This document shows, piece after piece, positions 1 to 64,000 of a stretch of DNA of 64,000 bases (its first letter is position 1; each line of letters opens with the position of its first letter). The notes beneath the pieces were generated by a model that had not been told where the DNA came from, searched no databases, and saw nothing but the letters and a program-made list of their open reading frames with translations. This DNA comes from Janthinobacterium lividum (GTDB taxonomy: Bacteria > Pseudomonadota > Gammaproteobacteria > Burkholderiales > Burkholderiaceae_D). The stretch is from contig NZ_CP075583.1 of NCBI RefSeq assembly GCF_023509035.1, positions 372,001 to 436,000 on the forward strand, given 5' to 3'. A program made the position numbers and the translations under genes.

Positions 1-386
1 AACGCGGTTTCGTACAAATGCTGAAACGCGCCAATCATGACCTCTTCCACGCCTTCGGCCGCGTCGAATTCGCTCGACCATTCCGCCACGCACTCATTCG
101 CGCCCGGTTCACCCGTGACGCGCAAGGTAGAACGGTAGTTTTTGACGGGGATCGGGCCAGAGACGATGGTGTAGCTGTAGCTCTTGTCCGCTTCGCTGTA
201 GCTTTGCAGGCGTTCGGCGATGATGGCGCCGTCCATGGTTTTCAGGCGGCGCACGCGGCCACCGTGTTCGGACAGGCTGGTCTTGATGGAGCTCGACCAT
301 TCAGCCAGCGACTGGAAGCCGCCGATAAAATCCCACACGCGTTCGGCGCTTGCCGCCAATGTTACAGAAACAATTACTTGGGCCAT
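1..386 (-). CDS. SRPBCC family (polyketide cyclase/lipid-transport-like) protein, 3' end beyond window
   Basis: The reverse strand reads open from an ATG at 384-386 to the window edge, giving 128 residues without a stop. The N-terminus (MAQVIVSVTLAAS, then ERVWDFIGGF and LAEWSS) is the typical opening of SRPBCC/START-like helix-grip proteins of the MxaD/PYR1-like type, where the first strand is followed by a WDF helix. Such proteins bind small hydrophobic ligands; the ligand cannot be read from sequence. The C-terminus lies outside the window. The gene runs in the same direction as the dienelactone hydrolase gene upstream of it, about 150 bp away. Confidence 0.75.
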   Translation of the reverse strand, partial: MAQVIVSVTLAASAERVWDFIGGFQSLAEWSSSIKTSLSEHGGRVRRLKTMDGAIIAERLQSYSEADKSYSYTIVSGPIPVKNYRSTLRVTGEPGANECVAEWSSEFDAAEGVEEVMIGAFQHLYETA

Positions 387-538
387 CTTTAATTCGGTTC
401 CTCATCCAGGTTTGCCGGGCGCCGCGCCCGGCCGGCCGGAGTTGCCCGGCACAGCCGCTATTTTAGCGCCCATGCAGCTTTGCTGCTGGGTGCGCATTGG
501 GCTCGACAATAGCAGTTGGCCAGCCTGGCGAGGCAAGC

Positions 539-1237
539 TTACAAGTTTTCCGCCAGGAAAATCAAGGAATTGCCATGCGCGTGGGCGGCGGCGCGTTGCT
601 GGTAACTGTCGCGGTGGGTGCAATTGAAACCATGCTCGGCGCCCGGGTAGATATGGATTTCCACGTCTTGGCGGTCTTCAAAGCGCTCGGCGATCTTTTG
701 CACGGCTTCCGGTGGAATATGGCTGTCCTGGCCGCCGAAATGCATGAGCAGCGGCACCTTGATTTGGTCGGCCAGGTCCAGCTTGTTCTGAATGCCGCCG
801 CCGTAATAGGCGATGGCCGCGTCGACCAGGCCGGCCGCAGCCGCCTGGTACGACAAGCGACCGCCGAAGCAGTAGCCGACCGAAGCCAGCTTGCCCGTTA
901 CTTCCGGACGCGCGCGCAGGGCGGCGATGGTCGCGGCGATATCGGCGTCGGCATGCGGATTGTCGGTAGCTTGCATCAGTTCGACGGCGCGCTTCCAGCC
1001 GTCCGCGTCATAGCCCAGTTCGATGTGCGCGCCAGCGCGCCAGAACAGGTCCGGCACCAGCACCACGTAGCCATCGGCCGCGTACTGGTCGGCCACGGCG
1101 CGGATGTGCTCGTTGACGCCGAAAATTTCCTGCAACAGGATGATGGCGGGACCCTTGCCCACGTGCGGCACGGCCAGGTAAGCCTGGAAGCTGCCGTCCG
1201 GGCCGGCGATATCGATCCACTGCGAAGTTGTGCTCAT
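539..1237 (-). CDS. Dienelactone hydrolase family protein
   Basis: An alpha/beta hydrolase of 232 residues. The start at 1235-1237 (MSTTSQWIDI) has a GGAG 8 nt upstream; longer in-frame starts exist but do not fit the family. The catalytic triad falls at Cys123 (GYCFGG), Asp171 (GGQDSH) and His202 (GAEHGF), the numbering of the classical Pseudomonas dienelactone hydrolase. Enzymes of this family hydrolyse dienelactone in chlorocatechol breakdown, but many genomic copies are general cytoplasmic carboxylesterases. No chlorocatechol genes lie nearby, so the substrate is unknown. Family assignment is secure. Confidence 0.93.
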   Translation of the reverse strand: MSTTSQWIDIAGPDGSFQAYLAVPHVGKGPAIILLQEIFGVNEHIRAVADQYAADGYVVLVPDLFWRAGAHIELGYDADGWKRAVELMQATDNPHADADIAATIAALRARPEVTGKLASVGYCFGGRLSYQAAAAGLVDAAIAYYGGGIQNKLDLADQIKVPLLMHFGGQDSHIPPEAVQKIAERFEDRQDVEIHIYPGAEHGFNCTHRDSYQQRAAAHAHGNSLIFLAENL

Positions 1238-1322
1238 AGAAACTCCAGTCTGAGGTTGGGGAATGCCACAACCAGGCATGTTACTGGTTTTTCTCCTTTT
1301 TGCGCCCACCCTTTGCCCAGGC

Positions 1323-4300
1323 TCAATACATCTCGCGCAGGTAAATCACAGGCCCCGATTTGAAGACGCCAAAGACGACGCTGCCCACGGTGCTGGGCAA
1401 GTGCGCAATGCCGGGAACGGAAACGTCGACGCTGCCGGTCTTGCCGGCGCCGGGCGCCGCCAGGATCAGGCGTTTACTCGGCGGCAAGATGCCCTTGTCG
1501 AACGTATAAGTAATAGAAGTGCCAGCGGGGAATGCAAAGTCCTTGCACAGCAGGGTTTTCTTGCAATTGGAAAACACCACCAGCGCGCTGCCGAATTCAC
1601 TGATGCTGTCCAGCAGACTGGTGACCCAGGTCTTGCCGTCCCAGTACTGCACCTGCACCGCCAGGCGCACGGGATAGCGCTCGGAACCGTAGTCATGCGG
1701 CACCATCAGGCGGCCCGTCAGCACGGTCAGCTGCGCTTCCTTGCCATCGGCCGGCGCCGAGCTCACATTACCGGCCGCCGGATAGGCGTATGTCGCGCGC
1801 AGCAATACATCCGTTGGCGATGCCAGTGCTTTCGCCTCTTTGGGCACGGCATAGGCGGCCGGGAAGCTGTAGGCGACGGTGCGCGTGGCAACGCCATTGG
1901 TAAAACTGGTGACGGCCATGCCCGTCACGGCCGCGGGTGCTTTTGCCCCATCCGTCAGTATGCTGCCGGATGGATCTGTCGGCGGATAGGTGTTCTCTGC
2001 CTTGGGCGCGTCATACGGACGCAGCACCACCTGCGTCGTGTTGATGCCGTCATTCCTGGCATCGAAGTTCTTCGTCTCCGTACCAGCGGCCGTCTGGGCG
2101 CGGATGGTCAGGTCGAAGGGCTGGCGCGAATACACGGCACGGTTGCCGGCGCACACGAGCGGCGTGCTGCACGGGAAAGGAAACTCCTTGCCATCCGTCT
2201 TCGTGATGACCAGTTCCGTCACGAAATGATGCGGGTAAAAGAGCACCGCATCGCTGGCGCCCGGCGACGTCAAGCTGCTGCCCAGATAACCCGTCTGCAG
2301 TGCAGCCGTGAAATTGACCTTGCCCGCTTCAGCCCAGATCAGCGGCGGCGCCAGGATGACGCCCCCTTTGCCCACAAAATTGAGATCGCCGCTGACTTCT
2401 GGATTGGCTGCGCCTGTGTAGAGCGGCGCCTGCAGGTTACGGTCGAGCACGACTTTCTGCTCGGTGAACTCCTTGCCAAAGTTCTTCGTCACGGCATCCT
2501 TTGCGTTGACGGCCGATAGCGTCACGTCCTTCGCCGGTGCAAGGGGTGCCGCGCCCAAGCCCGCGCGCTGCGTCGGTGCCAACTTGGTAAACAGGAATCT
2601 TTTCGGCGCCACGATGACCGTACCGCTGCCGCTCATGTCCAGGCCGTTATCGCTGCCGCTTTTCGGATTATAGGCAGCCGTCAGTAGCAGCGCTCCCGCA
2701 TCGGCATACAGCATGTTCGGCCTGGCCACGCCATCGGCGCCGAACGTCACAGTCACTTTGGTACTCGACCCGGCGCAGCTACTCTGGTCGCTGCCAGCCA
2801 GAGCAACATAGCTTTTTTTGTCGCTGTCAAAGATGCGCGCAGGCAATGTACCCGTATTCGGATTGCTGTACCCGCAACTCAGGTTCAAGTCCTTGGTCTG
2901 GCTGGCAAACATGGGCACGCAAGCGGCCGGATTGTTGGGTGCGACCTGCAAGGCGCTGATTTCCAGTATGGCCTCGTCCTCCGCATAGCGCGGGACGCCG
3001 CTTACCTGGAAGCCGCTGGAGAGGAAGCTGATCTGGCAATTGGTCGTGCTGCCGCCGCTCTTGCACACCAGCGCCCCCGTCGTGGCGGGCGTGCTGACCA
3101 GGCTGAGAGTAGCGATGCCCACCGTGGTCTGGCGCACCGTGACATTGGCGTTGACGCCGCTGGCATCGATCTGCGTCGGCACGCCGCCCGGGCTGACGGT
3201 GATGCTGGAGCTATTCTTGTAAACCGCGCTGCAACTGGCATCGGCGCAGGCAGTCACCTTCACCGTGGGCACCTGGCAAGTGAGCGCCGTCAGCGGGTGC
3301 TCGATCTGGAAATGGTGCAGTCCGCTCGGCGTGCCGGGGCCGCATTTCGGTCCCATCGGTTCATTGAAGGCCCAGCCACTGTTGTTCGTCACGCAGCTGC
3401 ACGGGGACGACGGCGTATACGCCTTGCAGGTAATGGTTTGCTGCACCCGGCCCTGCCAGCCCAGAGTAATGTGGTCGACCAAGGCGTTGCCGGTGATGTA
3501 GGCGTTGGAGGAATCCAGAGTCACGTTGCCGCCCTCCACATTGCCATTAACGCCATTACCGGAGGCAATGCTCAGGGAATTGGTCGCCTTCACATCGCCC
3601 GTAACGAGCAGGCCGGACGCCCTCAGGTCGATGGTCGGCGACGTCAGGTTGCCCTTGATCTGGCTGCCAGAACCGACGGTCAGCGAGGTGCTGGCCGTGA
3701 TATCGCCCTGCACCTGGCTGCTGGCCGCGTCGATGCTGACGACGGGCGCCTTGGTGGTGCCCTTCAGGTTACTGCCCGAACCCAGGCTGAAGGTATTGAC
3801 GGCCGTCACATCACCCGTGATCGTCACGCTGGAACTGGTGGTGATGCTGCTGCCGTTGATGGGGCCTGCTATGGTCGAGCTTGACCCGATGCTGACGCTG
3901 CCGCTAGCCTTCACGCTGCCGCTGATCGTGACGTTGGAACTGGTGGTGATGCTGCCGCCGTTGATGGCGCCCGTCAGCGTCGAGCCGGAAGAAATGTCGA
4001 TATTGCCCGTGGCGGTGACATTGCCCGTCACTTTCACGGGCGTGCCGCCCACGGAGACGGACGCCGCAGAAATATCGGCCACGATCACCGTGCCACCCTG
4101 CGACCCCACCGTGAAATTGCCGCCGCTGGCCGTCAGGCTGCCGCCCGTGATCTTCAGATTAGGCGGATTGACATTGCTGATGTCGAGATTGCGGTTGGCC
4201 GTCAGGGCCGCCGTGCCGCTCATGCTCAAGCCCTGGTTGTAGCCGATGCTCACATCGCTGTTGACCGTCACGCCATAGCCGCTGGCGATAACGACATTGT

Positions 4301-4460
4301 CGGTACTGCCCATGATCAGGCTGGCGCAAGTGTATCGGGTACTTGACGCTGGAAGGCTGCAGCCGTTGACGGCGCCGCCATTGAAGTTAAGCGTGGCCGC
4401 GTGGGCAAGGGATGAGCCCAGCAGCAATGTCAGGGCGGCAAAAATGTGGAGTAAGCGCAC
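1323..4460 (-). CDS. Large secreted DUF6701 (MshQ-like) protein with repetitive N-terminal half
   Basis: A protein of 1045 residues starting at a GTG (4458-4460), followed by a clear signal peptide (hydrophobic stretch ending AHAATL). Residues about 40-330 are a Ser/Thr/Gly-rich series of repeats of about 35 residues (patterns like SSVTITGDVTA, SGSNLKG, ITGNV) that should form a beta-solenoid. A Cys-rich linker follows. The C-terminal ~600 residues match the DUF6701 module of MshQ-like proteins (for example YPHHFVTEL). In Vibrio and Shewanella MshQ belongs to the MSHA pilus cluster, but no pilin, ATPase or secretin gene is present here. It is likely an exported surface or adhesin-like protein. 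The start is slightly uncertain because the Shine-Dalgarno sequence is weak. Confidence 0.8.
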   Translation of the reverse strand: MRLLHIFAALTLLLGSSLAHAATLNFNGGAVNGCSLPASSTRYTCASLIMGSTDNVVIASGYGVTVNSDVSIGYNQGLSMSGTAALTANRNLDISNVNPPNLKITGGSLTASGGNFTVGSQGGTVIVADISAASVSVGGTPVKVTGNVTATGNIDISSGSTLTGAINGGSITTSSNVTISGSVKASGSVSIGSSSTIAGPINGSSITTSSSVTITGDVTAVNTFSLGSGSNLKGTTKAPVVSIDAASSQVQGDITASTSLTVGSGSQIKGNLTSPTIDLRASGLLVTGDVKATNSLSIASGNGVNGNVEGGNVTLDSSNAYITGNALVDHITLGWQGRVQQTITCKAYTPSSPCSCVTNNSGWAFNEPMGPKCGPGTPSGLHHFQIEHPLTALTCQVPTVKVTACADASCSAVYKNSSSITVSPGGVPTQIDASGVNANVTVRQTTVGIATLSLVSTPATTGALVCKSGGSTTNCQISFLSSGFQVSGVPRYAEDEAILEISALQVAPNNPAACVPMFASQTKDLNLSCGYSNPNTGTLPARIFDSDKKSYVALAGSDQSSCAGSSTKVTVTFGADGVARPNMLYADAGALLLTAAYNPKSGSDNGLDMSGSGTVIVAPKRFLFTKLAPTQRAGLGAAPLAPAKDVTLSAVNAKDAVTKNFGKEFTEQKVVLDRNLQAPLYTGAANPEVSGDLNFVGKGGVILAPPLIWAEAGKVNFTAALQTGYLGSSLTSPGASDAVLFYPHHFVTELVITKTDGKEFPFPCSTPLVCAGNRAVYSRQPFDLTIRAQTAAGTETKNFDARNDGINTTQVVLRPYDAPKAENTYPPTDPSGSILTDGAKAPAAVTGMAVTSFTNGVATRTVAYSFPAAYAVPKEAKALASPTDVLLRATYAYPAAGNVSSAPADGKEAQLTVLTGRLMVPHDYGSERYPVRLAVQVQYWDGKTWVTSLLDSISEFGSALVVFSNCKKTLLCKDFAFPAGTSITYTFDKGILPPSKRLILAAPGAGKTGSVDVSVPGIAHLPSTVGSVVFGVFKSGPVIYLREMY
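3818..3967 (-). repeat. Intragenic ~105-bp period repeat in the DUF6701 gene
   Basis: Two near-identical stretches of about 46 bp begin at about 3818 and about 3921 and share the core ggaactggtggtgatgctg. They encode adjacent solenoid repeats. More diverged copies extend over about 3500-4250. The ~105 bp spacing equals 35 codons, so copy number could change by recombination without shifting the frame. Confidence 0.6.
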
Positions 4461-4574
4461 GATATCGAGAAATCCGGTGGGTGGGGAGCCTGCGGGCGCG
4501 CGGATTATTCATGCTAACCTACGCCATCGCTGTTGTTGCATTATGGCAGTATTTATCCCCCTCGCGCATATCGC

Positions 4575-5579
4575 ATGATCAAGCAAAGCCCCAAAGAATT
4601 CCCCCTGCGCACCGTCGACATCATCGTCTACCCCGGCTTCAAGGCGCTCGAAGCCATCGGCGCCATGAAAGTGTTTGATTACGCCAACACCCATTTGCGC
4701 CTGCGCAATCTGCCCGGCGGCTACGACGTGCGCATCGCTTCGACGGCCATCGGCCCCGTCGAGTCGGACACCCTGATGTCGCTGCACGCGAGCAAGGCGC
4801 TCGATGCCAGCCGCTTGCCCGACCTGGCCGTCATCGTCGGCTGCCACCACGTCGAGCAAGTCTTGCAGGACATCCCCGCCCTCGCCGCCTGGGTGGCCGA
4901 AGCCGCGCCCCGCATCGATACCCTGGCGGCCCTGTGCACAGGCTGCTTCTTCCTGGCCGAGGCCGGTGTGCTCGATGGCAAGAGCGCCGCCACGCACTGG
5001 AGCGCCGTGGACAGCCTGCGTCAGCGCTATCCATTGATACAGGTGAATGCCGATGCGATTTTCGTACGGGAAGGGAAATTCTGGACGTCGGCCGGCGTGA
5101 CGGCCGGCATCGATTTGGCGCTGGCCCTGGTGGAAGACGATTTCAGCCGCGATATCGCGCTGGAAGTGGCGCGCGACCTGGTGGTGTATTTGAAGCGGCC
5201 CGGTGGCCAGTCGCAGTTTTCCGTCCACCTGTCGAGCCAGATGACGACGCATCCGACCATCCGCCAGTTGCAGGGCTGGATCATCGAGCATCTTGCCGAA
5301 GAGCTCACGGTGCCGCTGCTGGCGGCCAGGCTGGCCATGAGCGAGCGCAATTTTACGCGCGTATTCCAGCGCGAAACAGGCACCAGCCCCACGGAATTTA
5401 TCGACACGGCCCGCTTCGAAGTGGCGCGCCGCTTGCTGGAAGACAATGTGTCTTCCCTAAAACAGGTGGCCGCGCAGGCAGGCTTGCACAGCGAGGACCG
5501 GCTGCGCCGCCTGTTTCAAAAGAAACTTGCCATCACGCCGCGCGACTACCGCGAGCGCTTTTCCAGCACGGCGCGCTAG
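4575..5579 (+). CDS. GlxA family transcriptional regulator (DJ-1/PfpI domain + AraC HTH)
   Basis: A protein of 334 residues from the ATG at 4575; an upstream TTG at 4533 is in frame but adds a non-conserved tail. Residues about 10-190 form a DJ-1/PfpI glutaminase-like domain with Cys121 in the nucleophile-elbow position (ALCTGCFF). Residues about 230-330 are an AraC-type double helix-turn-helix (SERNFTRVFQRETG, later LRRLFQKKLAITPRDYR). In these regulators the N-terminal domain is a ligand sensor rather than an enzyme. The gene diverges from the DUF6701 gene. Its target cannot be inferred. Confidence 0.92.
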   Translation: MIKQSPKEFPLRTVDIIVYPGFKALEAIGAMKVFDYANTHLRLRNLPGGYDVRIASTAIGPVESDTLMSLHASKALDASRLPDLAVIVGCHHVEQVLQDIPALAAWVAEAAPRIDTLAALCTGCFFLAEAGVLDGKSAATHWSAVDSLRQRYPLIQVNADAIFVREGKFWTSAGVTAGIDLALALVEDDFSRDIALEVARDLVVYLKRPGGQSQFSVHLSSQMTTHPTIRQLQGWIIEHLAEELTVPLLAARLAMSERNFTRVFQRETGTSPTEFIDTARFEVARRLLEDNVSSLKQVAAQAGLHSEDRLRRLFQKKLAITPRDYRERFSSTAR

Positions 5580-5583
5580 GACT

Positions 5584-5817
5584 TCAGCGCGGCTTGCCGT
5601 GACGCACGTGGCGCGTGGCCAGTTGGCGGCTCTGCCGGGCAAGCGGCGTAAACAGTAGTGCACACAGCAGATAGGTGGCCAACAGCGCCAGCCAGATGGC
5701 GGGCGTGGCGAGGCTGGCGGCATTGCTCCACCACAAAGCCAGCAGGGAAGACAAGGCCGCGCCGAGGAAGACGGGCAGCATGCGGCGCAACGTCGCAAGG
5801 TAGGCAGTGGCAAACAT
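5584..5817 (-). CDS. Small two-TM membrane protein
   Basis: A protein of 77 residues. The start at 5815-5817 has a GGGAG 6 nt upstream, which argues against the longer frame beginning at 5850. Two hydrophobic segments (around MLPVFLGAALSSLLALWW and IWLALLATYLLCALLF) are followed by a basic tail ending RHVRHGKPR. It is convergent with the GlxA-type gene, with only 4 bp between stop codons. No family was recognised. Confidence 0.6.
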   Translation of the reverse strand: MFATAYLATLRRMLPVFLGAALSSLLALWWSNAASLATPAIWLALLATYLLCALLFTPLARQSRQLATRHVRHGKPR

Positions 5818-5939
5818 GGACGACTCCCAAAGCAAGGCGGATGTCTTCACACTAGCAGGGGCAGGCGGCGAAGTACAGCCTGCCGCCCTGCCCCGTCCGT
5901 CAAGTGTTGCGCAATGAGTACATTACGATGCGATCAATA

Positions 5940-5966
5940 CAAGAAGATTAATGCAAGAAGATTAAT
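5940..5966. repeat. 13-bp tandem duplication spanning the adhC stop codon
   Basis: The sequence caagaagattaat occurs at 5940-5952 and again at 5954-5966, one base apart. The right-hand copy contains the TAA stop of the formaldehyde dehydrogenase gene. This looks like a small slippage duplication. Confidence 0.7.
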
Positions 5967-7068
5967 ACAGCACCACGGAACGGATCGACTCGCCGCTCTT
6001 CATCAGGTCGAAGCCCTCGTTGATATCTTCCAGCTTCAGGCGGTGCGTGATCAGGTCGTCAATGTTGAGCTTGCCTTCCATATACCAGTCGACGATTTTC
6101 GGCACGTCCGTGCGGCCCCGCGCGCCGCCGAAGGCCGAACCGCGCCATTCGCGCCCCGTCACCAGCTGGAACGGACGCGTGGAGATTTCCTGCCCGGCCG
6201 CCGCCACGCCGATGATGAAGGACTTGCCCCAGCCCTTGTGCGTGCACTCGAGCGCCTGGCGCATCAGGGTCGTGTTGCCGACGCATTCGAAACTGTAGTC
6301 GGCGCCGCCGTCCGTCAATTGCACGATGGCATCGACGACGTTCTCCACCTCGTTCGGGTTGATGAAGTGCGTCATGCCGAACTTGCGGGCGATGGCCTGG
6401 CGCGCCGGGTTGATGTCGACGCCGATGATTTTATCGGCGCCGACCATTTTCGCCGCCTGGATCACGTTCAGGCCGATACCGCCCAGGCCGAACACGACCA
6501 CGTTGGCGCCCGCTTCGACCTTGGCCGAGAACAAGACGGCACCCACGCCCGTCGTCACGCCGCAGCCGATGTAGCAAACCTTGTCGAAGGGCGCGTCGGA
6601 GCGTATCTTCGCCAGGGCGATTTCCGGCACGACGATGTAATTCGAAAAGGTGGACGTGCCCATGTAGTGGAACAGCGGCTGGCCATTCAGCGAGAAGCGG
6701 CTGGTGGCGTCCGGCATCAGGCCCCGGCCCTGCGTGGAGCGGATGGCCTGGCACAAATTCGTCTTTTGCGACAGGCAGAACTTGCACTGGCGGCATTCCG
6801 GTGTGTACAGGGGAATGACGTGGTCATCCTTTTTCAGGGTCGTCACGCCCGGGCCCACGTCGACGACGACGCCGGCGCCTTCATGGCCGAGGATGGCAGG
6901 GAAGATGCCTTCCGGGTCGGCACCCGACAGGGTGTAGTAATCGGTATGGCAAATGCCCGTGGCTTTCAGTTCGACCAGCACTTCGCCGGCGCGCGGGCCG
7001 GCCAGGTCAACTTCTTCGATGGTCAGCGGGGCGCCCGCCTTCCAGGCAATCGCGGCTTTGGTTTTCAT
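5962..7068 (-). CDS. adhC: S-(hydroxymethyl)glutathione dehydrogenase / class III alcohol dehydrogenase
   Basis: A zinc alcohol dehydrogenase of 368 residues, the usual length for FrmA/AdhC. It oxidises S-hydroxymethylglutathione (formaldehyde bound to glutathione) with NAD and also acts in S-nitrosoglutathione removal. Catalytic zinc ligands are seen at Cys40 (TGICHTD), His62 (GHEGAG) and Cys169 (IGCGVTTG). The structural zinc Cys set is at 92, 95, 98 and 106, and the NAD-binding glycine motif GLGGIG at 194-199. The start at 7066-7068 (MKTKAAIAWK) has an AGGAAG upstream; the longer frame to 7296 is not conserved. No S-formylglutathione hydrolase (fghA) or FrmR gene is adjacent. Confidence 0.96.
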   Translation of the reverse strand: MKTKAAIAWKAGAPLTIEEVDLAGPRAGEVLVELKATGICHTDYYTLSGADPEGIFPAILGHEGAGVVVDVGPGVTTLKKDDHVIPLYTPECRQCKFCLSQKTNLCQAIRSTQGRGLMPDATSRFSLNGQPLFHYMGTSTFSNYIVVPEIALAKIRSDAPFDKVCYIGCGVTTGVGAVLFSAKVEAGANVVVFGLGGIGLNVIQAAKMVGADKIIGVDINPARQAIARKFGMTHFINPNEVENVVDAIVQLTDGGADYSFECVGNTTLMRQALECTHKGWGKSFIIGVAAAGQEISTRPFQLVTGREWRGSAFGGARGRTDVPKIVDWYMEGKLNIDDLITHRLKLEDINEGFDLMKSGESIRSVVLY

Positions 7069-7351
7069 GAGGGTTTCTTCCTGCTCGGTTTCAGATGCGC
7101 CATTATCGGGCGCCGGCGGGCGCGGTGGCGCAGCTGGCCGCGCGCTTGTCTGAAAACGCGGCGCATTTGTCCGATGGCGTCGGACCGTGCAGCAGCGCAC
7201 GGAAGCGTGACCCATGTGAGGCGTACGCTTGCGCAAGCGCAATCGTGCCAGCACCAAAACGTGCATTCTTGACGCAACAGCATTCCCTTGATGCATCGCA
7301 CTGACTCATCCGCACTGACTCGCCATTCCGTCGTTCCCGCAGGAGACTGAT

Positions 7352-8801
7352 ATGCGCCATTTATTTTCCCGACCTCCGAATACCTGGCTGGCCCTGCTGC
7401 TGGCCGGCTACCTGGCCCTGCTGGCCGCCTGTGGCGGCGGGGGGTGGCCACCATCCGCCCGGCGCCGCCACGGGCAACCTGACAGTCAGCATCGGCGGCT
7501 TGCCGGCCGGCGTAGCGGGCGCCGTCACGCTCAGCGGACCTGCGTCCTACAGCAAGCTGCTGACGGCGAGCAGCACGCTCACAGACCTGGCGCCCGGTGT
7601 CTACACGCTCAGCGCCGCCAGCGTGGCGCAAGGCACGGGAACGCTGGCGCCCACGCCCGTCACGCAGCAGGTGCAAGTCAATACGGGGGCGACGGCCAGC
7701 GCCAGCGTCACCTATGCGGCGACCACGCCGCTGGCCCTGCGCCTGCAGGAAGTGGCCAGCGGCTTGAGCGCCCCCATCTTCCTCACGGCGCCGCCCGGCG
7801 ACAGCCGTTTGTTCATTGTCGAACGGGCCGGGCGCATCCGCGCGGTGCAGAACGGCAACCTCCTGGCCACGCCTTTCCTCGACATCAGTACCCTGACCAC
7901 CACCACCGGCGAACGGGGCTTGCTGTCGCTGGCTTTCCATCCGCAGTACGCCAGCAATGGCACTTTCTTCATTTACTACACCAACCTGGCCGGCGATATC
8001 GTCATCGAGCGCCGGCAAGTGTCCGCTGGCAACGCCAACGTGGCCGATCCCCTGTCCGCGCTGGCCATCCTCACGATTCCCCATTCCACGTTTAGCAACC
8101 ACAATGGCGGCTTGCTCAGCTTTGGCCCGGATGGCTATCTGTATGCGGGCACGGGCGATGGCGGCAGCGGGGGCGATCCGCCCGGCAACGCGCAAAATAC
8201 CAACGTCCTGCTGGGCAAGCTGCTGCGCCTGGACGTCAACGCCAGCACGGTAGCCCAGCCGTACGCCATTCCACCCGGCAATCCATTTGCCACAGCCGGC
8301 GGGCGCCCTGAAATTTGGGCCTACGGCTTGCGCAACCCGTGGCGCTACGCCTTCGACGTGCCGGCCCAACTGCTGTACATCGCCGACGTGGGCCAGGCCA
8401 ATTGGGAAGAGGTCGATGTGCGTCCCGTGAGCCAGGCGGGCAACAACTATGGCTGGAACATCATGGAAGGGTGGCACTGCTATAACACCGCCAGCTGCAA
8501 CCAGGCGGGACTGGTCCTGCCCGCCATCGAATACGGCCACGATACGGCCGGCGGCTGCTCGATCACGGGCGGCTATGTGTACCGGGGCACGGCCCTGCCG
8601 GAACTGGCGGGGCAGTACCTGTATTCCGACTACTGCAGCGGCTGGCTGAAAAGTTTCAGCTACAGCAATGGCACGGCCTCGGCCGTGACGGACTGGGGCA
8701 TCACCAACGTGGGCAATATCCTGTCGTTTGGCCAGGATGCGCAGAACGAGCTGTACCTGCTGAGCGGCACGGGCAAGGTGTACCAGATTGTACGTAAATA
8801 A
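7352..8801 (+). CDS. PQQ-dependent sugar (glucose/sorbosone) dehydrogenase lipoprotein, split by a one-base frameshift
   Basis: The ATG at 7352 encodes a lipoprotein signal (LALLLAGYLALLAAC, lipobox LAAC) in one frame. The rest, from about 7431 to 8801, continues in the next frame. The switch lies in a run of six G at 7439-7444; removing one G joins them as CGGGGGHHPPG. The mature part has a short beta-rich N-terminal segment (about 80 residues) followed by a six-bladed propeller of the GSDH/Asd type, with FHPQYASNG, NHNGGLLSFGPDG, GTGDGGSGGDP, YGLRNPWR and IADVGQ motifs. It probably oxidises a sugar at the outer membrane with PQQ, or is a related binding protein. A GTG at 7431 could start a shorter protein, but this would have no export signal. 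Confidence 0.82.
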
Positions 8802-8918
8802 GCATGCGCAGGCAGTCGTGGCGGCGCACACCTGAGGCGGCGTTTTTCGACGGGGCGCAGGGAACCGGCTAGAATTGACATTTCCGCCGCGCCCTGCGCA
8901 CCAGCCCAAGAGAACACC

Positions 8919-9362
8919 ATGGCCCGTTTGAAACTTGAATTTCCTGAAGACCAGTACTGCTATTCCTCGCAACTGACAGTACGCACGACGGACATCAATG
9001 CCGGCAACCATCTCGGCAACGATTCCATGATTTCCATGATTTCCGAGGCCCGCGCCCGCTTCCTGTTCGAATATGGCGTGCGCGACATCGAAGCGGACGG
9101 CACCGGCATCATCGTCACCGACCTGGCCACCACCTACCGCGCGGAAGCCCATGCGCGCGACCAGTTGCTGTTCGAAGTGGGCGTCATGGATTTCAACAAG
9201 TATGGCGGCGACATCACCTTCCGCATCACGCGCCCGCGCGACAACACCCTGATCGCCATGGCCAAGTCCGGCTTTGTGTTTTTCAACTATAAGCTCAGCC
9301 AGGTCGTGCCCATGGCGGAAGATTTCGGCAGCAAGTTCCCACAGGTGAACTGGATCGACTGA
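8919..9362 (+). CDS. Thioesterase family protein (hot-dog fold)
   Basis: A protein of 147 residues with a 4HBT-type hot-dog pattern. RTTDINAGNHLGND holds the Asp/Asn of the acyl-CoA thioesterase active site, and a long central helix (SMISEARARFLFEYGV) and strands ending in FVFFNYK follow. It probably hydrolyses acyl-CoA or a related thioester in the cytoplasm; the substrate is unknown. It lies 117 bp after the sugar dehydrogenase and 29 bp before the solute-binding protein, in the same direction. Confidence 0.85.
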   Translation: MARLKLEFPEDQYCYSSQLTVRTTDINAGNHLGNDSMISMISEARARFLFEYGVRDIEADGTGIIVTDLATTYRAEAHARDQLLFEVGVMDFNKYGGDITFRITRPRDNTLIAMAKSGFVFFNYKLSQVVPMAEDFGSKFPQVNWID

Positions 9363-9391
9363 AGCGCGGTACATTCTGGCCATCATCCTGT

Positions 9392-10204
9392 ATGCTTGTC
9401 AGGATGATATGCAAAATTGACCTGCGCCGCGCCGGCGCCTGCCTGCTGGCCGCTACCTGCGCGATGGCGGCACCCGGCATCGGCCATGCCGCGCCGCAAA
9501 CCGTCATCCTGTACGGCGACGACGACTATGCACCGTACAGCTATGTGGAAAACGGCGTCTTCAAGGGCATGTATGTCGATATGCTGCGATTGGCGGCCAG
9601 GGCGATGCCCGATTACCGGCTGGAACTACAGCCGCGCCCCTGGAAACGGGGGCTAGACGCGCTGGAAAAGGGCCAGGTTTTTGGCCTGTTTCCGCCCGGA
9701 CGCAAAACGGAACGCTCGTACGTGCAACCGTATTCGGCCATGCTATACCGCGAATCAGTGGTCCTGTTTTGCCATGAGGCCGTCATGCGCACGCCGCGCA
9801 CGCGGTTTCCCGCCGACTTTGCCGGCCTGACCATCGGCGTCAATACAGGATTTTTACTCTCGGAAAAACTAATGGCGCCAGCCCGCGAAGGACTGCTGCG
9901 CCTGGAAGCGGCCAAGGGCAATGAAGCGAATCTGAAAAAACTGGCCTTGCGGCGCATCGATTGCTACGCCAGCGACCGCGGCGCAGCCCGCCACACGGCG
10001 CGCCAACTGCAAGGCGAATTGACCAGTTACGGCTTTCAATTGCACGAAGTGCTGGAACTGTCGTCCGAACCCACCTATATCGCCTACAGCGCGCGCAACA
10101 CGCCCGGCTACAAGGCCGATTTCATCGACAAGATGAATGCGGCCTTGCTTGCCATGCGGCAGAACGGCCAGTTGGCGCGCATCGAAGGAGCATACCTGCG
10201 CTGA
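9392..10204 (+). CDS. Periplasmic substrate-binding protein, family 3 type
   Basis: A protein of 270 residues with an N-terminal signal peptide ending around IGHAAP. The mature part has the bacterial SBP family 3 pattern: YGDDDYAPYSYVENGVFKG near the start, then ARAMPDYRLEL, and GLTIGVNTGF in the second lobe. No ABC permease or ATPase gene is adjacent, so it may be an orphan receptor-like binding protein, as is common for this family in Oxalobacteraceae. The ATG at 9392 gives a basic n-region; a second ATG five codons later is possible. Confidence 0.85.
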   Translation: MLVRMICKIDLRRAGACLLAATCAMAAPGIGHAAPQTVILYGDDDYAPYSYVENGVFKGMYVDMLRLAARAMPDYRLELQPRPWKRGLDALEKGQVFGLFPPGRKTERSYVQPYSAMLYRESVVLFCHEAVMRTPRTRFPADFAGLTIGVNTGFLLSEKLMAPAREGLLRLEAAKGNEANLKKLALRRIDCYASDRGAARHTARQLQGELTSYGFQLHEVLELSSEPTYIAYSARNTPGYKADFIDKMNAALLAMRQNGQLARIEGAYLR

Positions 10205-10223
10205 AATAGCGATGCATGCTCGC

Positions 10224-10727
10224 TTACTTGCGCGTCTGGCGCTTCACCTTGATGCCGAAGGTATCGGCATACCAGTCATCGATCATCAGCTTTTCATAGC
10301 GCAGCTTTTCATTGCTGAAGTAATGATTGATGCGGCTCAGGTACGACATGTCGGACAGGGCTGCATCGCCACTGCGAATGACCTTGCCATCCTGTTCCAG
10401 CACATAGTGCAGGCGCATGCGTGGCCAGTCGATCCGGCCATTCATGACGCGGATATCCTGGCCGGCACGCAGTGCGGGATTTTCACGGCCCGCCAGGTCG
10501 ACATCCGTGACGTCGATTTTCAAGGTCTGCCCGGGCGGCAGCGATGCGCCCAGTTTCTCGAAATGCCGGCTCAGTTCCTTCAACACATCTTCCCGTTCCT
10601 GCGGGTTGAACGGCACATCCGTGTATTGATCCGGTTTGCTGAACTTCACTTCCGTTCCCGCCCAGGCCACGCTGCTGGCCAGCAAGGCCAGGGCGGCGAC
10701 CAGGGCGCGCGTCGTTTGTTTTTGCAT
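10224..10727 (-). CDS. DUF3016 domain-containing periplasmic protein
   Basis: A protein of 167 residues starting at 10725-10727 (MQKQTTRALV) with AAGGG 7 nt upstream. A signal peptide ends near SVAWAG. The mature part (VKFSKPDQYTDVPF near the start, then KIDVTDVDLAGR, and a C-terminal YEKLMIDDWY) fits DUF3016, a family of unknown function common in proteobacteria. It is convergent with the solute-binding protein, 19 bp apart. Confidence 0.85.
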   Translation of the reverse strand: MQKQTTRALVAALALLASSVAWAGTEVKFSKPDQYTDVPFNPQEREDVLKELSRHFEKLGASLPPGQTLKIDVTDVDLAGRENPALRAGQDIRVMNGRIDWPRMRLHYVLEQDGKVIRSGDAALSDMSYLSRINHYFSNEKLRYEKLMIDDWYADTFGIKVKRQTRK

Positions 10728-11160
10728 GATTGACCCTTTCAGGAAATGTGAGTGGCATGGGGCCACTTCTTATGCCTATTCAATATAGCGCGCTGCATCC
10801 CATTCTGGTGCGGAATTCATACCTTGTTACTTTTCTGATTTTCCGCCAGAAAGGCAAGGCGCCTTATTTTTTGCAGATTCATTGGCAATATTAATTAAAA
10901 CAAAGTATTGTCTTGAAAATATAGTTGCCTAAGCGATAAAGTATAGATAGTGTTAACAAAATGGATTTAAAGTATTTTTTTAGCACGTGTGTTGCATGTT
11001 TTTAGTCAATTTTTCTTGCATATTGTTAATACTTAGCTGTCAGTCTACAATCGATAAGATGCGCCCGAAAAACGCGCAACGCCGGTAATGGCGCACAGGA
11101 ATTCCTGGCGCAGGCGTCTCAGCATTGCGTCAGTTATGCCTTTTAGCGGAACTCGCCCTT
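10728..11160. other. AT-rich intergenic region
   Basis: These 433 bp hold no convincing gene. About 10780-11090 is markedly AT-rich compared with the rest of the window (for example TTAATTAAAA, ATTTAAAGTATTTTTTT). It lies between the DUF3016 start and the HD-GYP regulator and carries the promoter listed at 11023-11051. Such stretches often bind H-NS/MvaT-like proteins, but that is inference. Confidence 0.6.
11023..11051 (+). promoter_or_regulatory. Sigma70-type promoter of the HD-GYP regulator gene
   Basis: TTGTTA (11023-11028) and TACAAT (11046-11051) are separated by exactly 17 bp in the AT-rich region, 109 bp before the ATG at 11161. Both boxes are close to consensus. Confidence 0.6.
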
Positions 11161-12673
11161 ATGTCATTTTTGTCTACAGCATCGCCCAAGTTACCTTTCT
11201 GGAAAGTCCTGCTCGTCGACGATGAACCCGACATCCACGACATCACCAAACTGACGCTGAGCCGTTTTCGCCTGGAGGGCCGCGCCCTGAGTTTCGTGCA
11301 TGCGTATAGCGGCGCCGAAGCCAAGCAGGTGCTGGCGCGCGAAGAAGGCATCGCGCTGGTGTTTCTCGACGTGGTGATGGAGCGCGAAGACAGCGGCCTG
11401 GAAGTGGCGCGCTGGATGCGCGAAGACCTGGGCAACCAGTTTACGCGCATCGTGCTGCGCACGGGCCAGCCGGGACAGGCGCCGGAAGAGCGGGTGATCG
11501 TCAACTACGACATCAACGACTACAAGGAAAAGACGGAACTGGACCGCACCAAGCTGTTTTACCACCACCTTTGCCGCCCTGCGCGCCTACCGCGACATCA
11601 TGAAGGTGGAAGAGGCGCGCCAGGCCCAGCTGCACTACCGCGAAGGACTGGAAAGAGTCATCGCCGCCTCGGCGCACATTTTCAAGCAGCGCAACCTGCG
11701 CGACTTTGCCAGCGGCCTGTTGCAACAAGTCGTCGCCCTGCTGCGCCTGGAAACGAGCATGCTGCTGCGCCTGCGCGGCGCCAGTGCCATCACGGGCGAG
11801 CAGGACTATGAAATCCTCGCGCAGATCGGCGACCATGAAGCCGATGACGGCATCCTCAGCCCATCCCTGCTGTCGCAGCTGGACCATGCCAAGAGCAACA
11901 AGATCTCGCGCCTGCACGGCGACACCTACGTCGGCTATTTTCCGAACAGCAGCGGCAAGGCCTCCCTGCTGGTCTTGAAAGGCGTGGAAGAGATTTCCGA
12001 CCTCGACGCGCAATTGCTGGAAGTATTCTGTTCCGGCGTGGCGATTGCCTTCGACAACATCCTGCTGACGCAGGAAATCACCGATACCCAGGCCGAACTG
12101 ATCCTGCGCCTGGGCGACGTGGTCGAATCACGCTCGCACGAAGGCGGCAATCACGTGCGCCGCATGGCCGAAGTGTGCCAGTTGCTGGCGCAGGCCTCCG
12201 GCATGTCGGAAGAGGAAACCATGGTGCTGCGCCACGCGGCGCCCATGCATGACATCGGCAAGATTTCCACGCCCGACGCCGTGCTGCTGAAACCCGGCAA
12301 GCTCGATGCGGCCGAATGGGAAATCATGAAGCAGCATCCGACGGTGGGCATGTCCATCCTCGACGGCTCGCAGCGCCCCTTGCTGAAGGCGGCCGCCGTG
12401 ATCGCCCACCAGCACCATGAAAAATACGACGGCAGCGGCTACCCGCAAGGCCTGGCCGGCGACAACATCCACAAATACGCGCGCATCGCCGCCGTGGCCG
12501 ACGTCTTCGACGCCCTGATGCACAAGCGCTGCTACAAGGACGCCTGGCCCCTGGCGCGCGTGGTCAGTTATTTGCGCGAAGTAAGCGGCAGCCACCTCGA
12601 CCCGCAGTATGTGGAGTTGCTGATTGCGAATCTGGATGAAGCCTTGGCCCTGAACCAGCGTTTCCCGGATTAA
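11161..12673 (+). CDS. Response regulator with DUF3369 and HD-GYP (c-di-GMP phosphodiesterase) domains, split by a one-base frameshift
   Basis: The receiver domain (residues about 17-140: LLVDDEPDIHD, LVFLDVVM) is in one frame, and the rest of the protein from about 11560 is in the next. The switch is in a TTTT run at 11557-11560. With one T removed the junction reads LFTTTFAALRAYRDIM, the conserved end of the receiver in this family. The middle is a GAF-like DUF3369 region. The C-terminus carries HD-GYP motifs (HDIGKIS, HHEKYDGSGYPQGL). The intact protein would be about 503 residues and would hydrolyse c-di-GMP under control of a partner kinase, possibly the convergent histidine kinase. MSFLSTAS at 11161 is the preferred start. 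Confidence 0.88.
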
Positions 12674-12683
12674 GCGGCGCAGG

Positions 12684-12713
12684 TCGGATTACACGGCTTC
12701 GCCGCTAATCCGA
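12684..12713. terminator. Hairpin between convergent genes, possible bidirectional terminator/REP-like element
   Basis: TCGGATTA (12684-12691) and TAATCCGA (12706-12713) form a perfect 8-bp inverted repeat around a 14-nt loop that itself can pair (ggc/gcc). It sits 11 bp after the HD-GYP stop and overlaps the last codons and stop of the opposite kinase gene. There is no long T tract, so it may be a REP-type element doubling as a terminator. Confidence 0.45.
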
Positions 12714-14651
12714 GCTACGTGGCTCTAATGGGAAACGGATCTTGTAATGCAAGCCCATGCCCGGCGCGCTGACCACCTTCACGCTGCCGCCCAGCGGCCC
12801 CGTCACCAGGTTGTACAGGATGTGCGCGCCCAGGCCGCTGCCGCCGGAGCCCCGCTTCGTCGTGAAGAAGGGATCGAACAGCTGGCCCAGGGTGGCGCTG
12901 TCCATGCCCATGCCGTCGTCGCTGTAGTCGAGCTCCAGCATCTCGCCGGCCGTCCGCACGCTGATCCTGATCTTGCCCGGCTCGCCTTCGACAAAGCCGT
13001 GCACCAGTGAATTGACCACCATGTTCGTGACGATCTGCGAGACGGCGCCAGGATAGCTGCGCAGCTGCACCTCGGGCGCGCAATCGATGTCCACCTTGAT
13101 CGGCTTGCCCTTGAGCTTCGGCTGCAGCGACAGCAGGATTTCATCGAGGTATTTGCGCAAGTTAAAGCTGCGCAATTCGTCCGACGACTGGTCCACTGCC
13201 ACCTGCTTGAAGCTGCGCACCAGCGCCGCGGCGCGCTGGGTATTCGTCGTCATGATGCGCAGGGTCTGGTCGATGATGTCGAAAAACTGCCGCAAGCCGT
13301 CTTCATCGAGCTGACCGCCTTCCAGGTCTTCGCGCGTGAGTTTCAATTCCTGCACCAGGTGGCTGGTGGCCGTCACGCAAATGCCCAGCGGCGTATTGAT
13401 TTCATGCGCCACGCCCGCCACCAGGCGCCCCAAGGACGCCAGCTTTTCCTGGCGCACCAGTTCCGACTGCGCTTCCTGCAAAGCGCTCAGGGCGCCGTTC
13501 AAGGCCGCGTTCTGCTCTTCCAGCGCTTCCTTGGCCTGGCGCATGGCGCTGTCGGCCTGGATGCGGGCCATCGCCACGGCCACGTGGCTGGCCATGAAGG
13601 CCAGCACGTCCAGTTCCGCCTGGCCATACACGACCGAAGTGTCGTAGCTTTGCACGATGATCACGCCATATTTGCGCTCGCCCAGCAGCATGGGCGCACC
13701 CATCCAGCTGGCGATGCCGACATTGCCCAGCGGCTCGTCCATCTCGCCGCTGGCCACCAGCGCCGCATAGCTGCTTGCATCGAGCAGGCAAGCCTGGCGC
13801 CGCGCCAGCACGTACGAACTCATGCCGATGCCGTAATGAAAGCGTTTCACGGGCGCCTGCGCATCCTTCTCGTCGACAAAATACGGGATCGTGATGTCCT
13901 TGTTGTCCGGGTGATACAGGGCGATGAGGAAATTCTTTGCCGTCACCAGCTCGCTGATGATGGCGTGCAGGCGCGCATACAGGGTCGTTGCGTCGGCCGC
14001 CTGCGCCGACAGGTTGGCGATTTCATACAGCGCATGCTGCAGGTTCTCTGCGCGGCGCCGCTCGGCCACCTCGTGCGCCAGCAGGGCCGTGCGCTCCTGC
14101 ACCGCCTTTTCCAGGCGGTCCATGCTTTGCATGCCTTGCAGGGCGCTCGACACGTGCGTGGCGATCAGCGCGAACAGGGCCTGGTCTTCCAGGCTGAAGC
14201 GGTGCTGCGCGTCATAGCTCTGGATGACGATGGCGCCGAGCACCTGGTGCTGCTGGTCCAGTAGCGGACAGCCGATCCAGTGCTCGGCCGCCGTCCCGCC
14301 GCCCCAGGCACCGCCACTGATGGCGCGCATGGCGTCATCGTCGGCCGTCATCACCAGTTGCTTGCGGTTGACGATGACCCACGCCGTGGGCGACTGCGCC
14401 GCGCTGGCCAGGCGCACGCCCTCGTCCGGGTCGGGTGCGGCGTCGAATTCATCGACAAAATAGGGAAAGCGCACGAGGCCGTCGTCGCGGTCGCTGAGCG
14501 CCACATAAAAGTTCGCCGCATACATGATGCGTCCCAGCGCCGCATGCACCGCCTGCAGGAATTCACTGATATCGCTGCAGGTGCTCGAGCGCTGCCCGAT
14601 TTCCAGCAACACGGTTTGAACGGCTTCCAGGCGGCTGAGACGGCTTTCCAT
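12705..14651 (-). CDS. GAF-GAF sensor histidine kinase
   Basis: A soluble protein of 648 residues with no membrane segments. Two GAF domains lie at about 20-175 and 205-362; each has the FYVALSDRDD/FLIALYHPDN entry and a V(L/I)IVQSYD-type strand. A coiled-coil linker (about 365-400) leads to the HisKA domain with the phospho-accepting His416 (VAHEINTPLG). The HATPase domain follows, with DDGMGMD and the GSGGSGLGAHI lid. It would sense a small ligand or redox state through the GAF domains and phosphorylate a response regulator. The convergent HD-GYP regulator is an obvious candidate partner. No phosphoreceiver domain is fused. Confidence 0.92.
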   Translation of the reverse strand: MESRLSRLEAVQTVLLEIGQRSSTCSDISEFLQAVHAALGRIMYAANFYVALSDRDDGLVRFPYFVDEFDAAPDPDEGVRLASAAQSPTAWVIVNRKQLVMTADDDAMRAISGGAWGGGTAAEHWIGCPLLDQQHQVLGAIVIQSYDAQHRFSLEDQALFALIATHVSSALQGMQSMDRLEKAVQERTALLAHEVAERRRAENLQHALYEIANLSAQAADATTLYARLHAIISELVTAKNFLIALYHPDNKDITIPYFVDEKDAQAPVKRFHYGIGMSSYVLARRQACLLDASSYAALVASGEMDEPLGNVGIASWMGAPMLLGERKYGVIIVQSYDTSVVYGQAELDVLAFMASHVAVAMARIQADSAMRQAKEALEEQNAALNGALSALQEAQSELVRQEKLASLGRLVAGVAHEINTPLGICVTATSHLVQELKLTREDLEGGQLDEDGLRQFFDIIDQTLRIMTTNTQRAAALVRSFKQVAVDQSSDELRSFNLRKYLDEILLSLQPKLKGKPIKVDIDCAPEVQLRSYPGAVSQIVTNMVVNSLVHGFVEGEPGKIRISVRTAGEMLELDYSDDGMGMDSATLGQLFDPFFTTKRGSGGSGLGAHILYNLVTGPLGGSVKVVSAPGMGLHYKIRFPLEPRSSD

Positions 14652-14836
14652 GGGTGACTATGTACCTTGCGCAAGTATATGTTCTGAAAATCAATATTAT
14701 CAGTTCAGCCCAGCCTTGGCACGGCATAAAACGCAGAATCTTGCCTTGTGGCGGAGCAACACACGCCACGCGCGCATTTGCCACGCTGGCAATACAGTGG
14801 CAGACTAGGCCCCTTCCTACAGACCAGACCGTCCTC

Positions 14837-16384
14837 ATGACTGCCACGCTACGCGCCTCGCTTCGCCCCTACACCCTCGCCGGCCTGCTGGCCTTTGCCG
14901 CGCTGGGCATGCCGCCGCTGTGCGCCGCGCCAGCCAAGGTGCCGGCGGCGGAAACGGCCGATGGCGGACGCTATTTCGGCCCCCTCCTCGCGGGTAAGAT
15001 GCATGGTCAGGGCAGGCTCGAATACGCGAGCGGCGCCTTCTACGAAGGGGGCTTCGCGCGCGGCGTGTTTTCCGGCCAGGGCAAGCTGCGCCAGGCTTCC
15101 GGCGTGGAATACACGGGTGCCTTCCGTCAGGGCGCCTTCGATGGCATCGGCCTCTACACCTCGCCCAAGGGCGAGATTTATGCGGGCAGCTTCGTCAAGG
15201 GCAGCTTCGAGGGACAAGGCCGCTTCCAGGGCGCCGACGGTGCCACCTTCGAAGGCCATTTCAAACACTGGCGCCCGCATGGCGCCGGCAAGCTGACCGA
15301 CACGGACGGCACCATTTTCGAAGGCGAATTCGTCCAGGGCCTGCTGCAAGGCAAGGCCAAGGTCATCACCAGCGACGGCATCCACTACGAAGGCGAGCTG
15401 AAAGACTGGAAATTCGAAGGCGAAGGTGTGCTGCGCACGGCCGACGGTGACGAATACCGGGGCGGCTTCAAGAATGGCCAGTTCGACGGCAAGGGCGTGC
15501 TGCGCTACGCCGTGGCGCAGGCGGACGGCCGGCGCGAAGACAGCGGCAACTGGACGGACGGCCAGTTGGACGACCCGGCCTTGGATAAGCTCACACGCGA
15601 CAATATCGAACTGGCCCTGTACAACCAGCAATCCTTGCTGGAACGCACACTGGCCGGTGTACTGCCGCGCGACGCGACGAAAAAGATCAATCTCTACCTG
15701 CTGGGCGTGGCCGGCGATGGCGCGCAGGAAGTGTTTCACCGCGAAACGGCCTTCGTGCAGCGCCAGTTCGACCGCGATTACGGTACCGTGGGCCGCTCCC
15801 TGATGCTCGTCAACAGCCGCAACACGGTGGCGCAGCAGCCGATGGCCACGCGCACCAGCATAGCCGCCAGCCTCGATGCCTTGGGCGCGAAGATGGACAA
15901 GGCCAACGATATCCTGTTTTTATTCCTCACCAGCCACGGCTCGCCCGAGCACGAACTGGCGCTGGCGCAAAACGGCATGGACTTGCACAGCCTGCCCGCG
16001 CAGGAGCTGGCCAGCATGCTCAAGCACAGCGGCATCCGCTGGAAAGTCATCGTGATCTCGGCCTGCTATGCAGGCGGCTTCATTGCGCCATTAAAAGATG
16101 ACAACACCCTCATCATCACGGCCGCGCGCAGCGACCGCACCTCGTTCGGCTGCGACGACCAGAATGATTTTACGTATTTCAGCGAAGCGTATTTCAAGGA
16201 AGCCTTGCCGAAGAGCGCCGGCTTTGCCGAGGCGTTCGACCAGGCCAGGGTGCTGGTGCAGGCGCGCGAGGCGGCCGATTTCCTCGAAGGCGGCATGGAA
16301 GCGGAAGAGCATTCCGAGCCGCAGCTGTTCCAGGGCAAGGCCATCGCCGCGCAGCTGAAGGCGTGGCGTGCACAGCCACGCTAA
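14837..16384 (+). CDS. MORN-repeat protein fused to a C13 (legumain-type) caspase-like peptidase
   Basis: A protein of 515 residues from the ATG at 14837; the longer frame from 14654 lacks conserved sequence. A signal peptide ends near LCAAPA. Residues about 45-240 hold about eight MORN repeats (patterns such as YEGGFARGVFSGQGKL and YAGSFVKGSFEGQGRF). Residues about 285-500 form a C13 peptidase domain with the caspase-like dyad His367 (LTSHGSP) and Cys410 (VISACYAGGF). It is probably secreted or periplasmic and cleaves after Asn/Asp or acts as a transamidase-like enzyme. The substrate is unknown. The peptidase domain is certain; the role is not. Confidence 0.88.
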   Translation: MTATLRASLRPYTLAGLLAFAALGMPPLCAAPAKVPAAETADGGRYFGPLLAGKMHGQGRLEYASGAFYEGGFARGVFSGQGKLRQASGVEYTGAFRQGAFDGIGLYTSPKGEIYAGSFVKGSFEGQGRFQGADGATFEGHFKHWRPHGAGKLTDTDGTIFEGEFVQGLLQGKAKVITSDGIHYEGELKDWKFEGEGVLRTADGDEYRGGFKNGQFDGKGVLRYAVAQADGRREDSGNWTDGQLDDPALDKLTRDNIELALYNQQSLLERTLAGVLPRDATKKINLYLLGVAGDGAQEVFHRETAFVQRQFDRDYGTVGRSLMLVNSRNTVAQQPMATRTSIAASLDALGAKMDKANDILFLFLTSHGSPEHELALAQNGMDLHSLPAQELASMLKHSGIRWKVIVISACYAGGFIAPLKDDNTLIITAARSDRTSFGCDDQNDFTYFSEAYFKEALPKSAGFAEAFDQARVLVQAREAADFLEGGMEAEEHSEPQLFQGKAIAAQLKAWRAQPR

Positions 16385-16426
16385 GCGCGGCGCGGCCTCC
16401 CTTCTTTCTGTACAATAAGCGCACAC

Positions 16427-16788
16427 ATGAAAAAATTCTTCCTCATTTTGCTGCTGTTCGTGCTTCCGCTCCAGATGTCCTGGGCAGCGGCGAGCGCGTA
16501 TTGCCTGCACGAGGAAGGCAAGGCGGCGCAGCACCTGGGCCACCACAACCACCAGCACAAGGCTGATACGGACAAGAAACCCGTGGCCGACAAGGCTGAC
16601 AAGCAATCAAGGGCCAGCCGCACAGCGACTGCAACGTCTGCCATGGCATCGGCCATGCGTGGCTGCCGGCCGGCTCCAGCCTGCCCGTCGGCGACACGGC
16701 GTCCGTGAACGCGGACACTTCCCCCTTCTTTTACGCTTCCCACATCCCGGACGTCCCCAAGCGCCCTGACTGGTCCTCGGCCATCTAG
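16427..16788 (+). CDS. czcI: CzcI-like periplasmic metal-resistance protein, disrupted by a one-base deletion
   Basis: The ATG at 16427 starts a signal peptide (MKKFFLILLLFVLPLQMSWA) followed by a His-rich part (HLGHHNHQHK). At about 16601-16613 the frame shifts by one missing base. Downstream the natural frame reads KGQPHSDCNVCHGIGHAW and ends at TAG 16786-16788 with PKRPDWSSAI. The Cys-x-x-Cys-His-Gly and His-rich pattern and the position just before czcCBA match CzcI of Cupriavidus-type operons, thought to modulate the efflux system. As sequenced, the frame runs instead into an Arg-rich false tail ending at 16708. Confidence 0.72.
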
Positions 16789-16894
16789 GCCGACGGGACG
16801 TTTCAATCCACTGATCGCAATACACGCGCCTGATTGACTTGGGCGCCAGCCTGCGCGTCCCGTCGAATTCTTTTCCATGCTTTTGGAGAATTCG

Positions 16895-18126
16895 ATGTAC
16901 CGAACCATCTTGTTACTTTCCGCTGGCCTACTGGCCGGCAACTTTGCCCACGCGCAATCTAGCGTGGAACCCGCCGCGCCCCTGACCTTGCCCGCCGCGC
17001 TGGCCTTGGCCGAAGGCGGCAACGCCACCCTGTCTGCCGCCCGCCACGAACTGGCGGCGCAAGGCGGCGCCCTGCAACAGGCGCGCGCCTTGCCCAATCC
17101 GGAATTGCAAACCGTGCTGGAAGACACGCGGCGCGCCACGCGCAGCACCACCGTGCAGCTCAATCAACTCATAGAGCTGGGCGGCAAGCGGGGGCGCGCG
17201 CCGCCGTCGCCCAGCGCGGCGAAGACCTGGCGCAAGCGGGCCTGTCACTGCAGCAGGCGGAAACCCGCGCCGCCGTGACTTCCGCCTTTGTCGACGTGCT
17301 GGCGGCGCAGGAAGGCTTGCGCCTGGCCGACAGCGCACAGGCCCTGGCCGCGCGCGCCAGTGACATCACGGCGCGGCGGGTGACGGCCGGCAAGGCGTCC
17401 CCTGTCGAAGAAACCCGCGCCAAGGTCGCCGAAGCGAGCGTGCGGCTGGAACTGAACCTGGCGCGCAGCACCCTGGCCAGCGCCCGCAAGCGCCTGGCCG
17501 CCCTGTGGGGCAACGCCACGCCCCGCTTTACCCTCGCCGAAGGACGCCTGGAAACCTTGCCGGAGCTGCCGCCGGCAAGCGAACTGGCGGCGCGCCTGGC
17601 CCAGGCGCCGGCCGTGCGCCAGGCGCACAGCGCGCTGGCCCAGCGGCAAGCGATGCTGGACGTGGAACAGCGGCGCGCAACGCCCGACGTCACGCTAAGC
17701 ATCGGCATGAAGCGCTCGGAAGAACTGGGCCGCAACCAGGCCATCATCGGCCTGGCCCTGCCGCTACCGCTGTTCGACCGCAATGCCGGCAACAAGCTCG
17801 ACGCCCTGCGCCGCAGCGACAAGGCCAGCGACGAGCTGGCCGCCGCCCGCATCGCCGTGCAAACGGACGTGGCTGCCGCCACCGAACGCCTGGCCACGGC
17901 CCGGCTCGACGTGGAAAGCTTGCGCCAGGACATCTTGCCTGGCGCGCAGAGCGCCTACGACGCGGCCAGCAAGGGCTTTGAGTTCGGCAAGTTCGCCTTC
18001 CTCGACGTGCTCGATGCCCAGCGCACCTTGCTGCAAGCCAAAAACCAATACCTGCGCGCGCTGACCGAAGCGCAGCACGCCGCCGCCGACATCGAGCGCC
18101 TGCTGGGCACACCAGCTCCCCTGTAA
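16895..18126 (+). CDS. czcC: CzcC-like outer-membrane efflux protein (TolC family), split by a one-base deletion
   Basis: The ATG at 16895 (GGAG 7 nt upstream) begins a signal peptide ending FAHAQS. The first ~100 residues are in one frame (ALPNPELQTVLED, QLIELGGKRG). From a G run at 17190-17194 the family-like sequence continues in another frame (ARAAVAQRGEDLAQAG) to the stop at 18126. Adding one G restores a single protein of about 410 residues. Two OEP repeats are visible, ending with FLDVLDAQRTLLQAK and AADIERLLG. It forms the outer-membrane channel of the metal RND pump with CzcB and CzcA, 13 bp before czcB. Confidence 0.88.
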
Positions 18127-18139
18127 GGAATCCCCGACA

Positions 18140-19345
18140 ATGAATATCAACCTCGACAAGAAACAAGCGATCACCATCGCCTCCATCGCGGCCGCCGGCA
18201 TCGTGCTGGCCGTTCTCATCCTCGGCACGGGCAAGTCCAGCGCCCCGCCGGCCCCTGCCGTCAAGGCGGAAGCACATGCTGAAAAGAAGGACGAACATGG
18301 CCACGAAGAAGTGGAAGGCCGTCTGGAATTGACGGCTGCGCAAAGCCGCGCGGCCGGCGTCGCCATCGCCACGGCCGCGCCCGGCCGCATCAAGACGACA
18401 GTCGCCCTGCCCGGCGAAATCCGTTTCAACGAAGACCGCACGGCCCACGTCGTGCCGCGCCTGGCTGGCGTGGTGGAAGCCGTACAGGCGGACCTGGGCC
18501 AACTGGTGAAAAAGGGACAAGTGCTGGCCGTCATTGCCAGCACGGAACTGTCGGAACAGCGCAGCGCATTGCTGTCGGCGCAGCGGCGTTTATCGCTGGC
18601 CCGCTCCACGTATGAGCGCGAAGAAAAACTGTGGCGCGAGAAAATTTCTGCCGAGCAAGATTATCTGCAGGCGCAGCAAACGTGGCGTGAGGCGGAAATC
18701 GCCGTGCAGAACGCGCAGCAAAAGCTCAGCGCACTGGGCGCCAGTGGGGCCAGCAAGGGGCCGCTGAACCGCTACGACATCCGCGCGCCGTTCGACGGCA
18801 TGGTGCTGGAAAAACATATCACCCTGGGCGAAGCCGTCAAGGAAGACGCGAACATCTTCGTCATTTCCGACCTGTCGACCGTGTGGGCGGAAATCGCCGT
18901 GCCGGCGAAAGACCTGGCCACCGTGCGCATGGGAGGCAAGGCGGAGGTGAAAGCCAGCGCTTTTGATGCCAGCGCGCAAGGCACGATCACCTATGTGGGC
19001 GCGCTACTGGGCGAGCAGACGCGTACGGCCAAGGCACGCATCAGCTTGCTGAACCCCGACATGGCCTGGCGCCCGGGCCTGTTCGTCACGGTGGAAGTGG
19101 TGTCCGGTGAAGCGGACGCGCCCGTCACCGTGCAAAGCACGGCCATCCAGACGGTGGAAGACAAGCCCGTCGTCTTCGTGCAAGTCAAGGACGGTTACCA
19201 GGCCACGCCCGTGGTACTGGGGCGCAGCGATGGCACCTTGACGCATATCAAGCAGGGCCTGGCCGCCGGCACGCCGTATGCGGCGCAAGGCAGCTTTGTG
19301 CTGAAGTCCGAGCTGGGCAAAGATTCTGCCGGCCACGAACATTGA
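18140..19345 (+). CDS. czcB: CzcB-like RND efflux periplasmic adaptor subunit
   Basis: A protein of 401 residues with an N-terminal membrane anchor (ITIASIAAAGIVLAVLIL), then a His/Glu-rich segment (KAEAHAEKKDEHGHEE) typical of metal-linked adaptors. The lipoyl/barrel-sandwich halves surround an alpha-hairpin of about 100 residues (RSALLSAQRRLSLARSTYER region), followed by the beta-barrel and membrane-proximal domains. It ends DSAGHEH, another potential metal site. It connects the inner-membrane pump CzcA to the outer-membrane channel CzcC. It is the third gene of a tight operon, 24 bp before czcA. Confidence 0.93.
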   Translation: MNINLDKKQAITIASIAAAGIVLAVLILGTGKSSAPPAPAVKAEAHAEKKDEHGHEEVEGRLELTAAQSRAAGVAIATAAPGRIKTTVALPGEIRFNEDRTAHVVPRLAGVVEAVQADLGQLVKKGQVLAVIASTELSEQRSALLSAQRRLSLARSTYEREEKLWREKISAEQDYLQAQQTWREAEIAVQNAQQKLSALGASGASKGPLNRYDIRAPFDGMVLEKHITLGEAVKEDANIFVISDLSTVWAEIAVPAKDLATVRMGGKAEVKASAFDASAQGTITYVGALLGEQTRTAKARISLLNPDMAWRPGLFVTVEVVSGEADAPVTVQSTAIQTVEDKPVVFVQVKDGYQATPVVLGRSDGTLTHIKQGLAAGTPYAAQGSFVLKSELGKDSAGHEH

Positions 19346-19369
19346 TCACGTTAAACAAAGGACCCCATC

Positions 19370-22300
19370 ATGTTTGAACGCTTGATCCGCTTCGCCATCG
19401 ACCAGCGCTGGCTGGTGATGCTGGCCGTGGCCGCCATGGCAGGCCTGGGCATCTACAGCTATCAAAAGCTGCCCATCGACGCCGTGCCCGACATCACCAA
19501 TGTGCAGGTGCAAATCAATACCCAATCCGCCGGCTATTCGCCGCTGGAAACCGAGCAGCGCGTCACCTTCCCCATCGAAACGGCCATGGCCGGCTTGCCT
19601 AACCTGGAACAGACGCGCTCGCTGTCGCGCTACGGCCTGTCGCAAGTGACCGTGATCTTCAAGGATGGCACGGACATTTATTTTGCGCGCCAGATGATCA
19701 ACGAGCGCTTGCAGGAAGCCAAGGAAAGCTTGCCGGCCGGTATCACGCCAAAGATGGGGCCCGTCTCCACGGGACTCGGCGAAATCTATCTGTGGACGGT
19801 GGAAACGCAAGACGGCGCGAAAAAGCCCGATGGCACGCCATACACGCCGACGGACTTGCGCGAAATCCAGGACTGGATCATCAAGCCGCAGTTGCGCAAT
19901 GTCACGGGCGTCACGGAAATCAACGCCATCGGCGGCTACGCCAAGCAATACCAGGTGGCACCCTATCCTGAAAAACTGGCCGCCTACGGCATCAGCCTGC
20001 AAGACGTGGTGACGGCGCTTGAGCGCAACAACAGCAACGTGGGCGCCGGTTACATCGAAAAGCAGGGCGAGCAACTGCTGATACGCGCGCCGGGCCAGGT
20101 GGCGTCAAAAAGCGACATCGGCAACATCGTCGTCGCCAATGTGCAAGGCGTGGCGATTCGCATCCGCGACGTGGCCGACGTGGTGCTGGGGCGCGAGCTG
20201 CGCACGGGCGCGGCCACGGAAAACGGCCGCGAAGTGGTACTGGGCACGGTCTTCATGCTGATCGGGCAAAACAGCCGCGCCGTCTCGCAAGCCGTCGATA
20301 AAAAAATGCTGGAGATCAACCGCAGCCTGCCCAAGGGCGTGCACGCCGTCACCGTGTATGACCGCACGGTCCTCGTCGACAAGGCCATCAATACGGTAAA
20401 GAAAAACCTGCTGGAAGGCGCGGTCCTGGTGATCGCCATCCTGTTCCTGTTCCTCGGCAATATCCGCGCAGCCGTCATCACGGCCATGGTGATTCCGCTG
20501 GCCATGCTGTTCACGTTTACGGGCATGGTGCAATACCATGTGAGCGCCAACCTGATGAGTTTGGGGGCGCTGGACTTCGGCATCATCATCGATGGCGCCG
20601 TGGTGATCGTGGAAAACTGCGTGCGCCGCCTGGCCCATGCCCAGCAGAAACTGGGACGGCCGTTGACCTTGCAGGAACGCTTTCATGAAGTGTTTGCGGC
20701 ATCGCAAGAGGCGCGCCGTCCCCTGCTGTATGGTCAGCTGATCATCATGGTCGTGTACCTGCCCATCTTCGCGCTGACGGGCGTGGAAGGCCGCATGTTT
20801 ACGCCGATGGCCCTGACGGTCGTGATTGCCTTGCTGGGCGCCATGCTGCTGTCGATCACCTTCATCCCCGCCGCCGTCGCACTGTTTATCGGCGAGAAGG
20901 TGGCGGAGAAGGAAAACGCCATCATGCGCGCCGCCAAGCGCTGGTATGCGCCGCTGCTGGACAAGGTGATGCGCAACACGCCCGTCGTGCTAACGGGCGC
21001 GGCCGTGGCCGTAGTGCTGTCGGGCTTGCTGGCCACGCGCATGGGCAGCGAATTCGTGCCCAGCCTGAATGAGGGCGACATCGCCATCCAGGCCCTGCGC
21101 ATCCCCGGCACCAGCTTGAGCCAGTCGCTGGCCATGCAGCAGCAGCTGGAAAGCAAGCTGATGGCAAACCACAAGGAAATCGCGCGCGTATTCGCCCGCA
21201 CGGGAACGGCCGAGATCGCGTCGGACCCCATGCCGCCGAATATTTCCGATGGCTACATCATGCTCAAGCCGCGCGACCAGTGGCCGGAACCGAAGAAATC
21301 GCGCGAACAATTGCTGGCAGAAATCGAAGCGACGGCCAGCAGCTTGCCGGGCAACAACTATGAGTTTTCGCAGCCGATCCAGCTGCGCTTCAATGAACTC
21401 ATTTCCGGCGTGCGCAGCGACGTGGCCGTGAAACTGTTCGGCGACGACATGGCCGTGCTCGACGGCACGGCGGCGAAGATCGCTGGTGTGCTTGGGAAAA
21501 TTCCCGGAGCGACGGAAGTGAAGGTCGAGCAGACGACAGGCTTACCCATGCTGACGGTGCAGATCGACCGCGAGCAGACGGCCCGCTACGGCCTCAACAT
21601 TGCCGACGTGCAAGCGGCGATTGCCACGGCCATCGGCGGGCAAGAAGCGGGCACCCTGTTCCAGGGCGACCGCCGCTTCGACATCGTCGTGCGCCTGCCC
21701 GACAACCTGCGCAGCGACCTGGAGCAATTAAAGCGCTTGCCCATCGCCCTGCCACTGGGCGCGGCGGCGGAAGGCCGCGCGCGCTTCATCCCGCTCGGCG
21801 AAGTGGCCAGCCTGCAAGTGGCGCCGGGGCCGAACCAGATCAGCCGCGAAGACGGCAAGCGCCGCATCGTCGTCAGCGCCAACGTGCGCGGACGCGATAT
21901 CGGCTCCTTCGTGGCCGACGCCACGCAGCAATTGCAAGCGCAGGTGGCTATTCCCCCTGGCTACTGGACCAGCTGGGGCGGCCAGTTCGAGCAATTGCAG
22001 TCGGCCACGAAACGCCTGGAACTGGTGGTACCCGTGGCGCTGGCGCTCGTCTTTGTGCTGCTGTTTGCCATGTTCGGCAACGTGAAGGATGGTTTGCTGG
22101 TGTTCAGCGGCATTCCGTTCGCCTTGACGGGCGGCATCGTCGCCCTGTGGCTGCGCGATATTCCCATGTCGATCTCGGCGGCGGTCGGCTTCATCGCCCT
22201 GTCCGGCGTGGCCGTGCTGAACGGCCTGGTGATGATCGCCTACATCCGCCAGCTGCGCGAACAGGGCATGCCCTTGCAGGAGGCGATACGTGTAGGGGCC

Positions 22301-22552
22301 ATCACGCGCTTGCGGCCCGTGCTGATGACGGCGCTGGTGGCCTCGCTGGGCTTCGTGCCGATGGCCATTGCCACGGGCACGGGCGCCGAGGTGCAGCGTC
22401 CGTTGGCCACCGTGGTGATCGGCGGCATCCTGTCGTCGACGGCCTTGACCTTGCTGGTGTTGCCGCTGCTGTACCGGCTGGCGTACCGCAAGGAAGAGGA
22501 AGTGGAAATGCAAGCCGCGCCCGAAGGCGCGGCGGTACAGCTGAGTAAATAG
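19370..22552 (+). CDS. czcA: CzcA-like heavy-metal RND efflux pump (HME family)
   Basis: An inner-membrane pump of 1060 residues with the full 12-TM RND layout and two large periplasmic loops. TM4 carries DFGIIIDGAVVIVEN, the signature of the divalent-cation (Zn/Co/Cd/Ni) HME branch rather than the Cu/Ag branch CusA. The N-terminus (LIRFAIDQRWLVML, then KLPIDAVPDITNVQVQI) is also typical. The pump uses the proton gradient to export metal from the periplasm. The exact ion cannot be fixed from sequence, although the presence of czcI supports Zn/Co/Cd. No czcD or czcRS gene follows within the window. Confidence 0.95.
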   Translation: MFERLIRFAIDQRWLVMLAVAAMAGLGIYSYQKLPIDAVPDITNVQVQINTQSAGYSPLETEQRVTFPIETAMAGLPNLEQTRSLSRYGLSQVTVIFKDGTDIYFARQMINERLQEAKESLPAGITPKMGPVSTGLGEIYLWTVETQDGAKKPDGTPYTPTDLREIQDWIIKPQLRNVTGVTEINAIGGYAKQYQVAPYPEKLAAYGISLQDVVTALERNNSNVGAGYIEKQGEQLLIRAPGQVASKSDIGNIVVANVQGVAIRIRDVADVVLGRELRTGAATENGREVVLGTVFMLIGQNSRAVSQAVDKKMLEINRSLPKGVHAVTVYDRTVLVDKAINTVKKNLLEGAVLVIAILFLFLGNIRAAVITAMVIPLAMLFTFTGMVQYHVSANLMSLGALDFGIIIDGAVVIVENCVRRLAHAQQKLGRPLTLQERFHEVFAASQEARRPLLYGQLIIMVVYLPIFALTGVEGRMFTPMALTVVIALLGAMLLSITFIPAAVALFIGEKVAEKENAIMRAAKRWYAPLLDKVMRNTPVVLTGAAVAVVLSGLLATRMGSEFVPSLNEGDIAIQALRIPGTSLSQSLAMQQQLESKLMANHKEIARVFARTGTAEIASDPMPPNISDGYIMLKPRDQWPEPKKSREQLLAEIEATASSLPGNNYEFSQPIQLRFNELISGVRSDVAVKLFGDDMAVLDGTAAKIAGVLGKIPGATEVKVEQTTGLPMLTVQIDREQTARYGLNIADVQAAIATAIGGQEAGTLFQGDRRFDIVVRLPDNLRSDLEQLKRLPIALPLGAAAEGRARFIPLGEVASLQVAPGPNQISREDGKRRIVVSANVRGRDIGSFVADATQQLQAQVAIPPGYWTSWGGQFEQLQSATKRLELVVPVALALVFVLLFAMFGNVKDGLLVFSGIPFALTGGIVALWLRDIPMSISAAVGFIALSGVAVLNGLVMIAYIRQLREQGMPLQEAIRVGAITRLRPVLMTALVASLGFVPMAIATGTGAEVQRPLATVVIGGILSSTALTLLVLPLLYRLAYRKEEEVEMQAAPEGAAVQLSK

Positions 22553-22584
22553 AGAGCGAGACGCGCGCTACCGCAATCGGCTTA

Positions 22585-23094
22585 TCATGGCCGGCGGTAG
22601 CCGCCTTCGATCCAGTTCGCGGCGGATGTCGCATTGAACTTGAAGGCGGCCGAGGTGCGCACCTTGGCGATCTGTTCGCCATCGGCGTCGTAAGCGCTCA
22701 GTTCCGCGTACGGATGGTCTTCGTCGGGGACGATGTCGAACATCACCTTGATTTGCCCCTCGTCGGTGGCGACAAACAGGTTCTTGTGCAACTGCGCATG
22801 CAGCTGCTGCTCGTGGCGGCGCAGCACTTCCGAGGCCGTCTTGACCAGCGTATTAAACGCGTTGACGTCGAGCGGCTTCGGATTTTTCTTGTCGCGGCCC
22901 ATGGTCCATGGCCCCACCAGTGCCGGCTCCGGTTCGCCATCCTTGATCATGGCCACGGCCCAGCCTTCATCTTCCTCGTTCTTGATCACGCGCGCCGTCC
23001 AGCCATTGCCTACCCACAGGCGCGGCTCCTGGATCGGGGCGTCATTGTCCTGCTCGGCTGCTTCGTCGGAAAAGTCGGGGAAATCGGTACTCAT
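22585..23094 (-). CDS. Conserved hypothetical cytoplasmic protein
   Basis: A protein of 169 residues, acidic at the N-terminus (FPDFSDEAAEQDND), without a signal peptide or membrane segments. The middle (GWTARVIKNEEDEGWAVAM, later LVGPWTMGRDKKNPKP) and a C-terminal domain (KVMFDIVPDEDHPYAELSAY) look like a globular alpha/beta protein. The family was not recognised; I believe it is shared among Oxalobacteraceae, but this is from memory only. It is convergent with czcA, 32 bp apart. Confidence 0.75.
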   Translation of the reverse strand: MSTDFPDFSDEAAEQDNDAPIQEPRLWVGNGWTARVIKNEEDEGWAVAMIKDGEPEPALVGPWTMGRDKKNPKPLDVNAFNTLVKTASEVLRRHEQQLHAQLHKNLFVATDEGQIKVMFDIVPDEDHPYAELSAYDADGEQIAKVRTSAAFKFNATSAANWIEGGYRRP

Positions 23095-23458
23095 GGCGGT
23101 GCTCGTGATGGAAGGTCGGGGCTAGCATGATAGTCGAAAACGCCCACCCGTGCCGCCTTGCCGCAAGGTAAGGCGCGGACCGCCATAGTCGATCCTGGCA
23201 AGAAGACAAGCTATCAATGTAGTAGTTTTATTCTAGCAATCGAGCTTTGATATTCCTCAAGAGAACCTATTATTATTTTGCAATCTGAATTGTGTTTTTT
23301 ATATTTATATATTGCATGTAGTAATGCTTGGCCCCAAGAAATTCTTTTCTTCATGCGGTGTCCCTCGTCCCTGAACGCCGCATTGCCTCACTACGCCAGG
23401 CACTTTCGTCGTTCTGATAAAAATAGCTGTGCACACCTATACATTCGAGGGTATCAAC
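23095..23458. other. Intergenic region upstream of the PEP-CTERM gene
   Basis: These 364 bp hold no supported gene. About 23215-23345 is AT-rich with T and TA runs and holds the promoter candidate at 23278-23305. The rest has normal composition, and no repeats or RNA gene were recognised. Confidence 0.5.
23278..23305 (+). promoter_or_regulatory. Candidate promoter of the PEP-CTERM gene
   Basis: TTGCAA (23278-23283) and TATATT (23300-23305) are separated by 16 bp in an AT-rich stretch, about 154 bp before the ATG at 23459. The long leader lowers confidence. Confidence 0.35.
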
Positions 23459-24097
23459 ATGAAAATCTTGTCCACTCTGGCCTGCGCCACGCTCGTCGTC
23501 GTCGCAGGCAGCGCCAGCGCAGTTCCCACCTTCACTACCGGCGGTACGGTACTGGCAGGCGAGGGGCTGGTCACGTCGGTCGCGGGCGCCACCACCATCG
23601 ATTTCAATGATGGTCTAGTGCCCGCTAATTACACGGGTAACGTCTTCACCAGCAATCACCCAAGCTACGCCGCGCAGCCACCGAACGATCTGACGGCTTT
23701 CTATTCCGTCGGCGTGACGAATGGTCAGATCACCCCTGGCGTCGCCACCTTCGGCGGCGGTCTGAGCTATTTTGGCTTCTACATGGGTTCGCCAGATGCG
23801 TATAACAGCGTCGTCTTTACCATGGGAGATCAGAGCACGGTCACCTTGACGGGATCGGAAATCGCCACGCTGGGCGGTATCAGCGCCAATGGCGATCAAT
23901 CGGTCGGCCTGTATGTGAATGCGTGGGCGGGCGAAGGGGAAAAATTTACCTCGATCGCCTTCCACTCGACAGGCCAGGATGCCTTTGAAAGCGACAACCA
24001 CGCCTTCATCACCGCCGTGCCCGAACCGGAAACCTATGCCATGCTGCTTGCCGGCCTGGGCTTGCTGGGCTTCGTGCTACGCCGCAAACAATCCTGA
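23459..24097 (+). CDS. PEP-CTERM sorting-domain protein
   Basis: A protein of 212 residues. The start at 23459 has GAGGG 7 nt upstream. A signal peptide (MKILSTLACATLVVVAG, cleavage near ASA) precedes a Gly/Thr-rich exported body. The C-terminus is a complete PEP-CTERM sorting signal: VPEPETYAM, a hydrophobic helix (LLAGLGLLGFVL) and a basic RRKQS end. Such proteins are processed by an exosortase/EpsH enzyme and linked to exopolysaccharide or the surface. No exosortase gene is in this window. A strong terminator follows. Confidence 0.93.
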   Translation: MKILSTLACATLVVVAGSASAVPTFTTGGTVLAGEGLVTSVAGATTIDFNDGLVPANYTGNVFTSNHPSYAAQPPNDLTAFYSVGVTNGQITPGVATFGGGLSYFGFYMGSPDAYNSVVFTMGDQSTVTLTGSEIATLGGISANGDQSVGLYVNAWAGEGEKFTSIAFHSTGQDAFESDNHAFITAVPEPETYAMLLAGLGLLGFVLRRKQS

Positions 24098-24118
24098 TTC
24101 AGGCATGCACCAGCAAAA

Positions 24119-24139
24119 GCCCGCACTGCGGGCTTTTTT
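24119..24139 (+). terminator. Rho-independent terminator after the PEP-CTERM gene
   Basis: GCCCGC (24119-24124), loop ACT, GCGGGC (24128-24133), then six T (24134-24139). An A tract precedes the stem. It lies 21 bp after the stop codon and is textbook in form. Confidence 0.9.
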
Positions 24140-24176
24140 CACTACCAGGCGGGGCATTTCTTTGCATGGCAAAACA

Positions 24177-24412
24177 TCAGCACATGGACATGGCAGGCCG
24201 GTTGGGCCAGGTCAACGGTGGACCGGGCGGTATCCAGCGCGGGTCGATGGCCGGCAGCGGCGCATGGTAATTGAACGGGGTGATGATGATCGGCGGTATC
24301 GCCGATGGCGCGCCGACGGGCTCGGCGCAGGACTGGGTGGCGCTACGCTGGCGCGTGATTCGATGTTCAGGGGGGATAGCGATTGATCCCCGGTATCTGC
24401 AAACAAAAGCAT
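24177..24412 (-). CDS. Possible small Pro-rich protein, apparently frameshifted
   Basis: An ATG at 24410-24412 is preceded by an ideal AAGGAGG 5 nt upstream. The unbroken frame ends at 24212 and quickly becomes Arg/Ser-rich. If one base were added in the GGGG run of ACCGGGGATC (about 24390), the reading would continue to a TGA at 24177-24179 with natural-looking sequence (QSCAEPVGAPSAIPP, PFNYHAPLPAIDPRWIPP, PNRPAMSMC). That would give about 78 residues. No family was recognised. The strong ribosome site is the main evidence that something is translated here. Confidence 0.3.
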
Positions 24413-24623
24413 GTTGCCCTCCTTGCTAGACTGAGGTGTTCAGTATAGGACGGCTTGCGCATATTACAAGAAGAGAAATCTTGTTCCAGATCAGCATTTT
24501 CTGGCCGCCAGCGCCTTCCATACCGTGAAAATGACGGCCTGTCGCACGCCGCTGGTGGCAAGCCAGGCGCGCCCCTACAGTGTGACCATGCAACACCCGA
24601 TTCCCCACACACTGAGGCTTACC

Positions 24624-24998
24624 ATGAAAAAATTGCTCACCTTCGTCCTCATCGTCATGCTCGCCTGCCTGTTTCTCGACAAGATAAGCGGCAGCGACAT
24701 GCACATGCAGTTCAACGGCGACGATGTCGACGGTCCGCTGGAATGGTTGTTCGGCCTGGTGTTTGCCGGCGGCGGCTTGCTGATCGCCGCCATTGCGCTG
24801 GTATGCGCCGCCGTCATCACGGGGGTCGTCCTGGCCGGCGTGGGCGTGGTGCTGATCGCCGTGGTGGCCTTGTGCGTGGTACTGGCGCTCGCCTTGAGCA
24901 CACCCGTGCTGCTGCCGCTGCTGATACCCGTCGCCATCGTCTGGCTGATCGTCAGCCGCAACCGCAAGCAGGCGCAAGCGCGTCAGCACAGCCTGTAA
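24624..24998 (+). CDS. Small multi-TM membrane protein
   Basis: A protein of 124 residues. The start at 24624 has GAGG 7 nt upstream; the longer frame from 24525 is not needed. An N-terminal hydrophobic segment (LLTFVLIVMLACLFL) is followed by an acidic loop (DMHMQFNGDDVDG) and two or three long hydrophobic stretches rich in Ala/Val/Leu, ending in a basic tail (SRNRKQAQARQ). The family was not recognised. It abuts the convergent diguanylate cyclase, with no bases between the stop codons. Confidence 0.65.
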   Translation: MKKLLTFVLIVMLACLFLDKISGSDMHMQFNGDDVDGPLEWLFGLVFAGGGLLIAAIALVCAAVITGVVLAGVGVVLIAVVALCVVLALALSTPVLLPLLIPVAIVWLIVSRNRKQAQARQHSL

Positions 24999-27900
24999 TC
25001 ACTGCGCCATGAACTTGCTTAGCACGCCGTCGCTGCCGCCATCATTCTGTTCGATGCGGTTGCGCCCGCCCCGCTTGGCCCGGTACAGCGCCTCGTCGGC
25101 GCGCGCCAGCACGGCGTCGCAATCGGCATCCGTGCCGGCCATGGCGGCCATGCCGATACTCACCGTGATGGTAATCAAGATGCCACCATCGGTGGTCAGC
25201 GAACTTTCCGCCACGCGCCGGCGCAGCCGTTCGGCAAACACGGCCGCTGCCGCCAGGTCCGTGCCCGGCAGCAAGATGGCGAATTCCTCGCCGCCCACGC
25301 GGCCCGGCACGTCGACCTTGCGCAGCGCCTGACACATCAACGCACCCAGGTGGCGCAACACGGTATCGCCCACCGCGTGGCCATACTCGTCGTTGACGCG
25401 CTTGAAATGATCGATATCGAGCATCAGCACGGTGGCGCAACGGGCCAGCTCGCGCTGCAAGCGGGCATGCTCGTTTCCCAGCGCCGCCATAAAGTGACGC
25501 CGGTTTGGCAGGCCGGTGAGAAAATCGGTGGTGGCCAGCTGCAACAGTTCCGCGTTCATGCGCTTGCGCTCGGTGATATCGAACGAGGACACCATGACAA
25601 AGTCCAGGCTGTCGGCATGACCGGGCATGACCAGCAGGCTCAATTCATTTTGCCGCGCCGCGCCGTCGAGACGCACAAAGCTGCTTTCGCACTCGTACAG
25701 GTGCGCGCCGCCAGCCAGCGCCAGCAGCGCATCGCCGAAACAGGGCAAGGCGCTGTCGTCGAAATTCTGTGCTAGGCCCAGCGCGCCGCGGCGCTGGTCG
25801 TCCTCGTTGGCGCGCACCTGCGCCAGCGCGGCGCCGTTCGCATCGATGATGCGCACCAGCCCCGCCAGCTGCTGCAGCGCATCCGGATTGGCCTGGAAGT
25901 GGGTGCCCAGATCGCGCACGCCCGCTTGCTTGAGAGCATCGAGCGCGGCGCGCACGGCCGACCAGTCCTGTTCCCACAGGGCCACGGGCGCATGGTCGTA
26001 CAGGCTGCGGAAACGCGCTTCGCCGGCGCGCAGGGCCAGCGCCACCTGCGCCTGTTCGATGGCCATGCCGGCCAGGTGCGCCGCCTCGCTCAGCCGTGCC
26101 AGATGCGCCGCGCCCGGTAGCGTAGGCTGGCGGTGATACGCCATCAGGACACCGAGCAGCTTGCCCGAGCCGCCACGCACGGGCTCGGCCCAGCACGATT
26201 GCAGCTGGGCCCGGCTGGCCAGTTCCATGCTTTCCTGCGCATCGGCATGCAGGTCGCCGACGATCACGCGCAGGCCGTCGCGCACGGCTTGCGCGGCGAT
26301 GCCATGCACGCCCTGCAGGGTGTCGAGGTCATGGCCATGGCTGGCCAGGTTGAAAAACGCGGGCAAGCTCGGCGCCGCGCCCAGCACCAGGCGGTGGCGG
26401 CTTTCATCGAGCAGCAAGATGCTGCACAGCATGGCAGGATGGTCGGCTTGTACGCCCAACACCACGCTTTCCAGCACCCGTTCCAGCGGCGCGCCCGTGG
26501 CCAGCATTTCCAGCACTTGCCGCCGCGTGTGCTCGCGCCGTTCCATCTGGCTGCGCTCGCTGATATCGCGGAAGGTCCACAAGCGCGCCTGCTCATTGCC
26601 CAGCTGCATGCTGCGCACATATTGCTCGACCACCCGCCCATCGCGCAGGTGCAGCACGTCGCGCCGCTCGCGGTGGCCATGCGGCGCGTGGGCGCGTGCC
26701 CCAAGGAACGGCGCCGCCTGCTCCAGCTGGCTTTCCACATGGCGCACCAGCGCCGCGCCATCGGCTTGCCAGTCGAGCGCGTCGGGCACTTGCCACAGGT
26801 CGCGGAAGCGCCGGTTCGACATGAAGATGCGGCCATCGGTATTGTCGACCAGAATGCCGTCGATGGTCGAATCGAGGATGCTGCGCAGCATGGCCTGGCT
26901 GCGCTGCGCTGCTTCGGCCATCGCCAGCACGCTCGTTTGCCCCTGCTCCAGCTGGCCAGCCAGCTCACTCGAGCGCGCCAGCGCCGCCCGGGCGCGGGCA
27001 CGGCCCGCCGCCAGCAGCCAGGCCGCCAGCGCCAGCACGATGCTGGCCAGCAAACCGGTCCAGGCCACCAGGCGGGGCCGCGCCAGCAGTACGCCATCGA
27101 AACCTGGCATGGCGCGCACGTGCAAGATCCAGGCATGGCCGGCGATGGTGATCGCTTGCTGCGACAGCCGGCTGTCCGAGGCGGCAGACGACAAGGCGCC
27201 CGGCAAGCTGTCATACATCAAGGCGGCCTCGGCCAGTTGCGCGCCATCATAGATTTCCAGGTCCAGCTGGCGCGCCCCCTCGCCGCCCACGCCCGCCATC
27301 AGGTCGCCCATGCGAAATGGCGCGAAGACCCAGGCGCGCAAGGCGACGCGCCGTTGCTCCACGCTGGCATGCGGCAAGCCATTGTCATACACGGGCAACA
27401 CGACCAGGAAGCCATGCGCCTGGGAGCTACCGCCATCTTGCATCAGGTGGATCTTGCCCGTCATGGCGGCCTGGCCCGTGTCGCGCGCCTGTTCGAGCGC
27501 GGCGCGGCGCACGGGTTCGGACCCGATGTCGTAGCCGAAGGCCAGCAGGTTGCTCTCGCTCAAAGGTTCCAGATAGGTGACGGGCGCATACCAGGCACGC
27601 TGGCCTTGCGGACGCACGGCATAGCCGGGATAGCCTTCCGCGCGCACGCCGGCCTCATGCCGTGCCAGGGCGGCGCCGGACAACAGCGGCAGGTAGCCGA
27701 TGCCGTGTATGCCGGGAAAGTGGCGCTCCACCTGCTGCACCGCCAGATAGGCATGGAATTCGCGGCGCGTGACTTCCTGCGAACTGGCATACAGCCCCTG
27801 CACCCCGTGCAGCACCTGGATGTAGGTTTGCATGCGGCCGACGATGTTGTTCACCAGTTCGCGCACGCGGAAATCGAAATCGGCCTGCACCTGCTGTTCG

Positions 27901-28037
27901 CTGGCGTCGTGGGCATTGCGCCAGGCGCCATACGTCAGTCCCAGGCACAGCGCCAGCACCAGCGCGGCCAACACGCGCGGTCCCACCCAGTGCGACACTG
28001 GCCAAGCAAACCACGACGAAGACGCGCGTGTAGGCAT
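24999..28037 (-). CDS. CHASE-PAS-GAF sensor diguanylate cyclase (GGDEF)
   Basis: A membrane protein of 1012 residues. TM1 (VLAALVLALCLGLTY, about 22-42) and TM2 (about 330-350) flank a periplasmic CHASE domain, recognisable from RREFHAYLAVQQVERHFPGIHGIGYLP. Cytoplasmic PAS (SILDSTIDGILVDNTDG), GAF and second PAS-like regions follow. The C-terminal GGDEF domain has an active GGEEF site at 915-919. An RxxD inhibitory site (RKVD) lies five residues before it, so product inhibition by c-di-GMP is expected. It makes c-di-GMP from GTP in response to an extracellular ligand. No EAL domain is present. Confidence 0.93.
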   Translation of the reverse strand: MPTRASSSWFAWPVSHWVGPRVLAALVLALCLGLTYGAWRNAHDASEQQVQADFDFRVRELVNNIVGRMQTYIQVLHGVQGLYASSQEVTRREFHAYLAVQQVERHFPGIHGIGYLPLLSGAALARHEAGVRAEGYPGYAVRPQGQRAWYAPVTYLEPLSESNLLAFGYDIGSEPVRRAALEQARDTGQAAMTGKIHLMQDGGSSQAHGFLVVLPVYDNGLPHASVEQRRVALRAWVFAPFRMGDLMAGVGGEGARQLDLEIYDGAQLAEAALMYDSLPGALSSAASDSRLSQQAITIAGHAWILHVRAMPGFDGVLLARPRLVAWTGLLASIVLALAAWLLAAGRARARAALARSSELAGQLEQGQTSVLAMAEAAQRSQAMLRSILDSTIDGILVDNTDGRIFMSNRRFRDLWQVPDALDWQADGAALVRHVESQLEQAAPFLGARAHAPHGHRERRDVLHLRDGRVVEQYVRSMQLGNEQARLWTFRDISERSQMERREHTRRQVLEMLATGAPLERVLESVVLGVQADHPAMLCSILLLDESRHRLVLGAAPSLPAFFNLASHGHDLDTLQGVHGIAAQAVRDGLRVIVGDLHADAQESMELASRAQLQSCWAEPVRGGSGKLLGVLMAYHRQPTLPGAAHLARLSEAAHLAGMAIEQAQVALALRAGEARFRSLYDHAPVALWEQDWSAVRAALDALKQAGVRDLGTHFQANPDALQQLAGLVRIIDANGAALAQVRANEDDQRRGALGLAQNFDDSALPCFGDALLALAGGAHLYECESSFVRLDGAARQNELSLLVMPGHADSLDFVMVSSFDITERKRMNAELLQLATTDFLTGLPNRRHFMAALGNEHARLQRELARCATVLMLDIDHFKRVNDEYGHAVGDTVLRHLGALMCQALRKVDVPGRVGGEEFAILLPGTDLAAAAVFAERLRRRVAESSLTTDGGILITITVSIGMAAMAGTDADCDAVLARADEALYRAKRGGRNRIEQNDGGSDGVLSKFMAQ

Positions 28038-28298
28038 GACGGGCTGACAGGCAGAACGGATTTCAAACCACTATACGGCCAGCAACATGGCTGGCAGCGG
28101 GCTGCACGACGACCATCGGTAATCGCTGAGAATGATAGTACGTTACAGCAGGCGCCCTTGCAATGCTGAATATTGTATTAAAAAGATCACATATTTCGTG
28201 ATTGCAATGATGCGTGCCCCAGGAAAATTCGATGCCGTGAAAACCATCCCCTACCGCTGGTATGATCGCCCCCGCAATCCATCATCAAGGAGTCGCGT

Positions 28299-28982
28299 TT
28301 GCAGCAGGATAGCTGGCAGGGAACACTATGGCTGGCGCCGGACTTTGCCATCTTGCATGGCGCAGCGGGCGCCACGGATAGCCACGCCCATTATGCGCAG
28401 CAGCTGATGCTGAGCACCGGTGCGCCCGTCACGATCGAGCTCGACGGCATCGTCCATACGGCGCGGCATTTGCTGGTCGACAGCCTGCGCCCGCACGCCA
28501 TCCTGAGCGCGCCAGCGCCCCTGCTGACCATCTATGCGGAACCGCAGCGACTGGGCGGCGCGGCCCTGCTGGCAGCGGCCGGCAGCGCAGGTACACCCAG
28601 CCTCGACAGCCTGTCCGCCGCGCTGCAGGCGCAGCCACGCGTGCACTTGCCCGATCCCCGCTTGCGGCGGGCGCTGGACAAGGTCGACGCGCTGTTGTCA
28701 GGCAAGGTCAGCGCAACCGCCGTGGCCGAGGCGGCGCATTTGTCGCTGAGCCAGCTGGAACGCCTGTTCAGCGCCCAGCTGGGCCTGCCCGTGCGGCGCC
28801 TGGTGCTGTGGCGCCGCTTGCGCCTGGCCATCCGTTTCATCTTGCTCGGCAGCACACTGACGGAGGCGGCCCACGGCGCCGGCTTTGCCGATGCCGCGCA
28901 TTTTTCACGCACCATGCGCAGCCTGTTCGGCGTGCGCGCCGACCGCAGCTTGCGCCAGCTCGACGTCAAGCTGCTCGATTGA
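28299..28982 (+). CDS. AraC family transcriptional regulator
   Basis: A protein of 227 residues starting at a TTG (28299). The start is supported by AAGGAG 6 nt upstream, and the sequence MQQDSWQGTLWLAPDFA opens a cupin-like sensor domain. The C-terminal ~100 residues are an AraC double helix-turn-helix: VSATAVAEAAHLSLSQLERLF, then the second helix pair with GFADAAHFSRTMRSLFG. The ligand is unknown. The 3' end overlaps the convergent fatty acid hydroxylase gene by 17 bp. Confidence 0.88.
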   Translation: MQQDSWQGTLWLAPDFAILHGAAGATDSHAHYAQQLMLSTGAPVTIELDGIVHTARHLLVDSLRPHAILSAPAPLLTIYAEPQRLGGAALLAAAGSAGTPSLDSLSAALQAQPRVHLPDPRLRRALDKVDALLSGKVSATAVAEAAHLSLSQLERLFSAQLGLPVRRLVLWRRLRLAIRFILLGSTLTEAAHGAGFADAAHFSRTMRSLFGVRADRSLRQLDVKLLD

Positions 28983-29883
28983 GTTTTCGATGCAGCGCCT
29001 GCTTCAAGCCGGCCGGCAGCTCGGGCGCGCGCACGCCCTCTTCCGCGCGGAACGGTTCGATCAATTGCGCTCCATACGCGAGCGGGTAATCGGGACGGCT
29101 GCCGATGCCCAGGTCGTCGCCCCGCATGCGATAGCCGGGCGCGTCGAAGGCCGTGCCCAGCAGGCGATCCCAGCACGTAAAGAACAGGCCGAAATTCACG
29201 TCGCCGGCCGTGCCGTATTTCATGTGGTGAAAACGATGCAGGGGCGCCCAGGCAAACACGTGGCGCAGCGGGCCCATGCGCATGTCGACATTCGCGTGCT
29301 GCAGCAAGAGCTGGATCGCCACGGCAAACGCCAGCACGGCCATGACGGTTTCCGGTATGCCCAGCAGCAGCAAGGGCAGCATGCCGCCCGCCGCTTCCAG
29401 CAACAAGTGCAGCGGATGTTTCATCCAGCCATTGAAACCGTACAGGCGCTGCACGCTGTGGTGCACGGCATGCAGTTTCCACAGAAAATAAAAACGGTGG
29501 CTCAGGTAATGCACGAGCGTGATGCCGCAGTCAGCGATGACGATCGCCAGCAGCAACTGCGCCCAGAACGGCAGCTGGACCGGCCAGAACGGGCCCAGCG
29601 CCAGGTGTCCGGCCAGCAAGGGAAAAGCCGCCAGGCCCAGCAGGTACAGCGCTTCATTGACGAGCGCATGCAGGCTGTCGCGCCAGCCGTCGCCGTGATC
29701 ATGGTTCCATGCGCCGTCATACGGCAGATAGCGTTCGGCAAGAAAAGAAGTGAGCAGGGCCAGCAGCAGCAAGGGCGGCAAGAGCCAGAGGGAATGTTGG
29801 CGAACCGCAATTAACCAGCCGGCGGCGCCGATGAAGCCGGCCCAGAACACGGGGCCGTACAGCGCGGCAAAGAGGGATTTCAT
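28966..29883 (-). CDS. Sterol desaturase / fatty acid hydroxylase family membrane protein
   Basis: A protein of 305 residues; the start at 29881-29883 (MKSLFAALYG) has GGAG 9 nt upstream. It has about four to five membrane segments and the three His motifs of the superfamily: HYLSHR, HAVHHS and HRFHHMKYG. These bind a di-iron centre that oxidises lipid C-H bonds with O2. The substrate (fatty acid, sterol-like or carotenoid) is not evident. It lies about 90 bp from queC, in the same direction. Confidence 0.92.
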   Translation of the reverse strand: MKSLFAALYGPVFWAGFIGAAGWLIAVRQHSLWLLPPLLLLALLTSFLAERYLPYDGAWNHDHGDGWRDSLHALVNEALYLLGLAAFPLLAGHLALGPFWPVQLPFWAQLLLAIVIADCGITLVHYLSHRFYFLWKLHAVHHSVQRLYGFNGWMKHPLHLLLEAAGGMLPLLLLGIPETVMAVLAFAVAIQLLLQHANVDMRMGPLRHVFAWAPLHRFHHMKYGTAGDVNFGLFFTCWDRLLGTAFDAPGYRMRGDDLGIGSRPDYPLAYGAQLIEPFRAEEGVRAPELPAGLKQALHRKLNRAA

Positions 29884-29972
29884 GGCAAGACGCTCCTGTG
29901 GCAAAAACCACAGCATGACTTGCACTCCTGCCGCGCCGCTTGAAGAAACGGCGCAACTTAGTTACAACTTGC

Positions 29973-30686
29973 TTACTTCAGGGCCTTGCGCGCCGCGTAT
30001 TGCTGGTAGCCGTTGGCGCGCAGGGCGCAGGCGGGGCAAGTGCCGCAGCCATAGCCCCAGTCGTGCAACTCGCCCCGCTCGCCCAGATAGCAGGTGTGTG
30101 TGCCACTGCGGATCAGGTCGACCAGCGGCTGGCCGCCCAGGTCTTCCGCCAGGTCCCAGCTTTGCGCCTTGTCCAGCCACATCAGCGGCGTTTCCAGTTT
30201 CAAACGCGTATTCATGCCCAGGTTGAGGGCCACTTGCAGCGCCTTCATCGTGTCATCGCGGCAATCCGGGTAGCCGGAAAAATCCGTTTCGCACATGCCG
30301 CCGACCAGCACCGTCAAGCCGCGGCGATACGCCACGGTAGCGGCCACCGTCATGAACAGCAAGTTGCGGCCAGGAACAAAGGTGTTCGGCAAGCCGTTTT
30401 CCTGCATGACGATCTCGACGTTCTGCGTCATGGCCGTATCGGAAATGGCGGAAATCAAGGACAGGTCTATCATGTGATCCTGACCCAGGCGGCTGTCCCA
30501 CTCGGGCGACTGCTGGCGCATCTGTTCCAGTACGCCGGGACGCACGGTCAGTTCGATCGCATGGCGCTGGCCGTAATCAAAGCCGATGGTTTCCACGCGG
30601 CTATAGTGTTTCAGGGCCCAGGCCAGGCAGGTGGTGGAATCTTGTCCACCGCTAAAGAGCACCAGTGCGGAGTCCGTTGCTAGCAT
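29973..30686 (-). CDS. queC: 7-cyano-7-deazaguanine synthase QueC
   Basis: A protein of 237 residues, a typical QueC length. The N-terminal PP-loop ATP pyrophosphatase motif is [11 protein letters not shown], followed by [17 protein letters not shown] and [15 protein letters not shown] are QueC signatures. The C-terminal zinc site is [22 protein letters not shown]. The enzyme converts 7-carboxy-7-deazaguanine to preQ0 with ATP and ammonia for queuosine tRNA modification. No queD, queE or queF gene is adjacent. It diverges from tamA. Confidence 0.97.
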
Positions 30687-30823
30687 AATTTCTTTCCTTC
30701 AGTTTTATTCTGTCCAATAGTGCGCGGGGAAACATGATTCCCTGTGCAAAAAATACTTATTCGTCCGCCATCAGTTTACCTATTCCGGTAACATGCAGTC
30801 AGCATTTACTTATCTGGAGCACC

Positions 30824-32827
30824 ATGTTTTCTGCACGACCCATACGGCATACGGCTGCCGGCAAGGCGATACGACCACGAATTTTGGCACAAGTAGTGAC
30901 AAAAGTAATGGGTCAACTGACACTGGCGACCGCTGGCAGTGTCATCTTGATATGCCCGATCGCCCAGGCCCGCGCGCAGGAAGCGACGCAAGAGCGCACA
31001 CAAGAGCTCCCGCAAGACACCGCTGCAGACAGCCACGTCAGCACGGAAGCGGCGCCCGCCCCGTTGCAGTACGAGGTCAAGGTCAACGCGCCCGGCGACC
31101 TCGATGAGTTGCTCGAAAAAAACCTGGACCTGGAACGCTTCCGCGGCAACCCGCGTATGGATCGCGAGCAATTGCAGCGCCTCGTGCGCGATACGCCCGA
31201 GCAAGCCAAAAACCTCGTCGCCACGGCCGGCTATTACACGCCCGTCGTCACGGTGCGCGTCGATACGACGGGCGCCAAACCCATCGTCATCGTCGACCTC
31301 GACCCAGGCCAGCCGGTCACCATCGACAAGGTCGAGCTGGAATTGCGCGGCTTCGACCCCACGCCGCCGCTGGCCGCCAGCGAACCCTACGATACGGAAG
31401 CCCTCAAGCGCAGCTGGTCCCTGAAGACGGGCAGCGTGTTTCGCCAGTCCGACTGGGAATCGGCCAAGCGCGCCCTGCTGCGCGAAGTGGTGCAGACGCG
31501 TTACCCGCGCGCCCAGCTGGTCGATACGCAAGCCGTGGTCGACCCGGAAACGCACAAGGTCTCCTTGCTGGTGGTGCTTGACAGCGGGCCCGAGCTGCGC
31601 TTTGGCGAACTGCGCATCGAAGGCCTGAAACGCTACGATGCCAGCATCATCCGCAACCTCGACAAGATACGCCCGGGCGAATACTACAGCGAATCGGCGC
31701 TGCAATCGTTCCAGGCGCGCCTGCAGGACACGGGCTACTTTGCCAGCGTGGAAGTGAGCGCCGACATGAGCAGCATCCTCAGCGAGCAGATCGAGGCGGG
31801 CCAGGAAAGCCAGCAAGCCGATGCCGCCGGCGCCGCGCCCGAAGCCAAGCCCGTCAACCGCGGCCCCGCGCCGCTGCTGCCGCTGGTCGTGCGCGTGACG
31901 GAAAACAAGCAGCAGAACGTCAGCGCCGGTCTCGGTTTCAGTACGAATACGGGGAATCGCGCACAGCTCAACTATGACAACCTGAATGTGTGGGGCACGC
32001 GCTTCAAGAGCGCGATCACCATGGAAACGAAAAAACAGGCGGCGCACGCCAATTTTTACTTTCCAACGACCGAGCGCGGCTACAACGACAGCGCCGGCGC
32101 CTCGTTCGAGCGCAGCGACATTTCCAACGAAATCACGGCCGTCACCACCATCTCGGCCAAGCGCAACTGGGGCGGCACCAACCTCGAGCGCAGCCTGACG
32201 TTCGAATTCCTCAGCGAAGACAAGACCGTCGTCGGCCTGGAACAGACGCGCAGCAAGAGCTTGCCGCTGACCTATGCCATCACCAAGCGCAGCCTCGACA
32301 GCCTGCTGTTTCCCACCAAGGGCTATGTCATCAACGCCCAGGTGGGCGGCGCCCTGCTGCCCGTGCTGACGGACGAGCGCTTCGTGCGCGTGGCCGGCAA
32401 GGCCGTGTATTACCGTCCGCTCGGTGAAAAAGGCGAGCTGATCGTGCGCGGCGAAATGGGCGCGCTGGGCTCGAAGGAAAAACGCGGCGTGCCAGCCGTC
32501 TACCTGTTCCGCGCGGGCGGCGACCAGTCGGTGCGCGGCTATGCCTACCAGGAACTGGGCGTCAAAGAGGGCGACGCCACCGTCGGCGGGCGCTACATGG
32601 CCACCGCCAGCGCCGAATACCAGTACTGGTTCAAGCCGAAGTGGGCCATCGCCGCCTTCTATGACGCCGGTAACGCGGCCGATACCGTCAAGGCGCTGAC
32701 GCCGAAATCGGGCTATGGCCTGGGCGGGCGCTACAAGAGCCCCGTCGGTCCCATCAATGTCGACGTGGCGTATGGCCACGCCGTCCACGCCTACCGTTTG
32801 CACTTCTCTCTGGGATTCACTTTCTGA
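30824..32827 (+). CDS. tamA: Translocation and assembly module subunit TamA (Omp85 family)
   Basis: A protein of 667 residues; the start at 30824 has GGAG 6 nt upstream. A long signal region ends near AQARAQEA. POTRA-type repeats follow (residues about 80-340, for example YEVKVNAPGDLDELLEKNLDL and ELRFGELRIEGLKRYD). The C-terminal 16-strand barrel has the Omp85 signature near FRAGGDQSVRGYAYQELG and ends FSLGFTF. It acts in the outer membrane with TamB to help insert autotransporters or move lipids. Its stop overlaps the tamB start by one base (TGATG), indicating translational coupling. Confidence 0.94.
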   Translation: MFSARPIRHTAAGKAIRPRILAQVVTKVMGQLTLATAGSVILICPIAQARAQEATQERTQELPQDTAADSHVSTEAAPAPLQYEVKVNAPGDLDELLEKNLDLERFRGNPRMDREQLQRLVRDTPEQAKNLVATAGYYTPVVTVRVDTTGAKPIVIVDLDPGQPVTIDKVELELRGFDPTPPLAASEPYDTEALKRSWSLKTGSVFRQSDWESAKRALLREVVQTRYPRAQLVDTQAVVDPETHKVSLLVVLDSGPELRFGELRIEGLKRYDASIIRNLDKIRPGEYYSESALQSFQARLQDTGYFASVEVSADMSSILSEQIEAGQESQQADAAGAAPEAKPVNRGPAPLLPLVVRVTENKQQNVSAGLGFSTNTGNRAQLNYDNLNVWGTRFKSAITMETKKQAAHANFYFPTTERGYNDSAGASFERSDISNEITAVTTISAKRNWGGTNLERSLTFEFLSEDKTVVGLEQTRSKSLPLTYAITKRSLDSLLFPTKGYVINAQVGGALLPVLTDERFVRVAGKAVYYRPLGEKGELIVRGEMGALGSKEKRGVPAVYLFRAGGDQSVRGYAYQELGVKEGDATVGGRYMATASAEYQYWFKPKWAIAAFYDAGNAADTVKALTPKSGYGLGGRYKSPVGPINVDVAYGHAVHAYRLHFSLGFTF

Positions 32828-35800
32828 TGTCCGACATGATTACCGAGGCACCCGACGCCGTCCCTCCACCTCCGGCGAAAAAACCGCGCCGCTGGTTGCG
32901 CTACCTCTTGATCGCCATCGCCAGCCTGGCCGTGCTGCTGGGCGGCGCCTTCTGGTTCCTGGGCCGCGAATCGACCTTGCAGATGCTGGTGCAAAAGGTG
33001 GCCAGCGCCAGCGGCGGCGAAATCGCCGTCACGGGCGTGTCCGGCTCGCTGTACAACCGCATGCACCTGGGCCACGTCAGCTACCGCAGCAAGACGCAGC
33101 ACATCACGGCCGACAACATCGACATCAACTGGTCGCCGTTCCAATTCTTCTCGGAAGGCATCGCGATCAGCGAACTGCACGTGGCCAGCCTGTCCGTGGA
33201 AAGCACGGCGCCCTCCGAGGAACCGTCGACGATGCCGGCCAGCCTGGCTTCGCCCTTCAAGATCGGCATTTCCGACGCGCGCCTGGACAAGGTGACCTTG
33301 GTCAGCGCGGGCGGCAACACGGTCTTTGAAAAGATCCACTTCACCTTGTCGGGCGACAAGACGCAATGGCAGCTGGAAGACGCCTCGGCGCTGACGCCGT
33401 TCGGCCAGGCCACGGCCAGCGCGACGATTGCCGCCACACAACCGTTCAAACTGTCAGGCAAGGCCGGCTTGACGCAGCTCAATGCCGCCGCCGGTGAAAA
33501 ACCCGCCGCCCTGGCGCTGCAACTGAGCGGTGACCTGAACGTACTGAACGTGACAGCCAAGGGTAACGCGGGCGCGGCCACGGCCGACGCCCAACTGGCG
33601 CTGGCGCCGTTCGACCCCGTCATCATCCTGCGCTCGGCCAGCATCCGTGGCCGCAACATCAATCCAGGCAAATTCGACGCCACCTTGCCGCAGGCGGACC
33701 TGAGCCTGGAACTCGATGCCGCCATCGACACGCGTCCCACGGCGCAGACCGTATCGGGCAAGCTGGCCATCCTCAACCACGCCACGCCCGGCCCCATCGA
33801 CCAGCAAAAGCTGCCGCTGCGCCAGTTCGAAGCGCGCCTGGGCGGCACCCTGACGGCCACGACTTTAGAGTCGGCCATCATCGACTTCGGCAACGCGGGC
33901 AAGTTCACGGGTAGCGGCAAGCTCAACCGCGACGCCGCCGACGCTCCCATCGGCAATGCGCAGCTGACCTTGCACACGGACAAGATCGACTTGCAGCACA
34001 TTTACAGCAGCATCAACAGCACGAAGATCGTCGGCGACATCGTGCTCGACAGCGACGGCAAGACGCAAACCCTGCGCGCCAAGCTGGGCGAAGCAAAGCT
34101 GCGCCTGGACGTGGAAGCCACTCTGGCCGACTCGCTCGTGCAATTGCGCAAGGCAACCTTGCAAGCAGGTAAAAGCAGCGTCAACGCGACGGGCCAGATC
34201 AGCCTGAAAGACGAGCAGCCTTTCAAGGCCGTGGCCAGTACAAGCCGCTTGAACCCGGCCGACTTCGGCGCCTTCCCCGTGGCCGACCTGAACCTCGACG
34301 TGCGCGCCAACGGTCACGTGGCGCCGACATGGCTGGCGAATGCGGACTTCACCGTGCGCCCCAGCAAGCTGCTCGACCAGCCCCTGTCCGGCAAGGGCAA
34401 GCTGACGGCCGATGCGGCCCATTTCAGCGGCATCGACGTGCAGTTGGCGTTGGGCAAGAACAATCTCACGGCCAAGGGCAACTTTGGCGGCGCCGGCGAA
34501 AAACTCAACTGGAACGTCGATGCGCGCCAGCTCTCCACCCTGCAGGGCGACTTGCTGGGCAGCGTGCTGGCCAGCGGCGTGGTGCAGGGCACCCTGCAGC
34601 AGCCGCGCACGAGCTTTATTGCTGATGCAAAAGGATTGGGCCTCACCAGCGGCAAGCGTCCCGCGCCGGACAGCGCCATCCACGCCAGCGGCGACGTGGG
34701 CTTGACGGGGCCGAAGAAGGAAGCGGAATTGAAAATGACGGGTTCCTTGCAAAAGATCAACCCGGCCGCGTTTGGTGCATCACTACCCAACGGCAACGTG
34801 AATGCAGACTTCAACGGCAGCGGCCGCCTGACCAGCGACTGGCAAGTGGCTCTCAACCTGGGCTTGCGCGAATCGACCTTGCAAAACGCCCCGCTGGCTG
34901 GCTACGCCAAGCTGTCGGCCAACGCGAAACGGGTCGACAGCGTCGATGCGGAACTGCGCCTGGGGCCGAACAGCCTGCTGGCCAAGGGCGCGCTGGGCGG
35001 CGCCACCGACAAGCTGACGTGGAAACTCGACGCGCCGCAACTGTCGACCCTGGGTCCCCGCTTTGCCGGCGTGCTGCAGGCCGCCGGCTCCGTCAGCGGC
35101 AAGATGGACGCGCCCGCCGCGCAACTGACGCTCGACGGCCGTGACCTGACCTTCTTTGGCGACCAGCAACTGAAGTCCATCAAGGGCAGCGCCAGCGTGG
35201 GCGCCGGCCAGGGCGCGCTCGACCCCATGGTCAGCAGCCTGGACATCACGGGCTACAGCACGCCCACCTTCAAGCTGGGCAGCGCCCGCCTGGCCACGAC
35301 GGGCACGCGCGGCAGCCATACGGTGAACCTGGCGGCGCGCAATGACGATTTCGACGCCACCGTGCAAATCCGCGGCAACCAGAGCGGCGCCAGCTGGACG
35401 GGCACGATCGACAGCCTGCAAAACAAGGGCCGCTATGCACTGGTGCTGCAGGCGCCCGTGCCTGTGAAAGTGGCGGGCCCGGCCGGCAGCGGCGTGGCGG
35501 GCCTGGGCCAGCCGGAACAGATCAGCGTGGGTAACACGGTCATCAAATTGCCAGCAGGCAGCATCACCATGCAAAGCCTGGTCAAGAACGGCCCCCGCTG
35601 GACCAGTTCCGGCCAGGCGGCCGGCGTGGCGCTGACCTACCTGGCGCAAGTGATTCCGTCGCTGCAAGCCAATGCGCGCAGCGACCTGACCCTGGGCGCG
35701 CAATGGTCGCTCGACATGCAGGTGCCGACGGCGAAACAGAAGGATCCGTCCCTGGCCGGCATGCTGCACATCTACCGCGAAAAAGGCGACGTGACGGTGG

Positions 35801-37251
35801 GCGTGGAACAGCCGCTGGCGCTGGGCTTGCGCACCCTCGATGCGCGGATCGACGTGGCCAACCAGCAGCTGCGCCTGGCCGTGAAACTCGATGGCGCGCG
35901 TGCCGGCCAGAGCGACATCAATGCCACCGTGCAAATGTTGGGCGGACGCATCAGCAACGACAGCGCCCTCTCGCTGACGGCCACCACCAACGTCGATTCG
36001 CTGGCCTGGCTGGCGCCGCTGACGGGTCAACCAGGCCTGGAGCTGGGCGGCGCCCTGAAAATCGCGCTGGCCGGCAGCGGCACCATCGGCGCGCCGCAAT
36101 TGAATGGCGACATCAATGGCAGCAAGCTGCTGGTGAACTGGGCCGACCAGGGCTTGAAGTTGCGCAATGGCGTGCTGCAAGCCAAGCTGGCCGGCGATCA
36201 ATTGCAATTGCAGCGCCTGAGCTTTGACGGCGGCGACGGCAAGGTGCAGGCAGATGGCTGGGTACGCTTTGCGAACGGCGAGGCGAGCCTGGAACTGAAA
36301 CTGCTGGCCGACCGCCTGCAGGCGCTGTCGCGTCCCGACCGCACCTTGATCCTGTCGGGCAACAGCACCCTGGTGCGCAACGACAAGCGTTTCAGCTTCG
36401 AGGGCAAGTTCAAGGCCAACCGCGCGCTGATCGAGCTGGCGCCGCAGGATACCCCGACGCAAAGCAGCGACGTGGTGGTGCTGGGCAAGGAAGTCAAGGG
36501 CAGCAAGGAGGCGCCCTCCTTGCCCTTGAATATCGACCTCGAGTTCGACCTGGGCAATGCCTTCCACCTGCGCGGCATGGGCATCGATGCGGACCTGGCG
36601 GGCAATGTGCGCGCTAGAGTCATCAACCGCGCCGCGCCGCGCGTGACGGGCAGTATCAGGGTCGTCAACGGCTTGTATGCGGCATATGGGCAGAAGCTGT
36701 CGATCGAGCGGGGCCTGATCGCCTTCACGGGCGCCTACGACAACCCGTCCCTGAACATCCTCGCCGTGCGCAAGCGTCCCGAAGGCGAAGCCTTGTCGGA
36801 AACGAACGTGGAAGCGGGCGTGGAAGTGCGCGGCACGGCGCAGGCGCCGACAGCCAAGCTGGTGTCCACGCCGAGCGTGTCGGACAGCGACAAGCTGGCC
36901 TGGCTGATCCTGGGCCACGGCGCGGAAACGGCGGCCGGCGATGAAATGGCCCTCTTGACGACGGCCGCAGGCGCCCTCTTCGGCGGCTCCGGCGGCGGCT
37001 TGCAAGGCAAGCTGGCCAGTTCGCTGGGACTCGATGAAGTGGGACTGTCGCAGGCGCAAGGACTGGAAAGCACGGTCGTCACCGTCGGCAAGCGCCTGTC
37101 CTCGCGCGCCTACCTGACGTTCGAGCAAGGCACGAGCACGGCGACGAGCCTGGTCAAGCTGCGCTACAAGCTGAACCGCCGCATCACCCTGCAATTCCAG
37201 ACGGGCACGAACAATGCCCTGGACGTGTTGTACACCTGGGCGTTTGATTGA
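32827..37251 (+). CDS. tamB: Translocation and assembly module subunit TamB (DUF490, AsmA-like)
   Basis: A protein of 1474 residues. An N-terminal inner-membrane anchor (LLIAIASLAVLLGGAFWFL) is followed by a very long series of beta-strand repeats, the beta-taco tube that spans the periplasm. The C-terminal DUF490/TamB domain is clear (GTAQAPTAKLVSTPSVSDSD, AWLILGHG, then LSSRAYLTFEQG). TamB works with TamA in outer-membrane assembly, and related AsmA-like proteins transport phospholipids. It is coupled to tamA by a one-base overlap. Confidence 0.94.
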   Translation: MSDMITEAPDAVPPPPAKKPRRWLRYLLIAIASLAVLLGGAFWFLGRESTLQMLVQKVASASGGEIAVTGVSGSLYNRMHLGHVSYRSKTQHITADNIDINWSPFQFFSEGIAISELHVASLSVESTAPSEEPSTMPASLASPFKIGISDARLDKVTLVSAGGNTVFEKIHFTLSGDKTQWQLEDASALTPFGQATASATIAATQPFKLSGKAGLTQLNAAAGEKPAALALQLSGDLNVLNVTAKGNAGAATADAQLALAPFDPVIILRSASIRGRNINPGKFDATLPQADLSLELDAAIDTRPTAQTVSGKLAILNHATPGPIDQQKLPLRQFEARLGGTLTATTLESAIIDFGNAGKFTGSGKLNRDAADAPIGNAQLTLHTDKIDLQHIYSSINSTKIVGDIVLDSDGKTQTLRAKLGEAKLRLDVEATLADSLVQLRKATLQAGKSSVNATGQISLKDEQPFKAVASTSRLNPADFGAFPVADLNLDVRANGHVAPTWLANADFTVRPSKLLDQPLSGKGKLTADAAHFSGIDVQLALGKNNLTAKGNFGGAGEKLNWNVDARQLSTLQGDLLGSVLASGVVQGTLQQPRTSFIADAKGLGLTSGKRPAPDSAIHASGDVGLTGPKKEAELKMTGSLQKINPAAFGASLPNGNVNADFNGSGRLTSDWQVALNLGLRESTLQNAPLAGYAKLSANAKRVDSVDAELRLGPNSLLAKGALGGATDKLTWKLDAPQLSTLGPRFAGVLQAAGSVSGKMDAPAAQLTLDGRDLTFFGDQQLKSIKGSASVGAGQGALDPMVSSLDITGYSTPTFKLGSARLATTGTRGSHTVNLAARNDDFDATVQIRGNQSGASWTGTIDSLQNKGRYALVLQAPVPVKVAGPAGSGVAGLGQPEQISVGNTVIKLPAGSITMQSLVKNGPRWTSSGQAAGVALTYLAQVIPSLQANARSDLTLGAQWSLDMQVPTAKQKDPSLAGMLHIYREKGDVTVGVEQPLALGLRTLDARIDVANQQLRLAVKLDGARAGQSDINATVQMLGGRISNDSALSLTATTNVDSLAWLAPLTGQPGLELGGALKIALAGSGTIGAPQLNGDINGSKLLVNWADQGLKLRNGVLQAKLAGDQLQLQRLSFDGGDGKVQADGWVRFANGEASLELKLLADRLQALSRPDRTLILSGNSTLVRNDKRFSFEGKFKANRALIELAPQDTPTQSSDVVVLGKEVKGSKEAPSLPLNIDLEFDLGNAFHLRGMGIDADLAGNVRARVINRAAPRVTGSIRVVNGLYAAYGQKLSIERGLIAFTGAYDNPSLNILAVRKRPEGEALSETNVEAGVEVRGTAQAPTAKLVSTPSVSDSDKLAWLILGHGAETAAGDEMALLTTAAGALFGGSGGGLQGKLASSLGLDEVGLSQAQGLESTVVTVGKRLSSRAYLTFEQGTSTATSLVKLRYKLNRRITLQFQTGTNNALDVLYTWAFD

Positions 37252-37304
37252 TTTAACGCCGTCAAAACCTACTGCGCGTCGTGATTGGCGGCCTGCGATG
37301 CTCA

Positions 37305-37320
37305 CTGTGCTAAAGCACAG
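37305..37320. repeat. Perfect 7-bp inverted repeat in a likely intergenic repeat unit
   Basis: CTGTGCT-AA-AGCACAG is a perfect palindrome in the gap after tamB. The surrounding ~120 bp (from about 37255, including cctactgcgcgtcgtgattg and gcctgcgatgctcac) looks non-coding. It resembles short intergenic repeats that I associate with Oxalobacteraceae genomes; that link is from memory and unproven. No second copy was seen in this window. Confidence 0.4.
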
Positions 37321-37396
37321 CTGCGCTTCTCTGCCACAACTCACTGCCGCTCGCTACGGTCTTTTTGGGCGTTGGTTTTAGAATGCAACAAAACAC

Positions 37397-37419
37397 AAAG
37401 GGCGCCTCGGCGCCCTTTT
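37397..37419 (+). terminator. Rho-independent terminator downstream of tamB
   Basis: AAA, stem GGGCGC (37400-37405), loop CTCG, stem GCGCCC (37410-37415), then TTTT. It lies about 145 bp after the tamB stop. The flanking A and T tracts mean it can also stop transcription from the opposite-strand gene ending at 37444. Confidence 0.8.
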
Positions 37420-37443
37420 CTTTGATCTGCCTCAAAGGCAATC

Positions 37444-37683
37444 TTACTCAGCCACGTCGAGGCCCCGCTCGATCATGCCTTCGACATACGCGCGCAAATA
37501 TTGTTCCAGCGCGGGGCCGGACAGCACGTTGGCCGTCAGCGCACCGTGCGGCGAGCCTTTCAGCACGCCGTCGTGGTACACGCGCGCAATCCAGGCCACG
37601 TCCGTGCCCTGGGTGTAATCGAGTTCATAGTCGAACGATTCTCCGCTGACTTTGCGTGTGTAGACTTCCTTGACAATTGCCAT
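37444..37683 (-). CDS. Small conserved hypothetical protein
   Basis: A protein of 79 residues with AAAGG upstream of the ATG at 37681-37683. It is acidic with well-mixed composition (KVSGESFDYELDYTQGTDVAW, then ALEQYLRAYVEGMIERG), with no membrane segment or signal peptide. It looks like a real small globular alpha/beta protein. The family was not recognised. Confidence 0.65.
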   Translation of the reverse strand: MAIVKEVYTRKVSGESFDYELDYTQGTDVAWIARVYHDGVLKGSPHGALTANVLSGPALEQYLRAYVEGMIERGLDVAE

Positions 37684-37707
37684 CTAAAACAGCCTTTCTT
37701 GACGAGA

Positions 37708-37860
37708 TTAACTGGGATGCGGGTGCGGCACGGGATCGTCCTGCGGCACCGGATGCTCGGGCCCCGGGTGGTGCCCGGGTGCTTCTTGCGGCTCCGGCGC
37801 CGGCATGGGTTCATCGACAGGCGCCGGGTCAGGCGCGCGGTGGGCATGGATGACGGACAT
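37708..37860 (-). CDS. Pro/His-rich 50-residue mini-protein
   Basis: The start at 37858-37860 has a strong GGAGG 6 nt upstream. The product is almost entirely low-complexity: Pro, His, Glu and Asp in patterns such as APDPAPVDEP, EAPGHHPGPEHP and VPHPHPS. It is probably disordered, and it could bind metal ions through its His residues. It is 24 bp upstream of the next small gene in the same direction. The longer frame from 38004 is not supported. Confidence 0.5.
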   Translation of the reverse strand: MSVIHAHRAPDPAPVDEPMPAPEPQEAPGHHPGPEHPVPQDDPVPHPHPS

Positions 37861-38082
37861 GGCGGACCTCCGTGCAGACAAAAGAAGACCATACCACGAG
37901 ATGCCCGCCGCTGCCCTTATTTGCCTGCCGGCCGGACGTCCGCGACCGGCGGCATGGCGTGACAAGGCATAGTGCTTGCATGCCAAGCAAATGTCAACAT
38001 GCAACTTTTACCGTTTGACAAGCATCGCCGCCCGCCCCCATCTGGCTTACAATCGCTGTTTTACCCGTACCCGATTGCATAC

Positions 38083-38601
38083 ATGGAAACCACCACCCTC
38101 GCCCTGCTGTTCCTGGTCCCGCTGCTGGTCTGGCGCATTTATTCGCGCCTGAAGAAACTGGTGGCGCGCCAGAAATCGCAGCTGTGGCGGCACTGGACCG
38201 TGGCGATCGCCTTGCCCGTGCTGCTGCTGTTCCTGGCAACGACGACGAAATTCGACGTCCTGCCCCTGTCCAGCCTGGGCGCGGCTGCGCTGGCCGGTGG
38301 CTGGCTGGGCGTGCTGGGCTTGAAACTGACACGCTTCGAACAGGTCGGCAAGGATTTCTTCTTTACCCAGCACCGCTATCTGGGCCTGGCCATCATGATG
38401 CTGTTCATCGCCCGATTGCTGTACCGCGGCATGGAAATCTATATGAACTCGCGCCAGGACGTGCCCGTGCCGCCGCCGCCATTCGGCCAGAGCCCGCTGA
38501 CCATGGCTGCCTACGGCCTCGTCATCGGCTACTACGCCGTGTATGCGTGGGGCCTGGTGCGCTGGCGCCAGCGCAACAAGCCACTGCAGGCGCCCGAGTA
38601 A
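38083..38601 (+). CDS. Four-TM integral membrane protein
   Basis: A protein of 172 residues starting at 38083. Hydrophobic segments lie near the N-terminus (LALLFLVPLLVW), at about 42-58 (IALPVLLLFLA), about 63-80, about 100-112 (LGLAIMMLFIARLLY) and near the C-terminus (YGLVIGYYAVYAWGLV). It resembles small CcdC/DUF1453-like membrane proteins, but this is a weak match by eye. Function unknown. Confidence 0.7.
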   Translation: METTTLALLFLVPLLVWRIYSRLKKLVARQKSQLWRHWTVAIALPVLLLFLATTTKFDVLPLSSLGAAALAGGWLGVLGLKLTRFEQVGKDFFFTQHRYLGLAIMMLFIARLLYRGMEIYMNSRQDVPVPPPPFGQSPLTMAAYGLVIGYYAVYAWGLVRWRQRNKPLQAPE

Positions 38602-38610
38602 GTCATCCCG

Positions 38611-39420
38611 TCAGTAGTACTGGCACAGGCCTTCACAGCTCGTCACCGCCAGCGCCTGACGTATCGTCGCCAGCGCCGGCGCCAGGGCGGGATCGAGGTC
38701 CTTGTCCGCATCAGCCATGCTGATCAGCAGGCGCTCGCGCAAGGGCGGCGCCATCAGACTGGCATTCGCCGTGGCGTGCTGCGCGGCCGCTTCCAGCATC
38801 CGTTTCTTTTGCGCCACGTTCCAGAACGGCACTTGCGCGAACTGCACCACGCCAGTGTAAACAACGGCGGTATTCTTGCTGAACGCGCGTGCGCGCAGAC
38901 GCTCGGCCCCGCTCACTGCGGACGCCGGCTGGGCACTGAATTCCTGCTCCATCAGCCCAATCAAATGGCCATGGCAATGCATGCTGAAAGCAAACAACGT
39001 GCTCATTTCATCGCCATAATTGGCCAGGTTCTGCGTCACTTGTTCCTTGCGCGCCTGCTGCAGCTGCGCGCTGGACAGCGGCAAGGGCCATGCGAGGCCA
39101 AACGTATAGTATGTTTTTCCCAAACGCATGGCCTTTTCGCAGACGGCCACGCTCTGGTTCACGTCTTGCAGCGCGGCAACGGGCGTCTGGAACAGGCGCG
39201 GGCCGTCGGCGATGTGGGCAAACAGCTGCGCCACGACAGGGTCCCGCAGGCGCGGCAAGCCGCTTTGTGGCGTCGCCTTGGCCATCAGCGCTTCCAGCTG
39301 GTCGCTGGCTTGCTGGAAATCGGTATAGCTATCGGCCCAGGCGACGGGCGCCACGAGGGCGGAGGAAAGGCAGAACAGACGGCCGAGGCGGCGCAACGGC
39401 ATGGAAATCGACAGGGACAT
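38611..39420 (-). CDS. Periplasmic hypothetical protein
   Basis: A protein of 269 residues with a signal peptide (LGRLFCLSSALVAPVAWA). The mature part is largely helical (DFQQASDQLEALMAKA, SSAQLQQARKEQVTQNLANYG) with a Cys near each end of the body. One region, FAFSMHCHGHLIGLMEQEF, has a Cys/His cluster. It ends TSCEGLCQYY. The family was not recognised. It is convergent with the membrane protein gene, 9 bp apart. Confidence 0.7.
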   Translation of the reverse strand: MSLSISMPLRRLGRLFCLSSALVAPVAWADSYTDFQQASDQLEALMAKATPQSGLPRLRDPVVAQLFAHIADGPRLFQTPVAALQDVNQSVAVCEKAMRLGKTYYTFGLAWPLPLSSAQLQQARKEQVTQNLANYGDEMSTLFAFSMHCHGHLIGLMEQEFSAQPASAVSGAERLRARAFSKNTAVVYTGVVQFAQVPFWNVAQKKRMLEAAAQHATANASLMAPPLRERLLISMADADKDLDPALAPALATIRQALAVTSCEGLCQYY

Positions 39421-39507
39421 TGGATCAGAAGAACACTATTGGATAATTGGCAATTATAACAATCTGTATCCACAGTACATTTAATTGTGTTTTACACCAT
39501 CACTTGC

Positions 39508-40086
39508 CTAGGCAATGATGGTGACGCGCGGCCAGCGCGCCGCATAGTCCTTGCTGGCCAGGCGCTGCGCATAGCCGTCCAGGCTGATGCGCGCCGGGTT
39601 GCGCCGCACCACCATGCCGAACAGGTCATCGAGACCGTGCGGTGCGACGATGCCAATCTCGCCATCCGGCTGCAGATAGATGCCGACGGCCGTGGCAAAC
39701 TCGGGCCAGGAAGCGATGGCGTCATCGAGCGACAGCAAGGGCGGCACGGCGTAGCCAAACGCATCTTCGAACCACAGGTGTACCCGAGCCTGGTTGCATA
39801 CGTCCCACGGCACGCCGGGCAGCAAAGTTGCCAGGCGCTGGCGCAGTTCCACCTCGCGCCCGGGTTGCAAATTGTGCGCATCGAAATACGCCACGTCGAT
39901 ATCAGCCAGCGCCGATGGTTGCGCGTAACCGTGCAAGGCGTCCCACACGAGCTTGCGCACGGCGCCGGCGCCGATGCAGCAGTCAGGCAGGCCCAACTGC
40001 GCCACGGCGTGCAGGGCCTGCATGCACCACGGCGTGGCGCTGGCGATGGCGCGCAGTCGCGTGGCCAGCGCTTCCTGCGTACTCAT
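39508..40086 (-). CDS. Nucleotidyltransferase family protein (DUF925/COG3575-like)
   Basis: A protein of 192 residues from the ATG at 40084-40086. The pattern CCIGAGAVRKLVWDALHGY followed by DIDVAYFD matches the COG3575 nucleotidyltransferase-like family, with the DxD of the fold in DIDV. The C-terminal half (FEDAFGYAVPP, then IGIVAPHGLDDLFGMVVRRNP) also fits. The biochemical role of this family is unclear. It lies 4 bp after the DUF4424 gene and may be co-transcribed with the SMC operon. Confidence 0.82.
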   Translation of the reverse strand: MSTQEALATRLRAIASATPWCMQALHAVAQLGLPDCCIGAGAVRKLVWDALHGYAQPSALADIDVAYFDAHNLQPGREVELRQRLATLLPGVPWDVCNQARVHLWFEDAFGYAVPPLLSLDDAIASWPEFATAVGIYLQPDGEIGIVAPHGLDDLFGMVVRRNPARISLDGYAQRLASKDYAARWPRVTIIA

Positions 40087-40090
40087 GCAG

Positions 40091-41095
40091 CTATGGCCGG
40101 ATCTGCGGCGCCACGCCGTCGTGGCTAACCGTGCCTTCGACATTGCCGAAGTACACGTCCAGGTCTTGCTTCGGATGGAAGTTGCGCAGCTTGACTTGCA
40201 AGGTGGTGGGGTTGATTTTGGTGAACGTGCCGGGGAAGCACAGGCTGACCAACTCGTCCGACTTGCCCTTGATCAGGTTCAAGGTAAAGTCTTCGATGCC
40301 ATTCTTCCAGGTGTTACCCGTCGTCAAAATGTACGAGACCCACACGGCATTGACGAAGCCGCTTTCGCCCTGCTGGGCCGCCAGGCGGTTCCACGTCTTG
40401 TAGAAGGCCTTGTCGCCGCAGTATTTCTTTTCAAATGTATTGCCTTCGCCCAGGTAGGACGCGCCCGGACCGGCCGCGACGAACGGCGCATATTGATGGC
40501 GCACGCGCACGACTTTGCCTGCAGGGAATTTTTGCTGCCACAGGTAGATGACTTTCACGGTCCAGGCCGGCACCCATTCCTCGTCGTACAACTGGGCCAG
40601 CAAGCCCTCCTTGATCATGATCTTGCTCTGCGCGGCCGTCAGCGGCACCACCTTCTTGTCGAACGGCGTGTGCGAGGGAAAATACGCAATTTGCGCATCG
40701 GACAAGCCCAGCTGGCGCAAGCGGGCCGTCACGTCTTCGGCGTCAAGCTTGGCGACGAAGGTGGTTTTATAGTCCTTGCGCTTGCCATCCACGTCGACAG
40801 TAAACTGCTGCGGCTGGCCATAGTACGTGGGCGAGCCATGGTAGCCGGCCGCGTATTCCGGCAAGGGGAAGAAGATCGTCTCTTCCACATCCGTTTTCGA
40901 CTCGTTGAGGAACTCGTACTCGACCTTGATCAATTCCGCGCTCACGCTGAGCACTTCCTTTTTCATGGCCACGGCATCCGTTTTGCCGAACAGGATGCCG
41001 CCCGTGCTCACGGAACCGATGCCATCGTTGGCCACGGCCGGCGCCGAACACGCCAGCGCCAGCGCGGCAACTGCCAGCAAGGTGCGTACGCGCAT
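40091..41095 (-). CDS. DUF4424 family exported protein
   Basis: A protein of 334 residues. The start at 41093-41095 is preferred because it yields a signal peptide (LLAVAALALACSAPAVA). The mature N-terminus ANDGIGSVSTGGILFGKTD and later VEETIFFPLPEY are the hallmark of DUF4424, a periplasmic family of unknown function. The start codon overlaps the stop of the upstream SMC ATPase gene (TGATG), so the two are translationally coupled, although the products should sit in different compartments. Confidence 0.85.
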   Translation of the reverse strand: MRVRTLLAVAALALACSAPAVANDGIGSVSTGGILFGKTDAVAMKKEVLSVSAELIKVEYEFLNESKTDVEETIFFPLPEYAAGYHGSPTYYGQPQQFTVDVDGKRKDYKTTFVAKLDAEDVTARLRQLGLSDAQIAYFPSHTPFDKKVVPLTAAQSKIMIKEGLLAQLYDEEWVPAWTVKVIYLWQQKFPAGKVVRVRHQYAPFVAAGPGASYLGEGNTFEKKYCGDKAFYKTWNRLAAQQGESGFVNAVWVSYILTTGNTWKNGIEDFTLNLIKGKSDELVSLCFPGTFTKINPTTLQVKLRNFHPKQDLDVYFGNVEGTVSHDGVAPQIRP

Positions 41096-43926
41096 CACGC
41101 CACCTTGCCCGAAACGGGATCGACCCGGCGCTGCAGCACGAAAATCGGTTGCGCCCATTGGGTATCCTTTTTCTTCTTGCTGGTGATCAAAGTCAGCTCC
41201 GATGGATCGTAGACATCCGTGTTGTGCGTCAACGGCGTCGTCATCAGGTATTGCGCTTCCGTATTTTTCAGGAACTCGCCGACCAACTGGATGTTGCGGA
41301 TATCGAGGTGGGCAAACGGTTCGTCGATGAAGACGAAGCCGCCGGAACCGTCTTCCGATTTCAGCAAGCCGATCAACAGCACCAGCGACTTCATGACCTG
41401 CTGGCCGCCCGACGCTTCGCCATCGTTCATGCCAATGACGCCCTTGCCGTCGAACTTGAAGCGCACGTGCAAGCCCGCCTGCGACAGCTGCACATCGTCG
41501 TTTTCGAGGCGCACGGGGTCGGCATGCACTTCGATGCCGGCCAGTTCACCCAGCTCCTTGATGTTCTTGCTGTAAGTCTTGATGGTGTAGCGCAAGCGTT
41601 CCATGTAGGCGCCACGGGCATTGCCCGTCGCTTCGATGGCGCGGTTGTTCTGGTAGCGGCGCTCGTCCGTTTCCGACTGGCGGCCATGCAGCTGGTCCGA
41701 CAGGCGGTGGTGCTGGTCGATGACGGTGGCGTCGAGTTCCCAGTCGTCACGCGCCAGGCTGTTTTGCAGGCTGGCCACGCGCAAGTCGACCTGGTGCGCA
41801 TTCTGGTGTTCGGCGACAAGCGCCGCGCGTCGACCCGGCCTGCGCCAGCTTTTCGGCAGATGGCGCCACGCATGGCGCAAGGCCAGCAAAGCGCGCGCAT
41901 GCTCGGCGCGCTGTTCAATTTGTTTCTTGTAGCCCAGGCGCGAACCGGCTTCCGCTTCCGACAAAGCCAGGCGCGCGTTTTGCCACACCGTATCGGCACG
42001 CGTGCGCGCCACGGTGGCGTTCTTGGTGAGATTCTGCAGTTCGCCCAGGCGCCCGCCCACTTCCAGGCGCTCTTCCTTGAGCGGCTTCGAGTTGCGCAGC
42101 GCTTCGGCGAATTCTTCCTGGCGCGCACTGAGTTCCTTGGCCGCGTCGACGCCGGCGATGCGCGCTTTTAAGGCGCCCACTTCGGCCGCCAGTTTCGAGA
42201 TCGCCAGGGTGAGCGTGTCTTCCTGCCCCTCCAGGCCCGGCAGCGAGCGCAACAGCGCTTCCAGGCGGCCGCTGCGGCCAGCCTGGCCGAAGCGGTAGCG
42301 CGACGCTTCCACGAACAGGGAGCGTCCGCCGCGGCGTTCGCGGTGATAGGCCTCGGGCGTGATCCACTCTTCGTGGTTGCCCAGCTTGAAGCCCGCTTCG
42401 ACGGAATCGACACGCGCAATGCGCGACAATTGCTCGATCAGCCAGCTTGGCACGGGCGCGGAAAATTTCACCACGGCCAGCAAGCTCTCGTCTTTCGCCA
42501 CTGGCGCCGTGACCAGGTCGGGCACGATGAAGTGGCGGTAGCGTTCTTTTTCCGCCAAACGGTAGGCGGCCGACGCATCCTTGGCCTTGTCGAGCAGGAC
42601 GACCGAGGCGTAACCGCCCAGCACGCCTTCGACGGCGCCCTGCCAGCGGCTGTCCGTCACTTCGACGATGTCCGACAGCATCGCGTGGCTGATCCCCGCA
42701 TCGCGCAGCGCGCGGCGCATGCCGCGCACATTGTCCGGCTCCGGCATGGCCGTCTTGCCTTGCAGCGCGGCAATGGTGGCCTGCTCACCCGCGATGCGGG
42801 CGGACAAGGCGTCGCGCTGCTGGCGCTGGCGCAGCAAATCCGCTTCCTTCTGTTCCAGCTGCGCCGCCACTTCGGCGATGTCGCTGCCCGAGTCGGCCGC
42901 CAGCTTGTGCAAACGGTCCTTCTGTTCCAGCAGGCTGTCCAGCGGTTTCAGTTTTGCATTGATCAGCGATAGGCGACTCTGCAGGCCAATGGATTCCTGC
43001 TCCAGCAAGGTCTCGTTCATCTGCGCGTCGGACAGGGCTTTCGCTTGCGCGGCCAGCGCATTGCGCTTGTCCGTCAGTTGCTGGTCCGCCTGCGCCATCG
43101 GTTTGCGCGCATCGCGCAATTGCCGGCTGGCCGTGGCCGCCTTTTCGCGCGCCTCGTGGTACTGCAGGCTGGGCAGCACTTCTTCCAGCAGGTTGCGGCG
43201 CTCCTTGTGCAGACCTTCCCACTGGTGGTAATTGGCCACGCGCAGGCGCAAGCCTTCGAGGTTGGTTTTCGACGCCTCGAGTTCCGTCTCGAAGCGTTTC
43301 AGCTCCACTTCCGTATCGCGCTGGTGGCGCTTGGCTTCGTCATAGGCGTCCAGCACTTCCTTGTCGCCAAAGACCTGGAACACCAGGTCGAGCAGCTGGC
43401 GCGGCGCGTATTCGCACAATTTGTCCGTCTCGCCCTGCTCCAGCGCCAGCACTTTCGACATGGCGGGCGACAGGCCCGCATTGGCCAGGCGCTTGCGGTA
43501 ATTTTCCACGCCCAGCCAGTCGTTGGCGTCCGTGATGTCCTCGATCTGCACATTGCCCGGACGCATCAGATACTGGCGCTTCCAGTCGCCGCCGTTCTTC
43601 TGGATCTGGCAGAACAGGGTCACTTCATCGTCGCTGAAGAAGCCGGAACTGCGGAACGGCCGGTTCGACAGTTGCTTGCCCACGTTCTTGTTGTCGACCA
43701 CGGCACGTAGCCAGGCCGTCTGCTGTCCCGAGTGGCGCGCATAGTGTTTATACGTGCGGCCCATCGAGCAATCGAGGCCGAACAGGGTGCGCAAGGCGTC
43801 GAGCAAGGTGGTCTTGCCCGAACCGTTCTGTCCCGCGATGGTGATGATCTTCGCGTCGAGCGGAATATTCTTGATGCGCTGCCAGTAATCCCAGTGCACC
43901 AGTTCAAGTGATTTGATATGAAACAT
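41095..43926 (-). CDS. SMC-like condensin ATPase (MksB/JetC type)
   Basis: A protein of 943 residues, short for an SMC, as in MksB. The Walker A is GQNGSGKTT at 32-40, after LVHWDYWQRIKNIPLD. A long coiled coil (about 200-400 and 570-770) surrounds a hinge-like middle (about 410-560). The ABC signature ASGGQQ is at about 835 and the Walker B FVFIDEPFAHLD starts at 864. With the two upstream genes it forms a kleisin-kite-SMC operon, gene order F-E-B. Such complexes compact or extrude DNA. Residues encoded at about 41822-41858 are Arg/Pro/Trp-rich and out of character, as if a pair of compensating indels were present. Confidence 0.85.
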   Translation of the reverse strand: MFHIKSLELVHWDYWQRIKNIPLDAKIITIAGQNGSGKTTLLDALRTLFGLDCSMGRTYKHYARHSGQQTAWLRAVVDNKNVGKQLSNRPFRSSGFFSDDEVTLFCQIQKNGGDWKRQYLMRPGNVQIEDITDANDWLGVENYRKRLANAGLSPAMSKVLALEQGETDKLCEYAPRQLLDLVFQVFGDKEVLDAYDEAKRHQRDTEVELKRFETELEASKTNLEGLRLRVANYHQWEGLHKERRNLLEEVLPSLQYHEAREKAATASRQLRDARKPMAQADQQLTDKRNALAAQAKALSDAQMNETLLEQESIGLQSRLSLINAKLKPLDSLLEQKDRLHKLAADSGSDIAEVAAQLEQKEADLLRQRQQRDALSARIAGEQATIAALQGKTAMPEPDNVRGMRRALRDAGISHAMLSDIVEVTDSRWQGAVEGVLGGYASVVLLDKAKDASAAYRLAEKERYRHFIVPDLVTAPVAKDESLLAVVKFSAPVPSWLIEQLSRIARVDSVEAGFKLGNHEEWITPEAYHRERRGGRSLFVEASRYRFGQAGRSGRLEALLRSLPGLEGQEDTLTLAISKLAAEVGALKARIAGVDAAKELSARQEEFAEALRNSKPLKEERLEVGGRLGELQNLTKNATVARTRADTVWQNARLALSEAEAGSRLGYKKQIEQRAEHARALLALRHAWRHLPKSWRRPGRRAALVAEHQNAHQVDLRVASLQNSLARDDWELDATVIDQHHRLSDQLHGRQSETDERRYQNNRAIEATGNARGAYMERLRYTIKTYSKNIKELGELAGIEVHADPVRLENDDVQLSQAGLHVRFKFDGKGVIGMNDGEASGGQQVMKSLVLLIGLLKSEDGSGGFVFIDEPFAHLDIRNIQLVGEFLKNTEAQYLMTTPLTHNTDVYDPSELTLITSKKKKDTQWAQPIFVLQRRVDPVSGKVA

Positions 43927-43934
43927 GGGCGCTT

Positions 43935-44669
43935 TCAGTGAGGGAGGTCGGACGCGGGCTCGTCGCCCGCGTCAGGCAGGTCGCCGATGTCGGCGGACAA
44001 GTCGTCAGCCAGGTCGGCATCGGGGTCGATGGCCACCAGGCGCGCCGGCGCACGCTTGAACACGTCGGCCAGGGCGCCATTGATGATGCGCTCTTTCAAA
44101 ACGTCCGTGTCCATCATCAGGTCCAGCAGCGGGCCTTCCAGGATGAAATCGCCGCGCCGCTCGATGAAGCCCAGCTTGGCCAGGGTGCCCAGATTCATGT
44201 CCATGCGCGTCTTCTTGCCCAGCTTGTCGCCGAAGTCGGACAGCAGCGCCTTGTAGGAAATGCCGATCGATGCGTCTTCCGCGCGCGGCAGCGGCTTTTC
44301 CGTGCCAAACATATCGTTCTGGTCATCGTCCGCGTGCTGGTGCGTTTCCTGGCGTTCGCGCTTGGGCAGGATAATCTGCGCCCACAGCACCACCAGCAAG
44401 GCCACGCCATCGCGCGCCAGGCCGAAATTGTTGTTTTGCCAGACGTCGCGCGCGCCGAATATCTTCGGCTCGATGGTGCGCGTCAAGGCCAGGGTGACAT
44501 GGTCGGCATACACGTTGTCGAGCAGTTTCAAGCCGCAGGCCAGCAGGCGCGCATCGATTTCGGCGCGGAACAGCTCGTCGGACAGCACGCGCTTGACGAG
44601 CTTGTCGTCGCGGCGCAGGGTTTGATGCGTGAGCAGGCGCGCAATCAGGATTTGGGAATCGTCATTCAT
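43935..44669 (-). CDS. Kite-like subunit of an SMC complex (MksE/JetB-like)
   Basis: A protein of 244 residues. The start at 44667-44669 overlaps the upstream kleisin-like gene's stop by 8 bp. The helical N-terminal two thirds (LLTHQTLRRDDKLVKRVLSD, then ALLVVLWAQIILPKRE) and a later winged-helix-like part (NLGTLAKLGFIERRGDFIL) fit the tandem-WHD kite proteins that pair with kleisins. It ends in a highly acidic tail (DPDADLADDLSADIGDL). The assignment rests on size, gene order and partner genes as much as on motifs. Confidence 0.68.
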   Translation of the reverse strand: MNDDSQILIARLLTHQTLRRDDKLVKRVLSDELFRAEIDARLLACGLKLLDNVYADHVTLALTRTIEPKIFGARDVWQNNNFGLARDGVALLVVLWAQIILPKRERQETHQHADDDQNDMFGTEKPLPRAEDASIGISYKALLSDFGDKLGKKTRMDMNLGTLAKLGFIERRGDFILEGPLLDLMMDTDVLKERIINGALADVFKRAPARLVAIDPDADLADDLSADIGDLPDAGDEPASDLPH

Positions 44670-46044
44670 CGGCTGTGCCGCTATCTAAATCAAGTGAAAC
44701 ATTCAGTGAAAGCGAGGCGATCGACATGGCCGCCACGTGGGGGTCGGTCAGTTGGACCATCTCGTCGGTCGGTATAAAGGTAATCGGCAAACGGGCCAGT
44801 TCGGCCGTTGATCCCTGCAAGCTCGCTTCGGACACATCGCCCAGCAGCGGCAGCATCGAGGCGCGGTACGAGGCCACGGCAAAACTGGCCGGCAGCAGGG
44901 AATCCTGCACGGGCACGCTCTTCGGTCCCTCTTCGCCGATGCTGGGGAAATTGCCCAGGCTGGCGAAGTTCGACAGGCGTTCGAGCAAGTCATCGAGTTC
45001 AAGCTGCATGGCGGGACCGTCGCTGATGGTGGTGGGCGCGTCCTCTCCGCTGGGCAGGCCCGTGTTGATGACGCCTGCCGCCCGTTCGGACAGCAGTTCC
45101 GTTTCGGCCACATCGATCATTTCGGCCGGCGTGGAGAACAGGGGTACGACAGGCTGGTCGATGGCGCCTTCGGCCAGGCTGGCCAGGTCGTCATGCAGCA
45201 AGAGCCAGCGCTTGATGTCGGTGGTCGACAGGCCAGACTGCCCCAGGTGCACGCGCTGGCGCTCGATCTGGTTCAGGGCGCGCGAGAACATGCCTTGCAT
45301 GTTGAGCAACTTGCTTTGCGCACGGCCGATCGCCTGCGCCGCCTTGTGCGTGGCGCTGTCCGCGTTTTCATCGGAAGTAATCGCCACCAGAATCTCGGAA
45401 CCCTTCTCGACCCAGTCGCACGCCATGTTCCACTTCGCTTGCGCCGTGCGCAAACGGAATTCGGAACCGGAGGCGATGGCGTCGGAGAATTCTTCCGTCA
45501 AGTCCACCAGGCGGCCCAGCAAATGCTGAAGTTGCTCGACCGATACGCCGCCCACGGCTTGCGCGCCCGCCACCTGCGACAGCAGAAAACCCATTTCCGC
45601 TTCGTCTTCCGTCTGGCCCAGGCCCAGCAAGCTGTCGATGGCGGACAGCACATTGCGCGCCATGGGCGTGACGCGGTACACGCCCTGCTGCGCATCCCAG
45701 GCCAGCAACTGGTTCGAGCGCAGGCGCAGCAAGACCGTTTCCAGGCTTTCCGGCAACAGATACGCCAGTTTCGTATTGATATCGGCGCGCGTATAGGCGG
45801 ACGTGGCCGCATCGGACGCCAGCTCGCGCAACACCAGCAGACGCACCAGCACGCCATCGAAACCGCCGTGGAACAGGGCTGTAAACACTTGCAGCAAGGG
45901 CTGCGCCCGCTTCAAGTGAAATACTTGCTCGATTTCATCGGCCGAAATATTGGGCTGGAAATGCGCCTGCAAGGAATCGTGATGCTCTTGCTCTGTCTGA
46001 TTTGCATCCGTAGCCACGGCTGCACTTGCCATTATATCAATCAT
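44662..46044 (-). CDS. Kleisin-like subunit of an SMC complex (MksF/JetA-like)
   Basis: A protein of 460 residues. The N-terminal ~130 residues hold winged-helix-like features (LLQVFTALFHGGFDGVLVRLL, LLRLRSNQLLAWDAQQGVYRVT). A long helical middle (for example SAIDSLLGLGQTEDEAEMGFLL and SKLLNMQGMFSRALNQIERQR) follows, then an acidic C-terminal half ending SLDLDSGTADE. Size and first place in the operon match MksF/JetA kleisins. The start is the ATG at 46042-46044; an ATG four codons later (MASAAV) is also possible. Confidence 0.68.
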   Translation of the reverse strand: MIDIMASAAVATDANQTEQEHHDSLQAHFQPNISADEIEQVFHLKRAQPLLQVFTALFHGGFDGVLVRLLVLRELASDAATSAYTRADINTKLAYLLPESLETVLLRLRSNQLLAWDAQQGVYRVTPMARNVLSAIDSLLGLGQTEDEAEMGFLLSQVAGAQAVGGVSVEQLQHLLGRLVDLTEEFSDAIASGSEFRLRTAQAKWNMACDWVEKGSEILVAITSDENADSATHKAAQAIGRAQSKLLNMQGMFSRALNQIERQRVHLGQSGLSTTDIKRWLLLHDDLASLAEGAIDQPVVPLFSTPAEMIDVAETELLSERAAGVINTGLPSGEDAPTTISDGPAMQLELDDLLERLSNFASLGNFPSIGEEGPKSVPVQDSLLPASFAVASYRASMLPLLGDVSEASLQGSTAELARLPITFIPTDEMVQLTDPHVAAMSIASLSLNVSLDLDSGTADE

Positions 46045-46111
46045 TCTTTTCCGGATGAGTGTTCAGCGGGCGGCGCAGCGGGCTAACGCGGCGCTGCGGG
46101 GCGGGGGCGTC

Positions 46112-46120
46112 AGTATATCA
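46112..46120 (-). promoter_or_regulatory. Candidate extended -10 promoter of the SMC operon
   Basis: On the minus strand TGATATACT forms an extended -10 (TGn plus TATACT), 68 bp before the kleisin gene start. No good -35 was found. A run of eight G at 46145-46152 (eight C on the transcribed side) lies just upstream and could vary in length. Confidence 0.35.
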
Positions 46121-46254
46121 GTTCTGACATGCAATTTAGCGCGTGGGGGGGGAGGTGCGGACACGGCGCAACACAGCCGCGGCGCCGTGCCGGGCCAGAA
46201 CGGCAAAACAGGGAAGCAAACCCGACATGCCTGGCCCCGCACATTTGTGAGCAC

Positions 46255-47019
46255 TTACTTTTTAATGATCTTCTGCAAGGTTTGCTCGACATAATCACCG
46301 TCTTCATCGGCGAACGTCACCTTCACGGGATACCATTCCAGCGACGGCGCCAGCCACAGGTCCACTTGCTGGCCCTTCTTGTCCGGCGGCGGCGCCTTGA
46401 CCAGGTGCACGGCCTCCACCAAACCCTGGCCGGTGGCGACGGTCTCCTGCTTGAGGACCTTGAAGGTCCACGGTTCGGCATCGTGGCGGCCGGCAACGAA
46501 GAAACTCCATTCCGAGCCGGGCGTGAATTTCTCGGGGACGGCGCGCGCCACGCTGACCAGTTGCCAGACCGTGCTGTTGCGGTCCTGCTCGCCGCCTTTC
46601 AGCGGATAGCTGTCATCGCCTTCACTGAAGACGATGGTCTTGCTGTCGCGCTTGAACGTGGTCGTGGCCGCTTCCTTGCGGAAACGCTTTTCCACGAATT
46701 GTGCAGGCGCCAGGCCGTAATCATCGACCATGCCTTCGCTGCGCTGCTCGAGGATCTTGCCGAACAGGGCTGCCTTGGTTTCAGCCAGCAGCGAATACTT
46801 GCCGTCGCCGGCGCGCCAGTTGCTGACCGATTCTCCGGACAGCGCAATGCCGCGCTGTTTGGCCTTGATCGAATAGACGAGGTCTGCCGAAGGCGCCAGC
46901 TTGTACGGGCGTTTGATGACGGGATGGTCCACGGGCTCGTCTGCCGCCATGGCGGGCGTCAGGGTGGCAGCCAGCAGGCTGGCAGCCAGGACGCGTTTCA
47001 AAGTAGTCAAATTAGTCAT
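46255..47019 (-). CDS. DUF3108 domain-containing exported protein
   Basis: A protein of 254 residues with a signal peptide (LAASLLAATLTPAMA). The mature part (YSIKAKQRGIALSGES, RFRKEAATTTFKRDSKTIVF, then WLAPSLEWYPVKVTF) matches DUF3108, a family of exported proteins of unknown function. The start ATG overlaps the previous gene's stop (ATGA), so the two DUF3108 genes form one operon. Confidence 0.87.
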   Translation of the reverse strand: MTNLTTLKRVLAASLLAATLTPAMAADEPVDHPVIKRPYKLAPSADLVYSIKAKQRGIALSGESVSNWRAGDGKYSLLAETKAALFGKILEQRSEGMVDDYGLAPAQFVEKRFRKEAATTTFKRDSKTIVFSEGDDSYPLKGGEQDRNSTVWQLVSVARAVPEKFTPGSEWSFFVAGRHDAEPWTFKVLKQETVATGQGLVEAVHLVKAPPPDKKGQQVDLWLAPSLEWYPVKVTFADEDGDYVEQTLQKIIKK

Positions 47020-48143
47020 TTATTTTCCTGTGATGTCGGTGCAGCATTTACGGAGATCTTGGTCACGGTTTGCGTGGTCAGCGCCCCGTTCGCTTCGGTA
47101 TTGCGTATTTGTACCGGATACCATTGCATGGACGGCGCCAGCCAGATATCGAGCTGCGACGAATACGTACCGGCCTTCGGCGGCCGGCGCAAATGCCAGG
47201 TCACCAGGCGGCCCATTTTGGTATCCAGTTCTTCCTCGCCCACCAGCTGGAAGCGGAACACGGTCGCTTCCTTTTCCTCGCCGACGAGAATGTCGATATT
47301 GCCCGCCAGCTGGTTGACGTCGGCGCGGCCGATGGCGGCCAGCTGGAACGGCACGGTGGCCTTGTCTTGCGCCCCTTCCTGCCATGGCGCCGTGGCCGTC
47401 GTGGCTGAAAACGTGATGGCCTTGGCGTCGCGGTTGAAATGCGTGGCCGTTTGCGCGCGGCCCTTGCGTTTCTCCGTGGCCGTGACGGGCACGATACCGC
47501 TGCCATCGATCACGCCCTCGCTGTTCAGCACCAGCAGGTTGATGCGCGTGATCAGCATGCTCAAGCCCACTTCCAGCTTCAGCTGATACGTGTCGCCCCG
47601 GTTTTCCCACGCCATCGCGGCCACGCCCTGCCACTTGGTGCCTTCCGCATCGCGCCTGTCCACGTGCAAGTCAAACTGCGCCGAGGCGGGCGCATTCGTC
47701 TTGTAGTGCCGCGCCTGCTCGACGGGCGGTGGCGGCGGGGGTGCGCTGGCCGGCGCGGGCGCAGCTGCCACGGCCGGCGCCGTGATGGCCGGGGCAGCCA
47801 CCGGGGCCGGTTCGGAGGTGGCCGGGCCTTCCGGCACGTCGCTGGCCGGCGCCGTCAACTGCGGCGTTTCGCTCGAGGCCAGTTCCGTCGGCGGCGGCGG
47901 TGGCGGCGGCCTGGGCTTGGGCATGGGGAGCTCGGGCGGCGGCGGTGGCGGCACCACTGGCAGGGGCCTGGGCGGCTCGGCGATCAACGCCATGCTGACC
48001 ATCTGCGCATGATTCTGTCCCAGCGGCACCATGCGGGCATGCGAGGTGAGCCATTCCAGCGCCACGTAATGCAGTACGCCGATGACCGCGACAAAAATGA
48101 CGGTACGGCGGCGCGGGCGCGAAAAGAAGGAGTCAGGCATCAT
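47016..48143 (-). CDS. Membrane-anchored DUF3108 protein with Pro-rich linker
   Basis: A protein of 375 residues. An N-terminal membrane anchor (VIFVAVIGVLHYVALEWL) is followed by a long Pro-rich stretch (about 55-130, PRPLPVVPPPPPPELP and similar), resembling the periplasm-spanning linker of TonB. The C-terminal ~200 residues form a DUF3108 domain similar to the next gene's product (WLAPSMQWYPVQIRN). Two ATGs one codon apart (MMPDS) leave the start unclear by one residue. The resemblance to TonB is in layout only; no TonB C-terminal domain is seen. Confidence 0.85.
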   Translation of the reverse strand: MMPDSFFSRPRRRTVIFVAVIGVLHYVALEWLTSHARMVPLGQNHAQMVSMALIAEPPRPLPVVPPPPPPELPMPKPRPPPPPPPTELASSETPQLTAPASDVPEGPATSEPAPVAAPAITAPAVAAAPAPASAPPPPPPVEQARHYKTNAPASAQFDLHVDRRDAEGTKWQGVAAMAWENRGDTYQLKLEVGLSMLITRINLLVLNSEGVIDGSGIVPVTATEKRKGRAQTATHFNRDAKAITFSATTATAPWQEGAQDKATVPFQLAAIGRADVNQLAGNIDILVGEEKEATVFRFQLVGEEELDTKMGRLVTWHLRRPPKAGTYSSQLDIWLAPSMQWYPVQIRNTEANGALTTQTVTKISVNAAPTSQENK

Positions 48144-48292
48144 AGGCCGTAGTGTAACGCCTCCGCCCCGCTTCCCGCTTCTTGCCTGTGCTCAACTCTT
48201 AATGTTTTATGTAAGAAAATGTTGGCGGCATTGCGTCAGTTGCAAGCCGATATCTGCTACGCTAAGCCTATCCATCTACCAGGAGATTTCGC

Positions 48293-49015
48293 ATGGCAAA
48301 CCCGCAAATGCCCCAAATGCCGGGCGCAGCAGTTGTGACCGATACGCTCGACTTCGTCAAGAACCTGTGGGGCAGCATGAGCGTGCCCGGCATGGGCATG
48401 CCTGGCATCACGGCGCCCACCATGTCGGTGGAAGAGCTGGACAAAAAAATCAGCGACTTGAAAGCCGTCGAAGCCTGGCTGAACCTCAATATCAGCATGC
48501 TGCGCGGCAGTATCCAGGCGCTGGAAGTGCAGCGCGGCACCATCGCCACCCTGAAATCGATGGGTGCGTCACTGGCGGCGGCCATCACGCAACCGGGCGC
48601 CAGCGAGAAAACCGTGTTTGAATCGGTGCCCTACGCTTCCGCGTTTTTCCAACAAGCCGCACCTGCGGCGCCAGCGCCTGCACCGAAACCGGCACCTGCA
48701 CCTGCACCTGTGCCGGAACCCGCCGCAGCGGCGCCCAGCGATGCCGACAGCCAGGCGGCAGCCCAGCTGGCCAATCCAAGTGCCTGGTGGAATTTGTTAC
48801 AAGATCAGTTCAAGCAGGCCGTATCGACGGCCATGTCGCCCGACGCCGGCAGTGCGGCAGCGGCCAACTTTGGCAGCGTGAGCAAAGCCAAGCCAGCGGC
48901 CAGCAAGCCCGCCAAACCTGCCGAGGCAGGCACGGCAGCCAAGGCCAAGGCCCCGCTGCGCAAGGCACCCGCGAAACGCGCAGCGCCCAAGACTAAAGCA
49001 CCAGGCAAGGCCTGA
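48293..49015 (+). CDS. phaM: PhaM family polyhydroxyalkanoate granule regulatory protein
   Basis: A protein of 240 residues. The N-terminal ~100 residues (DFVKNLWGSMSVPGMGMPG, MSVEELDKKISDLKAVEAWL, LNISMLRGSIQALEVQR) match PhaM. A Pro/Ala linker and a Lys/Ala/Pro-rich, histone-H1-like tail (LRKAPAKRAAPKTKAPGKA) follow. PhaM binds PHA synthase and DNA, activating synthesis and distributing PHB granules to daughter cells. No phaC gene is in the window. Confidence 0.93.
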   Translation: MANPQMPQMPGAAVVTDTLDFVKNLWGSMSVPGMGMPGITAPTMSVEELDKKISDLKAVEAWLNLNISMLRGSIQALEVQRGTIATLKSMGASLAAAITQPGASEKTVFESVPYASAFFQQAAPAAPAPAPKPAPAPAPVPEPAAAAPSDADSQAAAQLANPSAWWNLLQDQFKQAVSTAMSPDAGSAAAANFGSVSKAKPAASKPAKPAEAGTAAKAKAPLRKAPAKRAAPKTKAPGKA

Positions 49016-49036
49016 TGTTTCAAGCCGGCAATATGA

Positions 49037-49219
49037 TCAGGCGATACGATGAATGCGGATCGCCTCGATCATGTTGTCGGCCTGGCGTTTTACGTCACCG
49101 ATCGTGATCAGGCCTTCGTCGGCCAGCGCCTTGGCGTGCTCGTACGAAGACTGGAATGTTTCCAGCGTGTCTCCCTTGGCGGCGACCGGGCGTACCCAGG
49201 CAATACTGCCGACTTTCAT
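49037..49219 (-). CDS. Small hypothetical protein
   Basis: A protein of 60 residues (begins MKVGSIAWVRPVAAKG, ends MIEAIRIHRIA). It has no signal peptide or membrane segment and a balanced composition. No clear Shine-Dalgarno sequence precedes the ATG at 49217-49219. It is convergent with phaM, 21 bp apart. The family was not recognised. Confidence 0.5.
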   Translation of the reverse strand: MKVGSIAWVRPVAAKGDTLETFQSSYEHAKALADEGLITIGDVKRQADNMIEAIRIHRIA

Positions 49220-49315
49220 TTTTTGTATACTTCATTGACCACATCACGCATAGTTTCTTCCTTATTGTTGTAAAGCAACTCAAGCGCAGGCGAACCCACG
49301 CTGGCCCCTAGTTTA

Positions 49316-51046
49316 TCATCCGGCACGCTCACGCATGGCTTTTCCCCCTTTTTCCGGCGCCAAAGGCGCATTTTCCGGCGCCACGATGGCCTCTTGCGGC
49401 CCGGGCGGCGGTGTCAGTTGCACCAGTTGCTCCATCAATTGCGCGAAGCGCTGCTGCCCTGGTGCAATTTTGTCTACATATAACAACACTTCCATGGCTT
49501 CGGCCGCCAATTCCGCCTGGTAGCCGCGCTGCTCCAGAAACGACACGATGATTTGCGCGGAATTGAACAGGATGCGCAGGTTGTTCGGCAGTTTTACACG
49601 CGCCGCGCGCATCCAGGCGACCGCTTCGTTGAGCTTGTCCGTCTTCCACAGCAGCACGCCCTTGTTCATCAAGTCCGACGCTTCCTTGCGCGAGGCGATG
49701 ATCAGGCTCGTGCCTTCGTCGCCCATCTTCGCCTTGTCGAAAATCTTTTGCACCTCGTCCTGCACCACCTGGTTGTCGTGGTTGTTCTTGACCACGTAGC
49801 TCAGCAGGCCGGCCGGCGCATCCTTGACGCCGACGGCGAACAGCAAGGTGGCCAGTTCCATGCAAATGGCCTTCTCGGGCCGCGCCGGGTCTTCAAGCAG
49901 CATGGCTTCGAGCTCGTCGCCGCACTTGCGCGCGCGCCGGTAGTCGCCCGTTTCATGGTGCACCATGCCTTCCGTGATCTTCGCGCGCAAACCGATTTGC
50001 TCGGGCGAGAATTCGCGCTGCGCCAGCAGCAGCCATTGCAGCGCTTCCTTGGCATCCTTCTTCAGGCCGCATACGCGCGCCAGTCCCAGGTAGGCGTCGG
50101 GCGTCTTCATGACAGAAAACTCGCCGATGGAAATGCACTTGCGAAAGGCCTTTTCCGCCATGCTGACATTGCCGACCTTCAAGGCCGCCAGCCCCAGGTT
50201 GCGCTGGCGCGGCACGGAATTGGGCGACAGGCGCGCCGCCTTTTCCAGCACGCCGCAGGCTTCCTCGTGCTGGCCCATCAGCTGATAGGCGATGGCCATC
50301 TGGTCATAGGCGTCGATGTAATACTTGTTCTCGACGATCACGCCCTGGAATATCTGCCGCGCCGCCTCGTGCTCGCCGTTATTCATGCGGATCTTGCCCA
50401 GGCCCGCCTTGGCCCAGCTGTAATCGCGCTCGGCCAGCACTTTCTCGTACACGGCGCGGGCCTTTTCCGGCTCGCCGCTTTTCAGCAGCAAACTGGCCTT
50501 CATGCGCAGCAGTTCCAGCTCGTGCAACTTGTTCACCTCGATCTGCGCGTCGCATAATTTGGCCGCGCGCAAATAATCCTTTTCCATGCAGGCCTGGTCG
50601 ATTTCGCGGAATACCTGCTTCTTGTGCCACACGCGGTTCAGCCGCGTCAGCAGCACGCCTTCCGTAATCGGTTTGATCAGGTAGGCGTCAGGCTGGTGCT
50701 CGGCCGCGCCCATCACGGATTCCACGCTTTTCTCGGCCGACACCATCAGCCACACGCTCGATGGCGCCGTCAGGTTGCGCACACGCGTCTCTTCCAGCAC
50801 TTGCTGGCCATTCTTGCCTTCGCCCAGGTTGTAATCGCACAGCACCACGTCGTAGCGCGTCTTGGCCAGCAGCTTCATGGCTTCGCCGCCGCTGGCCGCC
50901 TGGTCGATATGGCGCGCGCCCAGGTTGCGCAGGGATTCGCGCAGCAGGATGCGGATGCCGATGAAGTCGTCGACCAGCAGATAATGTTTATCGGCCCAGT
51001 CGGTACTGCCCGCTTCGGCGGCGGTGGCGTGGCTGTCTGTCGTCAT
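49316..51046 (-). CDS. Response regulator with C-terminal TPR repeats
   Basis: A protein of 576 residues. A receiver domain (residues about 20-145: YLLVDDFIGIR, phosphoacceptor Asp in VVLCDYNLGEG, YLIKPIT) is followed by about 350 residues of TPR-like helices (for example NGEHEAARQIFQGVI, GQHEEACGVLEKAARLSPN, NVSMAEKAFRKCISIG) and a Pro-rich tail. There is no DNA-binding domain, so it should act by protein contacts. It is cotranscribed with the histidine kinase upstream, 11 bp apart. Confidence 0.9.
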   Translation of the reverse strand: MTTDSHATAAEAGSTDWADKHYLLVDDFIGIRILLRESLRNLGARHIDQAASGGEAMKLLAKTRYDVVLCDYNLGEGKNGQQVLEETRVRNLTAPSSVWLMVSAEKSVESVMGAAEHQPDAYLIKPITEGVLLTRLNRVWHKKQVFREIDQACMEKDYLRAAKLCDAQIEVNKLHELELLRMKASLLLKSGEPEKARAVYEKVLAERDYSWAKAGLGKIRMNNGEHEAARQIFQGVIVENKYYIDAYDQMAIAYQLMGQHEEACGVLEKAARLSPNSVPRQRNLGLAALKVGNVSMAEKAFRKCISIGEFSVMKTPDAYLGLARVCGLKKDAKEALQWLLLAQREFSPEQIGLRAKITEGMVHHETGDYRRARKCGDELEAMLLEDPARPEKAICMELATLLFAVGVKDAPAGLLSYVVKNNHDNQVVQDEVQKIFDKAKMGDEGTSLIIASRKEASDLMNKGVLLWKTDKLNEAVAWMRAARVKLPNNLRILFNSAQIIVSFLEQRGYQAELAAEAMEVLLYVDKIAPGQQRFAQLMEQLVQLTPPPGPQEAIVAPENAPLAPEKGGKAMRERAG

Positions 51047-51057
51047 GGCATCCTCGT

Positions 51058-51777
51058 TCAGGGCAGGCGCAGGATGAAACAGCCGCCGCCCAGCGCGCCG
51101 CCATTTTCCAGGGCGATGCTGCCGCTGCTGCCCCGGTGCTTGTGCATCTTCGCCACGACACTGGAAAAATACAGGCCCAGGCCCGTGCTGTTGGTGGAAA
51201 AATTCACGCCGGCCGCCATGCCATCCATGGCCGCGCTGCCCGCGTCGAGCAGCGCCTGCGAGTAGCCGTCGCCATTGTCTTCCACGCGCAGCTCCAGCAT
51301 CGTGTCGACCTGGCGCACCGACAGGCGGATCGTGTCCTTGGTGTAGCGGATGGCATTGTTGATGGCATGCGCGAGCACGCCGATGACCAGGTCTTCATCG
51401 AGAGTCCAGATCAGCTCCGGTGGACAGGCCGCCTCCAGGTGGATGCCTTTCGAGGTCAGCAGGATCTTTTCCTGGTCCACCACCTGGTCGACCACCTGGC
51501 TCACCAGTTGCGGCTGCACGTCGAACGGGTAGCCGGGCTTGCCCACTTCCTTGTACAGGGCCAGCAGCTGGATCAGGTTATCGTTGAGGCGCTTGGTCTG
51601 GTACAGCATCTGCGCCATTTGCAGGTAGGCGGGGTCGGCCTCGGGCGCGGGCTTGGCCTGCTCGGCCGCCAGCAGCGACTCCAGGGTGCCGCTGACCACG
51701 CTGATCGAATTTTTCATGTCGTGCACGGTCGACGCCAGGAACAGGAAAAGCTCGGGCGAGCTGTGTTGATCTTCCAC
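51058..51777 (-). CDS. Short soluble sensor histidine kinase
   Basis: A protein of 239 residues with no input domain or membrane segment. The HisKA-like His is in STVHDMKNSI (residue about 19), followed by a dimerisation helix (TLESLLAAEQ). The HATPase domain has HAINNAIRYTKDT (N box), VEDNGDGYSQ (G1) and STGLGLYFSSVVAK (G2). It is the likely partner of the receiver-TPR protein downstream and probably takes its signal from another protein. Confidence 0.87.
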   Translation of the reverse strand: MEDQHSSPELFLFLASTVHDMKNSISVVSGTLESLLAAEQAKPAPEADPAYLQMAQMLYQTKRLNDNLIQLLALYKEVGKPGYPFDVQPQLVSQVVDQVVDQEKILLTSKGIHLEAACPPELIWTLDEDLVIGVLAHAINNAIRYTKDTIRLSVRQVDTMLELRVEDNGDGYSQALLDAGSAAMDGMAAGVNFSTNSTGLGLYFSSVVAKMHKHRGSSGSIALENGGALGGGCFILRLP

Positions 51778-51934
51778 CGGATATCTCCTTGGGGCCGCAG
51801 CTTGATTATTGCCAAGGATAAATTATACCGCCAGCATGCGCACGCCAGCCAGCCGCGCGCAAAGTCCGTGATCTGACGCAACAATGCCGCCCCCGCTTGC
51901 GCAAGGGCGGCATTGAACCGGAAACAGCTTGGCG

Positions 51935-53746
51935 TCAGCGGCGCGCGCCCGCCAGGCGTTTGACCACGACGATCATGCGATCGATCTCCTCATACGTATT
52001 GTAGAAGGCGAACGAGGGTCGCACGGTCGCTTCCACGCCGAAGCGGCGCAAAATCGGCTGGGCGCAATGGTGGCCCGAGCGCACGGCGATGCCCTCGTCG
52101 TTCAGGGCGCGCCCCACTTCCGCTGGCTCGTAGCCGGCCAGCACGAACGAAGCCACGCTGGCCTTTTCAAACGCCGTGCCGATCAGGCGCACGCCAGGTA
52201 TGGCTTGCAGGTGGTGCGTCGCGTATTCCAGCAGTGCGTGCTCGTAGGCGGCGATGTTTTCCAGGCCGATGCGCTGCACGTAATCGATGGCCGCGCCCAG
52301 GCCCACGGCATCGGCGATATTGCCCGTGCCCGCCTCGAAACGGTTCGGCACGCCCTGGTAGACGGTGCGCTCGAACGTGACGTCGGCGATCATATTACCG
52401 CCACCCTGCCATGGCGGCAGTTGCTCCAGCAAGTCCGCCTTGCCATACACGGCGCCGATGCCCGTCGGGCCGAACACTTTATGCCCCGAGAAGACATAAA
52501 AATCGGCGCCCAGCGCCTGCACGTCCACGCGCAGGTGCGACACGGCTTGCGCCCCATCGACCAGCACGCGCACGCCGGCCGCATGCGCCAGCGCGATGAT
52601 CTGCGCCACGGGCGTCACCGTCCCCAGCGCATTCGACACCTGCGTCACGGACACCAGCTTGGTACGCCCGTTGAGCAGCTTGCGGAATTCATCGAGGAGT
52701 ATCTGGCCGCTGTCGTCGACTGGAATCACGCGCAGGGTCGCGCCCTTTTCCGCCGCCAGCTGCTGCCACGGCACGATATTGGCGTGGTGCTCGAGCTGCG
52801 AGACGATGATCTCGTCGCCGCTGCCGATGTACTTGCGGCCAAAGGTATTGGCGACCAGGTTGATGCCCTCGGTTGCGCCGCGGACAAAAATGATTTCATT
52901 GGCCGACGCAGCGCCGAGGAAGTTCGCCACCTTGGCGCGTGCCGCCTCGTACGCATCGCTGGCGCGCGCCGCCAGCGCGTGGGCGGCGCGGTGGATGTTC
53001 GAATTCTCGTGCGCATAGAAATACGACACCCGGTCGATCACCGACTGCGGCTTGTGCGTGGTGGCCGCATTATCGAACCATGCCAGCGGCTTGCCGTTGA
53101 CCCGTTCGGCCAGCACGGGAAAATCGCGCCGCACGGCGTGCACGTCGAACGGCGCCGGCGTCCGGTGGTGACCCGGCTTCGTCGCGGAGGGCAGCTCGGT
53201 CTGGAAATAAAACGCGGGCTGGCTGTTAGCCGGCGCCACGGGCAGTTGCTGCGCAGGTAAGCGCTGCGGCGTGGCAAACAGTCCCCGCAAATCATCGGGG
53301 GCCGCCGGCCCCTGTCCCAGCCCCTGCTGCGCCAGGCCGTCGAGCTTGCCGTTCGACACGGGATAACCATGTGCGCCGCCGACAAAATAGTAGGGCGACG
53401 GCGCACTCAGGGCCGACAGGCGTGGCGTCGGCACGGAGGCAGGCGCCGGTGCAATCGGCGACTCCAGGGGAACCGTCACGGGCGGCACTTGCGCCGTCGC
53501 CACGCCGGGGGCGATGGCGGCGAAGGAAGGACCGGGTTGTGGCGGCGGACGGTTCGCATAGCGGGGCGCCGCATCGAGCACGCTGCCGGAGCCACCGAGA
53601 CTGGGAGACTTGTCCAACGCAGGGGGCAACCCCGGCAAACGCGCGAAAAACTCGCCCGCCAGCCGGTTCAGGGTCGCTTCATCGGGTAAAAACGGGACGG
53701 CAGGCAAGCCCGCCGCGCCATCACTTGTAGGTGTCTGGGTAGTCAT
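51935..53746 (-). CDS. Encapsulin family 2A cargo: cysteine desulfurase (SufS-type) with N-terminal loading domain
   Basis: A protein of 603 residues. Residues 1-200 are Pro/Ala-rich and probably disordered (PPPQPGPSF, APAPASVPTPRL, PSPYYFVGGAHGY), the cargo-loading domain of family 2A encapsulin desulfurases. Residues about 200-603 are a class V PLP enzyme with the lysine at Lys423 (FSGHKVFGPTG) and the active-site cysteine at Cys561 (SGHHCAQP). It converts cysteine to alanine and persulfide sulfur inside the shell. The start at 53744-53746 (MTTQTPTSDG) lies inside the end of the shell gene, overlapping it by 26 bp. An in-frame ATG at 53788 is less likely. Confidence 0.92.
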   Translation of the reverse strand: MTTQTPTSDGAAGLPAVPFLPDEATLNRLAGEFFARLPGLPPALDKSPSLGGSGSVLDAAPRYANRPPPQPGPSFAAIAPGVATAQVPPVTVPLESPIAPAPASVPTPRLSALSAPSPYYFVGGAHGYPVSNGKLDGLAQQGLGQGPAAPDDLRGLFATPQRLPAQQLPVAPANSQPAFYFQTELPSATKPGHHRTPAPFDVHAVRRDFPVLAERVNGKPLAWFDNAATTHKPQSVIDRVSYFYAHENSNIHRAAHALAARASDAYEAARAKVANFLGAASANEIIFVRGATEGINLVANTFGRKYIGSGDEIIVSQLEHHANIVPWQQLAAEKGATLRVIPVDDSGQILLDEFRKLLNGRTKLVSVTQVSNALGTVTPVAQIIALAHAAGVRVLVDGAQAVSHLRVDVQALGADFYVFSGHKVFGPTGIGAVYGKADLLEQLPPWQGGGNMIADVTFERTVYQGVPNRFEAGTGNIADAVGLGAAIDYVQRIGLENIAAYEHALLEYATHHLQAIPGVRLIGTAFEKASVASFVLAGYEPAEVGRALNDEGIAVRSGHHCAQPILRRFGVEATVRPSFAFYNTYEEIDRMIVVVKRLAGARR

Positions 53747-54650
53747 GGTATTTACCGATCTCCACGTCTTCCAGTACGGCCAGCGCATCGTCGGTCAGCA
53801 CGGCCAGCGAGCAATACAGCGAAATCAGGTAGGACGAAATCGCGTGGCGGTTGATGCCCATGAAACGCACGGACAGGCCCGGGCTTTGCTCGCCCGCCAG
53901 GCCAGGCTGGAACAGGCCGATCACGCCTTGCCGCTGTTCGCCCGCGCGCAGCAGGATGATTTTCGTCTTGCCGTCTTCGATGGGCAGTTTGTCGGACGGC
54001 ACCAGCGGCACGCCGCGCCACGTCAAAAACTGCGAACCGAACAGGCTGACGGTCGGTGGCGGCACGCCGCGGCGCGTGCATTCACGGCCGAAGGCTGCAA
54101 TGGCCAGCGGGTGCGCCAGGAAAAAGCCCGGCTCCTTCCATACTTTCGTCAGCAGTTCGTCGAGGTCATCCGGCGTGGGCGCGCCCGTCAGGGTAAAGAT
54201 GCGCTGGTCGTCGTGCACGCTGGCCAGCAGGCCGTAATCGGGATTGTTGATCAATTCGCTTTCCTGGCGCTCCTTGATCGTCTCGATGGTCAGGCGCAGC
54301 TGCTCCTTGATCTGGTCGTGCGGGCTGCTGTACAGGTCCGACACGCGCGTGTGCACGTCGAGCACCGTGCTGACGGCATTGAGAAAATATTCGCGCGGCT
54401 GGTCATCGTAGTCGACGAAAGTTTGCGGCAGTTCCGACTCGTCGCGCTGCGAGCAGGCCACGCGCACATCCTTCGGGTTTTTCACGCGGTTCAGGCGGTA
54501 GATACCCGCTTCCACGGGCAGCCATTGCAGCAGGTGCACGAGCCAGCGCGGCGTGATCGTGGATAACTGGGGGACGCTCTTGCTTGCATTGGCCAGCTGG
54601 CGCGCGGCGTTATCGCCCAGCGCGAACTGGCTCTCTGTTGCTTCTGCCAT
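53721..54650 (-). CDS. Family 2A encapsulin nanocompartment shell protein (SrpI type)
   Basis: A protein of 309 residues with an AGGAG 5 nt before the ATG. The N-terminal extension typical of family 2 shells (about 1-40, AARQLANASKSVPQLSTITPR) leads into an HK97-type fold with RWLVHLLQWLPVEAGIYRLNRV, an extended E-loop region and a C-terminal strand region (FQPGLAGEQSPGLSVRFMGINRHAISSYL). Lacking a nucleotide-binding insert, it belongs to family 2A, as in Synechococcus SrpI. The shell assembles into a virus-like particle that encloses the downstream desulfurase. Confidence 0.93.
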   Translation of the reverse strand: MAEATESQFALGDNAARQLANASKSVPQLSTITPRWLVHLLQWLPVEAGIYRLNRVKNPKDVRVACSQRDESELPQTFVDYDDQPREYFLNAVSTVLDVHTRVSDLYSSPHDQIKEQLRLTIETIKERQESELINNPDYGLLASVHDDQRIFTLTGAPTPDDLDELLTKVWKEPGFFLAHPLAIAAFGRECTRRGVPPPTVSLFGSQFLTWRGVPLVPSDKLPIEDGKTKIILLRAGEQRQGVIGLFQPGLAGEQSPGLSVRFMGINRHAISSYLISLYCSLAVLTDDALAVLEDVEIGKYHDYPDTYK

Positions 54651-54699
54651 GACTACTCCTGATGAGAAAAGTGAATATGCTTATCTGAAAAACGAATAA

Positions 54700-54728
54700 A
54701 GTATCGGGCGCACCTCTCATTTACTCAA
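54700..54728 (-). promoter_or_regulatory. Candidate promoter directly upstream of the encapsulin shell gene
   Basis: On the minus strand TTGAGT (54723-54728) and GATACT (54700-54705) are exactly 17 bp apart, about 50 bp before the shell ATG, in the AT-rich gap after the XRE gene. This suggests that the shell and cargo genes can be transcribed apart from the upstream sulfur genes. Confidence 0.5.
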
Positions 54729-54766
54729 CATGCTATCGCCACCAAAACAGCTTTTAATCACCCCGT

Positions 54767-54991
54767 TTAATCCACCAGCTCCGGTTCACAGCGCGCCATC
54801 AATCCCGCCAGGCCGATGCCCAGCGCGCCGGCCAGTTTTTCCACCGTCAGCAGCGACGGCGTGGCGGCGCCACGCTCTATTTCGCCGATAAACGAGCGGT
54901 TCAAGTCGGCCGCTTCGGCCAGCCGCTCCTGCGACCAGCCATGCCCTTCGCGCAACTGGCGCACGGCCAGTCCAAACTGTTTGATCAACAT
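54767..54991 (-). CDS. XRE family HTH regulator in the encapsulin operon
   Basis: A protein of 74 residues from the ATG at 54989-54991, with GAGGA 4-5 nt upstream. It is almost entirely one HTH_3 domain: LREGHGWSQERLAEAADLNRSFIGEIERG and SLLTVEKLAGALGI. There is no sensor domain. It is 7 bp after the serine acetyltransferase and 116 bp before the shell gene, so it probably regulates this locus. Confidence 0.88.
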   Translation of the reverse strand: MLIKQFGLAVRQLREGHGWSQERLAEAADLNRSFIGEIERGAATPSLLTVEKLAGALGIGLAGLMARCEPELVD

Positions 54992-54998
54992 GCTGTCC

Positions 54999-55985
54999 TC
55001 ATGGGTGGTGGGCAAAAGCGGGGTGGGGTGGCGCCGGAAAATCCGCTGCCTCCTGCTGGTTATGCGCTTGCGTGACATGGCTGCCGGGGGCCACGCTGCG
55101 GGTCAGCCAGACATTGCCGCCGATGACGGAGCCCTGGCCGATGGTCACGCGCCCGAGTATGGTGGCACCCGCGTAGATGACCACGTCGTCCTGCACGATG
55201 GGATGGCGCGCCAGTCCCTTTTTCAGCACGCCATCGGCGCCGGCGGGGAAGCGCTTGGCGCCCAGGGTGACGGCCTGGTAGATGCGCACGCGCTCGCCGA
55301 TGATGGCCGTCTCGCCGATCACCACGCCCGTACCATGGTCGATGAAAAAGCTGCTGCCGATGATGGCGCCCGGATGGATGTCGATGCCCGTCTGCGAATG
55401 GGCCACTTCGGCGATGATGCGCGCCACCAGCGGCGCGCCCAGTGCATACAAGGTGTGCGCCAGGCGGTAGTGGATGATGGCCAGGATGCCCGGATAGCAC
55501 AGCAGCACTTCATCGACGCTGTGTGCGGCCGGGTCGCCATGGAAGGCGGCCGCCACGTCCGTGTCGAGCTGGGCGCGGATGCGCGGCAGCGCGCGGGCGA
55601 AGCGCTGCACGATGGCCAGCGCCTGCTGTTCGATGGAGACTGTCTGCTGCAAGCCATGCTGGCGTGCGTGGTAACTGAGTTCGCGCCGCACCTGTTCGTG
55701 CAGGCCCGTCAAGGTCGTGTCGAGCGTGTGGCCGACAAAGAAATCCTCGCTCTCCTGCTGCAGGTCGAGGGGTCCCAGGCGCATGGGAAACAGGGCCGCG
55801 CACAGGGCGCCGACGATGTCGCGCAAATGCTGGCGCGACGGAAATTCGCGCGCGCCGCACTCCTGGCTGCTGGCCAGTCCTTCGCGCCATTGTGCGCGCA
55901 CGGCGCGCAATTCATCGACGATCTGGCGCAGCTCCCACTGCGGCTGCGCGGCAAAGGAGGCAGGGGGAATGGCTCGCTGATTCAT
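54999..55985 (-). CDS. Serine O-acetyltransferase (EpsC/SrpH-like)
   Basis: A protein of 328 residues from the ATG at 55983-55985; the longer frame to 56228 is not conserved. The C-terminal ~130 residues are a left-handed beta-helix of hexapeptide repeats (GIDIHPGAIIG, GTGVVIGETAIIGERVRIY, VIYAGATILGRVTIG). The conserved His residues of serine acetyltransferase lie in IDIHPG and FFIDHGTG. It makes O-acetylserine, the carbon backbone for cysteine, from serine and acetyl-CoA. Its position beside the encapsulin matches srpH next to srpI in cyanobacteria. Confidence 0.92.
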   Translation of the reverse strand: MNQRAIPPASFAAQPQWELRQIVDELRAVRAQWREGLASSQECGAREFPSRQHLRDIVGALCAALFPMRLGPLDLQQESEDFFVGHTLDTTLTGLHEQVRRELSYHARQHGLQQTVSIEQQALAIVQRFARALPRIRAQLDTDVAAAFHGDPAAHSVDEVLLCYPGILAIIHYRLAHTLYALGAPLVARIIAEVAHSQTGIDIHPGAIIGSSFFIDHGTGVVIGETAIIGERVRIYQAVTLGAKRFPAGADGVLKKGLARHPIVQDDVVIYAGATILGRVTIGQGSVIGGNVWLTRSVAPGSHVTQAHNQQEAADFPAPPHPAFAHHP

Positions 55986-56004
55986 GGTGGTCCCGGGAAC
56001 AGAG

Positions 56005-56502
56005 TTAATCTTGCAGCCAAGGCAGCGCATGCCAGCGCCAGCCGCCGCTATGGCCGCGCTGCTGCTGCCCGTCGAGGTCACCCTCGAAGCCTTGCGCGAT
56101 ATTGAAGACGTGCGTGAAACCGGCCTTGGCAGCCGCTTCGGCGGCCGCGGCCGAGCGCTTGCCGCTGCGGCACAGCAGCACCACGACGGCATCCTTGCCG
56201 CCCACCTTCGCTTCCAGTTCGCGCACAAAGCGGGGATTACGGTTCATGGACGTGCCGGTGGCCCACGCCACATGCAGCGAGGCCGGCACGTAGCCGACGA
56301 AAGTGCGTTCCTCGTTGGTGCGCACGTCGACCAGTGCGGCTTTGCCAGCCTGCACCAGCTGCCACGCATCCTGCGCGCTGACGATGCCCGCATACGGCAA
56401 GCCCTGGGCCTGCGCCTGGGCGCGCGCGAGATGGAGTACTTCGTCAAAAGCCGCCTCGCCGTGCGCGGCGCGGGGATCGAAAATCAGTTCTGCAGCAGCC
56501 AT
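56005..56502 (-). CDS. Rhodanese-like sulfurtransferase
   Basis: A protein of 165 residues with one rhodanese domain: ALVDVRTNEERTFVGYVP near the start of the domain and the active-site loop CRSGKRS with Cys111. It would carry sulfane sulfur as a persulfide. It is the first gene of the encapsulin operon, 19 bp before the acetyltransferase. A weak inverted repeat (cgaac-7-gttcg, 56553-56569) lies about 50 bp upstream of the start and could be an operator. Confidence 0.92.
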   Translation of the reverse strand: MAAAELIFDPRAAHGEAAFDEVLHLARAQAQAQGLPYAGIVSAQDAWQLVQAGKAALVDVRTNEERTFVGYVPASLHVAWATGTSMNRNPRFVRELEAKVGGKDAVVVLLCRSGKRSAAAAEAAAKAGFTHVFNIAQGFEGDLDGQQQRGHSGGWRWHALPWLQD

Positions 56503-56717
56503 CAGTCCACCTCTTTATTCCGTCGTCAAAAATCAGCACGAGTCCACTGTAGCGAACTTATGTTGTTCGGAAAACAAATTAAAAAGAGTTTGGAAAGCTG
56601 AAAAACGTATATGGAGGATATTGCGGCATGGAGCGTCTGAAAATGCCCAGGGCTAGGCGGAGTGCCGAAGACAGTACGAATGTACGGCGAGGCAGGACAA
56701 CAACGCCATGGACTTTT

Positions 56718-58349
56718 TCAGGCGTTCCGGCGGCGCTCGCGCAACAAGAAACGCGCAGGATCCAACGCGGCGGCAAGCGACGATTCCAGCGGCAGCGGCT
56801 CGCCCTCCAGCTGGCAAGCCAGCAGCTCGGCCGCCAGCGGCGCCCAGATCAGGCCGCGCGAGGCGTAACCGAGCAAGCCAAACAGGCCGGGCCAGCGCGG
56901 CACGTCGCGCAAGCGCTCGCAGCGGCCCGGCACGCCCGGGTCGGGCAAGGCGCCCGCCAGCGGCAGGCGGTCCGGCGCCATACAGCGAAAGCCCGTGCGC
57001 CCGGCCAGCGGCGCCTCGAACGGGGTCACGCCAAGGATGTCGGCGATCTTCGCGATATTTTCGTGCTGGCTGGCCACGCGCAGGCTGCTGTCTGCATCGG
57101 CATCATAGGTCGCGCCCACGCACATGACGCCCTGGTGCGCCGGCGTCATGTAGGCTTCGCGGCAGACGACGAACGGCAACGAGGGCAAGCTGCCTTCGGC
57201 AAGGTGCGTGACCTGGCCGCGCACGGCGTCCAGCGGCAGGCCGGCCGCCTGTTCGAAATCCACGGCACCCGTGCCTGCCGCCAGGATGACGGTGGGTGCC
57301 GCCGCGATCAGGGTACCGTCCGCATCGCGCACCAGCCATTCCTCATCGCCGCGCTCCAGGCGCAGGGCGCTGCTGGAAAAGCGCCGCGTGAGCAAGGCGC
57401 CGCAGGCGTCCAGCATGGCCGCGCAAACGGAAGACGGGCGCGCCCAGCCGCCCTGCTCGAACCACCAGGCGCCATCGGGCGCCGACGCGCCCAGCATGGC
57501 GGTCGCCTCGGGTGCTTCCAGCCAGCGGGCGAATTCGCGTGGATACACGCCACTGGCGGCGATCTGCCGCTGCACCTGCGCATGCGCGCCGTCGCGCGCC
57601 AGATGCAGCACGCCGCTCTGTACACCCTCGATGGCGGCGCCGATGCCGCCCAGGTCTTTCCAGCGGCTCAGCGAGTACAGGTAGGCGGCGCGCACCAGGC
57701 GCGTGGCGATATTGTCGTCCTTCGACATCAGCGGCATGAAGATGCCGGCCAGGTTGCCCGACGCTTCGCCGGCCGGCTGCGCGTGGCGCTCGACCAAGGT
57801 CACCTTCCAGCCGCGCGCGGCCAGCCGTTCGCAGGCGGCCGCACCGGCCACGCCCGCGCCGATGACGATGGCGCGCCGCTCGGGCGCGGTGATGGCCGCG
57901 TGCTCTCCGCGCCGCGCATAAAACACGGCGCGCAATCGACTCTCGTCAAAAACAAAGCCATTTTTTTGCAATTCCGTGCGCTGCGCCTCGTCCAGGTGCA
58001 CGGCTTGCAGGCGGGCGCCGTCCATCATCAGGCGCGCCAGCACCGGCGTGGCTGCCGGCACCCAGGCCAGGTGCACTTCATCGACTCGCGCCGACAATTG
58101 CGCCAGGCAGGCATCGGGTTCGCCGATCAGCAGATCGAGTGTGACGAGGCCATCGTTTGAGACCATGCGATGCAGGCCCGGCACGCAAAGCGGCCACTGC
58201 GCGCGCCACTGCTCGGGCAAGTGGCGGGCATCGACGGGACGCGGCGCCAGCGCGATGTAATGCAGACGGCGACCGCCATGCGCCGCGCAAACGGCACGCA
58301 AGCGGGCGCCGTCAAAATCCGTGTCGAGCAAGACCAGCGCGCGGCGCAT
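56718..58349 (-). CDS. mnmC: MnmC-like FAD-dependent oxidoreductase with degenerate N-terminal methyltransferase part
   Basis: A protein of 543 residues from the ATG at 58347-58349. From about residue 155 it matches the MnmC FAD domain: GAGVAG at 164-169, GEASGNLAGIFMPLMSKDDN and GARVFPV-like motifs are absent or present as expected for the family, and RTGFRCMAPDRLPLAG is near the C-terminus. It oxidises cmnm5 groups at tRNA position 34 to nm5. The N-terminal ~150 residues resemble only the back half of the MnmD methyltransferase domain (WPLCVPGLHRM, GLVTLDLLIG); the SAM-binding GTGLNF motif and the DGF catalytic site are missing. The start overlaps the stop of tag (TGATG). Confidence 0.82.
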   Translation of the reverse strand: MRRALVLLDTDFDGARLRAVCAAHGGRRLHYIALAPRPVDARHLPEQWRAQWPLCVPGLHRMVSNDGLVTLDLLIGEPDACLAQLSARVDEVHLAWVPAATPVLARLMMDGARLQAVHLDEAQRTELQKNGFVFDESRLRAVFYARRGEHAAITAPERRAIVIGAGVAGAAACERLAARGWKVTLVERHAQPAGEASGNLAGIFMPLMSKDDNIATRLVRAAYLYSLSRWKDLGGIGAAIEGVQSGVLHLARDGAHAQVQRQIAASGVYPREFARWLEAPEATAMLGASAPDGAWWFEQGGWARPSSVCAAMLDACGALLTRRFSSSALRLERGDEEWLVRDADGTLIAAAPTVILAAGTGAVDFEQAAGLPLDAVRGQVTHLAEGSLPSLPFVVCREAYMTPAHQGVMCVGATYDADADSSLRVASQHENIAKIADILGVTPFEAPLAGRTGFRCMAPDRLPLAGALPDPGVPGRCERLRDVPRWPGLFGLLGYASRGLIWAPLAAELLACQLEGEPLPLESSLAAALDPARFLLRERRRNA

Positions 58350-58927
58350 CAATGCCCCGCACGGCAAAAGCAGGTCGGCGCATGGTCGTTGACCATGCCG
58401 ATGCCCTGCATGTAGGCGTAAATGATGGTCGAGCCGACGAACTTGAAGCCCCGCTTGAGCAAGTCTTTCGACAATGTGTCGGACAAGGCCGTCTTGGCGG
58501 GAAAGGCGCCGGGCTGCCAGCTATTGACGATAGGCTGGCCATCGACATACGCCCACAGGAAGCTGTCCAGGGTCTGCCCTTCCGCGCGCAGGCGCAGGTA
58601 GGCTTGCGCATTCGTGATGGCCGCCGCCACCTTCAGGCGGTTGCGCACGATGCCGGGGTCGAGCAGCAGCTGCGCCACCTTGTCCGGACCATACGCGGCG
58701 ATCTTTTCCGCATCCCAGTGATCAAACGCGGCGCGGTAGGTATCGCGCTTGTTGAGGATGGTTTCCCAGCTCAGGCCCGCCTGCGCGCCTTCCAGGTTCA
58801 GCATCTCGAACAGCCGGCGCTCGTCGTGGCAGGGCACGCCCCACTCCGTATCGTGGTAATCGAGATAGCGGGGATTGGCCGGATTGGCCCAGGAGCAGCG
58901 GATGGTGGTCATGGTCGTGTTCTTCAT
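58349..58927 (-). CDS. tag: DNA-3-methyladenine glycosylase I
   Basis: A protein of 192 residues. It has the Tag signature RCSWANPANPRYLDYHDTEWG with a zinc-binding Cys and His, FEMLNLEGAQAGLSW, and the C-terminal zinc ligands in HAPTCFCR. It removes 3-methyladenine from alkylated DNA. The ATG at 58925-58927 is used; a second ATG five codons later (MTTIRCSW) is also plausible. Its stop overlaps the mnmC-like start. Confidence 0.95.
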   Translation of the reverse strand: MKNTTMTTIRCSWANPANPRYLDYHDTEWGVPCHDERRLFEMLNLEGAQAGLSWETILNKRDTYRAAFDHWDAEKIAAYGPDKVAQLLLDPGIVRNRLKVAAAITNAQAYLRLRAEGQTLDSFLWAYVDGQPIVNSWQPGAFPAKTALSDTLSKDLLKRGFKFVGSTIIYAYMQGIGMVNDHAPTCFCRAGH

Positions 58928-58950
58928 GTGCGGGCAACCGCCAGTATAGT

Positions 58951-60447
58951 TTATCGGCCGCGCAGGAGGCGCCCAAGTTCCAGCAAACCGTGCGCCATCT
59001 CGGCCGGGGGAATTGCCGCAAAGCCCAGCAGCAGCCCTGGCGGCGTGGCGCACTCCGGCCCCGCCGCCGGATCGGCATAGTGGCCCAGCGGGCGCAATTC
59101 GATGCCCCGTGCCAGGCCCGCACGCGCGACCGTCTCTTCATCGTGGCCAGCGCGAAAATACGCGCACAGTTCCAGGCCGCTGTCGGCCGGGCCGCACGCG
59201 AGCTGGTCGTCGAGTTCACGCGCAAGCCCGCGCACCAGCAGATCGCGCCGTTCGGCATTGCTGTCGCGCGTGCGGCGGATATGCCGCCCAAAGTGGCCCT
59301 CGGCGATGAAGTCCGCCAGCGCCATCTGCGGCACGATGGCCGTATGGCGGTCCATCACGGCCTTGGCTTGCACCAGCGCTTCGGCCAGCGCGGGCGGCGC
59401 CACCATGTAACCGAGGCGCAGCCCGGGAAACAGCACCTTCGACATCGTCCCCACATAGACCACGCAACCATCGCGGTCCAGGCTTTGCAGCGAGGCCAGC
59501 GGCGCGCCCGCGTAGCGGTATTCGCTGTCGTAATCGTCTTCCACCAGCCACGCCTTGTTGTGCGCGGCCCAGGCCAGCAGGGCCAGGCGGCGGGGCAAGC
59601 TCATGCTCACGCCCAGCGGCATCTGGTGCGATGGCGTCACGTACGCCAGCTTCGCCTGCGGGCAGTGCGCCACGCCGTACGCCACATCGAGCCCCTGCGC
59701 ATCGACGGGGACGGGAAACACGCGCGCGCCGGCCGCGCGCAAAGGGCCGCTGGCGCCCCGGTAGCCGGGCGACTCCATCCAGGCAGAGTCGCCCGGCGCC
59801 AGCAGGATGGTCGACAGCAGGAACAGCGCCTGCTGCGAGCCCGAGGTGATGACGATCTGCTGCGGCGTGCACTGGACGCCGCGCGAGGCCTTCAGGTACA
59901 CGCACAGCAGTTCGCGCAGCGGCAGGAAGCCGGCCGGGTCGCTGTAGCCGAAATGGTGGTCTGGCCGGCGCCAGCGCCGCGCTTCCAGGCGGTTCCACAC
60001 GTCGAACGGGAAATGGTCGATGCGCGGCATGCCGACGCGAAATGCGCGCAGCGGCCCCCGGTGGAAGGCCACCTGGCGCATGGCCTCCACCACGCCCTGT
60101 CCGCGCGACGACAGGGGCCGCAGCAGGCCGGGCGCTTCCGCCTTGCCGGCCGGCGCGGGCTGGGGCGCGGGCAGCGGAACGTCGCGGCTGACAAAGGTGC
60201 CGCGCCCCACGGCGCCATCGAGATAACCTTCGGCCGCCAGCTGCGCATACGCATTGAGCACCGTCTGGCGCGACACGGCCAGCAGGCGGCAAAAGTCGCG
60301 CGTGGGCGGCAGCTGCATGCCGGGACTGATGCGGCCATCGAGGATGGCCGCCTTGATGGCCGCATACAGCTGGCGAAACAGCGGCTCGATGGCGCTGCGC
60401 TGCAGCGGCAAGGCGGCGATGATCTGGTTCAGGTGCGAAGCTGGCAT
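58951..60447 (-). CDS. MocR/PdxR family regulator (GntR HTH + aminotransferase-like domain)
   Basis: A protein of 498 residues. The N-terminal GntR winged helix (FRQLYAAIKAAILDGRISPGMQLP, SRQTVLNAYAQLAAEGYL) is followed by a class I aminotransferase-like domain (ITSGSQQALFLLSTILLAPGD, WLVEDDYDSEYRYAG). The PLP lysine is in GTMSKVLFPGLRLGY. MocR proteins bind PLP and regulate genes close by. The start at 60445-60447 (MPASHLNQ) lies about 45 bp from a perfect 21-bp palindrome shared with the divergent osmC-paiB genes. Confidence 0.9.
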   Translation of the reverse strand: MPASHLNQIIAALPLQRSAIEPLFRQLYAAIKAAILDGRISPGMQLPPTRDFCRLLAVSRQTVLNAYAQLAAEGYLDGAVGRGTFVSRDVPLPAPQPAPAGKAEAPGLLRPLSSRGQGVVEAMRQVAFHRGPLRAFRVGMPRIDHFPFDVWNRLEARRWRRPDHHFGYSDPAGFLPLRELLCVYLKASRGVQCTPQQIVITSGSQQALFLLSTILLAPGDSAWMESPGYRGASGPLRAAGARVFPVPVDAQGLDVAYGVAHCPQAKLAYVTPSHQMPLGVSMSLPRRLALLAWAAHNKAWLVEDDYDSEYRYAGAPLASLQSLDRDGCVVYVGTMSKVLFPGLRLGYMVAPPALAEALVQAKAVMDRHTAIVPQMALADFIAEGHFGRHIRRTRDSNAERRDLLVRGLARELDDQLACGPADSGLELCAYFRAGHDEETVARAGLARGIELRPLGHYADPAAGPECATPPGLLLGFAAIPPAEMAHGLLELGRLLRGR

Positions 60448-60489
60448 GGTGGGATGGCGTTTAAATTGGTAGCTTAAAGATAGCATTTA

Positions 60490-60510
60490 TTGGCTATTTT
60501 AAATAGCCAA
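60490..60510. promoter_or_regulatory. Perfect 21-bp palindrome, probable operator between mocR and osmC-paiB
   Basis: TTGGCTATTT-T-AAATAGCCAA is a perfect 10-bp inverted repeat with a one-base centre. It sits midway in the 108-bp divergent gap and is the strongest dyad seen there. It is likely bound by the MocR protein, consistent with that family's habit of binding its own divergent promoter region. Confidence 0.65.
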
Positions 60511-60555
60511 AACAAGCGCTAAGATGGCGCATCCCCTCACTCTTGCGGAGCACCC

Positions 60556-61017
60556 ATGCATCAGTTTTTCGCCACCGTGGCCTGGCAGCGCGACGGCCAG
60601 GATTTCGCCGGCCAGCGCTACAGCCGTGGCCATGAATGGCAGTTCGACGGCGGCTTGCACGTGCCCGCCTCGTCGTCGCCCTTGTCCGTGCCGCTGCCCA
60701 TGTCGGTGGCGGAAAATATCGACCCGGAAGAAGCGCTGGTGGCCGCTACGTCGAGCTGCCATATGTTGTTCTTCCTGTCGCTGGCGGCCCAGCGCGGCTA
60801 CGTCATCGACGACTACCGTGACGACGCCGTCGGCGAACTGGGCAAGAATGCCGCCGGGCGTCTGGCCATGACGCGCATCGTGCTGCGCCCCCGCATCGTG
60901 TTTGCGGGAGCGCCGCCCTCGCCCGACGCGCTGGCCGCCCTGCACCACGACGCGCACGAGCGCTGCTACATCGCCAATTCCCTCACGGCCGATGTGGTCG
61001 TGGAAGGAGCGCACTAG
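60556..61017 (+). CDS. OsmC family peroxiredoxin-like protein
   Basis: A protein of 153 residues with both OsmC cysteines: one in AATSSCHMLFFLSLA and one in HERCYIANSL. The N-terminal WQRDGQDFAGQRYSRGHEW and MSVAENIDPEEAL also fit. The family reduces organic hydroperoxides. It is the first gene of a pair with paiB and is divergent from the MocR gene. Confidence 0.9.
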   Translation: MHQFFATVAWQRDGQDFAGQRYSRGHEWQFDGGLHVPASSSPLSVPLPMSVAENIDPEEALVAATSSCHMLFFLSLAAQRGYVIDDYRDDAVGELGKNAAGRLAMTRIVLRPRIVFAGAPPSPDALAALHHDAHERCYIANSLTADVVVEGAH

Positions 61018-61671
61018 ATGTACACGCCCGCCAGCTTTCGCGAAGAGCGCCTCGATGTGCTGCATGGCCTGATCGACGCGCATCCGCTGGGCGCGCTGGT
61101 GCACCATGGCGAGGATGGTTTGTGCGCCGACCATCTGCCTTTCGAGATCACCGCGCCCACGCCCGAGGCGCCATTCGGCATCCTGCGCGCCCACGTGGCG
61201 CGCGCCAACCCGCTGTGGCGCGGCGCCGGCGTGAACGATGACTGCATGGTGATTTTCCAGGGGCCGCACGCCTACATCACGCCCGCCTGGTATGCGGAAA
61301 AGCAGCGCAGCGGCAAGGAAGTGCCGACCTTCAATTACGCGGTCGTGCATGCCCACGGCCCCCTGCGCGCCATCGATGATGCGGCGTGGCTGATGGACTT
61401 GCTGGAACGGCTGACGACACGTCATGAAGCTGGCCAGGCGATGCCGTGGACAATCGCCGATGCGCCGGCCGGCTATATCGAGAAACTCTTGAAAACCATC
61501 GTCGGCATCGAAATCCCCCTCACCCGCATCACGGGAAAATGGAAGCTGGGGCAGAACCGCAGCATGCAAGACCAGGCCAGCATGGCGCATGGCCTGGCGC
61601 TGGACAATCAACCCGGCGCGGCGCAGGCGCTCGGCGCACTGATCGCCGCCAACCTCACGCCAGCCAGCTGA
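61018..61671 (+). CDS. paiB: FMN-binding negative transcriptional regulator (PaiB family)
   Basis: A protein of 217 residues starting directly after the osmC stop (TAG-ATG). Family signatures are MYTPASFREERLDVLHGLI, GLCADHLPFEI, AYITPAWYAEK and VPTFNYAVVHAHG, the flavin-reductase-like PaiB fold. The family was named for a sporulation and protease regulator in Bacillus, but many members may simply be FMN proteins. The 3' end overlaps the convergent AEC transporter by 17 bp. Confidence 0.92.
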   Translation: MYTPASFREERLDVLHGLIDAHPLGALVHHGEDGLCADHLPFEITAPTPEAPFGILRAHVARANPLWRGAGVNDDCMVIFQGPHAYITPAWYAEKQRSGKEVPTFNYAVVHAHGPLRAIDDAAWLMDLLERLTTRHEAGQAMPWTIADAPAGYIEKLLKTIVGIEIPLTRITGKWKLGQNRSMQDQASMAHGLALDNQPGAAQALGALIAANLTPAS

Positions 61672-62608
61672 CGGCCGCCGAGAACGTCAAAAACGACAGC
61701 GCCGTCGAGACCAGAATGATGCGGGCGATGCGCGCCGTGTTCGCCCCGAAGCGCTCGGACAGCAGCGACACATTGCTGGCGCTGGGCAGGCAGGCCACCA
61801 GCACCATGCAGGTCAGCGCGAACGGATCGAGCGGCGCGCCCAGCGCGATGGCCGCGTGGCCGATGGCCCACACCAGCAGCGGATGCAACAGCAGTTTTTT
61901 CAGCGCCACGGGCACATATTCCCCCAGCGGCGCCGGGTCGCTGGTGCTCATCTGCGAACGGGCCAGGACGGCGCCAATGGTAAACAGGGCAACAGGAGAG
62001 GCGGCGTCGGCCAGCAGGCCCACCGTCTGCATCAATGGCTTGGGCAAGGCCAGTTCCAGCCACGACGACAGGGCGCCAAGCACAATCGCCCACGGCATCG
62101 GGTTGCCGGCCATGCCCTTCAGGGCGTTGACGACGGCGGCGCGGCTGCCGTGCGCGCCGCCGCTGCCGATGCGCGACAAGGCGATGCACAGCGAACTGGT
62201 CATCAACATATCGACGACGATGGTGACGATGACGGGCCCTGAGGAACGGGGACCGAGCAAGGTCAATAGCAGGGGCACGCCCATGAAGCCCGTATTCGGG
62301 AAGGCCGCCACCAGCGCACCGAAGGCGGCGTTGTTCCAGTCGATGCGGTGGCTGAGGGTCATGGCCATGGTGACACCCACCATGATCAGCGCACACAGCA
62401 GATACACGCCGAACACGCTGGCGTCGAGCAGTTGCGCGATGGGCGTGGCGGCGCCGAAGCGGTACAGCATGCAGGGCAGCGCGAAGTACAGGACAAAACT
62501 GTTCAAGCCGCCGATGGCGGCCAGCGGCAGCAGCTTGCGGCGCACGGCCAGGTAGCCGCACAGCACCAGGGCGAAGAAGGGAAAGGTGATGGCGAGGATG
62601 GTCAGCAT
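61655..62608 (-). CDS. AEC (auxin efflux carrier) family transporter
   Basis: A protein of 317 residues from the ATG at 62606-62608 (MLTILAITFPFFALVLCGY). It has about ten hydrophobic segments and motifs typical of the MdcF/auxin-efflux family (SFVLYFALPCMLYRFG, FPNTGFMGVPLLLTL, PNTGF being conserved). It is an inner-membrane transporter of the BART superfamily, probably for organic or amino acids. The start lies next to the CHRD gene's terminator. Confidence 0.9.
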   Translation of the reverse strand: MLTILAITFPFFALVLCGYLAVRRKLLPLAAIGGLNSFVLYFALPCMLYRFGAATPIAQLLDASVFGVYLLCALIMVGVTMAMTLSHRIDWNNAAFGALVAAFPNTGFMGVPLLLTLLGPRSSGPVIVTIVVDMLMTSSLCIALSRIGSGGAHGSRAAVVNALKGMAGNPMPWAIVLGALSSWLELALPKPLMQTVGLLADAASPVALFTIGAVLARSQMSTSDPAPLGEYVPVALKKLLLHPLLVWAIGHAAIALGAPLDPFALTCMVLVACLPSASNVSLLSERFGANTARIARIILVSTALSFLTFSAAVSWLA

Positions 62609-62651
62609 GGAGCGCCATTGTAGCGCGCTGCACTGGCTGGCCGCCGGGCGC

Positions 62652-62672
62652 AAAAAGGCCGCTCGCGCGGCC
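62652..62672 (-). terminator. Rho-independent terminator after the CHRD gene
   Basis: Read on the minus strand: GGCCGC, loop GCGA, GCGGCC, then five T. The stem is 6 bp of pure GC. It lies between the CHRD gene and the AEC transporter start. Confidence 0.75.
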
Positions 62673-63143
62673 CAAGGAGGTTTCGGGAAAAGCGCCGCTG
62701 GCAGGCTGGGGCTTGAGCTGGGCGCGGATCTCGCCAGCCGGGTAGGCGGTGCTGTGCACGTTCACGTACAGCTTGCCGGCCTGGTAGCTCGCATACTGGG
62801 CCGGCGTGAGCATGGCGCCGTCCGGCACGGCAAACATGCCTTCGGCGGTTTTCACCAGCGGCACGATGACGGGGCCATTGGCGCCGGCGGGCGCTTCATG
62901 AATATGCGCGACGGTGGCCAGCATGCCCGTATAGCGCACGCCACCGCTGACACTGAGGTCGTCGGCGACGCGGATAGTGCTGCTGCCGCTGGCCGTGCTG
63001 GTGTTGGCCGGCACTTCCTGCGCGCCCGTCAAAGTGACGTCATGGTCGCCCGGGTGATGCGGGCCATGGGAACAGGCGCCCAGCAGGGCGGCCAGCGCCA
63101 GCATGCTGGCGGCGCGGCGTACGTGTTGTGGCAATGTGGTCAT
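62673..63143 (-). CDS. CHRD-domain lipoprotein, apparent stop-codon loss
   Basis: It starts MTTLPQHVRRAASM, with a lipoprotein signal (LALAALLGAC lipobox). Residues about 35-145 are a CHRD domain (VTLTGAQEVPANTSTA, VAHIHEAPAGANG, LYVNVHSTAYPAGEIRAQL). The domain is complete at about 62709, but there is no in-frame stop before the terminator. The frame runs on to 61608, antisense-like to nothing known and out of frame with the AEC gene. A single change, such as TAG to the CAG at codon 146, would explain it. The end given here is the start of the terminator stem. Confidence 0.7.
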
Positions 63144-63325
63144 CGCAGTACTCCTTCAACGGACATCGGATCACGGATGGCGCCCTGCCCTGCCCGTACA
63201 GCCGAGCCGGGCTTGCGCCGCACTGGTCTCGCGCAAAAAAATCTTGCTGTCATGCGACAGTAAGGCCATGCCGCCTTGTCCGCTTTGCTTTTCGCCAAAC
63301 CTGGTGCTCGCCTGCCAGCGTGCCG

Positions 63326-63883
63326 TCAAGCCAGATGCACTTCCGCCACCCAGCCGCGGTTGGCGGCCGGCGCCTTCGGCTTGGGTGCGATGCCACTGCT
63401 TTTTTCCGCATCGAGGATGATGTTGCGCATGCTGTCGCTGGCGGCCGGCCCTGGCGCGAAGGCGTAATACTCGTCATTGATGGGCAGGCCCGTCGTGGCG
63501 TCGACCAGCACCGGATCGGCGGCCAGGCCCGTATCACGGCTGGCAATGACGAGGCTGGCGCCTTCCGGCGCGAAGTTTTCATTGCCCCAGGCAATAAACG
63601 CCAGCAAGACGGGCTTGAAGGCGCGGCCGGACTTGGTCAGCACATAGTCGTAGCGGGGCGGCTTGGCGCAATACAGGCGGCGCGTCATCAAGCCCCCGTC
63701 CACCAGGTCGGCCAGGCGGCGCGTCAGGATGGTGGGCGCGATCTTGAGGCTTTTTTCAAATTCGTCGAAACGCGTCTTGCCATAAAACGCTTCGCGCAGA
63801 ATGAGGATGCTCCACCATTCACCCACCTTGCCCAGGCTGCGTGCAATCGGGCAGGGCAAATTATTAAAGTTGGTATGTTTCAT
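63326..63883 (-). CDS. HxlR family transcriptional regulator
   Basis: A protein of 185 residues. The ATG at 63881-63883 has GAGGAG 6 nt upstream; an ATG two codons earlier would leave no spacing. The winged-helix domain (PCPIARSLGKVGEWWSILIL, RFDEFEKSLKIAPTILTRRL, RYDYVLTKSGRAF) is typical of HxlR. The C-terminal ~75 residues form an extension seen in longer HxlR proteins. HxlR regulators often control divergent oxidoreductase genes, which here would lie beyond the window. Confidence 0.92.
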   Translation of the reverse strand: MKHTNFNNLPCPIARSLGKVGEWWSILILREAFYGKTRFDEFEKSLKIAPTILTRRLADLVDGGLMTRRLYCAKPPRYDYVLTKSGRAFKPVLLAFIAWGNENFAPEGASLVIASRDTGLAADPVLVDATTGLPINDEYYAFAPGPAASDSMRNIILDAEKSSGIAPKPKAPAANRGWVAEVHLA

Positions 63884-63925
63884 GACCATCTCCTCACGTT
63901 GATTCAACACAACAATCGAAAATAT

Positions 63926-63955
63926 TTCAGTTCCAACACGTTCAGTTGCAACACG
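63926..63955. promoter_or_regulatory. Tandem 15-bp direct repeat upstream of the HxlR gene
   Basis: TTCAGTTCCAACACG (63926-63940) is directly followed by TTCAGTTGCAACACG (63941-63955), with one mismatch. It lies 43-72 bp before the HxlR start. This is a plausible operator for the HxlR protein or its divergent target beyond the window edge. Confidence 0.5.
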
Positions 63956-64000
63956 GACACTTAGTTACTATCACTTTGCAAGTGACATTGACACCACGGG

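Follow-up and report, generated by a model that had tools for sequence, protein, structure and literature searches.

A family 2A encapsulin locus of Janthinobacterium lividum was found to carry a small XRE-type regulator gene and, between this gene and the shell gene, a conserved 21-bp site; it is probable that the regulator is dedicated to this locus and activates a promoter of the shell and cargo genes via this site. The locus occupies positions 51935–56502 of the window, i.e., the whole stretch of 64,000 nucleotides that was analysed, and comprises five genes, all on the minus strand, in the order rhodanese, serine O-acetyltransferase (SAT), XRE regulator, shell and cargo; the host genome is represented by a single contig of 6.26 Mb. 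The locus is of a known kind, the family 2A encapsulin system, and its regulatory part is what is new.

Shell, cargo and sulfur metabolism genes

The preliminary description of this DNA had listed five genes on one strand, running from a rhodanese to a desulfurase, and profile matches confirmed their presence, order and names. The shell protein of 309 aa (53721–54650, minus strand) matched NF041162 with 542.3 bits (cut-off 380), PF19307 for SrpI-like proteins with 355 bits, and the solved shells 8t6r (598 bits, residues 5–309) and SrpI 6x8m (512 bits), with near full-length alignment. It also passed the cut-off of the 2B model (429.4 bits, cut-off 400), yet with a score below that for NF041162, and the best stretch of this model was profile positions 210–449 of 450, i.e., its shell part. 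As judged from its sequence, the protein is thus an SrpI-like shell of the HK97 fold without a cNMP domain. Structure 8t6r is the shell of Acinetobacter baumannii, whose system presumably serves sulfur storage; A. baumannii shells are 83.9% identical to the shell analysed here.

The cargo cysteine desulfurase of 603 aa (51935–53746, minus strand) matched NF041166 with 880.9 bits (cut-off 800); its residues 199–599 matched the solved relative 8kg1 with 655 bits, and its catalytic part was aligned with SufS/CsdB-type enzymes. The preliminary description had tied its encapsulin assignment to a match of the shell with HK97-type profiles and had proposed comparing shell and cargo with family 2A encapsulins; the shell matched at the sequence level, and both proteins scored above the family cut-offs (NF041162 and NF041166). 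The start of the cargo gene is most likely position 53746 (MTTQTPTS...), not the longer open reading frame start at 53788. This start overlaps the end of the shell gene by 26 bases, and it is preferred because the same offset was found in all 54 relative-set matches beginning at cargo residue 1. A desulfurase gene beside the shell gene, which it overlaps here, is typical of family 2A, as is the presence of loading motifs in the N-terminal region of the cargo (53153–53746, minus strand), where LNRLAGEFFA and APSPYYFV are conserved in relatives and resemble LARLANEFFS and AASPYYFLDG, given as loading motifs in the available part of PMC8049743. By analogy with the family, the SrpI-type shell would enclose the SufS-like cysteine desulfurase via this N-terminal region.

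Matches to the shell were found in 39 of the 145 genomes of the host's family, the own genome included (38 above the cut-off), in 7 of 369 genomes of the class sample (6 above the cut-off) and in 17 of 398 genomes of the phylum sample (all above the cut-off, four being 2B-like by an inserted region). The closest named relatives of the genome belong to Janthinobacterium, with a shell identity of 96–100%. Gene order was compared in 73 well-flanked loci from a set of 80, which were the best 80 of 565 relatives and are accordingly biased to close ones. The complete order from rhodanese to cargo on one strand was found in 41 of the 73; only XRE is missing from 25, only SAT from six, and both from one. 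The recurrence of this order indicates that the arrangement is not due to chance.

The rhodanese-domain protein (165 aa; 56005–56502, minus strand; PF00581, 54.7 bits) contains the loop CRSGKRS, presumably active-site-like, and none of the 73 well-flanked relatives lacks its gene at the locus. SAT (328 aa; 54999–55985, minus strand) reached 155.2 bits with NF041874 (cut-off 150) and, passing the cut-off of the EpsC model, belongs to the EpsC/SrpH type; with the CysE model TIGR01172 it scored 162.8 bits, under the cut-off of 210.65. In the loci L062, L080, L098, L103 and L105, a gene starting like cysteine synthase is located between the rhodanese and SAT genes; it was confirmed by a PF00291 match in L080, the only one of the five that was checked. 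The presence of these genes strengthens the link of the locus to O-acetylserine. SAT, in some relatives together with the cysteine synthase-like gene product, would supply O-acetylserine and cysteine, and rhodanese is a likely sulfane-sulfur partner. Storage of elemental sulfur has been described for a family 2A compartment; a search of the open literature for elemental sulfur in encapsulins matched no paper. The available part of PMC8346489 ranks SAT and rhodanese highest in enrichment among the accessories of family 2A desulfurase operons and proposes a co-regulated rhodanese as a sulfur acceptor. The link of the locus to sulfur, suggested in the preliminary description, was correct, with the gene identities confirmed; its view of rhodanese as an addition made by this locus does not hold, since rhodanese is an accessory already published alongside SAT (PMC8346489, available part), and both are present on pANL.

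On plasmid pANL of Synechococcus elongatus, which carries the type system of family 2A (SrpI, 6x8m/6x8t), the genes for the shell, the desulfurase with an N-terminal loading domain, SAT and rhodanese are likewise clustered, but in the order cysK-epsC-srpI-cyd-rhodanese, with cysteine synthase first and rhodanese last, unlike the Janthinobacterium locus. No XRE gene is annotated between SAT and shell there, nothing matched this XRE, and the 21-bp motif is missing. The family 2A operons described in PMC8346489 share the shell and cargo families of the Janthinobacterium locus as well as its SAT and rhodanese accessories, but the available part of that paper names no XRE regulator or operator.

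The XRE regulator and a putative promoter upstream of the shell gene

The XRE/Cro-type stand-alone regulator of 74 aa (54767–54991, minus strand) contains an HTH_3 DNA-binding domain (PF01381, 54.1 bits, cut-off 23) and resembles the HipB-like model TIGR03070, with 51.2 bits falling short of the cut-off of 71.65. At E ≤ 1e-8, its only match in the host genome is XRE itself. In all ten XRE-containing genomes, the own genome included, the best match is on the shell contig, beside the shell gene; 18 of 20 encapsulin genomes without XRE at the locus have no match at E ≤ 1e-8 anywhere, and the other two have only weak ones (41–42% identity). The regulator gene noted in the preliminary description is real and looks more than a passenger, and we infer that it is dedicated to the locus and probably activates the shell and cargo genes. 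Public records already contain annotated HTH genes at loci of this kind, as in Variovorax.

An element of 21 bp, TTGRYGGCKATAGCMKGTTGA, with the dyad GGCKA/TAGCM, is located about 100 bp upstream of the shell gene. Comparison of relatives and a genome search identified its copy in the window, TTGGTGGCGATAGCATGTTGA (54725–54745, minus strand), as a candidate operator. The 3' TTGA of the element reads as a −35 box (candidate TTGAGT, 54723–54728, minus strand), followed at a conserved spacing of 17 bp by a candidate −10 box of the shell-cargo promoter (GATACT, 54700–54705, minus strand). Across 72 distinct sequences, the hexamer that follows TTGANN at a distance of exactly 17 bp is in most cases GACACT, GATACT or a similar one, with A at its second position in 90% and T at its sixth in 93%; among spacers of 10–25 bp, both letters are frequent only at 17. 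If transcription is assumed to start at 54693, 7 bases downstream of the −10 box, the centre of the dyad is near −42.5.

The motif starts 83–104 bases before the shell gene in 64 of the 72 distinct sequences, and its distance from the XRE stop codon varies from −32 to +224 bases (50 relative-set loci). In some loci it falls within the terminal part of the XRE frame, where the in-frame overlap encodes L-M-A-I-A-C-stop or a variant, and elsewhere it lies past the stop codon, which points to a constraint acting on the DNA. The shell and cargo genes have what reads as a conserved promoter of their own, located either within the end of the XRE gene or past it, and would be transcribed separately from rhodanese and SAT upstream. 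The motif was considered as a sigma-54 promoter, but this was discarded because neither its spacing nor the −12 GC agrees with that type.

No second copy of the site occurs in the own genome at up to 2 mismatches; four more sites were found at 3 mismatches, about as many as with the reversed-pattern control (five). An order-wide pattern search of 300 genomes with one mismatch matched 34 genomes; of the 30 loci kept, six carry a shell gene, one of them in the own genome. Because of the many matches without a shell gene, and because the reversed-pattern control also matched many genomes, the relaxed pattern alone lacks specificity.

Upstream of the rhodanese gene, a conserved block (56546–56578, minus strand), a candidate operon promoter, is common to 12 Janthinobacterium upstream regions with few changes and occurs in a single copy in the genome at up to 3 mismatches. 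The repeat CGAAC-N7-GTTCG of this block is present in 10 of the 12 Janthinobacterium regions and in none of the 64 other relative-set loci, and was accordingly rejected as an XRE site. A search for a second operator upstream of rhodanese (core score at least 12) gave only five of the 50 XRE-containing relative-set loci, none from Janthinobacterium (control fraction 0.0012); one of 26 loci without XRE also passed (control fraction 0.008).

The only cysteine of XRE, Cys68, is located just after the HTH domain. Among 69 distinct XRE proteins, a count that leaves out L021, cysteine occupies this place in 44 and Phe or Tyr in 10, and 10 proteins have no cysteine at all. That XRE is a thiol switch, with Cys68 sensing cysteine or persulfide and setting shell and cargo expression, is a speculative and unlikely proposal, and no precedent for a persulfide-sensing XRE was found among the literature matches listed; if it were true, the compartment would be controlled by the sulfur pool it handles. 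A C-terminal cysteine (...IAC) seen in some XRE proteins was dropped as a second sensor residue, since an operator overlapping the gene end encodes L-M-A-I-A-C-stop; in Variovorax, the protein ends in Arg at this place.

Linkage of the regulator and the motif in relatives

The linkage of XRE and the 21-bp site is strongly supported by comparison of relatives. With up to 4 mismatches allowed, the motif was found upstream of the shell gene in 50 of the 51 relative-set loci with XRE and in none of the 29 without it. A weight matrix was built from these 50 sites (31 distinct) and applied to a second locus set, in which 29 of 31 loci with XRE scored at least 15 and all 20 loci without XRE scored 8.3 or lower; the threshold of 15 was picked after the scores were known (L022 scored 15.2), and the two sets share some species. 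The second-set test left out the loci fetched by the motif (L111–L145), the own locus L001 and those with 2B-like or partial shells (L151, L152 and L162–L169). Among 121 distinct shells, tallied with the split shell of L177 and identical shell sequences also left out, the motif accompanies 72 of the 75 loci with XRE and none of the 46 without it.

A quickly built shell gene tree requires at least 16 changes of the XRE state, nine of them forced by supported branches. Of nine independent pairs located on supported branches, 8.5 on average show a change of the motif in the same direction as XRE, none in the opposite direction, and 0.5 no change (sign test, median p 0.004, range 0.004–0.016). Outside both sets, two further records with XRE, from Variovorax (L195) and Burkholderia arboris (L197), carry the motif. 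It is missing from pANL (L194) and Azospirillum (L196), in which nothing matched this XRE; the Azospirillum locus contains a different, larger and divergently transcribed XRE gene.

The three loci with XRE and without the motif, L006, L056 and L021, each have an unusual XRE. In L006 and L056, which are sisters in the tree, the XRE frame is intact, and the recognition-helix region reads RSYISEIECG. These are the only two among 82 aligned XRE rows, duplicates included and L021 left out, without G36 and R40, which are replaced by Ser and Cys. In L021, the XRE frame is truncated, and its N-terminal part is missing. The evidence on the recognition helix comes from two rows that are related to each other.

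Mode of regulation and significance

XRE would bind the 21-bp site, probably as a dimer. The 3' end of the site coincides with the −35 box, and from this position XRE most likely activates transcription of the shell and cargo genes. Lambda CI at OR2 and the C proteins of restriction-modification systems are examples of XRE-type activators with a binding site adjoining the −35 box, and lambda CI at OR2 and class II activators work from about −42.5. This XRE shares with lambda CI and the C proteins the small HTH_3 protein and the dyad site near −42; unlike them, it appears dedicated to an encapsulin locus, and activation here is our reading of the geometry. A site at the −35 box suits a repressor equally, and repression of the same promoter, with XRE covering the −35 box until a sulfur signal releases it, is a possibility of lesser weight. 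It is in line with the last four bases of the motif forming the −35 box and with the resemblance to the HipB-like model, and repressors are common among small stand-alone XRE proteins, those of the antitoxin-like kind included; however, a dyad centre near −42.5, upstream of the core promoter, is the usual position of an activator, and the −10 box departs from TATAAT. XRE is thus more likely an activator than a repressor, as far as promoter geometry indicates.

XRE and motif lie side by side, with an overlap in some loci, and their joint loss could mimic a link without any binding. Owing to this proximity, such loss accounts for part of the linkage, and the motif might be the site of another factor or a bare promoter lost together with XRE; its position inside the end of the XRE frame in some loci agrees with this. 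Such a reading is nevertheless improbable: the distance from motif to shell is better kept than that from motif to XRE, the motif is gone where an intact XRE has a changed helix or XRE is truncated, and it is also missing from ten loci without XRE in which the SAT-shell gap still measures 219–440 bp. The three exceptions and the steadier distance to the shell favour a direct relation between XRE and the motif.

The preliminary description had joined the five genes into one unit that stores or buffers sulfur. The genes and the sulfur link stand, and the common strand, the conserved order and the published sulfur links agree with a single transcription unit, but this is doubtful, because a conserved internal promoter-like element after XRE precedes shell and cargo. 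The storage or buffering role is also weakened by S. elongatus knockouts, which, in the available part of PMC8049743, had no growth defect under nutrient-replete or sulfur-starved conditions.

Among the open-literature matches listed, as far as their text was available, no XRE-operator pair at encapsulin loci was found in print; nor did these matches include a paper on what turns on family 2A compartments outside cyanobacteria. In the available part of PMC8987985, encapsulin and XRE are treated as separate topics. A dedicated regulator with one genomic site would allow direct tests of the conditions under which bacteria form these compartments and of their reasons for doing so, and the 21-bp motif may serve as a marker for such loci, here mostly those of beta-proteobacteria.

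Gene composition of the locus in relatives

A cysteine synthase-like gene is located between the genes for rhodanese and serine acetyltransferase in the related encapsulin loci L080 (gene at 3721-4698), L105, L062, L098 and L103, which echoes the cysK-epsC arrangement of the Synechococcus elongatus plasmid pANL. A match to serine acetyltransferase is absent at the loci L046, L047 and L049-L053, belonging to Zoogloea and other relatives; the gene of the XRE regulator and the candidate operator motif are retained in six of these seven.

In L177 (G139:C1:5010721-5011604), the family 2A shell match is represented by two overlapping pieces, which suggests that the shell gene is interrupted.

Placement of the candidate operator

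The end of the XRE reading frame is overlapped by the candidate operator in L002, L019, L023, L024 and other loci, where the operator supplies the last six codons and the stop codon of the gene. A second operator-like core was found upstream of the rhodanese gene in L087, L059, L065, L104 and L108 (5 of the 50 named loci with XRE). At the Azospirillum family 2A locus, L196, the gene annotated as XRE is larger and divergently transcribed; the motif was not found at this locus.

Genes flanking the locus in Janthinobacterium lividum

Close to the encapsulin locus, gene 48293-49015 (+) encodes a PhaM-type polyhydroxyalkanoate granule protein (NF043076). Gene 58951-60486 (-), encoding a MocR/PdxR-type regulator (NF052282, 412 bits) of a PLP-linked family, also lies close to the locus, which itself encodes a PLP enzyme. 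The upstream neighbour, 56718-58367 (-), gives a match to the MnmC1 domain (TIGR03197, 372 bits), and in the profile search it scored under the cut-off of the full bifunctional MnmC model. The role of MnmC, judging by the model name, is in 2-thiouridine tRNA modification, another sulfur-dependent pathway.
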